Assembly: GCF_017468685.1 (NCBI RefSeq)
Contig: NZ_JAFUHT010000071.1
Location: 1 to 53,648 of the forward strand
Length of the DNA stretch: 53,648 bases
From: Methanobrevibacter sp.
Lineage (GTDB): Archaea > Methanobacteriota > Methanobacteria > Methanobacteriales > Methanobacteriaceae
Reading direction: 5' to 3'
A program made the position numbers and the translations under genes. Under the pieces are notes generated by a model. That model did not search any database. It saw only the letters and a program-made list of their open reading frames with translations, and was not told the origin of the DNA. This document shows positions 1 to 53,648 of the stretch, one piece after another. The first letter of the stretch is position 1. Each line of letters opens with the position of its first letter.

Positions 1-39
1 GAGTTCATATAACAAAATTTAAAAGACAATTGCTTGTCG

Positions 40-67
40 CACTAAAAAAAAGAAAAAAAGAAAGAAG
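40..67 (-). terminator. Oligo-T terminator region after frhB
   Basis: Just past the frhB stop the minus strand carries a long run of T interrupted by single C residues. Oligo-T tracts are the usual intrinsic termination signal in archaea, so this probably ends the frhADGB transcript. There is no convincing hairpin. Confidence 0.45.
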
Positions 68-68
68 A

Positions 69-926
69 TTAGTATATAGCAGGGATTTTAACTCCCATTT
101 TAGCTCTTCTTTCACGTTCTGCAGTGTTTTTGTCTTTTTTACCTTTAGCTAATTTTTCAAGTAAAGGAAGACCTGGTTTTACATCGTCCATTGGTTTGGT
201 TTCGATTAAACCAGCGTCAACAGCAGCTTTGAATATGGAGTCACCATCATCAGTTCTGGTTAAAACAGTAGACCATCCATCAGGAGATCCTACAGAACCA
301 GTTGATACGTCAGCCCATTCAGCTACGTAATCTTGACAGATGTTACATCCAGCTTGTTCGTAACCGTGAGTTTCTTTGATAGCTAAACCACTGTCTTCAC
401 CATCTTTGGTTAACCAGAATTTACCTTTACCGATGTCCATTTTACTAGCATCTTGTAAGCTGTCAAATCCTAATTTTGCGGTAGCAAAGGTATCAAGAGA
501 AGCCATAGGGAAGTTTTCCATACAGTAGATACCGATGATTAATTTGATTTTGTCAACGACAAATCTAGTGAATGGATAAGCTTGTGCTTTTCTTAAACCT
601 TGGGTTTGACATGGAGTTGAGACTACACCAACTTTTTCTAAACCGTATTGACGGGTTGCTTCTTTTAATGCAGATAAGGTTGGGGACATTGAGTATTTTG
701 TACCTGCTGCAGCGATAACTTCGTCAGAGGAAGTTACTACAGTAGGGATAGGTCTCCAATCTTCATCAGGAGTTCCAGCAACAACTGCACCTTCAATGAT
801 TCCTTCATCGAGTGCGTAACAGAGTAATGCTGAAACGATTCCTCCGTCTTGTGATACATCTAAGATTTTTTTATCAGTAGATCTTGCAGATAATGCTTCT
901 TTATAAGTACCTAATGGCATGTTCAA
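69..926 (-). CDS. frhB: Coenzyme F420-reducing hydrogenase, beta subunit
   Basis: FrhB is the FAD-, F420- and [4Fe-4S]-binding subunit of the F420-reducing [NiFe] hydrogenase; it passes electrons from the FrhG clusters to coenzyme F420. The 285-residue protein has the family pattern: the [11 protein letters not shown] stretch near residue 26, the [10 protein letters not shown] segment, [19 protein letters not shown], and a cysteine pair (CNIC) near residue 195 followed by a [12 protein letters not shown] segment. It is the last gene of frhADGB, 5 bases after frhG, with the ribosome binding site GGAGGATTG before an ATG start. Length and order match Methanobacteriales Frh operons. Confidence 0.97.
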
Positions 927-931
927 TCCTC

Positions 932-1780
932 CTATAATCCAGTTTCCTCTTTAATTCTTTTTATAGGTAACCATGCTCTTGGACACATTGCATAACAAGA
1001 TCCACATTTAATACATCTATCTCTGTCACAGCTAGGTCTACCTTCAGAAAAGCCCATAGCTCTTGTAGGACAAGCTAGAGCACAAGTTCCACATCCAGTA
1101 CATAATCCGTTACGGATTACATTAGTTAATACGTCACAGCCACATCCAGTGTTGCAAGCAGCTTTATCGATTGCAGGTTGTAAGTATTCCATGTCTCCGT
1201 TACATAATGCTACAACAACTTTTGCAATCATTTCAGGAGCTACAGGACAACCAGGAAGTGCGCAATCAACTTTAACTAATTGACTAATTGGTGCAAATGA
1301 TTCGTGTTTAGGTTGTGCTTGTTGACCTCCACGTGCGAAGGTTGTGAAACAACCTGTCATAGCACAGGAACCGAATGCACAGATTAAACCTGATTTTTCT
1401 CTTGCCATTAAAAGTTCTTGGACACTGTGTTCATCTTGTAAACATACAGATCCTTCAATTAAACATAAGTCCATTTCAGGCATTTCTTCAGCGAAAGTAC
1501 CGTGAACCCATTTGTCAACTAAAGTTTGTCCGTATACAATATCAACCATATCAGTTAAAACTGTTGATAAAATGTCGTAATTTTCGGTTAAGGACATTGC
1601 ATCACCAGTACAACCACTTAAGTGTATGTAACCGATACGTGGTTTTGCTGAAGCAGCTTTGGTTTCTTCTGCAGGTGCAGTTTCAACAGGTGTTTCAGGA
1701 GCAGCTTCAACTTTTTCTTCTACTTTTGGAGCGATTTCTTCTTTAGAACCGCCAAAAGCTTTTTTCAATTTATCAAACAT
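932..1780 (-). CDS. frhG: Coenzyme F420-reducing hydrogenase, gamma subunit
   Basis: FrhG is the small, iron-sulfur subunit that carries electrons from the NiFe site in FrhA to FrhB. Residues 1-47 form a Lys/Glu/Ala/Pro-rich extension; the small-subunit core begins with [11 protein letters not shown]. Where most [NiFe] hydrogenases have a second Cys, residue 60 is Asp. An Asp at this place is reported as a ligand of the proximal cluster in methanogen Frh, so this is the expected Frh variant rather than a defect. The C-terminus has two [4Fe-4S] ferredoxin motifs ([12 protein letters not shown] and [12 protein letters not shown]). Its ATG shares one base with the frhD stop (TAATG), so translation is probably coupled. 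Confidence 0.97.
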
Positions 1781-2349
1781 TATTTTACCCCGATTTCATT
1801 TAAAATAAGATCAATAGTTTTTGGAATAGCCTTTACAACAGGTTCAGTTAAACCCATATCTACATCCGGAGTTGGAATTGACTCTGGTTTACAACCTACA
1901 ACAACAACTTCACATTTTTCAGAAATTTTTTGAAGAGGTTCTTCAACAGTCATACCATGAGGATTATCGTATTTTCCTATTTTCATTATATTTGGATCAA
2001 ATGCATCAACTGTTCCCGGTTCTGCATCAAACTCAACAACATCAATGACAATCAGTTTTTTCCAATCATATTCTTCATATAATGGGAAAAAGTTTGTTGG
2101 AGCTGCAGTCCCGCCATCGATGAACTGAATACTGTCAGGTAATTTGATATCTTCAAATTTCTGTTTAATTTCAGCTAAAATATCTTTATCAAATTCATCT
2201 TCTACATAAGCTGTAACAGCAGGATCATAATAATCATTTTTATCATTACAATATTTTTGTAAAATGTTTATGACTACTGGACCGAATCCATCATCCTTAA
2301 ATAGGACATTTCCACATCCAATAACAATAATCTCCGAATCATAAGGCAT
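1780..2349 (-). CDS. frhD: F420 hydrogenase maturation endopeptidase
   Basis: FrhD is a HycI/HyaD-type protease that removes the C-terminal tail of the FrhA precursor after nickel insertion. The 189-residue protein starts with the family motif [14 protein letters not shown], carrying the first acidic nickel-sensing residue, then FIDGGTAA, a VIDVVEFDA segment and [13 protein letters not shown] near the C-terminus. It lies between frhA and frhG, 19 bases after frhA and one base overlapping frhG. The binding site GGAGG precedes its ATG. Its presumed substrate is encoded by the neighbouring frhA, whose product ends in DPCLSCATH plus a 19-residue tail. Confidence 0.95.
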
Positions 2350-2368
2350 TTAATTTTTCCTCCACTAC

Positions 2369-3595
2369 TTAGATTCTCACCATTTCGTTTTTGAGAATGG
2401 ATTTGTCTTCATCGTCAACTACCATCACGTGAGTAGCACAGGATAAACATGGGTCGTATGCTCTGATTACGTGTGGACCAAATTCATGATGGAATCCTTC
2501 TGTAGCTGGACCCATAGTTGGAATGTTCCAAGTTGTAGGTACAATTGCAGAATAGAATTGGGTTTTTCCATCTTTAACTTGTGCCATGTGAGCATTGGTT
2601 CCTCTAGGACCTTCAATAATACCGAAACCAAGTTCTCCAGTACCTCTAGGATCATAATCTGCTCTTGCAGATGCAGCTGTGTCAATTGCATCTAATGCTT
2701 CAAGACATGCGTCGTAGTTTTTCAACATTTCGTCAGCACGAGCAACGTGTTGAGCAATAACACCTTTGCCTTTGAATCCTTGGTATTTTTCCATTCTTGC
2801 TCTAGGACCGGTTTCAACATTGGTACCGTTGATTAATGGAATTACGGAACATGCTTTTTTACCGATTTCAGGGTCATCATACCATGCTTCTGGTAATACT
2901 TCTGAGAATGCATCCATATCAAATTCGTTTACACCGTAAGTTTCGTGTACAGCGAGTAATGGTTGATTTACTACACCTAAATCTTCAGGAATACCTAATT
3001 TTTCAGCGCTTTCAGCTACACAGTTTTTGATTAATTCAATGTGTGCTTCAAGATCTGATCTGAGTGCAGTCATTCTTTCTATTAATCTTTCTTTTGCAAA
3101 TGGAGTAATGTTTCTTGCCATTCCTCCTACTCTGATATCAGATGGGTGAATACCTTCACCAGCAATCATGTCAACAACATATTGTGCATTTTTTCTAATG
3201 TTACTTACACTATCTACAGCAGTAGCAAATAATTCGTCAGGAACGAAATCTGGTGCTACTAAAAAGTGGTGGATAGCTGCACTGTTAATGTTGTGTGCTG
3301 ATAAGGTAGCTTCTCTTAACAATCTAGCTGCTTTAGGAATTTCAATACCTAATGCTTGATCGATTGCTTCAGCAGATGCTAAAGTATGTGGAATAGGACA
3401 TACTCCACAGATTCTTTGACATAAAACTGGAGCGGTTTCAGGTGCTTTGTTAAGAACCATCTTTTCTAAACCCCTTACAGGAGTTATACTTAAATACATA
3501 CCTTTTGTAACAATCCCTTCGTCGTCTACTTCCATGACGAGTTCGGCATGGCCCTCTTGACGAGTTGTAGGGGATATAACTACTCTATCTTTCAA
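2369..3595 (-). CDS. frhA: Coenzyme F420-reducing hydrogenase, alpha subunit
   Basis: FrhA is the catalytic large subunit with the NiFe(CN)2CO centre. Nickel ligands are the N-terminal RICGVC (Cys 63 and 66 from the chosen start) and C-terminal DPCLSC (Cys 383 and 386); both are cysteines, so this is not the selenocysteine version. The tail after CATH is the peptide removed by FrhD. The longest frame would begin at a GTG at 3604, but that GTG lies inside the ribosome binding site GAGGTGAC; the TTG at 3595 has proper spacing and gives an N-terminus ([16 protein letters not shown]) resembling known FrhA proteins. It is first in frhADGB, behind a TATA box at 3631-3643. Confidence 0.96.
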
Positions 3596-3630
3596 ATATG
3601 TCACCTCAATTATAAATTAGAAACTAACAT

Positions 3631-3643
3631 TAATTATATATAG
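3631..3643 (-). promoter_or_regulatory. TATA box of the frhADGB operon
   Basis: Read on the minus strand this is CTATATATAATTA, about 36-48 bases before the frhA TTG. A start about 25 bases downstream would leave a short leader containing the GAGGTGAC binding site. Confidence 0.6.
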
Positions 3644-3682
3644 TTATTATTATTAATAAGTAACTTCAAAAATTCCAAATAG

Positions 3683-3697
3683 AAATATATATAAAAG
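3683..3697 (+). promoter_or_regulatory. TATA box of the Ser-rich protein gene
   Basis: AAATATATATAAAAG lies about 60 bases before the chosen TTG start at 3753. It is divergent from the frhA promoter about 40 bases away, so the two genes share one intergenic control region. Confidence 0.55.
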
Positions 3698-3752
3698 ATA
3701 AAAAACTAAATTAATTTATTATAATTAAATTAGCTTGAAAGGAGGGGAAAAA

Positions 3753-4310
3753 TTGGATAAAGCAAATATTATCATTTCAATAATTATTGTATTATGTATC
3801 GCAGCAGCGGTTACAGCATACGGCATAACCAATAGTGACAACCCAATATTCTCAGATTTATCCAGTATGGGAGCAAATGATGATACTGGAAATGGAATTG
3901 GGAACACTACAAGTTTAGATAATGGATCTTCATCTGTAGCCACTACAACTGGAAGCCCAAGTTCTACAGAATCAGGATCAGGATCTGGATCAAGTAGCTC
4001 TGGCAGTTCTTCTGGAGGTTCCTCCTCAGGTAGTTCTTCAAGTGGAACATCTTCAAGTAGTGGAAGCTCAAGTTCAAGTAGCAGCAGCGGAAGCGGAAGT
4101 GGAAGCTCAAGTTCAAGTTCAAGTAGCTCACAATTATCTTATTCATCTGCAAAAGCTATTGCAAGTGATGCAATTTTAGAAGAAGGATGTTACGCTGGAG
4201 GAGGATATTATTCCGATGGATACTGGTACTTCACTGTATATGATGCAGATGGAAATGCTGTAGACAGCATTGCTGTAAATGATGCAACTGGAAATACAGA
4301 AAGAGCATAA
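3753..4310 (+). CDS. Membrane-anchored Ser/Gly-rich protein with C-terminal PepSY-like segment
   Basis: Function unknown. A longer reading from TTG 3735 would place the strong ribosome binding site AAAGGAGGGG (3738-3747) inside the coding region, so translation most likely starts at TTG 3753. The product is about 185 residues: one hydrophobic segment right after the start (a signal or anchor, IIISIIIVLCIAAAVTAYG), a Ser/Gly/Thr linker of roughly 80 residues built of near-homopolymeric Ser, and a compact C-terminal part (SSAKAIASDAILEEG to the TGNTERA end). That part has the pattern of a PepSY-like fold: a short helix, aromatic strands with YWYFTVYDADGN, and an Asp-Ala-Thr-Gly turn. It is probably a pseudo-periplasmic protein on a Ser-rich stalk. 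Divergent from frhA. Confidence 0.75.
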   Translation: MDKANIIISIIIVLCIAAAVTAYGITNSDNPIFSDLSSMGANDDTGNGIGNTTSLDNGSSSVATTTGSPSSTESGSGSGSSSSGSSSGGSSSGSSSSGTSSSSGSSSSSSSSGSGSGSSSSSSSSSQLSYSSAKAIASDAILEEGCYAGGGYYSDGYWYFTVYDADGNAVDSIAVNDATGNTERA

Positions 4311-4342
4311 GGATTAATTTTAATCCTTTATTTTTTTATTTT
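4308..4342 (+). terminator. Hairpin plus oligo-T terminator
   Basis: An inverted repeat AAGGATTAA / TTAATCCTT just after the stop codon is followed by TTTTTTTATTTTT. Confidence 0.7.
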
Positions 4343-4397
4343 TAAAATAGATAACTATATATAATACAAAAAATATATTTATTATTGTTGTATGTAA

Positions 4398-4471
4398 GGG
4401 CCCGTAGCCTAGCTGGATAGGGCGTCGGACTTCTAATCCGAAGACCCCGGGTTCAAATCCCGGCGGGTCCG
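4398..4471 (+). tRNA. tRNA-Arg (anticodon TCT)
   Basis: The 74-base cloverleaf has acceptor GGGCCCG paired with CGGGTCC (one G-U), anticodon stem TCGGA/TCCGA with loop CTTCTAA, and T arm CCGGG-TTCAAAT-CCCGG. The anticodon TCT reads AGA, and by wobble AGG. CCA is not encoded. It is the first of two tandem tRNA-Arg genes; an AT-rich TATA-like stretch lies at about 4353-4382. Confidence 0.96.
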
Positions 4472-4519
4472 TCCTTATAATTTCTTTTTTTAAAATATTT
4501 TCATCATATAATTATTTAA

Positions 4520-4593
4520 GGGCTTGTAGCCTAGTCTGGAAGGGCGTAAGACTCCTAATCTTAAGATCGAGGGTTCAAATCCCTCCAAGTCCG
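4520..4593 (+). tRNA. tRNA-Arg (anticodon CCT)
   Basis: The 74-base cloverleaf has acceptor GGGCTTG paired with CAAGTCC, anticodon stem TAAGA/TCTTA with loop CTCCTAA, and T arm GAGGG-TTCAAAT-CCCTC. The anticodon CCT reads only AGG. It follows tRNA-Arg(TCT) by 48 bases. CCA is not encoded, and the 3' end lies 3 bases from the stop codon of the convergent endonuclease gene. Confidence 0.95.
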
Positions 4594-4596
4594 CTT

Positions 4597-5775
4597 TTAA
4601 AAATTATCTAAAGTGACTAATTTAGGTTTTTTAACTTCTTTTTCAAATAGAATCTGACCATATTGACCACCACCGCCAGGAATGATATCAACTGTACCAT
4701 TTCTAAAAGATTCGATTGCAGAAGCAATATCAACATCGATTTTTTCAATGTCATTTAAGTCAGCGTTTATTAAGACATTGATTTCAGTGCGAAAATTATC
4801 AATTAACTTTTGCCAGATTCCCTGTACAAATTTTGTGGTAACACCTTTATCATGAACTGAAGATATTATTTCAGCTAAAGGCATAAGATGTATGTAATCT
4901 GGTCTGAAACTTGGATGAATAGGTTCATTCAAATCTGCAATTTCAGATATTCTGAAATCTACTCCTTTTTTAATTGTTCCTCCACAGGAACATTTCATTT
5001 TATTTTCTCGAGAAACACAGGGATCAATTAATTTATGGCATTTGGTACATGCAGTCATGTGATATTTCCCCAAATTAGGGACAAGACCATAATTTGCTTT
5101 AACATCTTTGTTTTTAAAAGCCTTTTTAATTGAAGAGTATGAAATATCTTCAAGCTCTATTTGATTAAATTCACGACCCAATCTATGAGGCCATGGTGAG
5201 TGAGCATCAGAATTTGATAAAAATACAAAATCCTTCAGTTCAGATACTCTATCCGCCATATCTGTATCAGCAGACAATCCCAATTCTACAAAATCCGGTT
5301 TGGCATCATAACAGTCATAAATGCTATCATAAAACTTATACATTCCAGTCCATGGAGTAAATGCATGAGCAGGACCAATCAAACAATCATAATCATGAGC
5401 TAAATCCAATAGTTCCCCACCATCAAGATTAGTTTTAGGTCTGCCATCAATTGATTTGTTTTTGGAAGGTAATTTATCCGACAACTCGCTTGCAATATCA
5501 ATATCAGGCATTATTATAACATGATGAATCCTATGTTTTGCCTCAACTTCAGTGGTTAAAACAAAGTGCATTCCATCACAAGAATATATGCCATCGCCCA
5601 TATATTCAGTACTTTCACGGACAATATTCAGCCATTTTGGATGGAGTCCATCTCCAGTTCCTAAAAGCTGCAAACCCTTCAGTTTGGATTTTGAAGCAAT
5701 ATTTTCAATTAGCATGTCTTTTGACGATGCCATCGAAAAACAACTGTGAATGTGAAAATCCGCATTTACCAACAT
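4597..5775 (-). CDS. Endonuclease Q family protein (PHP domain, zinc finger)
   Basis: EndoQ nicks DNA 5' of deaminated bases and abasic sites; it is known from Thermococcales, some methanogens and some bacteria, and is stimulated by PCNA. The 392-residue protein starts with the PHP metal motif DFHIHS (His 8 and 10), continues with GTGDGLHPKW, GPAHAFTPWTG and SNSDAHSPWPHRLG, then a Cys-rich zinc-binding region (Cys 243, 246, 253, 262, 264) and a helical C-terminal domain. The last seven residues, LVTLDNF, resemble a PCNA-interacting peptide lacking the second aromatic residue. It is the distal gene of a run that starts with PCNA about 5 kb upstream, and it ends 3 bases from the convergent tRNA-Arg. 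Confidence 0.87.
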   Translation of the reverse strand: MLVNADFHIHSCFSMASSKDMLIENIASKSKLKGLQLLGTGDGLHPKWLNIVRESTEYMGDGIYSCDGMHFVLTTEVEAKHRIHHVIIMPDIDIASELSDKLPSKNKSIDGRPKTNLDGGELLDLAHDYDCLIGPAHAFTPWTGMYKFYDSIYDCYDAKPDFVELGLSADTDMADRVSELKDFVFLSNSDAHSPWPHRLGREFNQIELEDISYSSIKKAFKNKDVKANYGLVPNLGKYHMTACTKCHKLIDPCVSRENKMKCSCGGTIKKGVDFRISEIADLNEPIHPSFRPDYIHLMPLAEIISSVHDKGVTTKFVQGIWQKLIDNFRTEINVLINADLNDIEKIDVDIASAIESFRNGTVDIIPGGGGQYGQILFEKEVKKPKLVTLDNF

Positions 5776-5784
5776 AATTAAATG

Positions 5785-6330
5785 TTAGAAATTTTTATTA
5801 TTTAATATTTTTTTAACTTCCAAAAGAGGATGCTTATCCTTTTTTAACATTAAATCCACATCAATTTCAGATTTCGATTCGAGATTTCTTAAAAAATAGT
5901 TTGTTTTATCGATTAAATCAATGATTTCCTCTTGTGTGGTTGGATATGCAAGCCTTAATGTAGGAATGTTCAAATCAGTGACAATTTTAACAATCAAACT
6001 ATGTGCATTATTACAGGAATTTCCACCAAACAAAATCAATTCATTTAATGCATTATACATTCTTTTATAGTTTTTAGGACGTTTGCCTATAATTATAGCT
6101 GCATCAACCTTATCAATAATTTTAGAAAATAAAAATAGTCTTGATTTAACACCTGACGGAAGTTCACTAGACGAATATTTAGTAATCAGATTAGTGAATT
6201 CCAAATTTCCCTCGCAAATGTCCATATTATCATATTTGGAAAAATTACTGGGAGAGATATAATTATGTCCATTCTTTTCAATTAATGGAATAACAATCAT
6301 CGAAGCATCAGGAATAACAATAACATTCAT
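5785..6330 (-). CDS. Conserved hypothetical protein of unknown function
   Basis: I do not recognise this 181-residue protein. It begins MNVIVIPDASMIVIPLIEKNG, a beta-strand start typical of a Rossmann-like fold, has an AAIIIGKRPKNYKR segment and a GGNSCNNAHSLIVKIV segment that looks like a nucleotide-binding turn followed by a helix, and ends with a Lys-rich tail. There is no signal peptide or membrane segment. It lies 9 bases before endonuclease Q and 27 after the PAC2 chaperone gene, so it is probably co-transcribed with both. Confidence 0.75.
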   Translation of the reverse strand: MNVIVIPDASMIVIPLIEKNGHNYISPSNFSKYDNMDICEGNLEFTNLITKYSSSELPSGVKSRLFLFSKIIDKVDAAIIIGKRPKNYKRMYNALNELILFGGNSCNNAHSLIVKIVTDLNIPTLRLAYPTTQEEIIDLIDKTNYFLRNLESKSEIDVDLMLKKDKHPLLEVKKILNNKNF

Positions 6331-6357
6331 AAAAAAAGTAAATAAATATTGGATTAA

Positions 6358-7131
6358 TTATCCAATATATCTTAAATCATCAGCATTTCCAGCATTTGCC
6401 TTATTAATTAAATCCTGTTCCATTTGTTGAGCTTTAGCAATCATTTGTCTAGTTTCTTCAGCTCTTTCATCTAATTTATCAGTATTGATTTCAAAATTAA
6501 GCAAATGTGATAATTTCTTTAATAAAGCTTCAGCAGCCTCAGCATCAATGAAATAACCTGGAGTTTCACCCATAAGACAAGTTCCTTCAATTCCTTGACG
6601 GACACCCAATCCCAAGAATAATCCAGAAGCTCCAACAATACCACCATCATTAGATCTTATTTCAACTTCAGCTTCTTTTAACAGTTCAATATTTGCCTCA
6701 TTAGTAGCTGCTCCAAATACTTTAGGATTTTCAACCGGTTGAGGAGAAGTAACCATTCCTCCTAAAGTAAAAATTCTATCAATATTGAAATTACAAACAA
6801 ATTCTAAAATTTCCTTGCAAACTAAATATTGTCCTTCTGGAGACAAAGCTTGAGTATTACCTACAAGAATAATTAAATCCAAATTATCTTCACCAACATC
6901 CTTTAGATAATATAACTCATTAAGCATATTTTCTATTATTCCCTCATCTTTTACAACGACTTGAGGTGGAAAAGTTGGAGAATAAATTTCAGCAAATTTA
7001 GTAGCTCCTAATTCATCAATTATATGATCCGCCGCCAATTTACCTACATGTCCAAGACCAGGTAATGCTTCTATGAAAATAGGATTTTCTAGCTCAATTT
7101 CTTCTAAAACATTAATTTCAGTAGTATTCAT
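6358..7131 (-). CDS. Proteasome assembly chaperone family protein (PAC2/PbaA type)
   Basis: Archaeal PAC2-family proteins help assemble or cap the 20S proteasome. The product of about 257 residues has the family pattern: [20 protein letters not shown] near the N-terminus, [17 protein letters not shown] in the middle, [33 protein letters not shown] and a [23 protein letters not shown] segment, then a coiled C-terminal helix rich in Glu, Gln and Lys. Two in-frame ATGs lie at 7137 and 7131; the binding site AAGGAG inside the end of nop10 is only 2 bases from the first and 8 from the second, so 7131 is preferred. Last of the L44e-S27e-aIF2alpha-Nop10-PAC2 block. Confidence 0.88.
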
Positions 7132-7136
7132 CTGCA

Positions 7137-7301
7137 TTACTCCTTATTTAAAGCTTCCTTTTTTAAAATACGTCGATATTTACCATATTTATCCTCAATA
7201 GAAAATTTAGGAGGATAAATTACTTTAAGTTGCCCACCACATTTAGGGCAAGCATCTTTTAAAGTATAAATCCCACAATCAGGACATTTATTCATTTTCA
7301 T
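7137..7301 (-). CDS. H/ACA RNA-protein complex component Nop10
   Basis: Nop10 is a small zinc-ribbon subunit of the archaeal H/ACA RNP, which makes pseudouridine in rRNA together with Cbf5, Gar1 and L7Ae. Translating the minus strand gives [20 protein letters not shown], then [19 protein letters not shown] and a basic tail ending in EALNKE: about 54 residues with the CxxC...CxxC zinc ribbon and the PPKFS motif expected of Nop10. Start candidates are ATG 7307, 7301 and 7295; 7301 matches the usual MKMxKC start. The stop TAA shares one base with the first ATG of the PAC2 gene. Confidence 0.93.
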
Positions 7302-7317
7302 ATTCATGCGAATCTAA

Positions 7318-8112
7318 TTAATCTAACTCTCTTAAAAATGAACCATTTCCGCCTGATTCTTCAACAACTGCAATGCATCTTTCAGCTGCAGCTTTAAGAG
7401 TTTTTTCTGCTAAAATATAATCAGTAGATTTTACAGTAATTCTGTATCTTGGTGCACCAACACATTGGACTTTAATTTCTTCCTCTTCATCCCCATTATC
7501 TTCAGCAGCCTTAAGAGCTGAAATAATAACTTCAACACCATCAGGTACAAATGTTTCAATATCAACATAACCGTTAATGTGAACTTCAGGAGGAGTAATA
7601 TTTTTCTTAGCTACTTCAGTTATAGCATCAGCCCAATCCTGAGGGATTCCTTCTTCAGTTAAGGATTCAGCACCTTCATCAGAAGCAGTTTCAAAAGCAC
7701 CATAAACATCACCGAAGATGTCCATAAGCTCATAACCTACTTCATCGTATGCTTCATCCAAGTTTTTATCTAAAGATTTAGCAGATAATTCTAAGAATTT
7801 TTCAGCTTTTTGTTCAATTTTCCAATGTTGGATTTTTTTAGTTCTTTGATCTTCACGGATTCTTTTTAAAGAAGCATCGACATGCCCTTTTTTAGGGTTT
7901 ACTCTTAAAACACGACAAACGATTTTTTGATTTTCTCTAACGTGGTCACGGATATTTTTAACCCAACCAGAAGATACTTCAGAAATATGAATAAAAGCTT
8001 CTTTGCCCTGATATTCTTCTAATTTAGCAAAAGCCCCATAATTAAGAACTTTGTAAACAGTACCGACAATAAGTTCTCCTTCATCAGGCCATTCTTGACT
8101 TTTTCTTACCAT
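7318..8112 (-). CDS. Translation initiation factor aIF2, alpha subunit
   Basis: aIF2-alpha is part of the heterotrimeric factor that brings Met-tRNAi to the ribosome. The 264 residues show the N-terminal S1/OB domain ([41 protein letters not shown]), the helical middle domain ([30 protein letters not shown]) and the C-terminal alpha-beta domain ([31 protein letters not shown]). Length is typical of archaea. It follows S27e by about 65 bases and precedes nop10 by 16, the order conserved in many euryarchaea. Confidence 0.96.
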
Positions 8113-8177
8113 ATTCTCACCAACATCAAATAAAAATTATAAAAAAATAGTAAAAAAATAAGTTAAAAACTAGGAAT

Positions 8178-8357
8178 CTAGTTTAAAACTTTTTCGATGT
8201 GTGCAGTAATTTTTGCTTTAGCTCCACGAGATTTAACAAGGGTTTTACCACAAATAATACATTTTACATCAGATGCAGCACGATCAAAAATTACTTGTTC
8301 ATTATCACAATCTAAACATTTAACTTTTAAAAAGTTTCCTCTACCTTTACTAACCAT
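8178..8357 (-). CDS. 30S ribosomal protein S27e
   Basis: A small zinc-ribbon ribosomal protein of 59 residues: MVSKGRGNFLKVKCLDCDNE, then CIICGKTL, giving the CxxC...CxxC ligands. A longer reading would use a GTG that lies inside the ribosome binding site AGGTGG; the ATG at 8357 has correct spacing. It starts 10 bases after the L44e stop. Confidence 0.95.
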   Translation of the reverse strand: MVSKGRGNFLKVKCLDCDNEQVIFDRAASDVKCIICGKTLVKSRGAKAKITAHIEKVLN

Positions 8358-8367
8358 GTTAACCACC

Positions 8368-8646
8368 TTATTTAGCTACGAATTCAGGTTTACCTGTTCT
8401 GAAAGATTGTTTGATGTGAGATTTACCACATTCTTTACATTTAAGTCTTAAATCTAATTTTTTAACTGGTTTGTTTCCAGCAGGTAAAGGCCTTGGGTAA
8501 CCTCTATAACCAGCAGTCACACGTCTGAATTGTCTTTGTCCCCAGGTTAATTCACTAGCTTTTCTTCTTTTTGCAGTGTGAACTTCATGCACTGTGTGTC
8601 TTTTACAGTGAGGACAGTATGTTCTTTTTTCTTTTGGTATTTTCAT
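8368..8646 (-). CDS. 50S ribosomal protein L44e
   Basis: This 92-residue archaeal/eukaryotic ribosomal protein has the zinc ligands CPHCKRH near residue 11 and CKECGKSH near residue 75, and the basic linker typical of the family ([18 protein letters not shown]). It heads the L44e-S27e-aIF2alpha-Nop10-PAC2 run, with a leader of about 215 bases separating it from the GINS gene. Confidence 0.96.
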
Positions 8647-8862
8647 TATTTCACCGTAAATTAATAAGTTATGATAAATCTAGTTGTGAATTTATCTAAA
8701 TCCAATTTCTATTAAAAAACGTAGAGATCAAAACTGCATTGTAACGCATCAAGTCTACATACAGCAGAAATCCAAATTATAAAAAATATAATTTTTTACT
8801 ATCACAAATAGATATGATAAAATATATATTTATTAAGTTATTTAAAGGTAATGGAAAAAGTG
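8647..8862 (-). promoter_or_regulatory. Leader/promoter region of the L44e operon
   Basis: No gene is visible. On the minus strand there are AT-rich TATA-like stretches at roughly 8776-8830 and, at about 8709-8750, a segment flanked by complementary GTAGA and TCTAC that could fold in the mRNA leader. It also has to hold any terminator for PCNA-GINS. The exact promoter cannot be fixed by eye. Confidence 0.35.
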
Positions 8863-9693
8863 CTAAATTTTAACTTGACGACCTTTTCTGTTTTTGAAAA
8901 ATATTTTTGCATTAATTAATGGCAAGGTCACTATATCCTGTGGTCTGAAAGGTCCATAAACTTTCTCATCAACACCAACAATCGCTCCAATATCATCAAA
9001 AACCAACATTGTAACTAATTCCGTATCCTTAGCAACTTTTTTAGATTCAAAATCATAAAATTCATCCTGCTCATCAAAAGCATTAGGATTATCCTCAATA
9101 TCTTCAACAGGGTTAGGTTTTTGAGGAGGTCTAACTTCTTTTACAATTGGAGTTTCATCTTGTTGTTTAACCTCTTTTACAATAGGTTTTGGTTTTATCT
9201 CTTCTGTTGATTTTTGTACTGTATCAGAAGTTAAAGTATTGGTTTGAGTTTCAATAGGTTTAATTATTGTTGTATGCTCAGTTTTTTCTTTATCATCAGA
9301 AAAGTCCTCAAGAGAAATATTATTTCTATGATTTTTTAAAGTATCTATTAATGAATAATAAAACTTCTCCTCCTCAGGAGTTAGATTCAAAGGAGTGGTG
9401 TCAACTAAATCAAACTGAGGCTTTCCAGTGAATAAATGATAAGACCTATGAATATTAAGCACCGCAGAATTGGTTATTTTAGTTTCTCTTCTTTGACAAA
9501 TATCTGTAGCGATAATTTGAGCTTCTTTAAGAATTGCAGGTGCTTTGGAAAATGGATCACTCATTGCCTGCTGTTTTAACATGTCCATATACTCATGCAT
9601 GTCATTGTAAAAAGTTTCTTCTACACGAGCTAATGTACCATTATTACGTTCTTTTTTCTGAACTTTACGTAGGACTTGATAAAATTGATCCAC
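8863..9693 (-). CDS. DNA replication complex GINS protein, Gins51 type
   Basis: GINS joins MCM and GAN/Cdc45 in the archaeal replicative helicase. The 276-residue product has the helical A domain first (LRKVQKKERNNGTLARVEETFYNDMHEYM..., with TKITNSAVLNIHRSYHLFTG), an acidic Thr/Pro/Lys-rich linker of about 90 residues, and a small beta B domain at the C-terminus (MLVFDDIGAIVGVDEKVYGPFRPQDIVTLP). The A-then-B order marks it as Gins51, not Gins23. It is 54 bases downstream of PCNA. Confidence 0.9.
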   Translation of the reverse strand: MDQFYQVLRKVQKKERNNGTLARVEETFYNDMHEYMDMLKQQAMSDPFSKAPAILKEAQIIATDICQRRETKITNSAVLNIHRSYHLFTGKPQFDLVDTTPLNLTPEEEKFYYSLIDTLKNHRNNISLEDFSDDKEKTEHTTIIKPIETQTNTLTSDTVQKSTEEIKPKPIVKEVKQQDETPIVKEVRPPQKPNPVEDIEDNPNAFDEQDEFYDFESKKVAKDTELVTMLVFDDIGAIVGVDEKVYGPFRPQDIVTLPLINAKIFFKNRKGRQVKI

Positions 9694-9747
9694 TTAATAC
9701 CATCTCTAAAATTAATTTTAAAAATAAAAAAAGATGAACAAATGAAA

Positions 9748-10482
9748 TTAATCATCTTGTTCTAATCTAGGAGCAAGTAAGAAACTTAGTTTACCATCAC
9801 CGGTTACCATATTAAGGGTTAAACTTAATGGCATGTCAGTACCTAAACTAATTTCTGCTTCCTCTGAAAATTTATCTGCTTTGAGCATTTCTCTGATTTT
9901 ATCTAAAGAGAATAATGCTTTTTCATGTGATTGAATATTTTCTCCGTGAAGGTACTTGATACTTGCATCACCGAATTCACCGTCTGCAGATGCAATGAAG
10001 TAGTCTTCATCAACTTGTAAAGCAATTTTATCAGAGAATATATCAATATCGTTAATACAATCTTTTAGAATTGAGAAACGTACTTTGAATGTTGTTGGAT
10101 GTGAAATTTGTGGAGGAGTTGGATTATCATATTCAATATCAATTAATCTGATTTTGAATGTTCTTGTTGCATCTCCTTCAAAAGTAATGATGAAATTACC
10201 TTCATCCAAAGACATTAATACTCTATCCTGAGATTTAGCACGTTTAAGTACTCTCATAAATTCATCAGTGTCAATATTAATCTTTTCAGGAACATCACAA
10301 ATATATTCGTCAAATAAACTAGCTTTTAGTTCTAAATGTACGAAAGTTATGTGACTACGGTCTAAGGCATCTAATCTCATGCCTTCACTATCAGTTTGAA
10401 TTTGTACTTCATCAACAATTGATGAAATAGCATCAAAACTGGTTTTTAATATACTAGAATCACTTAATTCTGCTTTAAACAT
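9748..10482 (-). CDS. pcn: DNA polymerase sliding clamp (PCNA)
   Basis: PCNA forms the homotrimeric clamp for DNA polymerases, FEN1, ligase and repair nucleases. The 244-residue protein has the two-domain clamp pattern: [24 protein letters not shown] at the start, [16 protein letters not shown], an interdomain region near residue 120, and the C-terminal [13 protein letters not shown]. The binding site AGAGGATT precedes the ATG. It heads PCNA-Gins51; endonuclease Q, a PCNA-stimulated enzyme, is encoded 4 kb downstream on the same strand. Confidence 0.97.
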
Positions 10483-10554
10483 AAATAATCCTCTTATTAA
10501 TAATATATTTATATTTATTTTTTTACATATAATAAGTTTATGTTTTTGGAAAAA

Positions 10555-11328
10555 TCATTCATTAGATGCTTTTTTCATGCTTGAAACATAATTCTTCAAA
10601 TGTTCAGTTGCATCTTCACCATACTCTTCAATGATTTTAACGATTGCACTACCTACAATTACACCATCGGCAATGCCACCTATATTTTTAGCCTGTTCAG
10701 GAGTATTAATACCAAAACCAACTGCCAATGGTAAATCAGTTACCTCACGAATGTCTTGTAAAATTGAATTTAAATCTGTTTTGATTTCAGATCTCATTCC
10801 AGTAACTCCCAATGAGGATACAACATAGATAAAACCACTTGCATCATTTGCAATCATCTGAATTCTTTGCTTTGAAGTAGGTGCGATTAATGAAATTACA
10901 TCAACATCATTCCTGCGAGCAATGTCTAAAATTTCACCTTTTTCTTCATATGGCAAATCCGGAGAAATTATACCGTCAATGCCTAATTCATTACATTTTT
11001 CAAAGAATTTTTCATAACCATAAAAGAAAACAGGATTAATATATGTTAAAAATACCAATGGAATATCAGTTTTTTCACGCACTTTCCTAACGATTTCAAA
11101 AACATCATCAGTTGTTGTGTTATGCTTTAATGCTCTTACATTAGCTTCTTGAATGACTACACCCTCAGCCATAGGATCAGAAAATGGAATTCCTATTTCA
11201 ACCAAGTCACATCCTGCCTCTTCCATTGCCAAAATAAATTCAACTGTTTTTTCGACTGTAGGATCGCCTGCAGTTAAAAATCCTATGAATGCAGTTCCAT
11301 TTTTAAATGCGTTAGCTATTTTACTCAT
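10555..11328 (-). CDS. trpA: Tryptophan synthase, alpha subunit
   Basis: TrpA cleaves indole-3-glycerol phosphate to indole and glyceraldehyde 3-phosphate; indole is channelled to TrpB. At 257 residues it has [13 protein letters not shown], the [15 protein letters not shown] signature with its catalytic Glu, and the phosphate-binding [11 protein letters not shown] and [10 protein letters not shown]. It overlaps the trpB end by 8 bases and is the last trp gene. Confidence 0.97.
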
Positions 11329-12505
11329 TTAACTCAACTCCCCTATACTCTGCAATTGATCTGACATCTTTATCTCCTCTTCCAGATAAACAAATCATAA
11401 TAATATCATCTTTATCCATTTTAGGAGCTATTTTCATTGCATATGCCACTGCATGAGCGCTTTCAATAGCTGGAATTATTCCTTCCATTCTTGATAAGTA
11501 TTCAAATGCATTAACAGCCTCTTCATCTGTAACTGGAACATACTCTGCTCTTCCAGAATCTCTTAAATAAGCATGTTCAGGTCCAACACCCGGATAATCA
11601 AGACCCGCAGACACTGAGTATACCGGTGCAATTTGTCCATAATTGCTTTGATTGAAAATTGATTTCATTCCATGAAATATTCCAATTTTTCCTTTTGTTA
11701 GCGCAGCAGCATTATATGGAGTGTCAATTCCTTTTCCACCTGCTTCACAACCGATTAATCTAACGTCTTCATCATCTATGAAATTATAAAATGCACCCAT
11801 TGCATTACTTCCACCACCTACACACGCAATTACTGCATTTGGAAGTTTTCCTTCTTTTTCAAGGAATTGTTCACGTGCTTCAGCACTTATTACAGCTTGA
11901 AAATCACGAACCATCATTGGGAACGGATGTGGACCCATTGTTGAACCTATTACATAATTAGTATCATGAACTCTTGCAATCCAATCACGAAATGCATCAT
12001 TTACTGCATCTTTTAAAGTTTTAGTTCCTGATTTGACCGAATGAACTTTAGCGCCCAACAATTCCATCCTATAAACATTTAAAGCTTGTCTTTTTGTATC
12101 CACTTCACCCATAAATACTTCACATTCCATATCAAGCAATGCTGCCGCTGTAGCTGTTGCAACTCCATGTTGACCTGCACCAGTTTCTGCAATCACCCTA
12201 CTTTTACCCATTCTTTTAGCGAGAAGTACCTGTCCTAAAACATTGTTAATCTTATGAGCACCAGTGTGATTTAAATCCTCACGTTTTAAATATATTTTGG
12301 CTCCACCAAGGTCTTCAGTCATTCTTTTAGCATAATATAATAATGATGGCCTTCCAGCATATTCTTTCAACAATGTATTAAGCTCTTCAACAAAATCGGG
12401 ATCATTCATATAATGATTGTACTGTTCTTCCAAGTAAAGCAATTCATTCATTAATGTTTCAGAGATATATTGCCCACCATATTCTCCATATCGTCCTCTA
12501 CTCAA
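11321..12505 (-). CDS. trpB: Tryptophan synthase, beta subunit
   Basis: TrpB is the PLP enzyme condensing indole with serine. The 394-residue protein has the lysine-bearing motif [22 protein letters not shown] and the PLP phosphate loop GGGSNAMG, as in the TrpB1 class that pairs with TrpA. It overlaps trpF by 4 bases and trpA by 8. Confidence 0.98.
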
Positions 12506-13101
12506 TTTATAACCTCCATAATTTTTTTAATTTTATTTTCATCTTTAAATCCGTCAGTTTCAAGACTTGAACTTAAATCAACTGCATAAGGATTAAACTC
12601 TTTAATTGCATCACAAACATTAGAAATTGATAATCCTCCTGCCAAGAAAAAGTCCTTTTTCAAATCATTTCTTATTAAATTCCAATCAAAAGTTTTTCCA
12701 CTGCCTTTTCCACTATCAAAAAGTAAATAATCAGCTTTAGAATTGTCATATTTTTTTACATCAATTCCATCATACATTTCAATTGCATTAATTATTTTTA
12801 TTTTATAATTAGTTTTTTCTTTTAGATTCAATATAAATTCTTCACTTTCATTGCCGTGAAGTTGAACAACATCTACAATTCCTTCATCATACAATTCCAA
12901 TATTTCGTTTTCAGGTGAATCTACAAAAACACCTACTGAAAGAATATCTGAGCTCAAATAATCTTTTAATAGCTTAGCTGTTTTGTGTGAAACTTTTCTT
13001 TTTGAATCAGCAAAAACAAAACCTATATAATCAGGTTTATATTTATTTACAATTTCTATATCTTCCAACCGTTTGAGTCCGCAGATTTTGATTTTAACCA
13101 T
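12502..13101 (-). CDS. trpF: Phosphoribosylanthranilate isomerase
   Basis: TrpF performs the Amadori rearrangement of phosphoribosylanthranilate. The 199-residue (beta/alpha)8 protein has the N-terminal [12 protein letters not shown] catalytic Cys motif, [33 protein letters not shown] and the [11 protein letters not shown] phosphate-binding loop. It overlaps trpC by 8 bases. Confidence 0.96.
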
Positions 13102-13870
13102 TTTTCAACTCCGAAATCATAGATTTTTTATCATCACATTTCATTAAAGTTTCGCCTATTAAAACTGCATCAACATTATTTTCTTTTAATCTGGCAACAT
13201 CTTCAGGTGTTTTAATTCCACTTTCAGAAATAAATAAAACATCTCCACTAACACATCTACGTAAGTTGATACTATTTTCAATGTCAACAGTGAAATCTTT
13301 TAAATTTCTATTATTCACACCTATTATTTCAGCACCAACTGTTAACGCACGCATGATTTCATCACCATCGTGTGTTTCCACAATAGCTGAAAGACCTAAT
13401 TGATGAGTTAAATCCAAATATTTCTTTAACTGAACAGTATCCAAAATAGAAACGATCAATAAAATTGCTGAAGCCCCTAATGCTTTTGCTTCCCAAATCA
13501 TATACTCATCAACAACAAAATCCTTTCTCAAAACTGGAATACTAACAGTTTTAGCAATTTCAGATAGATAATCATTAGAGCCTTGGAAAAAATAAGGTTC
13601 AGTTAAAACTGAAATTGCAGAAGCACCAGCCTCTTCATAATCCTTTGCAATATTCAAATAATCAAAATTTTGTGCAATTAAACCTTTTGAGGGAGAAGCT
13701 TTTTTAACCTCTGCGATGATTGATATATCATCACTACTCAAAGCCTTTTTAAATGGGAATTCATTATCAATATCCATTAGTGCAACTTCATTTTTTAAAT
13801 CATCTAATGAAATGATATTTTTTGCCTCTTCCACTCTCTGTTTAGTTTTTTCAACAATTTCATCTAACAT
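13094..13870 (-). CDS. trpC: Indole-3-glycerol phosphate synthase
   Basis: TrpC closes the indole ring. The 258-residue protein carries the signature IIAEVKKASPSKGLI with catalytic Lys, SVLTEPYFFQGS, PVLRKDFVVDEYMIWEAKALGA, IIGVNNRNLKDF and FISESGIKTPEDV. It is not fused to TrpF. It lies 5 bases after trpD. Confidence 0.97.
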   Translation of the reverse strand: MLDEIVEKTKQRVEEAKNIISLDDLKNEVALMDIDNEFPFKKALSSDDISIIAEVKKASPSKGLIAQNFDYLNIAKDYEEAGASAISVLTEPYFFQGSNDYLSEIAKTVSIPVLRKDFVVDEYMIWEAKALGASAILLIVSILDTVQLKKYLDLTHQLGLSAIVETHDGDEIMRALTVGAEIIGVNNRNLKDFTVDIENSINLRRCVSGDVLFISESGIKTPEDVARLKENNVDAVLIGETLMKCDDKKSMISELKNG

Positions 13871-13875
13871 AATAA

Positions 13876-14883
13876 TCAGCTGTTTGTAAATTCTATAAAG
13901 TTTTCAAGTTGTTTTAATGCCTTTCCAGAATCAATAATTTCAGCTGCAAGATCAACTCCATCTCTTAAAGAATCAACTACACCCGCAACATATAATCCAG
14001 CAGCAGAATTTAGTAAAACTGCATTTCTTTTAGGACCTTTTTCACCATTTAAAATTGATAAAGTTATTTGGGCATTTTCATTTGCATCTCCACCAACAAG
14101 GTCCTCTTTAGATGCCAATTCCATTCCAAAATATTCCGGAGATACTTCATAAGACATGGTTTTTCCATCCTTAAGTTCACAAACAAAAGTTTTATCGCTT
14201 GCTGAAATTTCATCCATACCGTCCATTCCATAGACAGACAATGCTGATTTTACACCCAAATTATTTAAAACATCGACTAATGGTTCCACCAAATCCTTTT
14301 CATAAACTCCAAGAACCTGCATTGTGGCTCCTGCAGGATTTGTCAATGGTCCTAGAATATTGAATATTGTCCTAATAGACAATTCTTTACGAACATTTGC
14401 AACATATTTCATTGACAAATGATAATTCTGAGCAAATAAAAAACATATATTATTCTCTTCAAGGCATTTTAAACTTTTTTCAGGTTCGATATTAATATTT
14501 ACACCTAATGCCTCCAATACATCAGCTGCACCACATTTACTGGATGCAGAGCGGTTTCCATGTTTAGCTACAGGAACTCCAGCTGCTGAAATTACTATTG
14601 AAGAAGTGGTTGAAATATTGAATGTATTTGAACCGTCACCACCAGTTCCAACTATCTCTAAAACATCTTTATCGTTTAACAATCTTACACAATGCGCTCT
14701 CATAGCTTCAGCAGATGCAGTGATTTCTTCAATTGTTTCACCTTTCATAGACATCGCTGTTAAATAAGCACTCATTTGAACTTCGCTTGCTTCGCCACTC
14801 ATGATTTCATCCATTGTCTGGTATGCTTCATCATAAGTCAGATCCTGATGTTGATAAACTTTTAAGATTGCTTCTTTAATCAT
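13876..14883 (-). CDS. trpD: Anthranilate phosphoribosyltransferase
   Basis: TrpD transfers phosphoribose from PRPP to anthranilate. The 335-residue protein shows the PRPP loop GTGGDGSNTFNISTTSS, the anthranilate/phosphate motif KHGNRSASSKCGAADVLE and FNILGPLTNPA. It overlaps trpG by 4 bases. Placing trpD third (E-G-D-C-F-B-A) differs from the trpEGCFBAD order described for Methanothermobacter. Confidence 0.97.
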   Translation of the reverse strand: MIKEAILKVYQHQDLTYDEAYQTMDEIMSGEASEVQMSAYLTAMSMKGETIEEITASAEAMRAHCVRLLNDKDVLEIVGTGGDGSNTFNISTTSSIVISAAGVPVAKHGNRSASSKCGAADVLEALGVNINIEPEKSLKCLEENNICFLFAQNYHLSMKYVANVRKELSIRTIFNILGPLTNPAGATMQVLGVYEKDLVEPLVDVLNNLGVKSALSVYGMDGMDEISASDKTFVCELKDGKTMSYEVSPEYFGMELASKEDLVGGDANENAQITLSILNGEKGPKRNAVLLNSAAGLYVAGVVDSLRDGVDLAAEIIDSGKALKQLENFIEFTNS

Positions 14884-15464
14884 AATATACCTCTTTCAAC
14901 TTTTTGTAAGAAATTTTGCATAATTGTTAATCCATCAGATGTTAAAATTGATTCTGGATGGAACTGTAATCCGTAAACATTATAATCCTTGTGTTTTACC
15001 GCCATTACCTCTCTGTCATCTTTGGCTTTAGAAATAATTTCCAAACAATCCGGAAGAGACTCTTCAACTAAACTTAAAGAATGATATCTTCCCACAGTTA
15101 TTTCACTTGGAAGCCCTTTGAAAATAAAATCATAATCAAGAGAAATATTTGATGACTTACCATGCATTAATCTTTTTGCATGAGAAACTTCACCGCCAAA
15201 TGCAGTGCAAATTGCCTGATGACCTAAACAAACTCCCAAAATAGGAATTTTATCATGAAATTCTTTTACTAAACCAACACAGATTCCCGCATTTTCAGGC
15301 TTTCCAGGCCCAGGTGACAATATAATACAATCCGGATTTAAATCATTAACTTCCTCAATTGTTATTTTATCATTTCTTGAAACCTTAATATCTGAGTTTA
15401 CCTCACCAATTAGCTGATAGAGATTATATGAAAAACTGTCGTAATTGTCAATTAAAAGAATCAT
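14880..15464 (-). CDS. trpG: Anthranilate synthase, glutamine amidotransferase subunit
   Basis: TrpG supplies ammonia from glutamine to TrpE. The 194 residues contain LIDNYDSFSYNLYQ, LSPGPGKPENAG, the nucleophile elbow GVCLGHQAI and the catalytic His/Glu motif YGLQFHPESIL. It is not fused to TrpD or TrpE. It overlaps trpE by 4 bases (ATGA). Confidence 0.97.
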   Translation of the reverse strand: MILLIDNYDSFSYNLYQLIGEVNSDIKVSRNDKITIEEVNDLNPDCIILSPGPGKPENAGICVGLVKEFHDKIPILGVCLGHQAICTAFGGEVSHAKRLMHGKSSNISLDYDFIFKGLPSEITVGRYHSLSLVEESLPDCLEIISKAKDDREVMAVKHKDYNVYGLQFHPESILTSDGLTIMQNFLQKVERGIL

Positions 15465-16957
15465 TGTAACCCTCCATTTGCAATTTCTAAAGCATCAATT
15501 ACTGCTGCTGCTTTGTTTAAGCATTCTTCAAATTCCTTTTCAGGTACGCTGTCTGCCACAATACCTGCTCCTGAACGGATAAATACCTTGTTATTTCTTG
15601 CAAAAGCTATTCTTATAGAGATACAGGTATCAATATTTCCGCTCAAATCAACATATCCAATTGCTCCACCATAAATTCCCCTCTTATTGTCTTCAAGCTC
15701 ATTTATGATTTCACATGCCCTTATTTTTGGAGCTCCGGATAATGTTCCTGCCGGCAAAATTGAGTCAATTGCTGCAAGTGAATCCAAATCCTTTCTCAGT
15801 TTTCCAGTTACTGTTGAACCAATGTGCATCACATGTGAAAACCTTTCGATTGAAAGGTATTTTTCAACTTTAACAGAACCTATTTCCGAAATCCTACCAA
15901 TGTCATTTCGTCCAAGATCAACCAACATATTGTGTTCAGCCAACTCTTTTTCATCAGCAAGTAATTCCTGCTCCAGTTTTAAGTCTTCATCATCTGTTTT
16001 TCCACGAGGTCTTGTACCGGCAAGAGGAAATGTGTATAATGTATTGTTGTTCAATTTAACTAAAGTTTCAGGAGACGCACCGGCAATTTCTATATCATCA
16101 CTGGAGAAATAAAACATGTATGGGGACGGATTGGTAGTTCTTAAAACCCTGTAAGTATCAAAAAGACTTCCTGAAATATCTGCTTCAATTCTGTTGGAAA
16201 GAACAACCTGGAATATATCTCCTTCATAAATATAATTTTTAGCTTTATTGACCATGTCACAATATTTTTCACGAGAAAATGCTGGTTTAAAATCGGATTT
16301 TAATTTTAATGGTTCGATATCAATTTTTTTACCGTTTTTTATTAAATCTGCAATTTCAATTAACTGCTTACATGCTTCATCATAATTTTTTTCCAAATCA
16401 TCAGTTTTTATGTTAACTATTAGGATTATTTTTTGCTTAAAATTATCAAAAGCTATGACTTTGTCGAACATCATTAAATCCATATCTTTAAACTGATCTT
16501 GGTTTTCAGCATCAAGATTAAGACTTGGTTCAGCATATTTGATATAATCATATGCAAAATAACCTACAAATCCTCCTGTAAATGATGGAAGGTAATCTAA
16601 TTTTGGAGATTTGTTCTTTTTAATCAATTCTTTTAGAATTTCACCAGGATTATTGGTCTCAATAGTGGTTTCATCATCGGTCAATTCATTGAAATCCTTA
16701 TCTCCCTTAATATTTACAACAGAATTTTGACATGTGATTTCTAAAAGAGGGTCAAAGCCTAAAAATGAATATCTTCCCCATTTTTGTGAATCTTCAACAC
16801 TTTCAAGCATGTACGTATGTTTACTTATTCCTTTTAAAATCCTTAATACTTCTATAGGAGTTGCTATATCTGAAAATAGCTCATAAGATATAGGTATTCT
16901 TTTATACTCCTTGTTTTTTGCTAATTTTTTTACTTCATCTAAACTTGGGGAAAACAT
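15461..16957 (-). CDS. trpE: Anthranilate synthase, component I
   Basis: TrpE makes anthranilate from chorismate. The chosen start, ATG 16957, follows the binding site GTGAT; a longer frame back to 16984 would run into the promoter. The product is about 498 residues. YMLESVEDSQKWGRYSFLG near the N-terminus contains the LLES-like element tied to tryptophan feedback inhibition. The catalytic half has GRNDIGRISEIGSV, HVMHIGSTVTG, LPAGTLSGAPKIRA and IRSGAGIVADS. It is the first gene of trpEGDCFBA. Confidence 0.97.
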   Translation of the reverse strand: MFSPSLDEVKKLAKNKEYKRIPISYELFSDIATPIEVLRILKGISKHTYMLESVEDSQKWGRYSFLGFDPLLEITCQNSVVNIKGDKDFNELTDDETTIETNNPGEILKELIKKNKSPKLDYLPSFTGGFVGYFAYDYIKYAEPSLNLDAENQDQFKDMDLMMFDKVIAFDNFKQKIILIVNIKTDDLEKNYDEACKQLIEIADLIKNGKKIDIEPLKLKSDFKPAFSREKYCDMVNKAKNYIYEGDIFQVVLSNRIEADISGSLFDTYRVLRTTNPSPYMFYFSSDDIEIAGASPETLVKLNNNTLYTFPLAGTRPRGKTDDEDLKLEQELLADEKELAEHNMLVDLGRNDIGRISEIGSVKVEKYLSIERFSHVMHIGSTVTGKLRKDLDSLAAIDSILPAGTLSGAPKIRACEIINELEDNKRGIYGGAIGYVDLSGNIDTCISIRIAFARNNKVFIRSGAGIVADSVPEKEFEECLNKAAAVIDALEIANGGLQ

Positions 16958-16984
16958 TTTTATCACTATAAATATTATATCCAA

Positions 16985-17020
16985 TGTACTATTTAAAACC
17001 TTGTTGTAATAAAATGTACA
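16985..17020 (-). promoter_or_regulatory. trp operon promoter with TGTACA operator-like sites
   Basis: A TATA-like element (minus strand TTTTAAATAG, about 16988-16998) lies about 35 bases before the trpE ATG. A full palindromic TGTACA sits at 17015-17020, about 15 bases upstream of it, inside AATGTACATT, and a five-of-six match (AGTACA on the minus strand, 16985-16990) abuts its downstream edge. TGTACA is the TRP box bound by the repressor TrpY in Methanothermobacter. That the same regulator acts here is inference; no trpY gene is in the window. Confidence 0.6.
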
Positions 17021-17044
17021 TTAAAATTTATTTTAAAAAAAATT

Positions 17045-17443
17045 TTAAAGTTTATCCTGTTCCTGACTAAATTGAATAACAATCTTTTTTATTTCCCTAC
17101 TTTCCAAATAAGGAAGTTTTTCAGTTATTTCACGTTCCAAATCGCTGTTTAACTGTAATCTTTTAGCAACATATTCATCACCCTCAAATTCAGCCCTATA
17201 TTGCTTATTTAAGTTAGAATATTTGGTGATTAAAGGCTGCAAAATTGTTCCGATATCCTTATCCAACTGATCATTAATGATTTTTCTTTTTCTGATTTCA
17301 CTGATGAAACCTACAATTGTAATGAAAAAACCTAAAACAGTAACAGTTAAAGCAGGAACAAAAATCTGCTGATTGTCAATGAAAACAATAGTCAGAACAA
17401 TTCCAATAAAAATTAATACAATACCAATTTTTCTTAAATCCAT
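17045..17443 (-). CDS. Small membrane protein with two N-terminal TM segments, function unknown
   Basis: Not recognised. The 132-residue protein has two adjacent hydrophobic helices (IGIVLIFIGIVLTIVFI and VPALTVTVLGFFITIVGFI), then a charged, helical cytoplasmic part of about 85 residues rich in Lys, Glu and Gln. It lies one base after the CPBP protease gene and is probably in one transcription unit with it and the HTH regulator. Confidence 0.7.
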   Translation of the reverse strand: MDLRKIGIVLIFIGIVLTIVFIDNQQIFVPALTVTVLGFFITIVGFISEIRKRKIINDQLDKDIGTILQPLITKYSNLNKQYRAEFEGDEYVAKRLQLNSDLEREITEKLPYLESREIKKIVIQFSQEQDKL

Positions 17444-17444
17444 A

Positions 17445-18194
17445 TTAAGAATTATTATAATTAATAGTATTTAATTCTTTAATAACGAAATATGAAATTA
17501 TGATAAAAGAACCAATGGCCAAAATTGACATTAATCCAATCACCGCATAATTTGTAAATAATATTTTACCCGAATCGGCAAAAACTATTATCTCAGCAAT
17601 AACATTATTTAAAAAATGGGCAAAAATTGCTACAAAAATATTTTCAGTTTTAAAATATAAAATCGCAACACATAACGCAAAAACAAAAGCGGAAAATATA
17701 CTTCCGAAACCATGAAGCGACGCAAACAACAGTGAGGAGATTAAAATTGCAAAAACTGTAGGAATGATTAGCTGCAATCTGTTAAAAAAAACACCCCTAA
17801 ATATGAGCTCTTCAGAAATCGGAGAAACAATAATAGTTGCAAACAGTCCAGAAGCTAAAAAAGAATTGGAAAGATTAAAAGATGGCATTATATTTAAAAT
17901 ATAATCCGAAAAATATAACATTCCATATGAAAAAAATATATTCAAAACAACTAATGATATCGTCAATTTAACCGTATTGTATTCAAAGACTTCAAAAATA
18001 TCTTTTTTAATTGTAAAAATTTCATTTCTAAGCTTAAATATAAAGTAAAAAATAATGACGATATAAATCCATACAGAATCCATATAAACAATATTTAAAA
18101 CATTTAACATATATTGAATTACAAACAAAATAATTATTAAAGATAGTACCTCTTTTAAAGTAATATTTTTAAGTTTATCGTTAAAATAAGACAT
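17445..18194 (-). CDS. CPBP family intramembrane metalloprotease
   Basis: A CAAX protease/bacteriocin-processing type (Rce1-like) membrane protease. The motifs are EELIFRGVFFNRL (EExxxR), FASLHGFGS (FxxxH) and HFLNNVIAE (HxxxN), set among about seven or eight hydrophobic helices. A longer reading from 18314 would overlap the upstream regulator; the ATG at 18194 (MSYFNDKLKN) gives a normal-looking start and about 249 residues. The substrate is unknown. The neighbouring HTH gene suggests a small regulated unit. Confidence 0.83.
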   Translation of the reverse strand: MSYFNDKLKNITLKEVLSLIIILFVIQYMLNVLNIVYMDSVWIYIVIIFYFIFKLRNEIFTIKKDIFEVFEYNTVKLTISLVVLNIFFSYGMLYFSDYILNIMPSFNLSNSFLASGLFATIIVSPISEELIFRGVFFNRLQLIIPTVFAILISSLLFASLHGFGSIFSAFVFALCVAILYFKTENIFVAIFAHFLNNVIAEIIVFADSGKILFTNYAVIGLMSILAIGSFIIISYFVIKELNTINYNNS

Positions 18195-18285
18195 TTTATC
18201 AATCAAATATTGATTAGTAATGCGAATATACCCTAATCTAAATAGATAACCAAATTTTATTCTTTCCTCTAATAAAATATTACAA

Positions 18286-18489
18286 CTACTCTTCATCACT
18301 AAGCAAAAACACATCTTCTATTGCGTCTTTGCCTAATATTTTTGTTATTTTATAGGCCAATATTAAGGAAGGATTGTAGCGAGCATTTTCCAAAGCGTTA
18401 ACAGTTTGGCGTGTTACACCAGCTAAATCCGCTAATTCTTGTTGAGTTATGCCTTTTTCTTGGCGAAATTGTCGTATTTTTGTTTCCAA
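18286..18489 (-). CDS. Short XRE/Cro-type HTH transcriptional regulator
   Basis: A 67-residue one-domain helix-turn-helix protein: [31 protein letters not shown] is a textbook XRE motif, followed by [17 protein letters not shown]. The start is TTG 18489, because the binding site GGTGAT lies just before it, inside any longer reading. It resembles the YozG/YgzD class of short regulators often found next to CPBP or other membrane genes, as here. Confidence 0.88.
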
Positions 18490-18534
18490 ATTATCACCTA
18501 TTATATATGAATTCAATATAATAGTACATATTAA

Positions 18535-18547
18535 TCTTTATATAAAA
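18535..18547 (-). promoter_or_regulatory. TATA box of the HTH/CPBP unit
   Basis: The minus strand reads GTTTTATATAAAG, about 45 bases before the TTG start. It is divergent from the purB promoter; autoregulation from this shared region is plausible but not shown. Confidence 0.5.
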
Positions 18548-18629
18548 CAATATAAATGTTTGCTAAAATATAATACTTTAAACAACAAAAATAAATATTG
18601 TTTATAATAATTATGTGAGTTGATAAAAA

Positions 18630-19982
18630 ATGGCTATACACCCTATTGAATTTAGGTATGGTACTCCTGAAATGAAAAATATTTGGGAAGAAGAAAACAA
18701 ACTACAAAGAATGCTTGATGTGGAAGCTGCACTAGCTCTTGCTGAAGGAAAACTGGGAATAATTCCTCAAGAAGTTGCTGATGAAATTGCAGCAAAAGCA
18801 AATACTGATTATGTCAAATTAGAAAGAATGAAAGAAATTGAAGCCGAAACAAACCATGATATCGCTGCATTGTCAAAATCAATTACTGAAGTATGTGAAA
18901 ACGGTGCAGGAGAATATGTCCACTTTGGTGCTACCTCCAACGATATCGTAGACAGCTCCAATTCATTGCTTATCAGAGACTCAATTGATGTTCTTGAAGA
19001 AAAACTTGAAAGATTGACAAAAATAATGCTAAAGCTTACAAGTGAAAATAAAATGAAAGTATGCATCGGACGTACACACGGACAGCATGCTCTTCCAACC
19101 ACATATGGAATGAAATTCGGTATATGGGCAGACGAACTTCACAGACAATATATCAGATTGCAAAATGCTAAGGCAAATGTTTGTATTGGAATGATGGATG
19201 GAGCAGTAGGAACAACTGCTGCACTAGGCGAACAAGGATGGGAAATCCACAAAACCGTTGCAGAAATTTTAGGATTGCCTGCTGCAACCATAACAAACCA
19301 AGTTGTTCAAAGAGACAACCATGTCGAATTCATCAGTGTTTTAGCAAACATTGCAAGTACCCTAGACAAAATCGCACTTGAAATCAGAAGCCTGCAAAGA
19401 ACAGAAATAATGGAAGTTGGAGAATATTTCGATCCTGAAAAACAGGTTGGAAGCAGTACAATGCCTCATAAAATGAATCCGATCACTGCTGAAAGGATTT
19501 GTGGTGTTGCAAGAATTGTAAAATCATTCATTAACGCAGCACTTGACAACAATCCATTATGGCATGAAAGAGACCTGACAAATTCCTCCTGTGAAAGGAT
19601 AATGTTTCCAGAAAGCTGTATTTTAACCGATTACATCCTAAACTTAACCATCAAATTAATGAATAATCTTGTATTTTATGATGAAAATATTGAAAGAAAT
19701 TTAAACCTGACCAACGGTTTAATCATGGCTGAAAGATTAATGGCTGAATTAACCCGTGCTGGAATGGGTAAACAAACCGCATACGGCATTGTCAGGAAAA
19801 ATGCAATAAAAGCAAACAAGGAAAAATTATTACTTGGTGAACTGATTTTAGAAGATGAAGAAGTTCAAAAATACCTGACACAGGAAGATGTGGATAAAAT
19901 CATGGATCCGCACACATACACCGGTTCAATTCCAACAATCATTGATGAATTATTAGAAAAATCAGAAAGTTGGTTTGAATAG
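18630..19982 (+). CDS. purB: Adenylosuccinate lyase
   Basis: PurB acts twice in purine synthesis, splitting fumarate from SAICAR and from adenylosuccinate. The 450-residue protein contains EAETNHDIAALSKSI, VHFGATSNDIVDSSN, GRTHGQHALPTTYG and the fumarase/lyase signature GSSTMPHKMNPITAE with the catalytic serine loop. The binding site GTGAGTTGAT precedes the ATG. It appears monocistronic and convergent with copA. Confidence 0.97.
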   Translation: MAIHPIEFRYGTPEMKNIWEEENKLQRMLDVEAALALAEGKLGIIPQEVADEIAAKANTDYVKLERMKEIEAETNHDIAALSKSITEVCENGAGEYVHFGATSNDIVDSSNSLLIRDSIDVLEEKLERLTKIMLKLTSENKMKVCIGRTHGQHALPTTYGMKFGIWADELHRQYIRLQNAKANVCIGMMDGAVGTTAALGEQGWEIHKTVAEILGLPAATITNQVVQRDNHVEFISVLANIASTLDKIALEIRSLQRTEIMEVGEYFDPEKQVGSSTMPHKMNPITAERICGVARIVKSFINAALDNNPLWHERDLTNSSCERIMFPESCILTDYILNLTIKLMNNLVFYDENIERNLNLTNGLIMAERLMAELTRAGMGKQTAYGIVRKNAIKANKEKLLLGELILEDEEVQKYLTQEDVDKIMDPHTYTGSIPTIIDELLEKSESWFE

Positions 19983-20000
19983 TTAAAAAAAATAATATAA

Positions 20001-20024
20001 TTAATTGATTTTAAAATCAATTAA
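20001..20024. terminator. Palindromic bidirectional terminator between purB and copA
   Basis: A perfect 24-base palindrome reading TTAATTGATTTT and its complement, followed by ATTTTTA, between two convergent genes. Its right edge overlaps the copA stop codon. Confidence 0.6.
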
Positions 20025-22510
20025 TTTTTAACTCTTTTTATTTCAGGAACATATCTCTTAAGCATTAAAGAAAGAGTTATAACTGTTACTGAACTTAATG
20101 CCATTGCAAGACCTGCAAGAGCCGGCTCAAATGTTATGCCGAATGCAGGATACAAAACACCAGCTGCAATTGGAATTAAAATAGCATTATAAGCAAATGC
20201 CCAGAAAATATTTTCCTTGATTCTGCGCATTACCTTTTTGGAGAATTGCACTGCAGCTACAACATTTTCCAAGTCCCCTTCCATAACAACAATGTCACCG
20301 CTTTCCATTGCAATATCAGTACCGTTACCCATTGCAACACCGATGTCAGCCTGTGTTAATGCTGGTGCATCGTTGATACCGTCTCCAACAAATAAAACCT
20401 TGCGAGTATTGTTGGATTGAGCCTTTTTGACAATGTCCAGTTTGTTTTCAGGCAATACACCTGCCTGGACATTATCTATTCCAACTTCACGAGCAACATT
20501 AAGTGCAGTAGCTTCGTTGTCACCGGTCAGCATGTATGTTTCAACACCCATATTGTGCAATTCATCAATTGTTCTTTTAGAAGTGGATTTGATTTTATCA
20601 GATAAGCTTAAAATACCTTTAACTATTTTATTTTCAGCTAAAAAGATAATTGTTTTACTTAAGCTTTCAAGTTCATGATATTTATCAACCAACTCATTAG
20701 AAACATCCACATCAAAAGTTTCCATTAAAGCCAAATTACCGGCAAGCACTTCCATGCCATTCAATTCGGCCTTTAAACCTTTACCAGTGATATTTTCAAA
20801 TTCAGTGGTTTGATCCAATTCCAAGTTCAATTCCTTTGACTTGTTTACAATAGCTTTAGCAATCGGATGAGTTGAATTTTGTTCAATACTTGCAGCCAGC
20901 TTAATTAATTCATCTTCACTGCATCCATAAGGTATAATATCATCAACTTCAGGTTTTCCCTCTGTTATTGTACCAGTTTTGTCAAATGCAGCCACATCTA
21001 TCTGGCCAGCATTTTCCAAGGTACCCCCATTTTTAATCAATATACCGTATTCTGCTGCTCTTCCAACACCAACGGTTACTGCTGTTGGAGTGGCTAGTCC
21101 CAGTGCACATGGACATGCAACCACCAAAATAGAAATCAGACATGTTAGAGAAAATAGCAATGTTGCTCCAAGTACAAAATACCAGATTAAGAATACAATA
21201 ATTGCAATTGTCAGAATAACTGGAATAAAGTATGAAACGATTGTATTTGCAAATTTCTGAACTGGAGGTCTGGAAGATTGTGCCTTCTCAACTAAACGAA
21301 TAATATTTGACAATACTGTTTCCTTACCTATTTTTTTAGCCTTAATATGCAAGACTCCATCCTGATTAATAGTTCCTGCAAATACTTCTTCACCATCCTT
21401 TTTAACTTTAGGTATCGGTTCACCATTAATCATTGATTCATCCACATATGATTCTCCACCAACAACATCACCGTCAACAGGGATTTTTTCACCAGGTCTT
21501 ACCAAAAGCAAATCATCAAGTACAATGTCTGCTATGGAAACTTCCCTTTGTGAGGTTATCTCACCGTTTTCATCCACTTCAATAGCGGTTGCAACGGTTG
21601 GTTGGAGACCAATCAATTCACGAATTGAATCTGAAGTGTGTTTTTTGGCTCTTGCTTCAAGATATCTTCCAATCATTAAAAATGAAGGAAGCATAACTGC
21701 TGAGTCATAAAACATAAAAGTGTGATCTAAAACAATGTGGAATGTTCCAAAAATACTTGAAACATAAGCCACTAGAATACCCATGGAATACATTACATCC
21801 ATATTCAAGTTTTTATGCATTAAACCATTGATTCCGGCTTTTAAAATTGGTAGAGAAACATATAAAAATGGTATAATACTAACAATTAATGATAATAATC
21901 CCATTGATGATATGTGGATTCCTGTGGATTCCTTTAAATGATGAGTGAAACTCATTAGAGGGTCCCATCCGCTAAACATCAGTATCATCAAAATTGCTGA
22001 GAATATTAATCCTACAATGATTCTGTTACGTTTATCCTTTAAGTCCTGTTGATAAATCGCCTCTTCATCGATTTCTGTCTGACCTTCAACTCCTAACAGT
22101 TCAAAGCCTAGTGATTCGATTACTTTTTCAATTTCATCCAATGAGACTTTTGAAGAGTCATATCTGATTTTTGCATTTTGTGCAGTTAAATCAGCCTTAA
22201 CATCAAAAATGCCATCCAGTCTGATTAGGAAATTCTCAACATTCATTGTACATGATGCACAGTGCATTCCCTGAATTCTTATGGTCATTTCATCTGAATG
22301 AAGCTCAAAACCTAAGTTTTTAACTAGCCTTTCCATTTCCTCATAGGAAATTTTTTTAGTGTCAACTGTAATATGTAATTTATTTGAAGCAAGGTCTGCA
22401 TCAACGTCTTCGACACCTTCAACTTTTCCAAAGGTTTTGTTTACACTTAAAACACATGAAGCGCAGTGCATTCCTTCAATTGGTAAATCCATATGTTTAT
22501 GTTTTACCAT
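20021..22510 (-). CDS. copA: Copper-translocating P-type ATPase (CopA-like)
   Basis: A P1B-type ATPase exporting Cu(I). The 829 residues contain two N-terminal HMA domains, each with GMHCASC (about residues 13-19 and 81-87), the membrane CPC site (VACPCALGLATPTAV), the phosphorylation motif DKTGT, NSTHPIAKAI with the SHP-type HP dipeptide, GDGINDAPAL, and C-terminal helices with YNAILIPIAAG and MALSSVTV, residues associated with Cu(I) rather than Zn or Cd. It is single-gene, with its own promoter and an inverted-repeat operator candidate. Confidence 0.93.
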   Translation of the reverse strand: MVKHKHMDLPIEGMHCASCVLSVNKTFGKVEGVEDVDADLASNKLHITVDTKKISYEEMERLVKNLGFELHSDEMTIRIQGMHCASCTMNVENFLIRLDGIFDVKADLTAQNAKIRYDSSKVSLDEIEKVIESLGFELLGVEGQTEIDEEAIYQQDLKDKRNRIIVGLIFSAILMILMFSGWDPLMSFTHHLKESTGIHISSMGLLSLIVSIIPFLYVSLPILKAGINGLMHKNLNMDVMYSMGILVAYVSSIFGTFHIVLDHTFMFYDSAVMLPSFLMIGRYLEARAKKHTSDSIRELIGLQPTVATAIEVDENGEITSQREVSIADIVLDDLLLVRPGEKIPVDGDVVGGESYVDESMINGEPIPKVKKDGEEVFAGTINQDGVLHIKAKKIGKETVLSNIIRLVEKAQSSRPPVQKFANTIVSYFIPVILTIAIIVFLIWYFVLGATLLFSLTCLISILVVACPCALGLATPTAVTVGVGRAAEYGILIKNGGTLENAGQIDVAAFDKTGTITEGKPEVDDIIPYGCSEDELIKLAASIEQNSTHPIAKAIVNKSKELNLELDQTTEFENITGKGLKAELNGMEVLAGNLALMETFDVDVSNELVDKYHELESLSKTIIFLAENKIVKGILSLSDKIKSTSKRTIDELHNMGVETYMLTGDNEATALNVAREVGIDNVQAGVLPENKLDIVKKAQSNNTRKVLFVGDGINDAPALTQADIGVAMGNGTDIAMESGDIVVMEGDLENVVAAVQFSKKVMRRIKENIFWAFAYNAILIPIAAGVLYPAFGITFEPALAGLAMALSSVTVITLSLMLKRYVPEIKRVKN

Positions 22511-22544
22511 CTTATCACAACCATCTTTTTATAACAATTATTAT

Positions 22545-22581
22545 ATTTTATATATAAATAAATGTTTAGGTTACACTAAAC
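22545..22581 (-). promoter_or_regulatory. copA promoter with inverted-repeat operator candidate
   Basis: A TATA-like stretch (22545-22559, TTTTATATATAAATA) is flanked directly upstream by GTTTAG-gttaca-CTAAAC at 22564-22581, a perfect 6-base inverted repeat with a 6-base spacer. Such symmetry next to the TATA box fits a dimeric metal-responsive regulator; the regulator is not identified. Confidence 0.5.
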
Positions 22582-22612
22582 TTACTTAAAAATTAAAAAA
22601 AAATGAGTATAT

Positions 22613-23404
22613 TCACATATAATTAACTTTAATTTCCTTATGAGGTATTGTTTTCTTGAATCTCTTTTTAGGATATCCAATTATAAATGCGGAATACATA
22701 TGTTTGTTTTTATCAATTCCAGGGAAAAATTCCATTAATTTTTCATGGTCAATTTCATCAGATTTTAAAATAAACAGTGAATAAAACCCTCCAAGGCCCA
22801 AAGTGTATGCCAACAATTCCATACGAGTATTAGCTATTACTGCACTTGTCTTATCAGTTGAAAAAGTTAAAATCAATTGATGACCTGTCCACAATAACGG
22901 GTGATATTTTTTTGTTGAATTGTCACGGACATAGTCCCCAAATTCCTTTATTCTGAAAAATTCCTCTTCCTCAACCTTAATAATGTCATAGACATGTTTC
23001 ATGAAATCATTTAATTTCTTATCCAAAATTACAAACTCAACATCCTGCTCGTTTTGGGCTGAAGGAGAATAATAAGCCCCTTCAATTAATTTATCAAACG
23101 TGTCTTTATCAATTTTTTTCTTTTTAAACCAGCGAATTGATCTTCTTTGTTTTAAAAATTGCAGTAAATCATGATAATTAACGGGCAATTCCTTAGGATT
23201 ATACTTTTCAATCCTATCCTCATGACCCTTGAATATTTTAAGAGTAACAGCATCACTAGGGCAAATTGCCATACAGTGTCCACATTCAAAGCAGTTGCTT
23301 CCAGTTTCATATGCAACTTCATCTATTTCAATATTATCACGTATACAAACTGATTTGCATTGCCCACATGCAATACATTTTTCAGCATCAATCATTAATT
23401 TCAT
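22613..23404 (-). CDS. Nitroreductase family protein with N-terminal 2[4Fe-4S] ferredoxin domain
   Basis: Residues 1-60 hold two cluster motifs (CIACGQCKSVC and CFECGHCMAICP); from about residue 85 follows an FMN-binding nitroreductase fold (QRRSIRWFKKKKID, YSPSAQNEQDVEFVI, LLAYTLGLGGFYS). The ferredoxin probably feeds electrons to FMN, and the natural substrate is unknown. At 263 residues it is typical of anaerobe fusion nitroreductases. It overlaps the amidohydrolase gene by 4 bases, so it belongs to the tRNA-Cys/truD operon. Confidence 0.9.
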   Translation of the reverse strand: MKLMIDAEKCIACGQCKSVCIRDNIEIDEVAYETGSNCFECGHCMAICPSDAVTLKIFKGHEDRIEKYNPKELPVNYHDLLQFLKQRRSIRWFKKKKIDKDTFDKLIEGAYYSPSAQNEQDVEFVILDKKLNDFMKHVYDIIKVEEEEFFRIKEFGDYVRDNSTKKYHPLLWTGHQLILTFSTDKTSAVIANTRMELLAYTLGLGGFYSLFILKSDEIDHEKLMEFFPGIDKNKHMYSAFIIGYPKKRFKKTIPHKEIKVNYM

Positions 23405-24606
23405 TTTACAATAACTCCGTCCTGAATAACCTTCAAGATATTATCATTATCACTTAATATGGAAACATCTTCTAAAGGGTTTGAATTGACTAAAATTAAA
23501 TCAGCAACATAATTCTCATTAACAAGCCCTAAATTGTCAAAACCTAAAAATTCTGCCGCTTTAACAGTTCCTGAAGCAATTGCCTCGTCTGAGGACATTC
23601 CGATATCTGTCAAATGAATCAATTCCTCAAGATTATGTCCGTGAGGAATTACTCCACTGTCTGTACCCATCAATATGTTTACACCCTGTTCGTAAGCTAT
23701 TTGGATGTTTTCTTTGTGGACTTTTACTATTTCTTTAAGTTTTTCTGTTTTTTCTGCTGCATAGCTATCCCATTGAGGAAAACCATTTTTGTACAGGAAT
23801 TGATGAACAAGAAGTGTTGGAACTAAACTGACACCATTTTCCACCATTCTTTTTGATGTCTTTTTATCAATAAATGTTCCATGTTCGATTGAGGAAAAAC
23901 CTGCATCAATACAGTTGTTCATACCTTTAAGACTATGACAATGAGCTGACACTTTCATATCATTGGCTTTTGCCTCATTTACAATTGTTTTCAATTCTTT
24001 CTTGTTGAACTGTGCAAATTCGGGTGAAGTGTTGGTTGTCAATACTCCTCCACTAGCCATTACTTTGATAAAATCTGCTCCGGCTCTTTTCACTTCACGA
24101 GTCTTTTTAAGAACTTCCTCTACACCATCACATCTTCCTTTTGGAAATCCCGGATAAATTATCTCCATATCCCAACCTGAAGGTAAAAGCAAATCAAAGT
24201 GCCCACCAGTCATCACCAAGGGAGTTATTGACAAGTGAATTTTAGGAGCAGTGAATAGTTTTCTCTGCTGAGCCAATTTAAAGCTTAAATCTGCTGAACC
24301 GCAATCTCTAATTGTTGTAACACCTGCATTGATTGTTTGCAATGCATGAGGAACAGCATTATAAAAATGAATTCCCAAAGGATTTGCCATATTCTCTTCC
24401 TTGTGAAAACCTTTAGCAAAAATATGAGTGTGACAGTCAATAAACCCCGGAAGTAAATAATTATCTTCACCGTCAATTACAATATCTGCATCAAATTTTT
24501 TTGATGAAATCTCCTTAATCAAATTATCTTCAATCAAAACATTCTGACTGCTTTTGACTTCCTCAAATGGATTTACAATGTTTACATTTTCAATTAGAGT
24601 TTGCAT
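23401..24606 (-). CDS. Amidohydrolase family protein
   Basis: A metal-dependent hydrolase of the imidazolonepropionase/prolidase-like amidohydrolase branch. The 401-residue TIM-barrel protein has DCHTHIFAKG (HxH), GADFIKVMASGG with the lysine candidate for carboxylation, KVSAHCHS, SIEHGTFID and the metal-ligand Asp in MGTDSGVIPHG. The substrate cannot be told; related enzymes act on amides, cyclic imides or dipeptides. It lies 8 bases after the DUF126 gene. Confidence 0.88.
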   Translation of the reverse strand: MQTLIENVNIVNPFEEVKSSQNVLIEDNLIKEISSKKFDADIVIDGEDNYLLPGFIDCHTHIFAKGFHKEENMANPLGIHFYNAVPHALQTINAGVTTIRDCGSADLSFKLAQQRKLFTAPKIHLSITPLVMTGGHFDLLLPSGWDMEIIYPGFPKGRCDGVEEVLKKTREVKRAGADFIKVMASGGVLTTNTSPEFAQFNKKELKTIVNEAKANDMKVSAHCHSLKGMNNCIDAGFSSIEHGTFIDKKTSKRMVENGVSLVPTLLVHQFLYKNGFPQWDSYAAEKTEKLKEIVKVHKENIQIAYEQGVNILMGTDSGVIPHGHNLEELIHLTDIGMSSDEAIASGTVKAAEFLGFDNLGLVNENYVADLILVNSNPLEDVSILSDNDNILKVIQDGVIVK

Positions 24607-24614
24607 ATTATCAC

Positions 24615-25004
24615 TTATAATATTTCTATTGTACCGTTAGTTCCATCAACTTCAACTAAAGTTCCATTGGTTAAGTCTTTAGTTTCTGCCGGTGAGTCAA
24701 CTAACGGAATATCTGACATTATTGCACCTGTTGCTATAATTGGCTCTGCTGACAGACATATTATAGCCTTTGGAGCAGTATTGTTTTTCATCATCTGGAA
24801 AATCACATAAGACCCTACAGTGGAACCTTTTCCGCCAGGAATGAACAATACCTTATCCTTAATTATTTCCCCTTTCAATTCATGATTAGGATCAATTATT
24901 TCACCAGTTTCAGGGTTTACTCCCCCTAAAAAGCTGATAGGTTCTGATGAAACAATCAATTCCCCTTTTCCTTTTCCTTTTGCAACTTTTCTACATTCAA
25001 TCAT
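24615..25004 (-). CDS. Aconitase X swivel-domain protein (DUF126), probable phosphomevalonate dehydratase small subunit
   Basis: This family is the small subunit of archaeal aconitase X, which in the archaeal mevalonate pathway dehydrates mevalonate 5-phosphate to trans-anhydromevalonate 5-phosphate for lipid isoprenoids. The 129 residues contain [36 protein letters not shown] with the Ser/Gly-rich swivel loop, and IPLVDSP. The start is ATG 25004: a GTG nine bases earlier lies within the binding site AGTGATT. The large subunit is not in this window, so the pair is split in the genome. Confidence 0.87.
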
Positions 25005-25013
25005 AATAATCAC

Positions 25014-25532
25014 TTAAAATAACTTATCACTAACTTCTTCTCCACGATTTAATGCATTGGCTGATATTATTGTATCAATCAATGCCCAAATCCATATGAT
25101 AATAACTAATAAAAATCCTATAATCAGCAAAATCAAAATTGCAGATATCACATATCCGATTAAAAATACAGCTCCCTTATTGTCAAGGCCCAAATAGATT
25201 TGTCCAAGACCTGGCAACAATACACTTAAAATAACTGCTAAAAGAGTATTTTTTTCTTTAGATGAAACATGCGCGGTTTTGGTTTTAATTATATCAGAAC
25301 TTAAATTTTGTCCACATGAAGGGCAGAATTTAAAATTGTCAGATAATTTGGCCCCACAATTATAACAGAATTTTACATTATAATCATGATTCGATGATAT
25401 GTTTTCACCAATAAAATCATTAGATTGGCTTTCAATAACATCAACTTCTTCAATATCTGCCAAATATGCTCCACAATTTTTGCAGAATTTTTCATTCGAA
25501 GATTCCTTTCCACAATCCGGACAGATTACCAT
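25014..25532 (-). CDS. Zinc-ribbon membrane protein, TM2-like
   Basis: The 172-residue protein has two zinc ribbons (CPDCGKESSNEKFCKNCG at residue 4 and FCYNCGAKLSDNFKFCPSCG near 51), then two or three transmembrane helices; the first (LLAVILSVLLPGLGQIYLG) resembles a TM2 domain with its GLGxxYLG turn. Function unknown. It begins one base after the truD stop. Confidence 0.8.
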   Translation of the reverse strand: MVICPDCGKESSNEKFCKNCGAYLADIEEVDVIESQSNDFIGENISSNHDYNVKFCYNCGAKLSDNFKFCPSCGQNLSSDIIKTKTAHVSSKEKNTLLAVILSVLLPGLGQIYLGLDNKGAVFLIGYVISAILILLIIGFLLVIIIWIWALIDTIISANALNRGEEVSDKLF

Positions 25533-25533
25533 A

Positions 25534-26790
25534 CTAAATCACATCTACTTTCATGATTTCCCTTAAAACTGCTGTAGCATAAGACCCCTTATTTATCGAA
25601 AACTCACACAGTACTCCTTCATCAGTTGGAGTTGCTGATGCATCCCATACCTGAAACCTCATTGATCTTCTAAGACCATGACTTCCCAAACGAGGCATTT
25701 TTGGTACTTCAAAATCTTGTTTTGTTAAGTTATAACCTTTTAAAACATTTTCTTCCATCACACCGACTTCTCCTCCAGCATATGGCACTTTTGTTCCATA
25801 TAAAGGACAGGTCGGATTTACCTCAAAATTATCCATCAGTTCCTGATATTGCTCAGGAGTCTTGTCATAGACAATGTGTTCTTCTGTGTCAATGATAATA
25901 TCTCCTTCAATGTATTTATCGATTCCCATTGCAACACGATTGCTTACGGCTTCATTAAATAAATAAGATTGATACGCATGAACAAACATCCTTTGCAGTG
26001 GCTTTGGAAGTGCATGTAATGCATTTTTATATGATTTATCAGTCAAGGCACCTTTTTTGGAATCTCTGATTAACTCACGAATCATCATCTTTTCATACCT
26101 CATGCCTTTACCCATCAATTCTAGAGATTCTTCAAGGTTACCATCATCATAAGCCTGCCTTGCCTTCTGGTTTTCCTCATGTTCGTCTTCTGAAGGATTT
26201 CCAATATATCTACTGACAGCCTTTTTTAAATCATTTTCAATTAAGGCTTCACCAACCAAATGAGTGTTGGTTCTTGGCTTTCCGAATCTCTGCCAGCCAA
26301 AGTAGTTAGGAACACCAGTAGTTTCCAATTCCTTTAACACTTCATTAGCAATATCTGCAGATTCCTGAATATCATCCAAATCCTTGATTAGTATTTTGAA
26401 TTTGTTTCCTTTCAATTGTCCCATTCTGAGCTTTTTGCGGCCACGGACCACCTTTAAAAAATCAGTTTTATAAATATCCAAATCCTGAACCTGCTTCATC
26501 TGCTCTTCTGAATCCATATTTGCAATGCAAATCCACTGGCGAGTTAAGGCTTTCTTGTCTTTCATTCCAGCAAATCCCATTCTTTTTCTTGAAATGTGCA
26601 GGTCACGGGAAATGTCTAAAACAACATCAAGAGTGGTTCTTCCAAGCTTTTCAATCCAAATGTAAATGTTCGGTCCTTCACCGGACGGAATGATTTCAGG
26701 AATTTCTTCAACGTAAAAATCTTCATATCTATTTCTAATTGTTCCCCCAATTCCTTTTTGGGAAGTAACATAAGTATTAGCATTTAACAT
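25534..26790 (-). CDS. truD: tRNA pseudouridine(13) synthase TruD
   Basis: TruD makes pseudouridine at position 13 of tRNA. The product is about 418 residues: KGIGGTIRNRYEDFYVEEIPE, KRMGFAGMKDKKALTRQW with the catalytic Asp, NYFGWQRFGKPRTNTHLVG and MFVHAYQSYLFNEAVSNR. The correct start is ATG 26790; a longer frame runs into tRNA-Cys and is not real. The 3' end of tRNA-Cys lies only 20 bases upstream, so the mRNA is probably released from a tRNA-mRNA precursor by RNase Z. Confidence 0.95.
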   Translation of the reverse strand: MLNANTYVTSQKGIGGTIRNRYEDFYVEEIPEIIPSGEGPNIYIWIEKLGRTTLDVVLDISRDLHISRKRMGFAGMKDKKALTRQWICIANMDSEEQMKQVQDLDIYKTDFLKVVRGRKKLRMGQLKGNKFKILIKDLDDIQESADIANEVLKELETTGVPNYFGWQRFGKPRTNTHLVGEALIENDLKKAVSRYIGNPSEDEHEENQKARQAYDDGNLEESLELMGKGMRYEKMMIRELIRDSKKGALTDKSYKNALHALPKPLQRMFVHAYQSYLFNEAVSNRVAMGIDKYIEGDIIIDTEEHIVYDKTPEQYQELMDNFEVNPTCPLYGTKVPYAGGEVGVMEENVLKGYNLTKQDFEVPKMPRLGSHGLRRSMRFQVWDASATPTDEGVLCEFSINKGSYATAVLREIMKVDVI

Positions 26791-26810
26791 AATATCACGG
26801 AAATTATAAA

Positions 26811-26884
26811 TGCCCTGGCCGGGATTTGAACCCGGGGAATGGGATCCGCAGTCCCATGTGTTATCCAAACTACACCACCAGGGC
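26811..26884 (-). tRNA. tRNA-Cys (anticodon GCA)
   Basis: On the minus strand the acceptor is GCCCTGG / CCAGGGC, the anticodon stem TGGGA/TCCCA with loop CTGCGGA (anticodon GCA), the T arm CCGGG-TTCAAAT-CCCGG, and the discriminator is A. It is 74 bases with no encoded CCA, immediately upstream of truD. Confidence 0.95.
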
Positions 26885-26935
26885 TAAACAAAATAAGATA
26901 ACAAATAATTATATAATTTTTATTCTATTTAATGT

Positions 26936-27373
26936 TTACCATAGTGATAATGTATATGAATAATCGCCATATGTTCTTGTTGCAACATCAACATTTGTTG
27001 CCTTTTTATAATCTCCTTTTGAAGCCAATACTTTCCCTTTAAGGATATTGTTTTCCGTCAGCATATAATTTTTAAGATTATATGAATTTAATTTGTCTTT
27101 TGAAATTTCAGAAACTCTGCTAACGGATTCCTTTGAATTTTTGCCATTCTTTAAAATATCAGATATAACTCCAAGGAATGTGTTGTCATTGAAATCAATC
27201 TTACCACTCAACAGTTCCATGATATCCTGAGCATCCTTAATATCTTTAGACTCATATGAATAGTCATGAGCCGGCATCGTAATTGCAGTGTTTACAACCA
27301 AAAATACAATTAGAAGTAAAACAACAGCCAATATCGCATCCATAATGTAAAATGATCCTTTATTATCTAACAT
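26936..27373 (-). CDS. Pilin-like or single-pass surface protein, function unknown
   Basis: The 145-residue protein has a short charged N-terminus (MLDNKGSFYIMDA) before a hydrophobic stretch (ILAVVLLLIVFLVVNTAI), the layout of archaeal type IV pilin-like proteins, and an extracellular part rich in Lys, Asp and Ser ending in YGDYSYTLSLW. The cleavage motif is not canonical, so the pilin assignment is tentative. It is upstream of tRNA-Cys on the same strand. Confidence 0.65.
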   Translation of the reverse strand: MLDNKGSFYIMDAILAVVLLLIVFLVVNTAITMPAHDYSYESKDIKDAQDIMELLSGKIDFNDNTFLGVISDILKNGKNSKESVSRVSEISKDKLNSYNLKNYMLTENNILKGKVLASKGDYKKATNVDVATRTYGDYSYTLSLW

Positions 27374-27419
27374 AAAATAAGATAGTAGCTTTTAATATTA
27401 AAAAAATTTCAAAGTGCAC

Positions 27420-27466
27420 AAGTGTGATTTTGTGCAAAGTCGCACTTCAAAAATTTGTATATAAAT
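27420..27466 (+). promoter_or_regulatory. Operator-like inverted repeat and TATA box before the Clp-fold protease gene
   Basis: An inverted repeat AAGTGTGA ... TCGCACTT (27420-27447, one G-T mismatch) with internal GTGCAAAG, and another GTGCAC just upstream, lies directly before TTTGTATATAAA (27455-27466). The placement against the TATA box suggests a regulator site. Confidence 0.5.
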
Positions 27467-27573
27467 ACTATGACAAAAATTTTTTTTACTATTAGAATTA
27501 TTAAAATCAAAGAATTTAAGAAGTAATTTCAATGAAATCAAATAATTCTAAAAATACCAGAGAGATGATAAAT

Positions 27574-28434
27574 ATGCCATCATTTAAAGAAATTGAAAAC
27601 GAAAATAATCCAAAAAATACAATAATTAAATATTTAAAAGAATATCATGAAAAAACCGGAAGAAATGTAATAGTATATAGCTCAAGTTTTCTGACAAAAG
27701 AAAATGAAGAAATTTACATTGATGATTTTGATAAAAACGGATTTATGACTATGATTAAAGATTTAGACAAAACAATTGGACTTGATTTAATATTACATAC
27801 TCCTGGAGGATCTATTGATGCAACCGAATCTATTATTGATTATTTACATGCAGTATTCGGAGACAACATTAGAGCAATTGTACCTCAAATATCAATGTCT
27901 GGAGGAACAATGATAGCATGTTCATGTAAAGAAATAATAATGGGAAAACATTCTAGTTTAGGACCAGTAGATCCACAAATAGGAATATTTTCAGCTCAAA
28001 ATATTATAAAAGAATTTGAATTAGCAAAAAAAGAAATTACCGAACAACCTGAAACAATTCCATTTTGGACAATATTATTAGACAAATATCCAGAAAATAT
28101 GTTGATAGAATGTGAAAACGCCATAAAATGGTCAGAATATATACTTGAAAAATCTTTGAGGTATTCTATGTTTAAAGATGGAAATCAGAAAAAAATTGAT
28201 AAAATTAAATACGATTTAATAAGTGGTTCAACAACAAAAAATCATTCACAGAATTTATCTGCTAAAAAATGTAAAGAAATCGGATTAAAAATTAAATATC
28301 TTGAAGATGATAAAGAACTACAAGATTTAATTTTATCAATTCATCATGCTTGTATCAGCTATTTTATCCATAAAAACAAAGATAAACTTTTTGTTAACCA
28401 AAATGGAGAATATTTAGCTATTAAAACTGAATAA
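27574..28434 (+). CDS. SDH/SppA-type Clp-fold serine protease
   Basis: A member of the ClpP/crotonase-fold serine proteinases (SDH_sah or SppA-like). The motifs are LILHTPGGSIDATESIIDYL (oxyanion region), AIVPQISMSGGTMIACSCKEIIMG with the nucleophile Ser in SMSGG, and HSSLGPVDPQIG. No signal peptide or membrane segment is seen, so it is probably cytoplasmic. The start at ATG 27574 follows GAGATGAT; a longer alternative from 27532 has a poorer binding site and a low-complexity Asn/Lys leader. Length is 286 residues. It stands alone behind a TATA box with an inverted-repeat operator candidate. Confidence 0.82.
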   Translation: MPSFKEIENENNPKNTIIKYLKEYHEKTGRNVIVYSSSFLTKENEEIYIDDFDKNGFMTMIKDLDKTIGLDLILHTPGGSIDATESIIDYLHAVFGDNIRAIVPQISMSGGTMIACSCKEIIMGKHSSLGPVDPQIGIFSAQNIIKEFELAKKEITEQPETIPFWTILLDKYPENMLIECENAIKWSEYILEKSLRYSMFKDGNQKKIDKIKYDLISGSTTKNHSQNLSAKKCKEIGLKIKYLEDDKELQDLILSIHHACISYFIHKNKDKLFVNQNGEYLAIKTE

Positions 28435-28492
28435 TAAAAAAATATTTATATTGAAAATTGATATACTAGATTATATATCACAGGTGATAAAA

Positions 28493-28624
28493 ATGATACC
28501 CTTTGAAAGACATGCACTAAAAATGTTAGAAGAACAAGAGCGAAAAGGTATAAGAAGATCCCAATTCAGACCTGGTTTAATTAATAGAAACCGTAAAGTT
28601 ACTATTGAGTGCGGAAAATTGTAA
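28493..28624 (+). CDS. Small protein of 43 residues, function unknown
   Basis: A short ORF with good expression signals: TATA-like AAATATTTATATT at 28440-28452, ribosome binding site AGGTGAT (28483-28489), ATG at 28493 and a hairpin terminator directly after the stop. The product is basic and hydrophilic: it begins MIPFERHALKMLEEQERKGI and ends in KVTIECGKL. No homolog is recognised. The combination of signals makes it more than a chance ORF. Confidence 0.6.
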   Translation: MIPFERHALKMLEEQERKGIRRSQFRPGLINRNRKVTIECGKL

Positions 28625-28651
28625 TATAGATTAAACTGTTTTAATCTATAT
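28622..28651 (+). terminator. Hairpin terminator after the 43-residue ORF
   Basis: Inverted repeat AATATAGATTAAA / TTTTAATCTATATT with a short loop, starting on the stop codon of the small ORF. Confidence 0.65.
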
Positions 28652-28692
28652 TATTATTCTTCAAACAATAAAAAAAATAATTTAAAAATAAA

Positions 28693-30057
28693 TCATTTAT
28701 TATTAATATAATCGATTACTTTATCTTTTTTAGCAATCGCCAAATCTGAAGCCTTTTGAACTTTTTCTTTCATTAATTCAAAGTCTTCAGGAGTTGTTTC
28801 ACCAACCAATTTTTTAATTTTGGTATATGCTGCTTCTCTAAATAAAGGCACCAACTTCTCATTAGAACCGTCCTCTTTAATTAAAATCGGTTCGGCTGAA
28901 GTGTTTACTTCACCAATTTCAGATATTGCAACATTATATTTGCCGACAGCATTTTTAACATCTTCAGCAATTTCAGGAGGAACTATTAACATTAATGAAT
29001 CTGTTGATACACCTAATGGGTCGATGTTTAATGTTTCAAGCATGTTTAAAACATTTGGAGCAACCATTTTTCGGATGTTTTCCTCATAGAATTCCAATCC
29101 CACACCTGTTGTGTTGGATATTTCATGAGCATCTCCCCTTAATCCTCCATTAGTCACGTCAGTCATTGCGTGAATGTCCTTGACCAGGTCAGCTTCAAAT
29201 AATGCATGTGATGCCTGTACAAAGTTAACGTTCATTGTATCCCATACAACATCAAAAAAACCGTTGTACAAAGCAGTGGTTGTAATTGTTCCTCCTCCTG
29301 AACCTTCAGTCAAAAGGATTACATCACCTTCTGTAGCTCCTTTTCTAGCAGTTGGAGGATATGGTGAAACTCCCACACTTCCAACAGCGGAAACGAATCT
29401 GTCACCTAAAACCATGTCTCCACCGACACGCAATGTGCTTCCAGCAACAATCGGAACATCAACAAGCTCAGATACCGCTGCCACACCCGCAGTGAAATCG
29501 AATATTTTTGCAACATCCCCATCATCAGCCAAGTGGACATCACTTAAAATTGCTACAGGATCTGCTCCCATCACACATACATCCCTAAGTGTTGCACGAG
29601 TTACGTGAAAACCACCTAAAAATGGATATTCACTTAAACGAGAATGTATCCCATCGACAGCTGTTGTAATGTATACCTCATCATTTTTAACCGGTGCCTT
29701 TACCACTCCACCATCGTCCTGTTCTGATGGATTTACAAGTGATGCTGTGTCTGTGGATGCAACAATTTCTGCGATTTTTCTGTGAACAAAAAAGTCACCT
29801 GCTCCACGGGATCCTACTCCCATCTCGCCCATCAGCACATTAGCCTTGTTTACGCTGGCGATTTCCTTTAAAAATTCGTCATCTGAATCCTGCAGTTTTA
29901 GGGTTGTTGAGACTTCATCAATTACTGCCTTTGCCATTTCTACTGAATTGTCTTCAGATATCTTTTTGTATTCTCTTATGCGCACTGCGAGAATTTCTGC
30001 TAAATCATCATATGAGTAATCATCAATTCTTGCTCTTACAAATCCTTCTATATCCAT
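28693..30057 (-). CDS. AIR synthase-related protein (PurM/HypE/SelD superfamily), function unknown
   Basis: The 454-residue protein has an N-terminal helical extension of about 80 residues before a PurM-like ATP-binding domain (GVGSRGAGDFFVHRK, YITTAVDGIHSRL, GGFHVTRATLRDVCVMGADPVAILSDVHLAD) and the PurM C-terminal domain (GDVILLTEGSGGGT, MTDVTNGGLRGDAHEI, GVSTDSLMLIVP). The superfamily makes phosphorylated intermediates using ATP; the substrate here is unknown. It lies 3 bases after hisH in a cfbD-hisH-AIR operon, so a role in cofactor or nucleotide metabolism is possible but not shown. Confidence 0.85.
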   Translation of the reverse strand: MDIEGFVRARIDDYSYDDLAEILAVRIREYKKISEDNSVEMAKAVIDEVSTTLKLQDSDDEFLKEIASVNKANVLMGEMGVGSRGAGDFFVHRKIAEIVASTDTASLVNPSEQDDGGVVKAPVKNDEVYITTAVDGIHSRLSEYPFLGGFHVTRATLRDVCVMGADPVAILSDVHLADDGDVAKIFDFTAGVAAVSELVDVPIVAGSTLRVGGDMVLGDRFVSAVGSVGVSPYPPTARKGATEGDVILLTEGSGGGTITTTALYNGFFDVVWDTMNVNFVQASHALFEADLVKDIHAMTDVTNGGLRGDAHEISNTTGVGLEFYEENIRKMVAPNVLNMLETLNIDPLGVSTDSLMLIVPPEIAEDVKNAVGKYNVAISEIGEVNTSAEPILIKEDGSNEKLVPLFREAAYTKIKKLVGETTPEDFELMKEKVQKASDLAIAKKDKVIDYINNK

Positions 30058-30060
30058 AGT

Positions 30061-30657
30061 TTATATCTCCAAGTTAGTGAAATTTTTTAGGATTTTCAAT
30101 CCTGCTTTACCGCTTTTTTCTGGATGGAACTGTGTTGAAAACAGATTGTTCTGGTTTAAGCTTGCAACAACACGGTTTCCATATTCACAAGTTCCTGCGA
30201 TGATTGATTCATCATCAGGAATTACATGATAAGAATGAACAAAATAAAAATATTCACCATCGATTCCTTCAAGTATTGGTGAATTATTTGTGACTTTCAA
30301 TTTATTCCAGCCCATATGTGGAATTTTAACACCTTCCGGCAATTTTTCAGCATGTCCCTTGAACAAGTCAAGCCCTTTAACGCCAGGGGTTTCCTCACTT
30401 GAACTCATAAGCACCTGCTGGCCAAGACAGATTCCCAAAAATGGCTTATCGTCACTTACATGCTCATAAATTACATCTTTAAATGGTTCAAGGTTTTCCA
30501 TTGCACTTCCGAATGCCCCAACTCCAGGCAATACCAGATAATCGCTGTCTGCAAGTATTTGCTTGTCATCAGTTATCTGATATTCAACACCTATTTTTTT
30601 AAATCCGTTTGATATGCTTTTTAAGTTGCCGCTTTTATAATCAATTATTGTTATCAT
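30061..30657 (-). CDS. hisH: Imidazole glycerol phosphate synthase, glutamine amidotransferase subunit
   Basis: HisH gives ammonia to HisF in histidine synthesis. The 198-residue class I amidotransferase has [26 protein letters not shown], the nucleophile motif [21 protein letters not shown] and the [11 protein letters not shown] catalytic pair. The start is ATG 30657, overlapping the cfbD stop by 4 bases, with GGTGG upstream. No other his gene is nearby. Confidence 0.95.
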
Positions 30658-31739
30658 TCGTTTAACCACCCAATAGCTGCTCTAATCATACCCCCGAAAT
30701 CTGAAAATACAATTTTCTCTGTTCCCAATGTTTTTGAGTGTGCGTCAAGTTCCGCTACAACATGGACATATCCTAAGTTTTTAAGTGGTTCCACAAGACG
30801 TGGCCCATCAGTTACTGCAACGGATTCTACATCAAACTCTTCAATCGGAAATGCATGAGGAACCCCGAATACTACTATCAAGTCCAAATCCTTATCTTTT
30901 AGGTATTCTGCTGCAACATTACCTGTTATCGGATATTCATCAAGCCCTCCAGTAATGTAATCAGGTTCGATGTCCAGTTGCTCTTTAATGTTTACTGCAT
31001 GCTGTCTGATTCTTGGAAGACCAATGTTTTCATCCAAGTTGGCCACAAAAATAGGTCTATTGTCAGGGTTGATTTTTGAATAATCGAAATTGACAATGTC
31101 TGCAAATAAATAAGATGTTTCCTTTTTAACATTTAACACAAAAGCCACTTTTTTGTTTTCTTTTAAAGCATTCACAACAGTCTTTGCAACTGCCTCTTTG
31201 GAGTCTCCAAAGTTCGGCTTGATGTATTTTCCCTGAGCCATACCTCTTGTCTTTTCAACTTCTGTTGCCTTTTCAAGCATTTCAATTTGCCTTTCTGATT
31301 CTTCGAGAGGTATCACACCTGCTTCAACTGCAGCATCCAATGCCATTATAGCCCCAACTGTGTTGTCTCCTTCACCAGAGCCTCCATGGGATTCTACCGG
31401 TATAACTGTGCATGGAAGACCTGCAGTTTCAATAGCATCCTTTAAATCCTCTCCAATAATCATGCTGGCACAGGTACCTGCAATTCCCATCAGTTCAGGT
31501 TCAAATTCCTCATAAGCTTCAGTCAAAGTTTCAACCAGCTTTTCACCGGCACCTAATATAAAATCGTTTTCAGACATTCCTGTAGTTACAACACGAACTC
31601 CATCACCCTCCAAAAGTCTGGCTGTTCTAAAACAGCACCCTGTAGGGCCATGCATAATGATTACATCAACGTTCATGTCTCTTAAAGTGTAAAGAGTCGC
31701 AGCAATCGGACTTGGTCTTGGATGTATAATTTTTATCAA
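30654..31739 (-). CDS. cfbD: Ni-sirohydrochlorin a,c-diamide reductive cyclase, catalytic subunit
   Basis: CfbD, with the NifH-like CfbC, performs the six-electron reduction and ring closure in coenzyme F430 synthesis, the cofactor of methyl-coenzyme M reductase. The 361-residue NifD-like protein has [34 protein letters not shown] with the cluster cysteine region, [25 protein letters not shown] and [14 protein letters not shown]. CfbC is not in the window. First gene of the cfbD-hisH-AIR operon. Confidence 0.93.
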
Positions 31740-31806
31740 CTCACAATTTTTAATGAATAAATATTTAAAATTATTAGTTAATATAATTATTTAAGGAGAT
31801 TGCATC

Positions 31807-32205
31807 ATGAAACTTGACAAAGAAATACTTGAAGAAAAAATTCGTGACTACAGAATATTCAAAAGTTGCTCCGAATCAACATTGATGGGACTTTGTGAAA
31901 CTGCAGAATATCCCATTTCACAGTCAGACATGTGCAAGTTGGCTTGCGGATTTGCAGGTGGAATGGGTGGAACATTTGATGAGGGAACCTGTGGAGCTGT
32001 TACCGGTGCATTGATAGCTAACGGACTGTTAAATAACGATCCAAGTGAAATTAAAGCCAATGCAAAAGAGATTTTTAATGCATTTAAAGAGGAATACGGA
32101 ACTGTCCGCTGTGATATAATCAGTAAAAATGGAGAAGACAAGTCTCCCTGTGTTGACTGTTGCGTATTTATTGCAAATAAAGTTGCTGATATTTTAGACA
32201 AATGA
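31807..32205 (+). CDS. C_GCAxxG_C_C family redox protein
   Basis: The 132-residue protein has the family cysteine pattern: SCSESTLMGLC, MCKLACGFAGGMGG, GTCGAVTGALIANGL and CVDCCVF. These small proteins are thought to bind a redox cofactor or metal; function is unproven. It is divergent from cfbD, with AAGGAGATTG before the ATG, and overlaps the GNAT gene by 4 bases. Confidence 0.88.
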   Translation: MKLDKEILEEKIRDYRIFKSCSESTLMGLCETAEYPISQSDMCKLACGFAGGMGGTFDEGTCGAVTGALIANGLLNNDPSEIKANAKEIFNAFKEEYGTVRCDIISKNGEDKSPCVDCCVFIANKVADILDK

Positions 32206-32681
32206 TTAACATGAATTTTAGGTATGCAACAGAAAATGACTTAACATTGATTTTGGATTTCATCAGGCAATTAGCAGTATATGAAAAAATGCTTGATGAA
32301 GTTGTCGCAACTGAAGAGCTGCTGAAGGAGTGGATTTTTGATAAAAAAATAGCTGAAGTCATATTTGCCCTTGAAGATGAAAATGAAGTTGGATTTGCAC
32401 TCTTTTTCCATAACTATTCAACATTTCTTGGAAAGGCAGGTATCCATCTGGAAGATTTATATGTTAAGCCTGAATACCGTGGCAAAGGCTATGGAAAAGG
32501 CCTAATTAAAAAATTAGCTTCGATTGCAGTTGAAAGAAACTGTGGCAGATTGGAATGGTCCTGCCTTGACTGGAACAAACCGAGTATAGACTTTTATTTA
32601 TCCCTTGGTGCTGAAGCTATGGACGAATGGTTAGGATTTAGAATAAGTGGAGCTACTCTAGACAAATTAGGCAAAGAATAA
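32202..32681 (+). CDS. GNAT family N-acetyltransferase
   Basis: The 159-residue acetyltransferase has the acetyl-CoA loop LYVKPEYRGKGYGKGLIKKL and the C-terminal WNKPSIDFYLSLGAEAMDEW typical of diamine/SSAT-like GNATs. The substrate is unknown. The start ATGATTAACATG overlaps the previous stop; the second ATG at 32211 is an alternative. Confidence 0.9.
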   Translation: MINMNFRYATENDLTLILDFIRQLAVYEKMLDEVVATEELLKEWIFDKKIAEVIFALEDENEVGFALFFHNYSTFLGKAGIHLEDLYVKPEYRGKGYGKGLIKKLASIAVERNCGRLEWSCLDWNKPSIDFYLSLGAEAMDEWLGFRISGATLDKLGKE

Positions 32682-32693
32682 TTTAAGATAAGA

Positions 32694-33590
32694 ATGGATA
32701 AAAAAGAAATTTTTTATGAAGACAAAAAGAACTGCAACAGTTCATTTACTCACATAAGCTCCGGAATTATCAGTTCGGAATTTGCCGAGATAGATGATCT
32801 CTAGGTGCAGCAGATGTTTTAAGCATTAAAAATGCACAAAAGCACAATAAAATCCTGCTGCTACTGTCAGTTATCGGAACCATAATCACAATGGCATTTC
32901 TTCTTTATGATGAAGCAGAACTTCATGGATTGATTCTTGCCTGCATCATAATGATTATTTTTTTATTTTTTACTCAAAAAATTGCAGATAGACTTGATTG
33001 TCACAGAAAATATATCGAATATAGAGTACTGGCCGAGACACTTCGTTTGCAATTTTTCCTATCAACTACTGGCATTAAAAGACAGGTCAGCGAACTTTTA
33101 CCATGGTTTATTAAAAAGACCCTTCCATGGATTGAAGAAATACTTTTAACATTACTTATAGTGAATTCAAAAAAGGAGCCTATTTTAGACTGCTGGATTA
33201 AAAACCAAAGAATAACATGAAGGTGCACTCCTAAAAGCTCAAAACAGGAAAATAAGAGATGAAAGAACTACAAAAATTGTGATAGTCATAACAATAATCG
33301 CCTATATTGTCACATTGTTATTTGAAATATTTATCTACAGCACATCGTCCCAAAGCATCGATGCCAATGTGATTCGTACAATCTTAAAAATAGTTGTTGG
33401 AACCATGTCTGCAATCACATTGTTTACAAGCAGCTATTACGGAAAAATGTCATTGTCAAATACAATTGAGGATCACAAAAGAATGATTGCATTATACACA
33501 AAGGCTGAAGAAAACATTTTAGAAAATGGGGAAAGTGAAGAGTTAATCCCCACACTAGCTCGTGAATTTCTAATTGAAAACAGTACATAG
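32694..33590 (+). pseudogene. Frameshifted 2TM SLATT-like protein gene (remnant)
   Basis: Three pieces in different frames line up as one protein. Piece one runs from ATG 32694 to a stop at 32802. Reading resumes in another frame at CTAGGTGCAGCAGAT (32801), consistent with a duplicated CT in GATCTCTAGG. Piece two runs to the TGA at 33218-33220, and piece three resumes in the third frame at CATGAAGGTGCA (33216) and ends at 33590. The joined product has a helix pair, then RKYIEYRVLAETLRLQFFLSTTG, a second pair of membrane helices and a C-terminal helix: the layout of SLATT domains, membrane effectors tied to nucleotide-signalling defence. The SLATT call is by pattern only; the two frameshifts are plain in the sequence. 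Confidence 0.75.
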
Positions 33591-33605
33591 TATTCTTATC
33601 AAACT

Positions 33606-33630
33606 AAAAACAAACCTGAACTTGTTTTTT
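33606..33630. terminator. Hairpin/oligo-T region between the pseudogene and the MATE gene
   Basis: Imperfect inverted repeat AAAACAAACCTGAACTTGTTTT followed by further T, between convergent units. Confidence 0.4.
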
Positions 33631-34990
33631 AATTTAAAGTATTTTTCAATTTTCTAATTGTGTATCTGGCATATGTGAAGTTCAATATAGATGCCAATAT
33701 ACGACCAACAGCCAAACCCGCCCAAATACCTATTAAACCCCAATTTAAAATAATACCAAACAGATAAGTGCAGCTTACAGTAAATATTACTTCTCTTATA
33801 ATTGTCCAGCAAAGACTTGTTGTTCCACGTCCGATTCCCTGATAGAAAAAGTTTGACGGCATTCCGATACCAACCAGCAATAAACCGAATGAAGCAATTC
33901 TCAAGAAACTAGTAATCTCAGGAATCAGTGGAGCAGTTTGTGGAGTGTATGCAAATATCAATGACAATTGCGGTGCAAATATTACCAAAATAAGCATTAT
34001 AGCCAATGCAATTGCAGATGCAAATTTAGTTCCGTAAGTATGTGTCCTTTTAAGATAATCCCAGTTTTTAGCACCGAATGCACTTCCACTTACTGCCGCA
34101 ACGGCACTACCGATAGCTGATAAAGGCATAATACCAAAGAGATATAACCTTTGACCTGAAGTGAATGCAGCAATACCATATTCACCACCAATTGATGAAA
34201 TAAATATCAAATACAAACTCATTGCAATTGACATCATGAGCATATCCAGTGAAGAGGGAATACCAACTTTTAAAATGTCTTTAGCAATATCTGATTCAAA
34301 TTTAAAGTTTTTAAATGACACCTCAACATAAGTGTCTCTTTTAATTAAAATCCAGTACATTATAACTACTGCTGATCCAACAGAACTTACAATTGTTGCA
34401 AGGGAAGCTCCAGCAGAACCTAAATTCAAAATATAAATAAACAACGGATCCAATATAAAGTTGAGCACAACTGAAACAATCATTGCATACATAGCTCTTT
34501 TCATATCACCTTCGCCACGAAGAACACCACTTCCTCCGTTAGCAAAAATAAAGGCAAACAAACCTAAAAACAATGGAGTACCATATTTGATTCCTTCAGT
34601 CAATGACTGACCGCTTGCACCATATGTCCTAAGCAAAGGCTCCTGAATTATGAGTAAAAGTACAGTTAATATTATTGATGCTATTAAAAATATCAAAAGA
34701 GAGTGTGCTGCTGACTTGCTGGCATTTTCATGGTTTTTTGCTCCAACGGCACGTGCAATACTGCTTGTTGCACCATTTCCAAGCCCTACACTTACACCAT
34801 TTAAAATCATGAATATCGGTGTTACAAAACCTATTCCTGCAATAGCTGCCTGACCCAATCCTGCAACCCATATTCCATCAACAATATTATAGGATGCTGT
34901 TAGAAGCATTGATATCATTATTGGAATTGCAAGCTTTCGAACGGCTATTTCAGGCTCTCCCCTCATCAATTCAACATTTTTATTAGCCAT
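33629..34990 (-). CDS. MATE family efflux transporter
   Basis: The product of about 453 residues has twelve hydrophobic helices and MATE landmarks: LRGEPEIAVRKLAIPIMISMLL-type N-terminus, NIVDGIWVAGLGQAAIAGIGF, LGNGATSSIARAVGAKN, LRGEGDMKRAMYAMI and AFGAKNWDYLKR in the second half. It probably exports drugs or metabolites using Na+ or H+. The start is ATG 34990, because GGGAG of the binding site lies over the earlier in-frame ATG at 35005. The 180 bases upstream hold no gene. Confidence 0.92.
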   Translation of the reverse strand: MANKNVELMRGEPEIAVRKLAIPIMISMLLTASYNIVDGIWVAGLGQAAIAGIGFVTPIFMILNGVSVGLGNGATSSIARAVGAKNHENASKSAAHSLLIFLIASIILTVLLLIIQEPLLRTYGASGQSLTEGIKYGTPLFLGLFAFIFANGGSGVLRGEGDMKRAMYAMIVSVVLNFILDPLFIYILNLGSAGASLATIVSSVGSAVVIMYWILIKRDTYVEVSFKNFKFESDIAKDILKVGIPSSLDMLMMSIAMSLYLIFISSIGGEYGIAAFTSGQRLYLFGIMPLSAIGSAVAAVSGSAFGAKNWDYLKRTHTYGTKFASAIALAIMLILVIFAPQLSLIFAYTPQTAPLIPEITSFLRIASFGLLLVGIGMPSNFFYQGIGRGTTSLCWTIIREVIFTVSCTYLFGIILNWGLIGIWAGLAVGRILASILNFTYARYTIRKLKNTLN

Positions 34991-35170
34991 CTTAATATCT
35001 CCCATTAACTATCTGATTTTCATAGAATATTAATTTAGCTAATAATTGAAAAAACGATTGATTAAAATGAAATATTTGATTAAAAATAGAATATATTTTA
35101 AAGTAATTTGCATTATAATTAATGAATATAAAAAGTTTGAATTATTTAAAAGTGAGATATGTATTCAATG

Positions 35171-35719
35171 CTAAAAATCCAATTGTTCGGCAATGCACAT
35201 CTTGCAGACTGCATTTGGAGATTCAAGATTTGCATCCTTAACCGGACAGAAAAATTTCCCGTCATGTTCTTCAACATAAAGTGACCCTGGAAACGGAGTA
35301 CCCACTGGATGAATAGGCTCATGCAAAATAAAAGTAGTGTAAATGGAAATTATCCCATAAATCAAAGGGAATTTGGTTTTAGAAGTTACAGATTCATTGA
35401 TATGGTATGATTTCAAAGTTGCAATCGCATCTATGAACTCTTCCTTGTCAATATCATGGTCATAAGTGTTATGATTACTGTGAACATCCTTTAAACGTCC
35501 CAAGAAGTACTTGACATAGACTTCATGGCTTTTATGCTTATAGTTTTCCTGAACATATTTGCTTTCTTCAATCATCTCAGCATTAACAGCCATCAAATCA
35601 AATACCGAAACTGTTCCGGAATACTGCCTTAAAATGTCTAAAACAGATTCTGTTGAAATACTTTCCTCATTTGAAACAACATTGGAAAAATCATCATACA
35701 TCTGCAATGAATCATTCAT
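35171..35719 (-). CDS. DUF2115 (UPF0305) family protein
   Basis: Methanogen-specific protein of about 182 residues, function unknown. The C-terminal signature EPIHPVGTPFPGSLYVEEHDGK, then FFCPVKDANLESPNAVCKMC, contains three Cys that could bind a metal or cluster. The N-terminal part is helical with no membrane segment. ATG 35719 is chosen; a TTG 18 bases earlier is a weaker option. It follows the permease gene on the same strand. Confidence 0.82.
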   Translation of the reverse strand: MNDSLQMYDDFSNVVSNEESISTESVLDILRQYSGTVSVFDLMAVNAEMIEESKYVQENYKHKSHEVYVKYFLGRLKDVHSNHNTYDHDIDKEEFIDAIATLKSYHINESVTSKTKFPLIYGIISIYTTFILHEPIHPVGTPFPGSLYVEEHDGKFFCPVKDANLESPNAVCKMCIAEQLDF

Positions 35720-35755
35720 ACAAGTAAATTTGAACAAATAAATATAAAATATTTT

Positions 35756-36751
35756 CTAATTAATCAAAATATTAGCAATTAAAAGAACAATTAGCAGAAT
35801 AATATTCAATACGGAAAATATTGCCAAATATCTGATTTTTAAATCTCTAAATTCACGCGCAAAAATTTTATATGATATCAGATTGGCCATGGAAGCAATA
35901 AGTGTACCAAAACCGCCAATATTGATTCCAACAATTATTGCTTCATAATTACTGCTGAATCCACTTAAAAGCATTGCGGCCGGAACATTAGATATTACTT
36001 GTGATGACAAAACTCCCCACAACACCTCATTTCCCAAAATCCATTTGCTAAAAAGTGCATTGAAAAATGGAATGTTTTCAAGATTTCCAATCAGTATAAA
36101 AAGAGCAATGAATGTCAAAAGCAAGAAGTAATCAACACCCATTAAAACCCTTTTAATGAAATTTTCCGTTTTAAATTCTATTTTATTGAATTTAGGCAAA
36201 ATAATTTTCTCATTTGGAACAAATAACAATATTACGATTAGAAATACTAATGATACTAAAATATATGGAAATAGAATCATGAAAAATGATTCAAACGGAA
36301 TATGAGATACGGTATACATTACAATATTGTGAGGAGCACCAATTGGAAGCACCATACATCCGACATTAGCAGCAATAGTCTGTAAAGATACTGTAATTAT
36401 AGCTAAATCCAATCTATTGACCTTTTTTAAGGCCAATATTGAAAATGGAACAAAAATGATTAGAGAAACATCATTGGTAATGAATATCGAGCTAAAAAAA
36501 CAAGTGAAAACCAATACAAAAACAAGTCCTCGAGCACTGGCAATTTTAGTTAATAATTTGCGAACAAGAACCTCAAAAATAGCTAAATTCTTTAAAATCT
36601 CCACAACAATCATTATTACCAAAAGCAAAATAATTGTATCCCAATTGATGTAATCGATGCTTGGTTTTGCAAAAAAACAAGAGATAACAGCTAAAATTAA
36701 AGAAATGGAAAAAACTGTTTCATTTTTAAAAAAATCAATTATTTTAACCAT
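35756..36751 (-). CDS. ArsB/NhaD/SLC13-type permease
   Basis: A 331-residue integral membrane protein with about nine or ten helices and the ion-transporter superfamily motifs VFTCFFSSIFITNDVSLII, GCMVLPIGAPHNIVMY and a second-half SQVISNVPAAMLLSGFS, the paired inverted repeats with NDV and NVPA re-entrant loops. The substrate could be an anion or Na+/H+ exchange; it is shorter than typical ArsB. It begins 2 bases after the TIGR04076 gene. Confidence 0.83.
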   Translation of the reverse strand: MVKIIDFFKNETVFSISLILAVISCFFAKPSIDYINWDTIILLLVIMIVVEILKNLAIFEVLVRKLLTKIASARGLVFVLVFTCFFSSIFITNDVSLIIFVPFSILALKKVNRLDLAIITVSLQTIAANVGCMVLPIGAPHNIVMYTVSHIPFESFFMILFPYILVSLVFLIVILLFVPNEKIILPKFNKIEFKTENFIKRVLMGVDYFLLLTFIALFILIGNLENIPFFNALFSKWILGNEVLWGVLSSQVISNVPAAMLLSGFSSNYEAIIVGINIGGFGTLIASMANLISYKIFAREFRDLKIRYLAIFSVLNIILLIVLLIANILIN

Positions 36752-36753
36752 AA

Positions 36754-37068
36754 CTAATCAGCATCTTCATCCATTGTTTCTAAAAGAAAACTGACAGGTC
36801 GAAAACCGTCATTACATGATATCATTGCAGATTTTTTATTCTTCATCCATCCGTCATAAAAATCACTGGCACCATTGGCCAATCCCAATACGAATGGAGA
36901 TAAACTTTCCCATGCACTGTCACAGAAGTTATCGGGTTTAGCCCAGCCGTTGGCAATGAAAACCTGACCCTCTTCCACATCACATTCATGTTCAAGAGGA
37001 TTTTCATACTCCTGGATTAAATCATCGTGTCTGACCTTTCTCATGACAGTAATCTTAACTTTTTTCAT
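36754..37068 (-). CDS. TIGR04076 family protein
   Basis: A 104-residue protein with the family pattern: VKITVMRKVRHDDLIQEYEN, C and EEGQVFIANG, FCDSAWESLSPFVLGLANGA and CNDGFRPVSFLLETMD. Function unknown; conserved Cys suggest redox or metal binding. It overlaps the SAP protein gene by 4 bases. Confidence 0.85.
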   Translation of the reverse strand: MKKVKITVMRKVRHDDLIQEYENPLEHECDVEEGQVFIANGWAKPDNFCDSAWESLSPFVLGLANGASDFYDGWMKNKKSAMISCNDGFRPVSFLLETMDEDAD

Positions 37069-37625
37069 CGTAATACCTCTAAATCACTTTCTTCATATGT
37101 ATTATGACCTTTAATGGACCTTTTGTATTTCCAACATTTAATTGCATCATTCAATGACTTATCATCATTATTTTCAAAGAAATCTCTTATATACTGATTG
37201 TACTGAAATTGACTACCAATTTCAGTTTTTTCATCTGAATTTATAATTTCAAAATAAGCTTCAATTGCATCAGCATATGTTTTTTCAGGATTGGCTTTCA
37301 ACCATTTTTGAAATTTTACCTTGAACTTGAATCCCCTGCCTATTTCACGCTCAAAAAACATCCTTTTGTCTTCACTACATTTGAAGTTTTCACCCAGCCT
37401 CGAATCCAGCGTTATTTGCGATACTGAATCATTTTGTATTTTTTTAACACCATCATCCTTTAACTCTTCACCCGTTTCCAAATAATGAATTATTCTATTT
37501 TCCAAATCAGATTTGGAGCCACTAACCTTCAGACCTTCTGATCTTAAGAAATCCTTTAAGTCCTCCTTTAAAAAGTAGTAATTTTTGAATTCTTCTGGTT
37601 TTAGATTCCGAGTCAATTTTGGCAT
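37065..37625 (-). CDS. SAP domain-containing protein with C-terminal DUF6434-like region
   Basis: The 186 residues have an N-terminal SAP-like helix-extended loop-helix (LKDFLRSEGLKVSGSKSDLENRI), a short linker, and a C-terminal region (MFFEREIGRGFKFKVKFQKWLKANPEKTYADAIEAYFEI) with FQYNQYIRDFFENNDDKSLNDAIKCWKYKR. SAP domains bind DNA or RNA, so this may be a nucleic-acid-binding protein of unknown role. It lies 32 bases after ychF. Confidence 0.82.
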   Translation of the reverse strand: MPKLTRNLKPEEFKNYYFLKEDLKDFLRSEGLKVSGSKSDLENRIIHYLETGEELKDDGVKKIQNDSVSQITLDSRLGENFKCSEDKRMFFEREIGRGFKFKVKFQKWLKANPEKTYADAIEAYFEIINSDEKTEIGSQFQYNQYIRDFFENNDDKSLNDAIKCWKYKRSIKGHNTYEESDLEVLR

Positions 37626-37657
37626 AAAAAATCCTTAAAATTAAAAAAATAGAGGAT

Positions 37658-38848
37658 TTAACCTCTTGTTATAATACTTATAATGTCTCCATCCTGAAGT
37701 TCATAGTCACTGGCCACACGCATTTTCTTTCTTGCATCAACTGCATGCATGAACTTATCCCCAATGTCTGTGTGGACAATGTAAGCCAATTCCTTAGGTG
37801 TAGCACCTTTTGGAACCAAGAATCCATCAGGTAATACATTGCCTTTTTGGTCAGTGTATTTGTTTTCATCCTGAACAGGATATACAACAATACGGTCAAG
37901 CAATTCAAAAACAGCATAATTCAATGCATCCTGGACACCAGTGCTTCCATAAACATCCAGAATATTTGTTTGAATATATTCAAGACCTTTGCGTTGTGCC
38001 TCAGACAGCTCTTCAGGTTTTAATATTTCAAAATGATTTTCACCTGACAAATAACTAATGAGTCCACTTTCAGCTGCCTTTACAAGTGCCAATTCTGAAC
38101 CTGCTGATGTTGGTATTACATTCGGATATTTTTCCTTGATTCTTTTAATGTTTTCAGCAGAAGTCGGCAAGTCGGCCTTGTTTGCAATAATCATCATCGG
38201 TTTTGCAATATGCAATAAGTTACGGGTCAAATCTATTAAGTCTTGCTCTTCCCATTTATTGTAATCAGGTTCAATTGTTCTTTTAGCTTCAATTATATCT
38301 TCGATAGCTATTCCAGTACCGGACAATTGATCATACAATACTTTTGAAATGTCCAAGTGTTCAGCACCGACTTTTCTTATGAGCCTGACCCAATTTTTAG
38401 ATAATATTCCATACATCCACATTACGATTTCATTTTCCAAAAAGTCCAAATCATCCAACGGGTCATGGCTTCCAGGGTCAACAGGATTTCCTTCAAGGTC
38501 TGTTGATCCTGAAGCATCGATAACATTAATGAATACTTTAGCCTGCATTAAATCGTCTAAAAATTTATTACCTAATCCTTTTCCTTCATGTGCCCCAGGA
38601 ACAAGTCCTGCAACATCTATCATTTCAATTGGAAGCAATCTTTTTCCATCTACACATATTGAATTGTGAGGATTACATGTCACACCAAGTTCCTGACATG
38701 GACAATCTTTAATAACATGAGCAACTGCTTTGTTTGCATCAATTGTTGTGAATGGATAATTTGCCATTTCCACACCGGATGCAGTTGCTGAATTGAAAAA
38801 AGATGATTTTCCAACATTTGGTTTTCCACAAACTGCAATTTGAAGCAT
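37658..38848 (-). CDS. ychF: Redox-regulated ATPase/GTPase YchF (Obg family)
   Basis: An Obg-family P-loop NTPase that binds ribosomes. The 396 residues have the P loop [12 protein letters not shown], the switch region [32 protein letters not shown], a helical insert and a C-terminal TGS domain ([26 protein letters not shown]). The start is ATG 38848 after AGTGATTATT; a longer reading begins in the binding site. Its promoter region is squeezed against the transposon end at about 38897. Confidence 0.95.
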
Positions 38849-38896
38849 AATAATCACTTAATCTTTAATAACATCTTATTATTTGTCAATAAAATT

Positions 38897-39010
38897 TTGA
38901 ACCTCCTCTCCCTAATAGGGAGGGGATTCTCGGGCCGTAAGTCTCTTGTGAGTCTTAGGATTACCGAGCTATCCCTCTGGGTCTCAGAGTTCATATTGTT
39001 TATTATTATT
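38897..39010 (-). ncRNA. Transposon right end and probable omega RNA (reRNA) region
   Basis: After the tnpB stop the minus strand carries a GC-rich stretch with GAGACCCAGAGGGATAGC, GACTTACGGCCCGAGAATC and a final stem CCTCTCCCT / AGGGAGGGG with an AAT-type loop. This is the usual form of the TnpB guide RNA scaffold, which extends into the flanking DNA as guide. The candidate guide is the flank just left of 38897, in front of ychF. The RNA is inferred from family knowledge. Confidence 0.6.
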
Positions 39011-40110
39011 TTATTTTCCGTAGTTTAAAATGTTTATGGATGCGTTCAAGTCCCGGTCCAGTATTGTTCCGCAGTTTGGACATTGCCATTCTCGTTCTTC
39101 TATGGTTAATTCTGTGTTTTTAAAGCCGCAGACATGACAATATTGTGAGGATGCATAATATCTAGGCACTTCAACGAATTTTTTACCGTATAATTCGCAT
39201 TTGTATTTTATCATGTTTTTTAGCATCCCTAGACTTGCCCTGTGTAATCCTCTGCTGTAATCGTGGTCAAGTATCATTTCTTTAGGTTTAAGTTTTCCAT
39301 TTTGATTACATCATATTCTTTGACTATGTCTTTGCTTATTTTATGATAATATTCTCTTTTAATATTGTTCTTTTTGTTTGTGTGTTTGTGTAGGGTTTTT
39401 AGTGTTTTTTTGTAGTTTTCGCTGCCATGTTCTTTTCTTTTGAGTTCTTTTTGTGTTTTTTTGATTTTAGCTTCTATTTCATTTAGTTTTAGCTTGGCTT
39501 TTGCTTTACAATCTGAAAGTGTGGCTAATGTTTTAACACCTAAATCTATTCCGACTTCTTTACCGGTTTTAGGAAAAGCTTCCAGCAGCACAGTATCATA
39601 CACGACTATAATAAACCATTGGCTGTTTTTTAATTGTATTCGTATGTGTTTGATTTTTCCAGTTATTTCTGATCTGTATCCTTTGAGATTAATCCATCCC
39701 AATGGCTTCCAGTATAATTTACCTTTTCGGACACGTATTCTATTGTTTATGTTGTTGATTTTTACTGATTGTGAGGATTGGTACTTTTTTTTGAACTTAG
39801 GATGTCCGAATCCTCGTTTAAAAAAGTTATCATAAGCTTGAAGTACTGGTTCATAGCATGCCTGCATAGTATTAATATCCAAATCATTAATAAAAGGATA
39901 CCATTCTCTTAAATACTTAAATATGGATTCCACATAATTGGTGTTGACATATGGTGCACGATAATTGAATAGATTGGCTATACGTCTGTTGTACTCTATT
40001 TCACCAATTATGTTATTGTTAATGAATCGTGAATGTCCCAAATATTGTTTAAACAAGTTTTCTTGTTTTTGATTAGGATAAACACGATGCCTACAAGACC
40101 GATAAACCAT
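39011..40110 (-). pseudogene. tnpB: RNA-guided endonuclease TnpB, split by a frameshift
   Basis: The first part (40110 to 39274) starts at ATG after GAGGGAG and has the TnpB N-terminus (RSCRHRVYPNQKQENLFKQYLG), RuvC I (EVGIDLGVKTLATLSD) and RuvC II (VIKMENLNLKK), then a TGA. The second (39277 to 39011, ATGA overlap, shifted frame) supplies the rest: SRGLHRASLGMLKNM, the zinc ribbon CHVCGF / CPNCGT and the RuvC III Asp in DRDLNASINIL. The three catalytic acidic residues are therefore divided between two frames. Joined length, about 366 residues, is normal for TnpB. Probably inactive unless the frames are rejoined or the parts associate. Confidence 0.85.
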
Positions 40111-40255
40111 AAAATACTCCCTCATTACTAAAAACTTTTTTTATAATACATAGTATAATACTATTTAATATAACAAATAACCGCGAGAGAGCATTTGAAA
40201 ACTAAACTTTAAAAAATATATATCAGTATTTAATATGATTCATTTTTTGTGAAAT

Positions 40256-40293
40256 TCATCTCCTACCTGCAGAGGTCGGAGTATTCTTTCACA
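40256..40293 (-). repeat. Left-end hairpin of the IS605-type element
   Basis: On the plus strand, CTCCtacCTGCAGAGGTCGGAG is an imperfect stem flanked by GTGAAATTC and ATTCTTTCAC. Such subterminal hairpins are where TnpA of this superfamily binds. It lies directly before the promoter of the metallophosphoesterase gene. Confidence 0.7.
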
Positions 40294-40330
40294 TTAAAGA
40301 TAAATAGTTTCATAATTTAAATAGTATACA

Positions 40331-41200
40331 ATGAAAGATGAAGATATTGACCGTCCACAGGCCATGAAAATCCGCCAGGGCATTCAGGATGCAATGACAT
40401 ATTCCCTTCCGGACAAGAAATTCAGTCCTAAAAACATTGATTTGGTGGAAATAGATATTGAACTGGACAATTTAGGTTGGAATTTTCATAATTATAGGAT
40501 TTTAAACCTAACTGATATCCATTTGGGACAATGGATAAATCCCGAGTATCTGGATGATTTGATTGATTATGTAAACACCTTGAATTATGATATTGTCACA
40601 CTGACCGGAGACTATGTATCATACGTTATTGACGGTTATGATGCTGCATTATCAAAATCCTTGAAAAAATTAAAGTCTCCTGATGGTAAGTTTGGTGTTT
40701 TAGGAAATCATGACCATTGGATGGGTTCTGAAAAAATCAGAGAAATATTTAAAGAAGCAAATATTGTTGATTTGAGCAATGATGTTTATGTATTAAAAAA
40801 GAATGATGATGAATTGAATCTTGCAGGTGTTGATTCCTGCACTGTTTGTGCAGATAATTTAGATAAAGTTTTAGCTAAATTAAAGAATGGCATATCCACA
40901 ATATTGCTTGCCCATGAACCGGACTTTGCACAGGAATCTTCACAAACCGGCAGAATTGATTTGCAGATTTCCGGCCATTCACATGGAGGCCAGTTCATCA
41001 TTCCTAAATTTGAAACAACCCCCTTCAGAGGACCTAACTCAACCAAATATCCGGTTGGACTATACAAGGTTAAAGACATGATTCAATACACAAGCAAAGG
41101 ATTGGGCACCAATTCATTTAGAATTAGGATTAATTGCAAGCCTGAAATAACAATTATTACTTTGAAAAATAAGAATAAACGGAAAATTGAGATAGAATGA
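40331..41200 (+). CDS. Metallophosphoesterase
   Basis: A calcineurin-like phosphoesterase of 289 residues with all five metal motifs: LTDIHLG (D, H), TGDYV, GNHDHW, LLAHEPDF and ISGHSHGGQ. It resembles the YkuE/YaeI group, thought to act on nucleotide-linked or lipid-linked pyrophosphates near the membrane. The TATA-like AGATAAATAG at about 40299-40308 would put transcription at or beside the ATG, so the mRNA is probably leaderless. It overlaps the next gene by 4 bases. Confidence 0.9.
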   Translation: MKDEDIDRPQAMKIRQGIQDAMTYSLPDKKFSPKNIDLVEIDIELDNLGWNFHNYRILNLTDIHLGQWINPEYLDDLIDYVNTLNYDIVTLTGDYVSYVIDGYDAALSKSLKKLKSPDGKFGVLGNHDHWMGSEKIREIFKEANIVDLSNDVYVLKKNDDELNLAGVDSCTVCADNLDKVLAKLKNGISTILLAHEPDFAQESSQTGRIDLQISGHSHGGQFIIPKFETTPFRGPNSTKYPVGLYKVKDMIQYTSKGLGTNSFRIRINCKPEITIITLKNKNKRKIEIE

Positions 41201-43326
41201 GTTTTAAAAACGCTGTAATTTCCTCACTGAAAACACTGATAACAACAGTTCTTCTGATATTAGCCAATATTGCAGCTGTTGTTGGAGTGGATTACATCAG
41301 CAATGATTTTACTGTTGGTCCATTGTATAATGCATTGGTTATTGTTATTGCAGTTGCAGTTGCAAATTCTGTACTTTGGCCGATTTTCAGGCGTTTTTTG
41401 ATGAAATTCATCATTTTGACATTTGGGATTGGAGCACTTGTCATTAACTCAGTTATCTTTTATATTGCAACATATTTTATTCCTGGTGTTCATGTCGGCT
41501 TTTATGGTTTTTGGCAGGTGCCAATTGTCATGGCAATAGCTACAACATTCATAACCAACATAACAAACACAAACTATTATGATTCATACATTAAAAGCAT
41601 TTTAAAATATGCCCTTAAACAAAAATCACCATATAATAAAAGATACTCTGGAGTCATAATGCTTGAAATAGATGGGTTATCAATTAATACCCTGAAAAAG
41701 GCAATTGACAATGATTATATGCCAACACTTAAAAAATGGTTAAATGAGAAAACACACACATTAAAAGAATGGGAAACCGATTTATCATCACAGACTGGAT
41801 CAAGTCAAGCAGGAATCTTACATGGAAACAATGAAGACATCGTGGCTTACAGATGGGTTGAAAAGGAAAATGATAATAAAATCATGGTTTCAGGAAAATT
41901 AAGCCATGCTCCGGAAATTGAAAAAAGAATTAGCAATGGCGAAGGTCTACTTGTAAATGGAATGAGCATTGCAAACATGTTTTCAGGAGATAGTAAAATA
42001 TCTGCCTTAACCTCATCAAAACTAGAATCAATCACAAGAATATATAATAAAACACTGCATTCTGTGTTTTTAGACTCATATAATTTCCAAAGAATATTTG
42101 TATTGTTCCTATGGGACATTCTAATGGAGTTAAAATCACAGTTAATGCATGATATAAAAAATATTAAACCACGACTTAGAAGAACAATTGTTTATGCTGC
42201 AATCAGAGCAGGCGCTAATGTTGTTTTAAGAGAAGCAACCACTGAAATTTTAACCAGTGAAATATTCAGAGGAGAAATCGATACCGCCTATGCAACATTC
42301 ATGGGATATGATGAAATAGCACACCATTCTGGTGTTGAGGATGATGATGTTTGGGGTGTTCTAAAACAGATCGACCTGCAGTTTTCCAGATTAACATCAG
42401 CAATTGAAATGGGCGACAGAGATTATGAATTAATAGTATTATCAGACCATGGACAAAGCAAGGGAGCCACTTTTAAACAGAGATATGGTTTGACACTTGG
42501 AAATTATGTCAGACGTCTTCTTCCTGAGGATTTGAAGTTTTTTAAAAATGAGTACAATATTGATCACTTTAGAGATGCAGTAATTCCTGAAAACAGACAA
42601 TTGCAAAACATTAAGGAACATGTTGAAAACATCCGTGACGACTTATTTGACAAAGAAGAAGGACGCGTTCAAAACATCCGAAAAGAAATTGGAGAACACA
42701 AACCTAAGATTATTTTTGAAAACGAACAGTTCATAAATCTTCGTGAAAAATACTCCAACAGCTTAGAATACATTACTTCTCATGAAACCAGACAATTAAG
42801 TACTGAAAAGGCAAAGGATTCCGAACTGATTGTCTTGGGTTCTGGAAATCTTGGTCTGATTTATTTGACACAATGGAGCCAACGCCTAAATTATGAGGAA
42901 ATAGTAATGTTGTTCCCCGAATTAATTCCAGGACTTGTCAACCATTCTGGAATTGGATTCATTCTTGTCAATTCAATAGCTAATGGAGGAATGGTTATCG
43001 GCAAGAGAGGAATTTATTACCTTGACAGTGATAAGATAGTTGGTGAAAATCCCCTCAAGGACTTTGGTGTGAATGCTCACAGACACCTGAAAAGGCAAAA
43101 TAGCTTCAAAAACATGCCCGATATTATGGTTAACAGTTTTTATGATAGCGTGAATGATGAAGTCTGTGCATTTGAAGAGTTGATTGGAAGCCATGGTGGA
43201 CTTGGCGGAAATCAAACAAAACCATTTATTTTATATCCTTCCAAATGGGACGATCCCGGTGAATTGGTTGGTGCTGAATCGATTTATAAATTCTTAAAAA
43301 AAGAAATAGAAAGTTTAGATTCTTGA
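41197..43326 (+). CDS. Holin-like 4-TM domain fused to alkaline phosphatase-superfamily phosphodiesterase
   Basis: A 709-residue membrane enzyme. Residues 1-125 form four hydrophobic helices like the phage holin superfamily IV domain; from about residue 155 follows an alkaline phosphatase/nucleotide pyrophosphatase-type domain with LEIDGLS (metal Asp), SQTGSSQAGILHG (nucleophile region), MGYDEIAHHSG, VLSDHGQSKG and GSHGGLGGNQTKPF. The catalytic set looks complete. The domain probably faces outside and acts on lipid- or cell-wall-linked phosphodiesters; that is inference. Co-transcribed with the metallophosphoesterase. Its 3' end overlaps the convergent sirtuin gene by 12 bases. Confidence 0.88.
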   Translation: MSFKNAVISSLKTLITTVLLILANIAAVVGVDYISNDFTVGPLYNALVIVIAVAVANSVLWPIFRRFLMKFIILTFGIGALVINSVIFYIATYFIPGVHVGFYGFWQVPIVMAIATTFITNITNTNYYDSYIKSILKYALKQKSPYNKRYSGVIMLEIDGLSINTLKKAIDNDYMPTLKKWLNEKTHTLKEWETDLSSQTGSSQAGILHGNNEDIVAYRWVEKENDNKIMVSGKLSHAPEIEKRISNGEGLLVNGMSIANMFSGDSKISALTSSKLESITRIYNKTLHSVFLDSYNFQRIFVLFLWDILMELKSQLMHDIKNIKPRLRRTIVYAAIRAGANVVLREATTEILTSEIFRGEIDTAYATFMGYDEIAHHSGVEDDDVWGVLKQIDLQFSRLTSAIEMGDRDYELIVLSDHGQSKGATFKQRYGLTLGNYVRRLLPEDLKFFKNEYNIDHFRDAVIPENRQLQNIKEHVENIRDDLFDKEEGRVQNIRKEIGEHKPKIIFENEQFINLREKYSNSLEYITSHETRQLSTEKAKDSELIVLGSGNLGLIYLTQWSQRLNYEEIVMLFPELIPGLVNHSGIGFILVNSIANGGMVIGKRGIYYLDSDKIVGENPLKDFGVNAHRHLKRQNSFKNMPDIMVNSFYDSVNDEVCAFEELIGSHGGLGGNQTKPFILYPSKWDDPGELVGAESIYKFLKKEIESLDS

Positions 43327-44160
43327 AAGCCAATAATCTAAAATTTCACCAACATCCTCATCAAAGCTGATTGTTTTATCCTTATTTTCTGATATTGCCT
43401 GAGGATAGTCTAAATTTAATCTGATTAGTGTTGCTTCAGGAGTATTGTAAGTCATCTGTTCAAATGGATATCTTATAATTGTAGGAGTGTTGAATCCAAC
43501 ACCAATTTCCAAAAATACAACCTTACCATCGACTTTTCGTAAGAATTTGGAGTAGTTTTCACTCATCTGATGCCATTTTCCATCTTCAACAAAATAAGCA
43601 TCCTTTCTCACATTTATCTCCATATTGCCTCCGCAGACAGGACATACTGGAACAAGTTCTGATGGGATTTTACAGTCTTCAATCTTATCCAATGCCTCAT
43701 GGACAAGTTCTTCGTTTGAATACAGTTTCTTGTGGCATGCCTTTTCACATTGCATCAGTCCGTAATCCCCTTGGGTTGCAAATATTCTTTCATCCTCAAA
43801 ACCGTTAATCCAGAACTGATGCTCCACATTTGTTGTAAGAACAAAGTATTCCTTGTCCTTTACAAGTTCCAGCAATTGCTGATATATTTTTGTTTTTCCT
43901 ACAGAATATCTGTTTAGATTAACATGACGTATCCAATGAGCCCATTTTTCTTCCTGAGTAGCATATGGATAGAATGTCGCCGAATACATATCCTGAACTC
44001 CATATTTTTCAATGAAATCCTGGAAATTGTCCCTGAAACGCTGACCAGTGTATTCAACGCCCGCAGCTGTTGACAATCCTGCTCCTGCTCCAATGATAAC
44101 ATAGTCAGCATCATCTATTGCTTTTTTTGCCTGATCTAATCTTTGTACAAATTTTTCCAT
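43315..44160 (-). CDS. Class M sirtuin (SirTM-like), probable protein ADP-ribosyltransferase
   Basis: Sirtuins of this class, found beside macrodomain genes in Firmicutes and fungi, transfer ADP-ribose from NAD rather than deacetylate. The 281 residues show the NAD loop GAGAGLSTAAGVEYTG (24-39), FVLTTNVEHQFWINGF (106-121) in place of the usual TQNVDxLH, TQGDYGLMQC, and four zinc Cys (138, 142 with CEKAC spacing, then 173 and 176 in CPVC). The final Rossmann strands hold FLEIGVGFNTPTIIRYPFE. It lies 2 bases after the macrodomain gene. No GcvH-L or lipoate ligase is adjacent, unlike the extended bacterial operon. Confidence 0.88.
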   Translation of the reverse strand: MEKFVQRLDQAKKAIDDADYVIIGAGAGLSTAAGVEYTGQRFRDNFQDFIEKYGVQDMYSATFYPYATQEEKWAHWIRHVNLNRYSVGKTKIYQQLLELVKDKEYFVLTTNVEHQFWINGFEDERIFATQGDYGLMQCEKACHKKLYSNEELVHEALDKIEDCKIPSELVPVCPVCGGNMEINVRKDAYFVEDGKWHQMSENYSKFLRKVDGKVVFLEIGVGFNTPTIIRYPFEQMTYNTPEATLIRLNLDYPQAISENKDKTISFDEDVGEILDYWLSRI

Positions 44161-44162
44161 TT

Positions 44163-44945
44163 TTACTCTCCGAACAATAATTTTTTATATATTAAATAAT
44201 CCTTATCTGTAAATACATTAAAAATCACATGTTTCAATGTGGTTTCTGTTGAACTTAAATATTCTTCAACTGTTCTTATTGCAATTTCAGCCGCCAAATC
44301 CTGTGGAAAGTTAAATACTCCTGTTGAAATGCAGCAGAATGCAATGGAATCCAATTCATTATAAGTTGCTATATCCAGACATGATTTATAACAGCTTGCA
44401 AGTGCATCAATGTCTCTATCTGAAGGTTTGAATCCCTGAGGGATTTGAGGCCCTACTGTGTGAATCACATATTTTGAAGGCAGATTATATGCTCCAGTGA
44501 TTTTTGCCTTTCCAACTTCCTCATCGACATTCTGGATTTTCATTATGGTATTGCATTCATCCCTTAACTGCAAACCAGCCGCTGAGTGGATTACATTATC
44601 AATGCAGTTGTGTTGTGGTATAAAACAGCCCAATAATTTGGAATTGGCCGCATTGACAATTGCATCTACTTTTAAAGTCGTAATATCTCCCTGCCAAAGC
44701 ATGATTTTTCCTTTCACTTCATCGATGTCAGATGGTGAAGTCAAATTTTTAGTTAATGTTTCAGCAGTTAAGAATTCATCCTGAACTTTTAAAAATTCAT
44801 TAGATATCTCATTAGGCAATCTTACATTCATCAATGATCTGAGCAATGCTCTTTTTGATTGATAATCAGTTGGGACATTAATTTTCTCATTTCTTTCATC
44901 CAGCAGGTAGTTGATTAAGTAATCTAATTGTTCAGCAGTGTTAAT
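44163..44945 (-). CDS. Zinc-type macrodomain protein-ADP-ribose hydrolase
   Basis: The enzyme removes ADP-ribose from proteins. The motifs are [26 protein letters not shown], the zinc ligands in [19 protein letters not shown] (Cys 107, His 112, Cys 114 from the chosen start) and [11 protein letters not shown]. The nearest canonical start, a TTG at 44846, would drop 33 residues that read as a good family N-terminus ([20 protein letters not shown]) and has no binding site. A strong AAGGAGGG at 44959-44952 sits 7 bases before an in-frame ATT at 44945, with a TAA further upstream and no ATG, GTG or TTG between. Start at ATT is therefore proposed, giving 260 residues. First gene of the sirtuin pair. 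Confidence 0.85.
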
Positions 44946-45039
44946 TTCAATCCCTCCTTGAATTTGTTAATAATAATTTAAATTACAGTATTTAAATGAT
45001 TTTCGTAACTTTAAGGAAACCAGGTAAGAAAAAAGTAAC

Positions 45040-45051
45040 CTATTTAAAATA
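45040..45051 (+). promoter_or_regulatory. Promoter of the HxlR/cbiE unit
   Basis: TATA-like TATTTAAAATAA lies about 26 bases before ATG 45072, so the HxlR mRNA is probably leaderless. Two GTAAC elements (about 45006 and 45031) lie just upstream and could be regulator half-sites. Confidence 0.4.
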
Positions 45052-45071
45052 AATTTGATATATTAAACAGT

Positions 45072-45449
45072 ATGAACACTGAAAAGATAATTTGTCCAGT
45101 TGACCGGACCTTAAGTTTAATCAACAAGAAATGGAGCATTCAAATAATTCGAGACATGTTTTTCGGCAAAAAGCACTTCAAGGAATTTAAAGAAGACAAG
45201 CCTAAACTAAGCAATAAAGTACTGTCAAGCTGTCTTAAAGACCTTGAGGAAAATGGTCTTATTGAAAAGAAAGTCTTAAACACTACTCCAGTGACAACCG
45301 AGTATTATTTAACTGAATATGGGCGTTCAATGAACAGGATTGTTTATGAGCTTGCAATGTTCACATTAAGCGCCGAGGACAGTTACACAGAAGAAACAAG
45401 AAATGAGTTAAAAGAGACTTTCAGAAAAACATTGGAAATTGATGATTGA
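45072..45449 (+). CDS. HxlR-family winged-helix transcriptional regulator
   Basis: The 125-residue regulator has CPVDRTLSLINKKWSIQIIRDMFFG, FKEFKEDKPKLSNKVLSSCLKDLEENGLI and the wing ending TEYYLTEYGRSM, matching HxlR/MarR-like one-domain repressors. One Cys near the N-terminus could sense oxidants or electrophiles. It is one base from cbiE, which it may control, and divergent from the macrodomain-sirtuin pair, which it could also control. Confidence 0.9.
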   Translation: MNTEKIICPVDRTLSLINKKWSIQIIRDMFFGKKHFKEFKEDKPKLSNKVLSSCLKDLEENGLIEKKVLNTTPVTTEYYLTEYGRSMNRIVYELAMFTLSAEDSYTEETRNELKETFRKTLEIDD

Positions 45450-45450
45450 A

Positions 45451-46092
45451 ATGACAGGTAAAATTTATATTGTGGGAATTGGTCCTGGTTCCAGTGAGTA
45501 TCTGACTAAAAAAGCCATCGATACAGTTGAGATGAGCGATTATACTGTTGGAAGCATAAGAGCCATTGAATTATTTGATAGTGTTCAAAATAAAATTGCA
45601 TTCAATGTTAAGGATTTGCTTGACAAATTAGAAGAAGGTGTTGAATTAGCTGTTGGTGGAAAAACTGTTTCAGTACTATCAACAGGAGATCCTGGTTTTT
45701 CAGGTGTTTTAAATACTGTCTTAAGATTATCCGATGAGAAGAATTTCCCTAAAGAAAATATTGAAGTGATACCAGGAATAAGTTCTCTGCAGCTTGCTGC
45801 CGCCAAATGTCATATTCAATGGGACAATGCAAATGTAATGACATTTCATGGTAGAGAAAATATTGAAGAGATTTTACCAGTTATCAACAATGGAAAAATA
45901 ACAATTGCACTTCCTTCAAGAAAAGTGAAGGACATGGCACAGTTTTTACTGGATAATGGTGTTGAAGCTAACAGAAAAGTTGTGGTTTGTGAACGCTTAA
46001 GTTACCCTGATGAGAAAATTGTTGAAGCCACATTAAATGACATTGCCAATAGTGAATTTACTTATATGTGTATAATTGTCATATATCCGTAA
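45451..46092 (+). CDS. cbiE: Cobalt-precorrin-7 C5-methyltransferase
   Basis: CbiE is a SAM-dependent methyltransferase of anaerobic cobalamin synthesis; methanogens need cobamides for Mtr. The 213 residues show the N-terminal IYIVGIGPGSSEYLTKKA, VLSTGDPGFSGVL and VIPGISSLQLAAAK typical of the tetrapyrrole methylase fold. ATG 45451 follows GATGATTGAA; 45442 is an alternative. CbiT is not fused or adjacent. Confidence 0.9.
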   Translation: MTGKIYIVGIGPGSSEYLTKKAIDTVEMSDYTVGSIRAIELFDSVQNKIAFNVKDLLDKLEEGVELAVGGKTVSVLSTGDPGFSGVLNTVLRLSDEKNFPKENIEVIPGISSLQLAAAKCHIQWDNANVMTFHGRENIEEILPVINNGKITIALPSRKVKDMAQFLLDNGVEANRKVVVCERLSYPDEKIVEATLNDIANSEFTYMCIIVIYP

Positions 46093-46160
46093 AATTGATG
46101 TCAAAAATTCATTTTAAAAGTCATTTACTATTTAATTTTAAAATTAAAGTTTATATGTTC

Positions 46161-46217
46161 TAGATATCATACTTTAATCGTCGTTTAGACAAAAAATGAT
46201 GAATAGGTAGATATCAT
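46161..46217 (+). promoter_or_regulatory. Promoter/leader of the large adhesin gene with a direct repeat
   Basis: TATA-like AAAGTTTATATG lies at 46146-46157. The 10-mer TAGATATCAT occurs at 46161-46170, near the expected transcription start, and again at 46208-46217, spanning the translation start. Confidence 0.4.
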
Positions 46218-49176
46218 GAACATTAAAATAAACACCATATGTTTCATTATATTACTATTTTTACTTATTGGTGTCGTATCAGCGACCGATAACAATAATG
46301 AAACATTAGAAAAAACAATTGAACAACCAGATGATGACATTTGTCAGATAAGTGTTAATAATCACAATACTTTAAAGGCAAGTGATAAGAATAATGAAAA
46401 ATTAGAACTGCATATCAACAATACAGAAATACTTGAGAAAAGTCTCACAAATAATGCGAAAGTTGGAAAAAGTAAAAATGTCGCAGGTACTATTAAATCA
46501 GCCAAATCCAAAATCAGCATCAAAGCTTCTGATATGAAGATACACTATAAAGATGGAAGTAAGTTTACAGTCACAGTAAAGGATTCTTCAAAAAAAGCAG
46601 TTAAAAAAATTAAAGTTACTTTTGGAATTAATGGAAAAACCTATACAAAAACAACCGATTCAAAAGGTAAAGCTTCACTGACCCTAAATTTAAATAATGG
46701 AAAGTATAGCATAGTGACTAGCTTTTCTGGATCAAACAAATATTATGCCACATTTGTTAAAAATACGATTACAGTCAAAAGTACCATAAAAAGTGGAAAT
46801 TTAGTTAAATACTATAAAAATAAGGCTGCATACTACTCAACTTTTTATGATAAAAAAGGGAAGCTATTAAAAAATAGTGCAGTTAAATTCAAATTGAACG
46901 GTAAACAATACACCGTAAAAACAAATAAAAAAGGTGTTGCAAAGCTAGACATAGATTTAAAACCTGGAATGTACAGTATTAGTTCAATAAATTCAAAAAC
47001 TTCAGAAACAGCGTCAAATACCATATTGATTTATTCAATTCTTCAAACTAGTGATTTGACAATGAAAGAAGGAGATGGGAGTAAATTTACTGTTAAGGTA
47101 TTAAACAGCAATGGAAAAGCTTCACCCAATAAAATTGTCATTTTAAAAGTGAATGGTAAAACTTACACACCAAAAAGTGATTCAAACGGTATTGCAACAC
47201 AGATAATAGATTTACCTCAAGGAAAATACTCCATTACTACTGAATATGAAGGGCTTCAAAATACCAATAGACTTACTGTAAATGAAGGGGAAAAACATGG
47301 CTCCTTCAGTCATATCTCAATGATTCCGGATTATGTCAATGTTACAGTACCCTATGCATTTCACAATTCCGCTTATACAGTAAAAAAAGGAACTGACGGC
47401 ATAATAAAACTTCCTAAAAATGATGTTTTTGCAATACACATCAGTGAAACAAAACATTATTTGTTCTCAAAAACTCCGCTGCCAAATATTGATTCAAATG
47501 TTCTTGGCTATAAAACATATTTAGTACCTTTTGATGGAAGCGCTATCAAAAGTGATTATAATAAAGACAATCTGAAAGGAGACGGGATTTTAATTTCAAA
47601 AATATCAGATTACACCCAAATTGAATTCAGAAGTACAACACAATTGGATTCGGACATGTTTGGCTTGCTGATGAATAAATACCAGGACGATATTGAAATC
47701 TTCACATATATACAAAATGACATGATAAAAGCAAGAATAATGTTTTATACGAATTATTTTGATGAAACGGGCCTTAGAACAAATTTGGGAAAATTATATG
47801 ATAAGAACACTTATGAAATTAACTATAACAACTACGATCAATTAACAATGAACAATGCAGATAAAATCAAATTCACAAATACAGGAAAGACCGTTGAATA
47901 CAGTGCCTCCAAAAATCAGATTATGCCTTCCATATCAAAAGAGGACATCAACACCAAACTTATAGTCAATGGTGTTGAAGAGCTTGAAAAAAGAGAATAT
48001 ATAAGTTATGGAAATAGTGAACTATATCAACCTTTAAGAGGCTTTGAAGTACTTCAATCATTTGCAATAATCAATAAAAAAGTAAAACAGGAAACAGTTG
48101 ATAAATGGTTAAAAGTAAATTCCGGATATTTATCAAGAATTGGTATAATGAATGTTTATGGAATGTATTTGGCAAGTTTGGGTACAGCATGGATGGCTGA
48201 TGAGATTGCTAATGCTTATTCAAAAGAATATGATGTAACTTGGGACAGAGATAGAACTACCACTATATTGGGAGGAATCAATCTTGACAATACCTACATA
48301 CACATATTAAATGCGGACATGGGCATGAAAGTTAATGGAAAGGACAGCAACAAAATTAAATTGTTTAAATTAGTTAACTCTTTAGGACTGCCTGAACTAG
48401 AAAATATAGCATTATCCCCTGTAGAAGAATTATTCATTGAAAATAGTACCAATTCTTTGGAAAATATTTTCCAGAATTTTAACAGTTACAGCTTAATTTT
48501 TAATGAGGATTTAGCTTTAATACAAATGGAAAATTCAACAACAAATATTATCCTAAATCAAACAACAGGCGTTGTAAATGTTATAATGAAAGAGAATGGA
48601 TTTTACTATAAAGGTGCAACTGTAAAAACAACAAACGACTGCTGTTCATGTAATCAGATTGGAAATAATATCGTGAATAAATTGAGTGATACCGCTTTCA
48701 GACTTTTCATAACAAATCCTTTAACATATCCTTATTTTAAAAATGCAGGATATGAACTTGGATTATTGGCACATAAAACACTCCCATATATATTAAGTGC
48801 AGCAGGCGCTTCTGCACAAGGAGCCGGTGGTTTGGCTTATGGCCTTTTAGGATTTGCACTTAAAATGCAAGACATTGGAACCAGTTATAGATCCCAACAA
48901 GATAAAAGCGATTGGCATGGTCTGATGGACACCATAACTTTCACTCGTCCAGGATTATTCCAGCAAAAAAAGGTATACAATATTCCAAACGGTAAAGGAG
49001 GATATGATTATGTTGAAGTTCCTATCAAAAAAGATTTTTCACTTGATAGGGAAAATGCGCTATATATAAGTAAGGGCAATGTTAAAAAATTAACTAAAAA
49101 AGAAACCTACAAATATTTCGATGATGATTACTATTCATTATATTCAATGCCTCCGAAGTATTGGAAAAGTAAATAA
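46216..49176 (+). CDS. Adhesin-like surface protein with Ig-like repeats
   Basis: The 986-residue secreted protein has a signal peptide (KINTICFIILLFLLIGVVSA), an Asn/Lys/Glu-rich spacer, then about three tandem Ig-like beta domains between residues 95 and 357, each with a glycine-Lys-Tyr-Ser turn (NGKYSIVTSF, PGMYSISSI, QGKYSITTEY) and VxFxxNGKTYT strand. Residues 360-986 form a large unknown region with a CCSC motif, some hydrophobic helices near 850-880 and a Lys/Tyr-rich end. No C-terminal membrane anchor is clear. This is the adhesin-like protein type abundant in Methanobrevibacter. Probably co-transcribed with the next small membrane protein. Confidence 0.82.
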   Translation: MNIKINTICFIILLFLLIGVVSATDNNNETLEKTIEQPDDDICQISVNNHNTLKASDKNNEKLELHINNTEILEKSLTNNAKVGKSKNVAGTIKSAKSKISIKASDMKIHYKDGSKFTVTVKDSSKKAVKKIKVTFGINGKTYTKTTDSKGKASLTLNLNNGKYSIVTSFSGSNKYYATFVKNTITVKSTIKSGNLVKYYKNKAAYYSTFYDKKGKLLKNSAVKFKLNGKQYTVKTNKKGVAKLDIDLKPGMYSISSINSKTSETASNTILIYSILQTSDLTMKEGDGSKFTVKVLNSNGKASPNKIVILKVNGKTYTPKSDSNGIATQIIDLPQGKYSITTEYEGLQNTNRLTVNEGEKHGSFSHISMIPDYVNVTVPYAFHNSAYTVKKGTDGIIKLPKNDVFAIHISETKHYLFSKTPLPNIDSNVLGYKTYLVPFDGSAIKSDYNKDNLKGDGILISKISDYTQIEFRSTTQLDSDMFGLLMNKYQDDIEIFTYIQNDMIKARIMFYTNYFDETGLRTNLGKLYDKNTYEINYNNYDQLTMNNADKIKFTNTGKTVEYSASKNQIMPSISKEDINTKLIVNGVEELEKREYISYGNSELYQPLRGFEVLQSFAIINKKVKQETVDKWLKVNSGYLSRIGIMNVYGMYLASLGTAWMADEIANAYSKEYDVTWDRDRTTTILGGINLDNTYIHILNADMGMKVNGKDSNKIKLFKLVNSLGLPELENIALSPVEELFIENSTNSLENIFQNFNSYSLIFNEDLALIQMENSTTNIILNQTTGVVNVIMKENGFYYKGATVKTTNDCCSCNQIGNNIVNKLSDTAFRLFITNPLTYPYFKNAGYELGLLAHKTLPYILSAAGASAQGAGGLAYGLLGFALKMQDIGTSYRSQQDKSDWHGLMDTITFTRPGLFQQKKVYNIPNGKGGYDYVEVPIKKDFSLDRENALYISKGNVKKLTKKETYKYFDDDYYSLYSMPPKYWKSK

Positions 49177-49193
49177 AAGACAGGAGCAAGATT

Positions 49194-49535
49194 ATGGAAA
49201 AAAATGAAATAATATTTTTTGTTATAATTGTTTTAGCATATTTCTTATGTGCATTAACATTGGACATTCCGCTGTTCATTCACATATTATTCATAGTTTG
49301 CATATTGATTGTTTTAATAGGTGGAATCCTACTCAAATATCAGCAAAAATATGAAAATGAAAAGATATGCAAAATACTGAATGTATTGCTGATTGTATTT
49401 TCAATCTTTTATTTTGCAAGCATAATCTGTGAAGTCTTCTACGACAAAATATTAATCATAGATTCAACATTCACTTTGATATTGATTTTTATTTTATTTG
49501 GTTGTAGATGGTTTTTCGGTAAAAAAAATGATTAA
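49194..49535 (+). CDS. Small membrane protein with three to four TM helices, function unknown
   Basis: The 113-residue hydrophobic protein has segments IIFFVIIVLAYFLCALTL, IPLFIHILFIVCILIVLIGGIL, VLLIVFSIFYFASIICEVF and STFTLILIFILFG. It follows the adhesin gene by 17 bases with AGGAGCAAG before the ATG and may help its export or anchoring; that is inference from position. Confidence 0.7.
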   Translation: MEKNEIIFFVIIVLAYFLCALTLDIPLFIHILFIVCILIVLIGGILLKYQQKYENEKICKILNVLLIVFSIFYFASIICEVFYDKILIIDSTFTLILIFILFGCRWFFGKKND

Positions 49536-49559
49536 AAGTTAATTTTTTAACTTTTAATT
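49531..49559. terminator. Hairpin terminator between convergent genes
   Basis: Inverted repeat ATTAAAAGTTAA / TTAACTTTTAAT with a T-rich loop, followed by T, overlapping the stop of the small membrane protein gene and ending just before the arsA stop. Confidence 0.6.
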
Positions 49560-49561
49560 TT

Positions 49562-50575
<1,014 letters not shown>

Positions 50576-51050
50576 CTAAATTACCTCCTTAAAATAAAGT
50601 TACTTTTAGTTACTAAAATTTAATGTTTTATAGTATATAAATTTACTTATTGCCCCAATCACCAATTTTGAATATGAATAAGTTATTTTAAATGAATCCT
50701 GCACATTACTGTTAAAATTAGAAATACTTTCATTAAATCTCAAAATATGAGAATTTAGTTTGTATGATAAGTTATTTATTTAATATTTTGATTTTATGAG
50801 GAAAATTATTAATTTTTTCAAAAAGATGATGATAACCAGTTTAATCAGTGAAGTACTATCAAAAAATAATTGGTGAAACCTACAAACCCTCCACATAACC
50901 CTGCCGAACTTGAATTGATTTACAACACCCCATAAAAATTGTTTTAACTTTGTAAAAGCATAAACATTTAAATCATAACAGACAAAAGAGTAACTGTCAA
51001 TAGAAATTTAGATAAACACTACATTACAAATAATATTTTAGAGATGATTC
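50576..51050. other. 475-base intergenic region between arsA and the Panacea gene
   Basis: It carries the arsA promoter and leader at the left end and the Panacea gene promoter and binding site (GAGATGAT) at the right. The middle is AT-rich without an ORF that has a start signal. A short more GC-rich segment (about 50877-50935, with CCCTCCACATAACCCTGCCG) is unexplained. Confidence 0.5.
50601..50650 (-). promoter_or_regulatory. arsA promoter, copy A of a duplicated promoter block
   Basis: The minus strand carries AGTAAATTTATATACTATAA with a TATA box, about 60 bases before the arsA TTG. A stretch of 31 identical bases (50617-50647) recurs at 52421-52451, with near identity continuing on the leader side. 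Confidence 0.6.
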
Positions 51051-51554
51051 ATGATGGAATTCGATAAAGAAAAATTCAAAACAGTTCTTTCATATGTCAT
51101 CAACCGATGCGAAAATAAGGCCAATGTAGGAAAAACATTAATCTGCAAATTATTATATTTTTCAGATTTCAATTACTATGAAAAATATGAAACTGCAATA
51201 ACCAATGAAACCTACATCAAATATGAAAGAGGTCCGTATCCACACCATATTGATGAAGTAATTGATGAAATGCTTGATGAAGGATTACTTAAAATTGAAA
51301 AAAAACCATACTTTGGAACAACAATTCACAAACATTACCTGCAGGAAGTTCCAGACTTGTCCCTGCTAAACACTAAAGAGCTCGGCGTCATTAACGAAGT
51401 CATTGATAAAATAAGTGACATGTCTGCAAAAGAAGTCAGTGCATACTCTCATGGGGACATGCCATGGATGATTGCAGAAGACAATGAAGAGTTGGACTAC
51501 GAATATGTCTTCTACAGAGACCCGGAATACACCGTTAGAGAATATGACAACTGA
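51051..51554 (+). CDS. Panacea-domain (DUF4065/SocA-like) antitoxin
   Basis: Panacea proteins neutralise many unrelated toxins in two-gene systems. The 167-residue protein has VGKTLICKLLYFSDFNYYEK, the short ITNETYIKYERGPYP segment, HIDEVIDEMLDEGLL, then a helical part (SAKEVSAYSHGDMPWMIAEDN) matching the DUF4065 pattern. Two ATGs (51051 and 51054) follow GAGATGAT. Its last 11 bases overlap the next gene, whose product is RelE-like, so the pair reads as a toxin-antitoxin operon with the antitoxin first. Confidence 0.85.
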   Translation: MMEFDKEKFKTVLSYVINRCENKANVGKTLICKLLYFSDFNYYEKYETAITNETYIKYERGPYPHHIDEVIDEMLDEGLLKIEKKPYFGTTIHKHYLQEVPDLSLLNTKELGVINEVIDKISDMSAKEVSAYSHGDMPWMIAEDNEELDYEYVFYRDPEYTVREYDN

Positions 51555-51939
51555 ATACACCATTAAAACTTATCCTAAATTCGATAAGGAATTGAAGAAA
51601 CTTGCCAAAAAATGCTCCACGCTTGAAGAGGACTTTGAAAGGTTGAAAAAAGTATTGCTCCTAGATTTAGAAAGAGGAGACCACAGATTAACTCAAGACA
51701 GATACCTGCAAATCCCAGGATTGGGTTCTCAAGTCAAATTTCCAGTTTTCAAAATTAAAAAATTCCGTTGCAAATCAATTCCTGAAGGAAACAGATCCAA
51801 ATTCAGATTTATTTTCATATTAAGCAGAAAACACAAGATTATCTATTTCACAGAAGTTTACTACAAATCAAAACATGAAGTTGAAAACAGACAGAGAATA
51901 CAGCAGATTTGCTCAAACTATGAAATTTACTTCAGATGA
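51544..51939 (+). CDS. RelE/ParE-like toxin
   Basis: A compact basic protein of 131 residues: helix-rich N-terminus (YPKFDKELKKLAKKCSTLEED), then strands in QIPGLGSQVKFPVFKIKKFRCKSIP, SKFRFIFILSRKHKIIYFTEVYYKSK and a C-terminal helix. This is the RelE-fold layout (two helices, then antiparallel strands ending in a Tyr/Lys-rich edge). The start ATG 51544 overlaps the antitoxin stop by 11 bases; a longer frame inside the antitoxin is a shadow. The residues usual for mRNA cleavage are not obvious, so the target is open. Confidence 0.75.
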   Translation: MTTEYTIKTYPKFDKELKKLAKKCSTLEEDFERLKKVLLLDLERGDHRLTQDRYLQIPGLGSQVKFPVFKIKKFRCKSIPEGNRSKFRFIFILSRKHKIIYFTEVYYKSKHEVENRQRIQQICSNYEIYFR

Positions 51940-52051
51940 AGTATTGCTTTTCATCAATGTTTTATATCAGAGTTAATTAATTAGGATTGACAATTCAGAA
52001 TAAGGCAACTCTTTGATTTCTTATTTATCTTACAAACTTCTTATCTTTTTC

Positions 52052-52116
52052 TGTAGGCAGTTCCTACATTTTTTTCAAAAATGCATCTCCAACTTCTAAA
52101 GGAGGGGTTTTGGCGA
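52052..52116. repeat. Two hairpins, probable relic of an IS605-type element end
   Basis: TGTAGG-cagtt-CCTACA (52052-52068) is followed by T and then CATCTCCaacTTCTAAAGGAGGGG (52084-52107). The second resembles both the left-end hairpin at 40256-40293 (CATCTCC, GGAG) and the GGAGGGG of the right end at 38919-38925. No transposase gene is nearby. Confidence 0.45.
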
Positions 52117-52359
52117 TTAGTTTTGCAATAAAAGTCCCACTTCAAAAATAGTTATCATTAATGAAATCAATGATTCTGCGGGTGTTTACATTAACAATAA
52201 TTTCCGTTAAGAAATTAGTCATGAAAATCTCCATGATTTTTAAAAACATAAGAAACATGAAAATTTTTTATAATCTTTATGTTTTATGAAAATCAGAGCT
52301 TGTCTTGAAAACAAAAAAGCAAATTTTATTACCGGTGATGAACATACAGTATTTTTGTA

Positions 52360-52402
52360 ATTTGTCCTCAAAAAAGTGGTAAGTAATCGAAAATCCGATT
52401 AT
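52360..52402. repeat. Intergenic repeat, copy 1
   Basis: ATTTGTCCTC then AAAAAAGTGGTAAGTAA, followed by AATCG-aaaatc-CGATT, a short inverted repeat. On the minus strand it forms a small stem followed by a T run and sits 20-60 bases downstream of promoter copy B. Copy 2 is at 52619-52660. Confidence 0.5.
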
Positions 52403-52403
52403 C

Positions 52404-52454
52404 TACTTTTATTTACTAAAAATTTAATGTTTTATAGTATATAAATTTACTCAT
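52404..52454 (-). promoter_or_regulatory. Orphan copy B of the arsA promoter block
   Basis: Bases 52421-52451 are identical to 50617-50647, and 52404-52420 are nearly identical to 50601-50616. The TATA box is intact and points leftward, but no gene follows for over 450 bases on that strand. A hairpin and T run 20-60 bases downstream would end any transcript early. Confidence 0.55.
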
Positions 52455-52618
52455 CACCACATTATTGCAAACACTAAATTTAAAGAAAACCCCTCCATTT
52501 TCAAAGAATCATAAACTGGGTCATTAATTTTATTAAAAATACTTTTTAAAGCCCTAAAATTTAATTATATTCATTAATCAAGCTTTAATGATATGCGATA
52601 ATTTTATTGATTCGGAAG

Positions 52619-52660
52619 ATTTGTTTTAAAAAAGTGGTAAGTAAATGATTTTCCAATTAG
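52619..52660. repeat. Intergenic repeat, copy 2
   Basis: ATTTGTTTT then AAAAAAGTGGTAAGTAA and a degenerate inverted segment AATGATTTTCCAATTAG. It shares 17 contiguous bases with copy 1, about 258 bases away, in the same orientation. Confidence 0.45.
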
Positions 52661-52672
52661 TAATTTCAGGTA

Positions 52673-52694
52673 ACCTTATGAATTTTCATAAGGT
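52673..52694. terminator. Perfect 10-base-pair hairpin followed by T
   Basis: ACCTTATGAA-TT-TTCATAAGGT followed by AATTTTT. It is terminator-like on the plus strand, with no coding gene directly upstream on that strand. Confidence 0.45.
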
Positions 52695-52966
52695 AATTTT
52701 TGGCAAGATTATGATAATTTCAAATATCTATATTTTGAGTAAAAAAACATTATGAAAATCCAATCATATGATTTTTTTAATTTTACACACAGACATCTAC
52801 ATCAACACCCCTGAAAACATGTAACCTGAAAATGACAAACAAAATAATAAAACAAAGTGTTGATAAAAATAACAGTTTATAATAAAAGTAAGTATTTGAT
52901 TAATCGTATAATCAATTATTCGATGCTTTTGAAAAATATAAAAAAAGAGATCAACTGCAATGGCAG

Positions 52967-53648
52967 TTAATCTGTAATGTCTTCACTTTCCTTTCTCCTG
53001 TATCCGACAACAAGCAATATCTCACAAACAACTGCAAGTGCGATGAACTTCAAAATATCATCAGGACCGTTTTCCACAATATTCTTGGTAATCTCATAAG
53101 CCTTGCTTACATCCTGTGATGCACCGCTGCTTCCGGCAGCACCGGCAGATGAACCAGCACTGGAAGACCTGCCACTGACAGTCACACCATCAACACTTGG
53201 AGCATCACTAGAAGTTGAATTTGATGTTGCCACAAGATTATTATAAGAATTATCGGCACTACCTTCGTTGTTGAATGAATTCACGGTTTTAACATTATTG
53301 CCCTGATTTGTTTTGCGTGACAGGCTCTCACCATTGTCACCGCTCAGGTCCGGAAAACCGTTATATCCATTGTCACCATCAGCCGCATCCGGACTATTGA
53401 ATCCGCCAGGACTATTGCCCCCGGTGTTTATTGAGCCACCGCCATTGTTTCCCGGAATCAAAGGATTACCACCAGGAAATCCCGGCCTTTGAGGTGCAAT
53501 GCCGCTTCCGTTGATTACATTGGTTCTGCCGTTTACGTTTTCAGGCGGAACATATACAAACGGATCACCGCCGTCAACCTCATCACTTTGATGCTCCAGA
53601 CCATACTCGAATATTGTGATTACACGGTTTCCTGAAAAGTCATTGTTA
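52967..53648 (-). CDS. C-terminal part of a surface/adhesin-like protein (cut by the window edge)
   Basis: The frame stays open to the right end of the window, so the 5' part is missing; 227 codons are visible. The sequence reads NNDFSGNRVITIFEYG, then VYVPPENVNGRTN, a Gly/Asn/Ser/Pro-rich region (GNNGGGSINTGG), a Ser/Ala/Gly linker and a C-terminal hydrophobic anchor (ILKFIALAVVCEILLVVGY) followed by RRKESEDITD. This is the end of a cell-surface protein held in the membrane by its C-terminus. A TTG inside it is not the true start. It is richer in G and C than the neighbouring intergenic DNA. Confidence 0.8.
   Translation of the reverse strand, partial: NNDFSGNRVITIFEYGLEHQSDEVDGGDPFVYVPPENVNGRTNVINGSGIAPQRPGFPGGNPLIPGNNGGGSINTGGNSPGGFNSPDAADGDNGYNGFPDLSGDNGESLSRKTNQGNNVKTVNSFNNEGSADNSYNNLVATSNSTSSDAPSVDGVTVSGRSSSAGSSAGAAGSSGASQDVSKAYEITKNIVENGPDDILKFIALAVVCEILLVVGYRRKESEDITD

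Follow-up and report, generated by a model that had tools for sequence, protein, structure and literature searches.

What does a methanogen modify with an enzyme pair whose bacterial relatives act on a lipoyl carrier protein? In Lactobacillales and Staphylococcaceae, a class M sirtuin (SirTM) and a zinc-type macrodomain protein (Zn-Macro) are encoded in an extended operon, GcvH-L/Zn-Macro/SirTM/LplA2, and lipoyl GcvH-L is the sole proven SirTM substrate (Rack et al., 2015, PMC4518038); the ADP-ribose acceptor of GcvH-L is Asp27. The stretch of Methanobrevibacter DNA analyzed here (the window, 53,648 nucleotides) carries the pair, which the preliminary description singled out in a methanogen, suggesting that its target could be new. 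The pair itself is not novel in methanogens, as a homologue from Methanobrevibacter oralis is already published: according to Ariza et al. (2024, PMC11490716), its macrodomain, MorMacro, was crystallized (8rsi-8rsk) and assayed, was unable to demodify lipoyl GcvH-L, and belongs to a 'minimal operon' Zn-Macro/SirTM. The features of the locus are as follows.

41197..43326, plus strand: phosphodiesterase-family protein, convergent, overlapping the 3' end of sirTM by 12 bp; flanking gene retained in the genus
43315..44160, minus strand: SirTM, 281 aa, a sirtuin of class M predicted to ADP-ribosylate proteins (motifs, PDB match, tree)
44163..44945, minus strand: Zn-Macro, predicted (ADP-ribosyl)hydrolase, 260 aa from ATT (PF01661, 8rsi match, motifs)
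44945-44943, minus strand: predicted ATT start codon of Zn-Macro, with start positions aligned across 46 loci from the genus
44953..44957, minus strand: Shine-Dalgarno GGAGG, 7 nt 5' of the ATT start (from the sequence)
44989..44996, minus strand: putative TATA box TTTAAATA for macro-sirTM, proposed from an aligned conserved block, GTTACAAAAATCATTTAAATA, and placed by counting along the sequence
45005..45020, minus strand: operator copy 2, GTTTC-N6-GTTAC, abutting the predicted BRE/TATA of macro-sirTM (alignment)
45024..45039, minus strand: operator copy 1, GTTAC-N6-CTTAC, on the hxlR side, degenerate here (alignment)
45072..45449, plus strand: HxlR/DUF24-type regulator, divergently encoded, with Cys8 in a CP pair near the N terminus (PF01638, 79 bits)
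45439..46092, plus strand: cbiE-like tetrapyrrole methylase, flanking gene retained in the genus

Identity of the two enzymes

The two open reading frames lie on the minus strand with a gap of 2 bases, as first described, and carry all of the motifs of their classes. The best PDB match of SirTM is the Streptococcus pyogenes enzyme (SpySirTM; 5a3a, E=4e-56, almost full length), with the fungal fusion 8rsn also matched, while its score against Pfam SIR2 falls under the cut-off (22.8 bits), as expected because class M is divergent. Its motifs are GAGAGLS, TTNVEHQF, QGD, and GVGFNTP: Gln130 of QGD replaces the catalytic histidine and aligns with the QG of SpySirTM, the HG to QG change of the class; GVGFNTP at 220 fits the class motif GVGx[NT]TP; and the linkage to a Zn-type macrodomain, another mark of the class, is retained in relatives. 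A canonical deacetylase identity is ruled out by the motifs together with a quick maximum-likelihood tree in which SirTM branches apart from canonical deacylase sirtuins (represented by a sole outgroup, the second, canonical sirtuin of this genome, on contig C83) and SpySirTM falls outside the clade with most Methanobacteriaceae SirTMs. Three archaeal sequences, L037, L038, and L039, are outliers in this tree and sit on long branches. By analogy with its homologues, SirTM is predicted to be an ADP-ribosyltransferase without deacylase activity.

The macrodomain scores 124 bits against PF01661 and matches MorMacro best (8rsi, E=1e-119), followed by SauMacro (5kiv/8rsl). It contains NAAN98, the Zn-loop Cx4HxC (C107...H112.C114), DNVIH, and GVF209, with the active-site arene and Asp/His dyad assigned through the SauMacro alignment. 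The N-terminal three-helix bundle is present by sequence, residues 2-259 spanning nearly all of 8rsi given the ATT start. The M. oralis minimal operon has the same two genes and Zn-loop, but the window's macrodomain gene begins with ATT, and the passages of Ariza et al. consulted name no regulator and no ACGX peptide. The writer and eraser of the Staphylococcus/Streptococcus extended operon are homologous to those of the window and share their catalytic motifs, whereas here no GcvH-L, LplA2, OYE, or LLM gene adjoins the pair. Judged by sequence, 43315-44945 does encode a writer and an eraser of protein ADP-ribosylation, the enzymatic activity of both proteins being predicted from homologues.

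The HxlR-type neighbor and the operator

Of 139 Methanobacteriaceae genomes, 75, spread over four genera, have kept SirTM, and its gene nearly always lies immediately 3' of the macrodomain gene; retention on this scale therefore argues that the pairing is not due to chance. The neighbors are those originally named, a divergent HxlR gene followed by cbiE on one side and a convergent phosphodiesterase gene on the other, and both the cbiE-like methylase and the phosphodiesterase-family gene are probably outside the module. In the fourth genus, GPx and flavodoxin genes come after the pair. At one locus (L045), an ORF pair upstream of the macrodomain gene was suspected of being a split ligase, but on inspection its sequence looks unlike a ligase.

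The HxlR gene, which the preliminary description treated as an incidental neighbor, is instead the important clue. In the neighborhood comparison suggested there, the pair is retained across the genus with HxlR as a recurrent partner. An HxlR gene lies within three genes upstream of the core at 36/278 positions compared with 2/278 downstream (p=2e-9; in bacteria alone, 25 versus 1), mostly divergent, in counts that include related species and thus neighborhoods that are not independent. Within Methanobacteriaceae, HxlR adjoins the pair in at least three distinct arrangements; the adjacent hxlR has been lost in some g1 species, and the g12 loci have no HxlR near SirTM/Zn-Macro. A divergent HxlR-type regulator is thus a conserved partner of the pair in archaea and gut bacteria. 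This looks new, and our literature search found no publication joining HxlR with a macrodomain or a sirtuin.

The regulator has the winged helix and N-terminal cysteine of the HxlR/DUF24 family, and it resembles the redox regulator RrpB, at a score (67 bits) under that model's cut-off. Cysteine is retained at the sensor position in 50 of 51 archaeal HxlR proteins. HypR, YodB, and CatR sense thiol stress via such an N-terminal cysteine (PMC6943732), and Bacillus subtilis HxlR senses formaldehyde by a Cys-x-Lys pair, Cys11/Lys13 (PMC7835342). These four B. subtilis proteins share PF01638 and the N-terminal sensor-position cysteine with the regulator here, but the Cys-x-Lys of B. subtilis HxlR is not retained, C8-P9-V10 standing in its place, and a thiol sensor is therefore more likely than a formaldehyde-crosslink sensor.

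The hxlR/macro promoter contains two copies of a candidate operator, both degenerate in the window; the position of copy 1 reads GTTAC-N6-GTAAC in many relatives. This rare sequence and its variants occur in hxlR/macro, hxlR/ppox, and duf169/macro promoters, with 98, 41, and 17 half-sites observed in the three classes against 7.0, 3.7, and 0.7 expected. Strict sites number just 1-3 per genome in 7/8 genomes, mostly at these promoters, and in genome G036 the macro promoter has a strict operator though the neighboring hxlR has been lost. Each of the 17 archaeal ACGX-repeat peptide genes located, one of them in this genome, also has the operator on its 5' side, and the sharing of this site between macro-sirTM-type and ACGX promoters looks new. 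Methanobacteriaceae genomes encode several HxlR paralogues, which may read the same operator; a shared site is therefore no proof of a shared regulator. HxlR would bind at these predicted operators, and the archaeal pair thereby gains a predicted regulator and operator.

Linkage to the ACGX-repeat peptide system

The ACGX system of NCBIfam consists of a radical SAM enzyme (TIGR04340) and a repeat peptide (TIGR04341), and its bacterial copies are often in one operon with SirTM/Zn-Macro. This genome encodes it on contig C21, outside the window, behind a perfect operator copy: the TIGR04340 enzyme (558-577 bits, cut-off 400) adjoins a cysteine-repeat peptide of 123 aa with nine ACGSD repeats. A Sporomusa ACGX peptide matches TIGR04341 (48 bits versus 28), and a scan of two archaeal peptides with this model gave no match, so the archaeal assignment is by repeat and position; their repeats, CGSD or CGSE, combine a cysteine with an acid. 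The peptide/radical SAM operon occurs in this genome and 30 other Methanobacteriaceae, with SirTM present in 28 of the 31.

Among Lachnospiraceae, the ACGX peptide and radical SAM genes share operons with SirTM/Zn-Macro. SirTM lies within about 5 kb of the radical SAM gene in 17 of 31 genomes with rSAM_ACGX, and is present in 26 of the 31 (co-occurrence p=4e-6). In several Lachnospiraceae, Oscillospiraceae, Sporomusa, and Bacteroidales, a divergent hxlR is followed by a single operon in the order ACGX, radical SAM, nitroreductase/ADH, PPOX, Zn-Macro, SirTM. This linkage also looks new (a literature search found no publication on ACGX peptides), and it connects a functionally uncharacterized peptide system to defined enzymology.

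Proposed role and candidate targets

Building on the observed gene identities, motifs, synteny, operator, lipoate-free genome, and ACGX linkage, we propose, with a probability of roughly 0.7, that the pair is a lipoyl-independent ADP-ribosylation switch within a thiol/electrophile-stress regulon under HxlR control. SirTM and Zn-Macro, the writer and eraser of mono-ADP-ribosylation, would be made from one transcript controlled by the divergently encoded thiol-sensing regulator, whose binding at the GTTAC-N6-GTAAC operators of the promoter may be altered by thiol, electrophile, or oxygen stress. The pair would then be co-expressed with genes carrying the same operator, namely the ACGX peptide/radical SAM operon and, in related genomes, the genes for FMN-binding PPOX proteins, with SirTM putting ADP-ribose on a non-lipoylated target and Zn-Macro taking it off.

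Through the HxlR-type switch that the pair would share with the cysteine-repeat peptide system, the ACGX peptide becomes the first concrete candidate for this target. The radical-SAM-modified peptide would be ADP-ribosylated by SirTM on Asp/Glu or Cys and restored by Zn-Macro. In methanogens and gut anaerobes it would form a second substrate class, standing in for lipoyl-GcvH-L, with a thiol-sensing HxlR in control. The shared operons and co-occurrence are consistent with this, as are the Cys and acid offered by the archaeal repeats (the acceptor of GcvH-L being an Asp) and the statement of Ariza et al. (PMC11490716) that no hydrolases other than Zn-Macros are known to act on Cys-ADP-ribose. 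However, association does not equal modification, and the archaeal association is not phylogeny-corrected, weakens among nearly complete g1 genomes (p=0.04), and is absent in g12 taken alone. ACGX is also missing from 47 of 75 archaeal and 88 of 114 Lachnospiraceae genomes with SirTM, including 29 other genomes of this genus, and the peptide therefore cannot be the sole substrate. We hold this proposal tentatively, as rather unlikely. The linkage nevertheless yields a short list for the bench, the ACGX peptide first and then the PPOX and nitroreductase partners.

A general metabolic protein of methanogens as target, such as a redox enzyme or the biotin carrier domain of pyruvate carboxylase, would account for the SirTM genomes without ACGX; of what these genomes encode, the biotin carrier domain comes closest to the lipoyl carrier fold. 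The family's only GCV_H matches are weak and fall mostly in ORFs of 570-580 aa, which by size and partial coverage we read not as GcvH but as biotin-carrier subunits (pyruvate carboxylase subunit B). We consider such a target rather unlikely, as a search for a genomic link found none, such proteins are also present in genomes without SirTM, and MorMacro leaves a lipoyl carrier, GcvH-L, modified. The adjoining writer and eraser, and the mobility of the pair between phyla in the tree, would fit an NAD-consuming system for defense or of toxin/antitoxin type in place of a stress regulator, but this reading is very improbable given a context of HxlR, PPOX, nitroreductase, and GPx, none of them phage-related, and a chromosomal synteny retained across the genus.

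Use of a lipoylated carrier, whether scavenged or the product of a gene elsewhere, would agree with the one proven SirTM substrate but is largely refuted: in line with the absence of these genes beside the pair noted in the preliminary description, a profile search of this genome (96% complete, with controls positive in 13 of 14 cases) detected neither GcvH (GCV_H) nor LplA or another lipoate ligase (LplA-B_cat) above threshold, in the operon or elsewhere, and the family as a whole is alike apart from weak partial matches. Its generalization that the bacterial pair comes with GcvH-L and LplA2 stands for the extended operons of Lactobacillales and Staphylococcaceae and fails for the 80 bacterial SirTM/Zn-Macro loci in our motif screen, where neither was seen. 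The family's LplA-B_cat matches, weak and partial, are ORFs of about 310 aa, which by size and partial coverage we read as biotin ligases rather than LplA.

Identity of the pair and the lipoyl route

The two genes lie on the minus strand of the window, the sirtuin second, with a gap of 2 bases between them.

44945-44163, minus strand: macrodomain ORF (Zn-Macro, the predicted hydrolase or eraser), from its zinc loop and its match to 8rsi
43315-44160, minus strand: sirtuin ORF (SirTM, the predicted writer), from the ORF list, class motifs and its match to 5a3a

Genes were called with a simple ORF picker, and neighbours were labelled with HMMs built from these same loci. The preliminary description of a class M sirtuin 2 bases from a zinc-type macrodomain is borne out by the ORFs, motifs and structure matches. 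The closest solved structures to the sirtuin are S. pyogenes SirTM (5a3a, E=4e-56) and a fungal macro-SirTM fusion (8rsn); it scores under the family cut-off against PF02146 and retains GAGAGLS, TTN, QGD (Gln replacing the catalytic His) and the class motif GVGFNTP. The SirTM Asn and Gln have been tied to ADP-ribosyl transfer (Rack et al., 2015; PMC4518038). In the macrodomain the Cx4HxC zinc loop, NAAN and the region of the catalytic dyad are all present; MorMacro, the Zn-Macro of Methanobrevibacter oralis (8rsi, E=1e-119), is the top structure match. A second, ordinary sirtuin is encoded elsewhere in the genome, and a quick ML tree puts the window SirTM far from it, not in the grouping with canonical sirtuins that had been named as counting against the assignment.

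Such a pair in a methanogen is not new: Ariza et al., 2024 (PMC11490716) solved the MorMacro structure, called its context a minimal operon consisting of the pair alone, observed that the enzyme strips ADP-ribose off PARP1 and not off GcvH-L, and gave the targets of minimal-operon systems as unknown. The lipoyl route is closed in this genome because the proposed search for GcvH-L and LplA, run over the 96%-complete assembly with the GCV_H and LplA-B_cat profiles, gave no match, whereas control genomes gave matches; the target of the window pair is not lipoylated.

Neighbourhoods and a predicted shared operator

The pair most likely belongs to a thiol/electrophile-stress regulon, in which a divergent HxlR regulator with a conserved N-terminal Cys would control the pair and its partners. 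This Cys is present in 50/51 archaeal HxlR copies and serves related DUF24 regulators as a sensor of HOCl, quinones and diamide (PMC6943732). B. subtilis HxlR senses formaldehyde with a Cys-x-Lys pair (PMC7835342) that is absent from the window HxlR.

SirTM occurs in 75/139 Methanobacteriaceae genomes, across four genera, and in none of 13 further genomes when the search was widened to the phylum. The proposed comparison of neighbourhoods found the window order, <cbiE <hxlR / macro> sirTM> <pde <mpp (arrowheads give orientation), in about 35 loci of its genus, g1. Elsewhere the genes are arranged as <ppox / hxlR> macro> sirTM> and <hxlR / macro> sirTM> ppox>, with <hxlR / ppox> <duf169 / macro> sirTM> in genus g9 and the pair followed by GPx and flavodoxin genes in genus g12. 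A scan of genome contigs gave at least 565 relatives, 80 of which were kept (bacteria, chiefly gut anaerobes, and one Methanomassiliicoccus MAG); in bacteria as well, apart from the macrodomain, the neighbour seen most often is HxlR. It fills 36/278 upstream slots vs 2/278 downstream over all loci (p=2e-9), and 25 vs 1 in bacteria only. In the literature library searched, no paper connects HxlR with macrodomain or sirtuin enzymes.

Alignment of 38 divergent hxlR/macro regions gave a block, GTTAC-N6-GTAAC then GTTTC-N6-GTTACAAAAATCATTTAAATA, that reads as copies of an operator reaching into the macro promoter's predicted BRE/TATA. The window holds degenerate copies.

45039-45024 and 45020-45005, minus strand: degenerate operator copies, from the window sequence

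Half-sites exceed the expectation from dinucleotide shuffles on hxlR/macro (98 vs 7), hxlR/ppox (41 vs 3.7) and duf169/macro promoters (17 vs 0.7). Strict sites are scarce (1-3 per genome in 7/8 genomes, below the reversed control pattern in most), and many lie on these promoters, on a second ppox, on the macro promoter of G036, where the adjacent hxlR is lost, or on a Cys-repeat peptide/radical SAM operon. Some others, as in G114, are within coding sequence and appear fortuitous. A perfect operator also lies between a second HxlR gene and a P-loop ATPase gene of the window genome (L204, contig C14, 9465-9484), possibly another regulon member, and several HxlR paralogues could read one operator.

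In several g9 genomes a nicotinamide phosphoribosyltransferase gene (NAMPT_N + NAPRTase; L032 4944-6377(-), L033 345-1778(-), L189, L197) adjoins SirTM genes, in several loci downstream of the pair; its product would recycle nicotinamide set free by SirTM. Also in g9, a second SirTM immediately after the first (L032 6662-7522(-), L033 1984-2844(-), L034 9603-10466(+), L035 9009-9911(+)) looks like a catalytically dead pseudo-sirtuin retained in several genomes, because GAGAGLS (now GGEYLS), QG (now NG) and GVGFNTP are lost; it is possibly a subunit or regulator. A solitary divergent SirTM without a macrodomain lies between HxlR/PPOX-like genes and flavodoxin-type reductases (L037 7664-8494(+), G047:C16), and in a Methanomassiliicoccus MAG Zn-Macro is directly preceded by a fusion of a PPOX-like protein with a 4Fe-4S ferredoxin domain (L127 8628-9251(+)). 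A TnpB/IS605-type transposase gene in the window (39011-40125(-)) is apparently split into two overlapping ORFs.

Link to ACGX peptides

On contig C21 of the window genome, a radical SAM protein identified as TIGR04340 rSAM_ACGX (558 bits vs a cut-off of 400) adjoins a 123-aa peptide with nine ACGSD repeats, and a perfect operator lies 99 bases upstream of the peptide ATG. A GTWAC-N6-GTWAC site stands 90-162 bases upstream in 17/17 archaeal peptides located by a simple repeat search, which yielded none in 13 other fetched loci, these being uninformative. The ACGX system shares one operon with SirTM/Zn-Macro in Sporomusa, Marinilabiliales, Prevotellaceae, Oscillospiraceae and Lachnospiraceae.

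To avoid selecting on SirTM, co-occurrence was searched from TIGR04340, found in 31/250 genomes of the Coprococcus comes family: SirTM is in 26/31 of these vs 88/219 others (p=4e-6), and within about 5 kb in 17/31, frequently in the order <hxlR / ACGX> rSAM> nitroreductase or ADH> PPOX> Zn-Macro> SirTM, with some genes absent or replaced. In statistics that ignore phylogeny, SirTM is in 28/31 rSAM_ACGX genomes of Methanobacteriaceae (p=3e-6) and 17/17 of g1 (p=6e-4; p=0.04 for g1 genomes at least 90% complete), and g12 taken by itself shows no association. The dependence runs one way: ACGX is seldom without SirTM, and SirTM is commonly without ACGX. In the quick ML tree a starred clade (99) holds most Methanobacteriaceae SirTMs together with sequences from Streptococcus, Bacilli, Sporomusa, Marinilabiliales and Prevotellaceae, several bacterial members being ACGX-linked; SpySirTM of the extended operon (GcvH-L/Zn-Macro/SirTM/LplA2) lies outside this clade. 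Archaea and bacteria are interleaved, a topology consistent with exchange among gut anaerobes. ACGX peptides would fit as one client of SirTM/Zn-Macro because they contain Asp/Glu and Cys, and no hydrolases other than Zn-Macros are known to cleave Cys-ADP-ribose (PMC11490716); we consider that role rather unlikely.

Start codon of Zn-Macro

At one aligned position, which a Shine-Dalgarno precedes by about 6-7 bases, the g1 Zn-Macro start is ATA, ATT or ATC in 26/46 loci and ATG in 20/46.

44945-44943, minus strand (and aligned positions in L142-L181): Zn-Macro start, non-ATG in the window and in 26/46 loci overall, from the alignment of 46 loci

No such starts were found in sirTM, hxlR or cbiE, in a control covering few of these genes. 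Standard gene callers would shorten non-ATG Zn-Macros, losing part of the N-terminal helix bundle, and the window ORF list shortens its Zn-Macro in this way. Speculatively, a weakly initiated eraser would shift the balance towards the writer.
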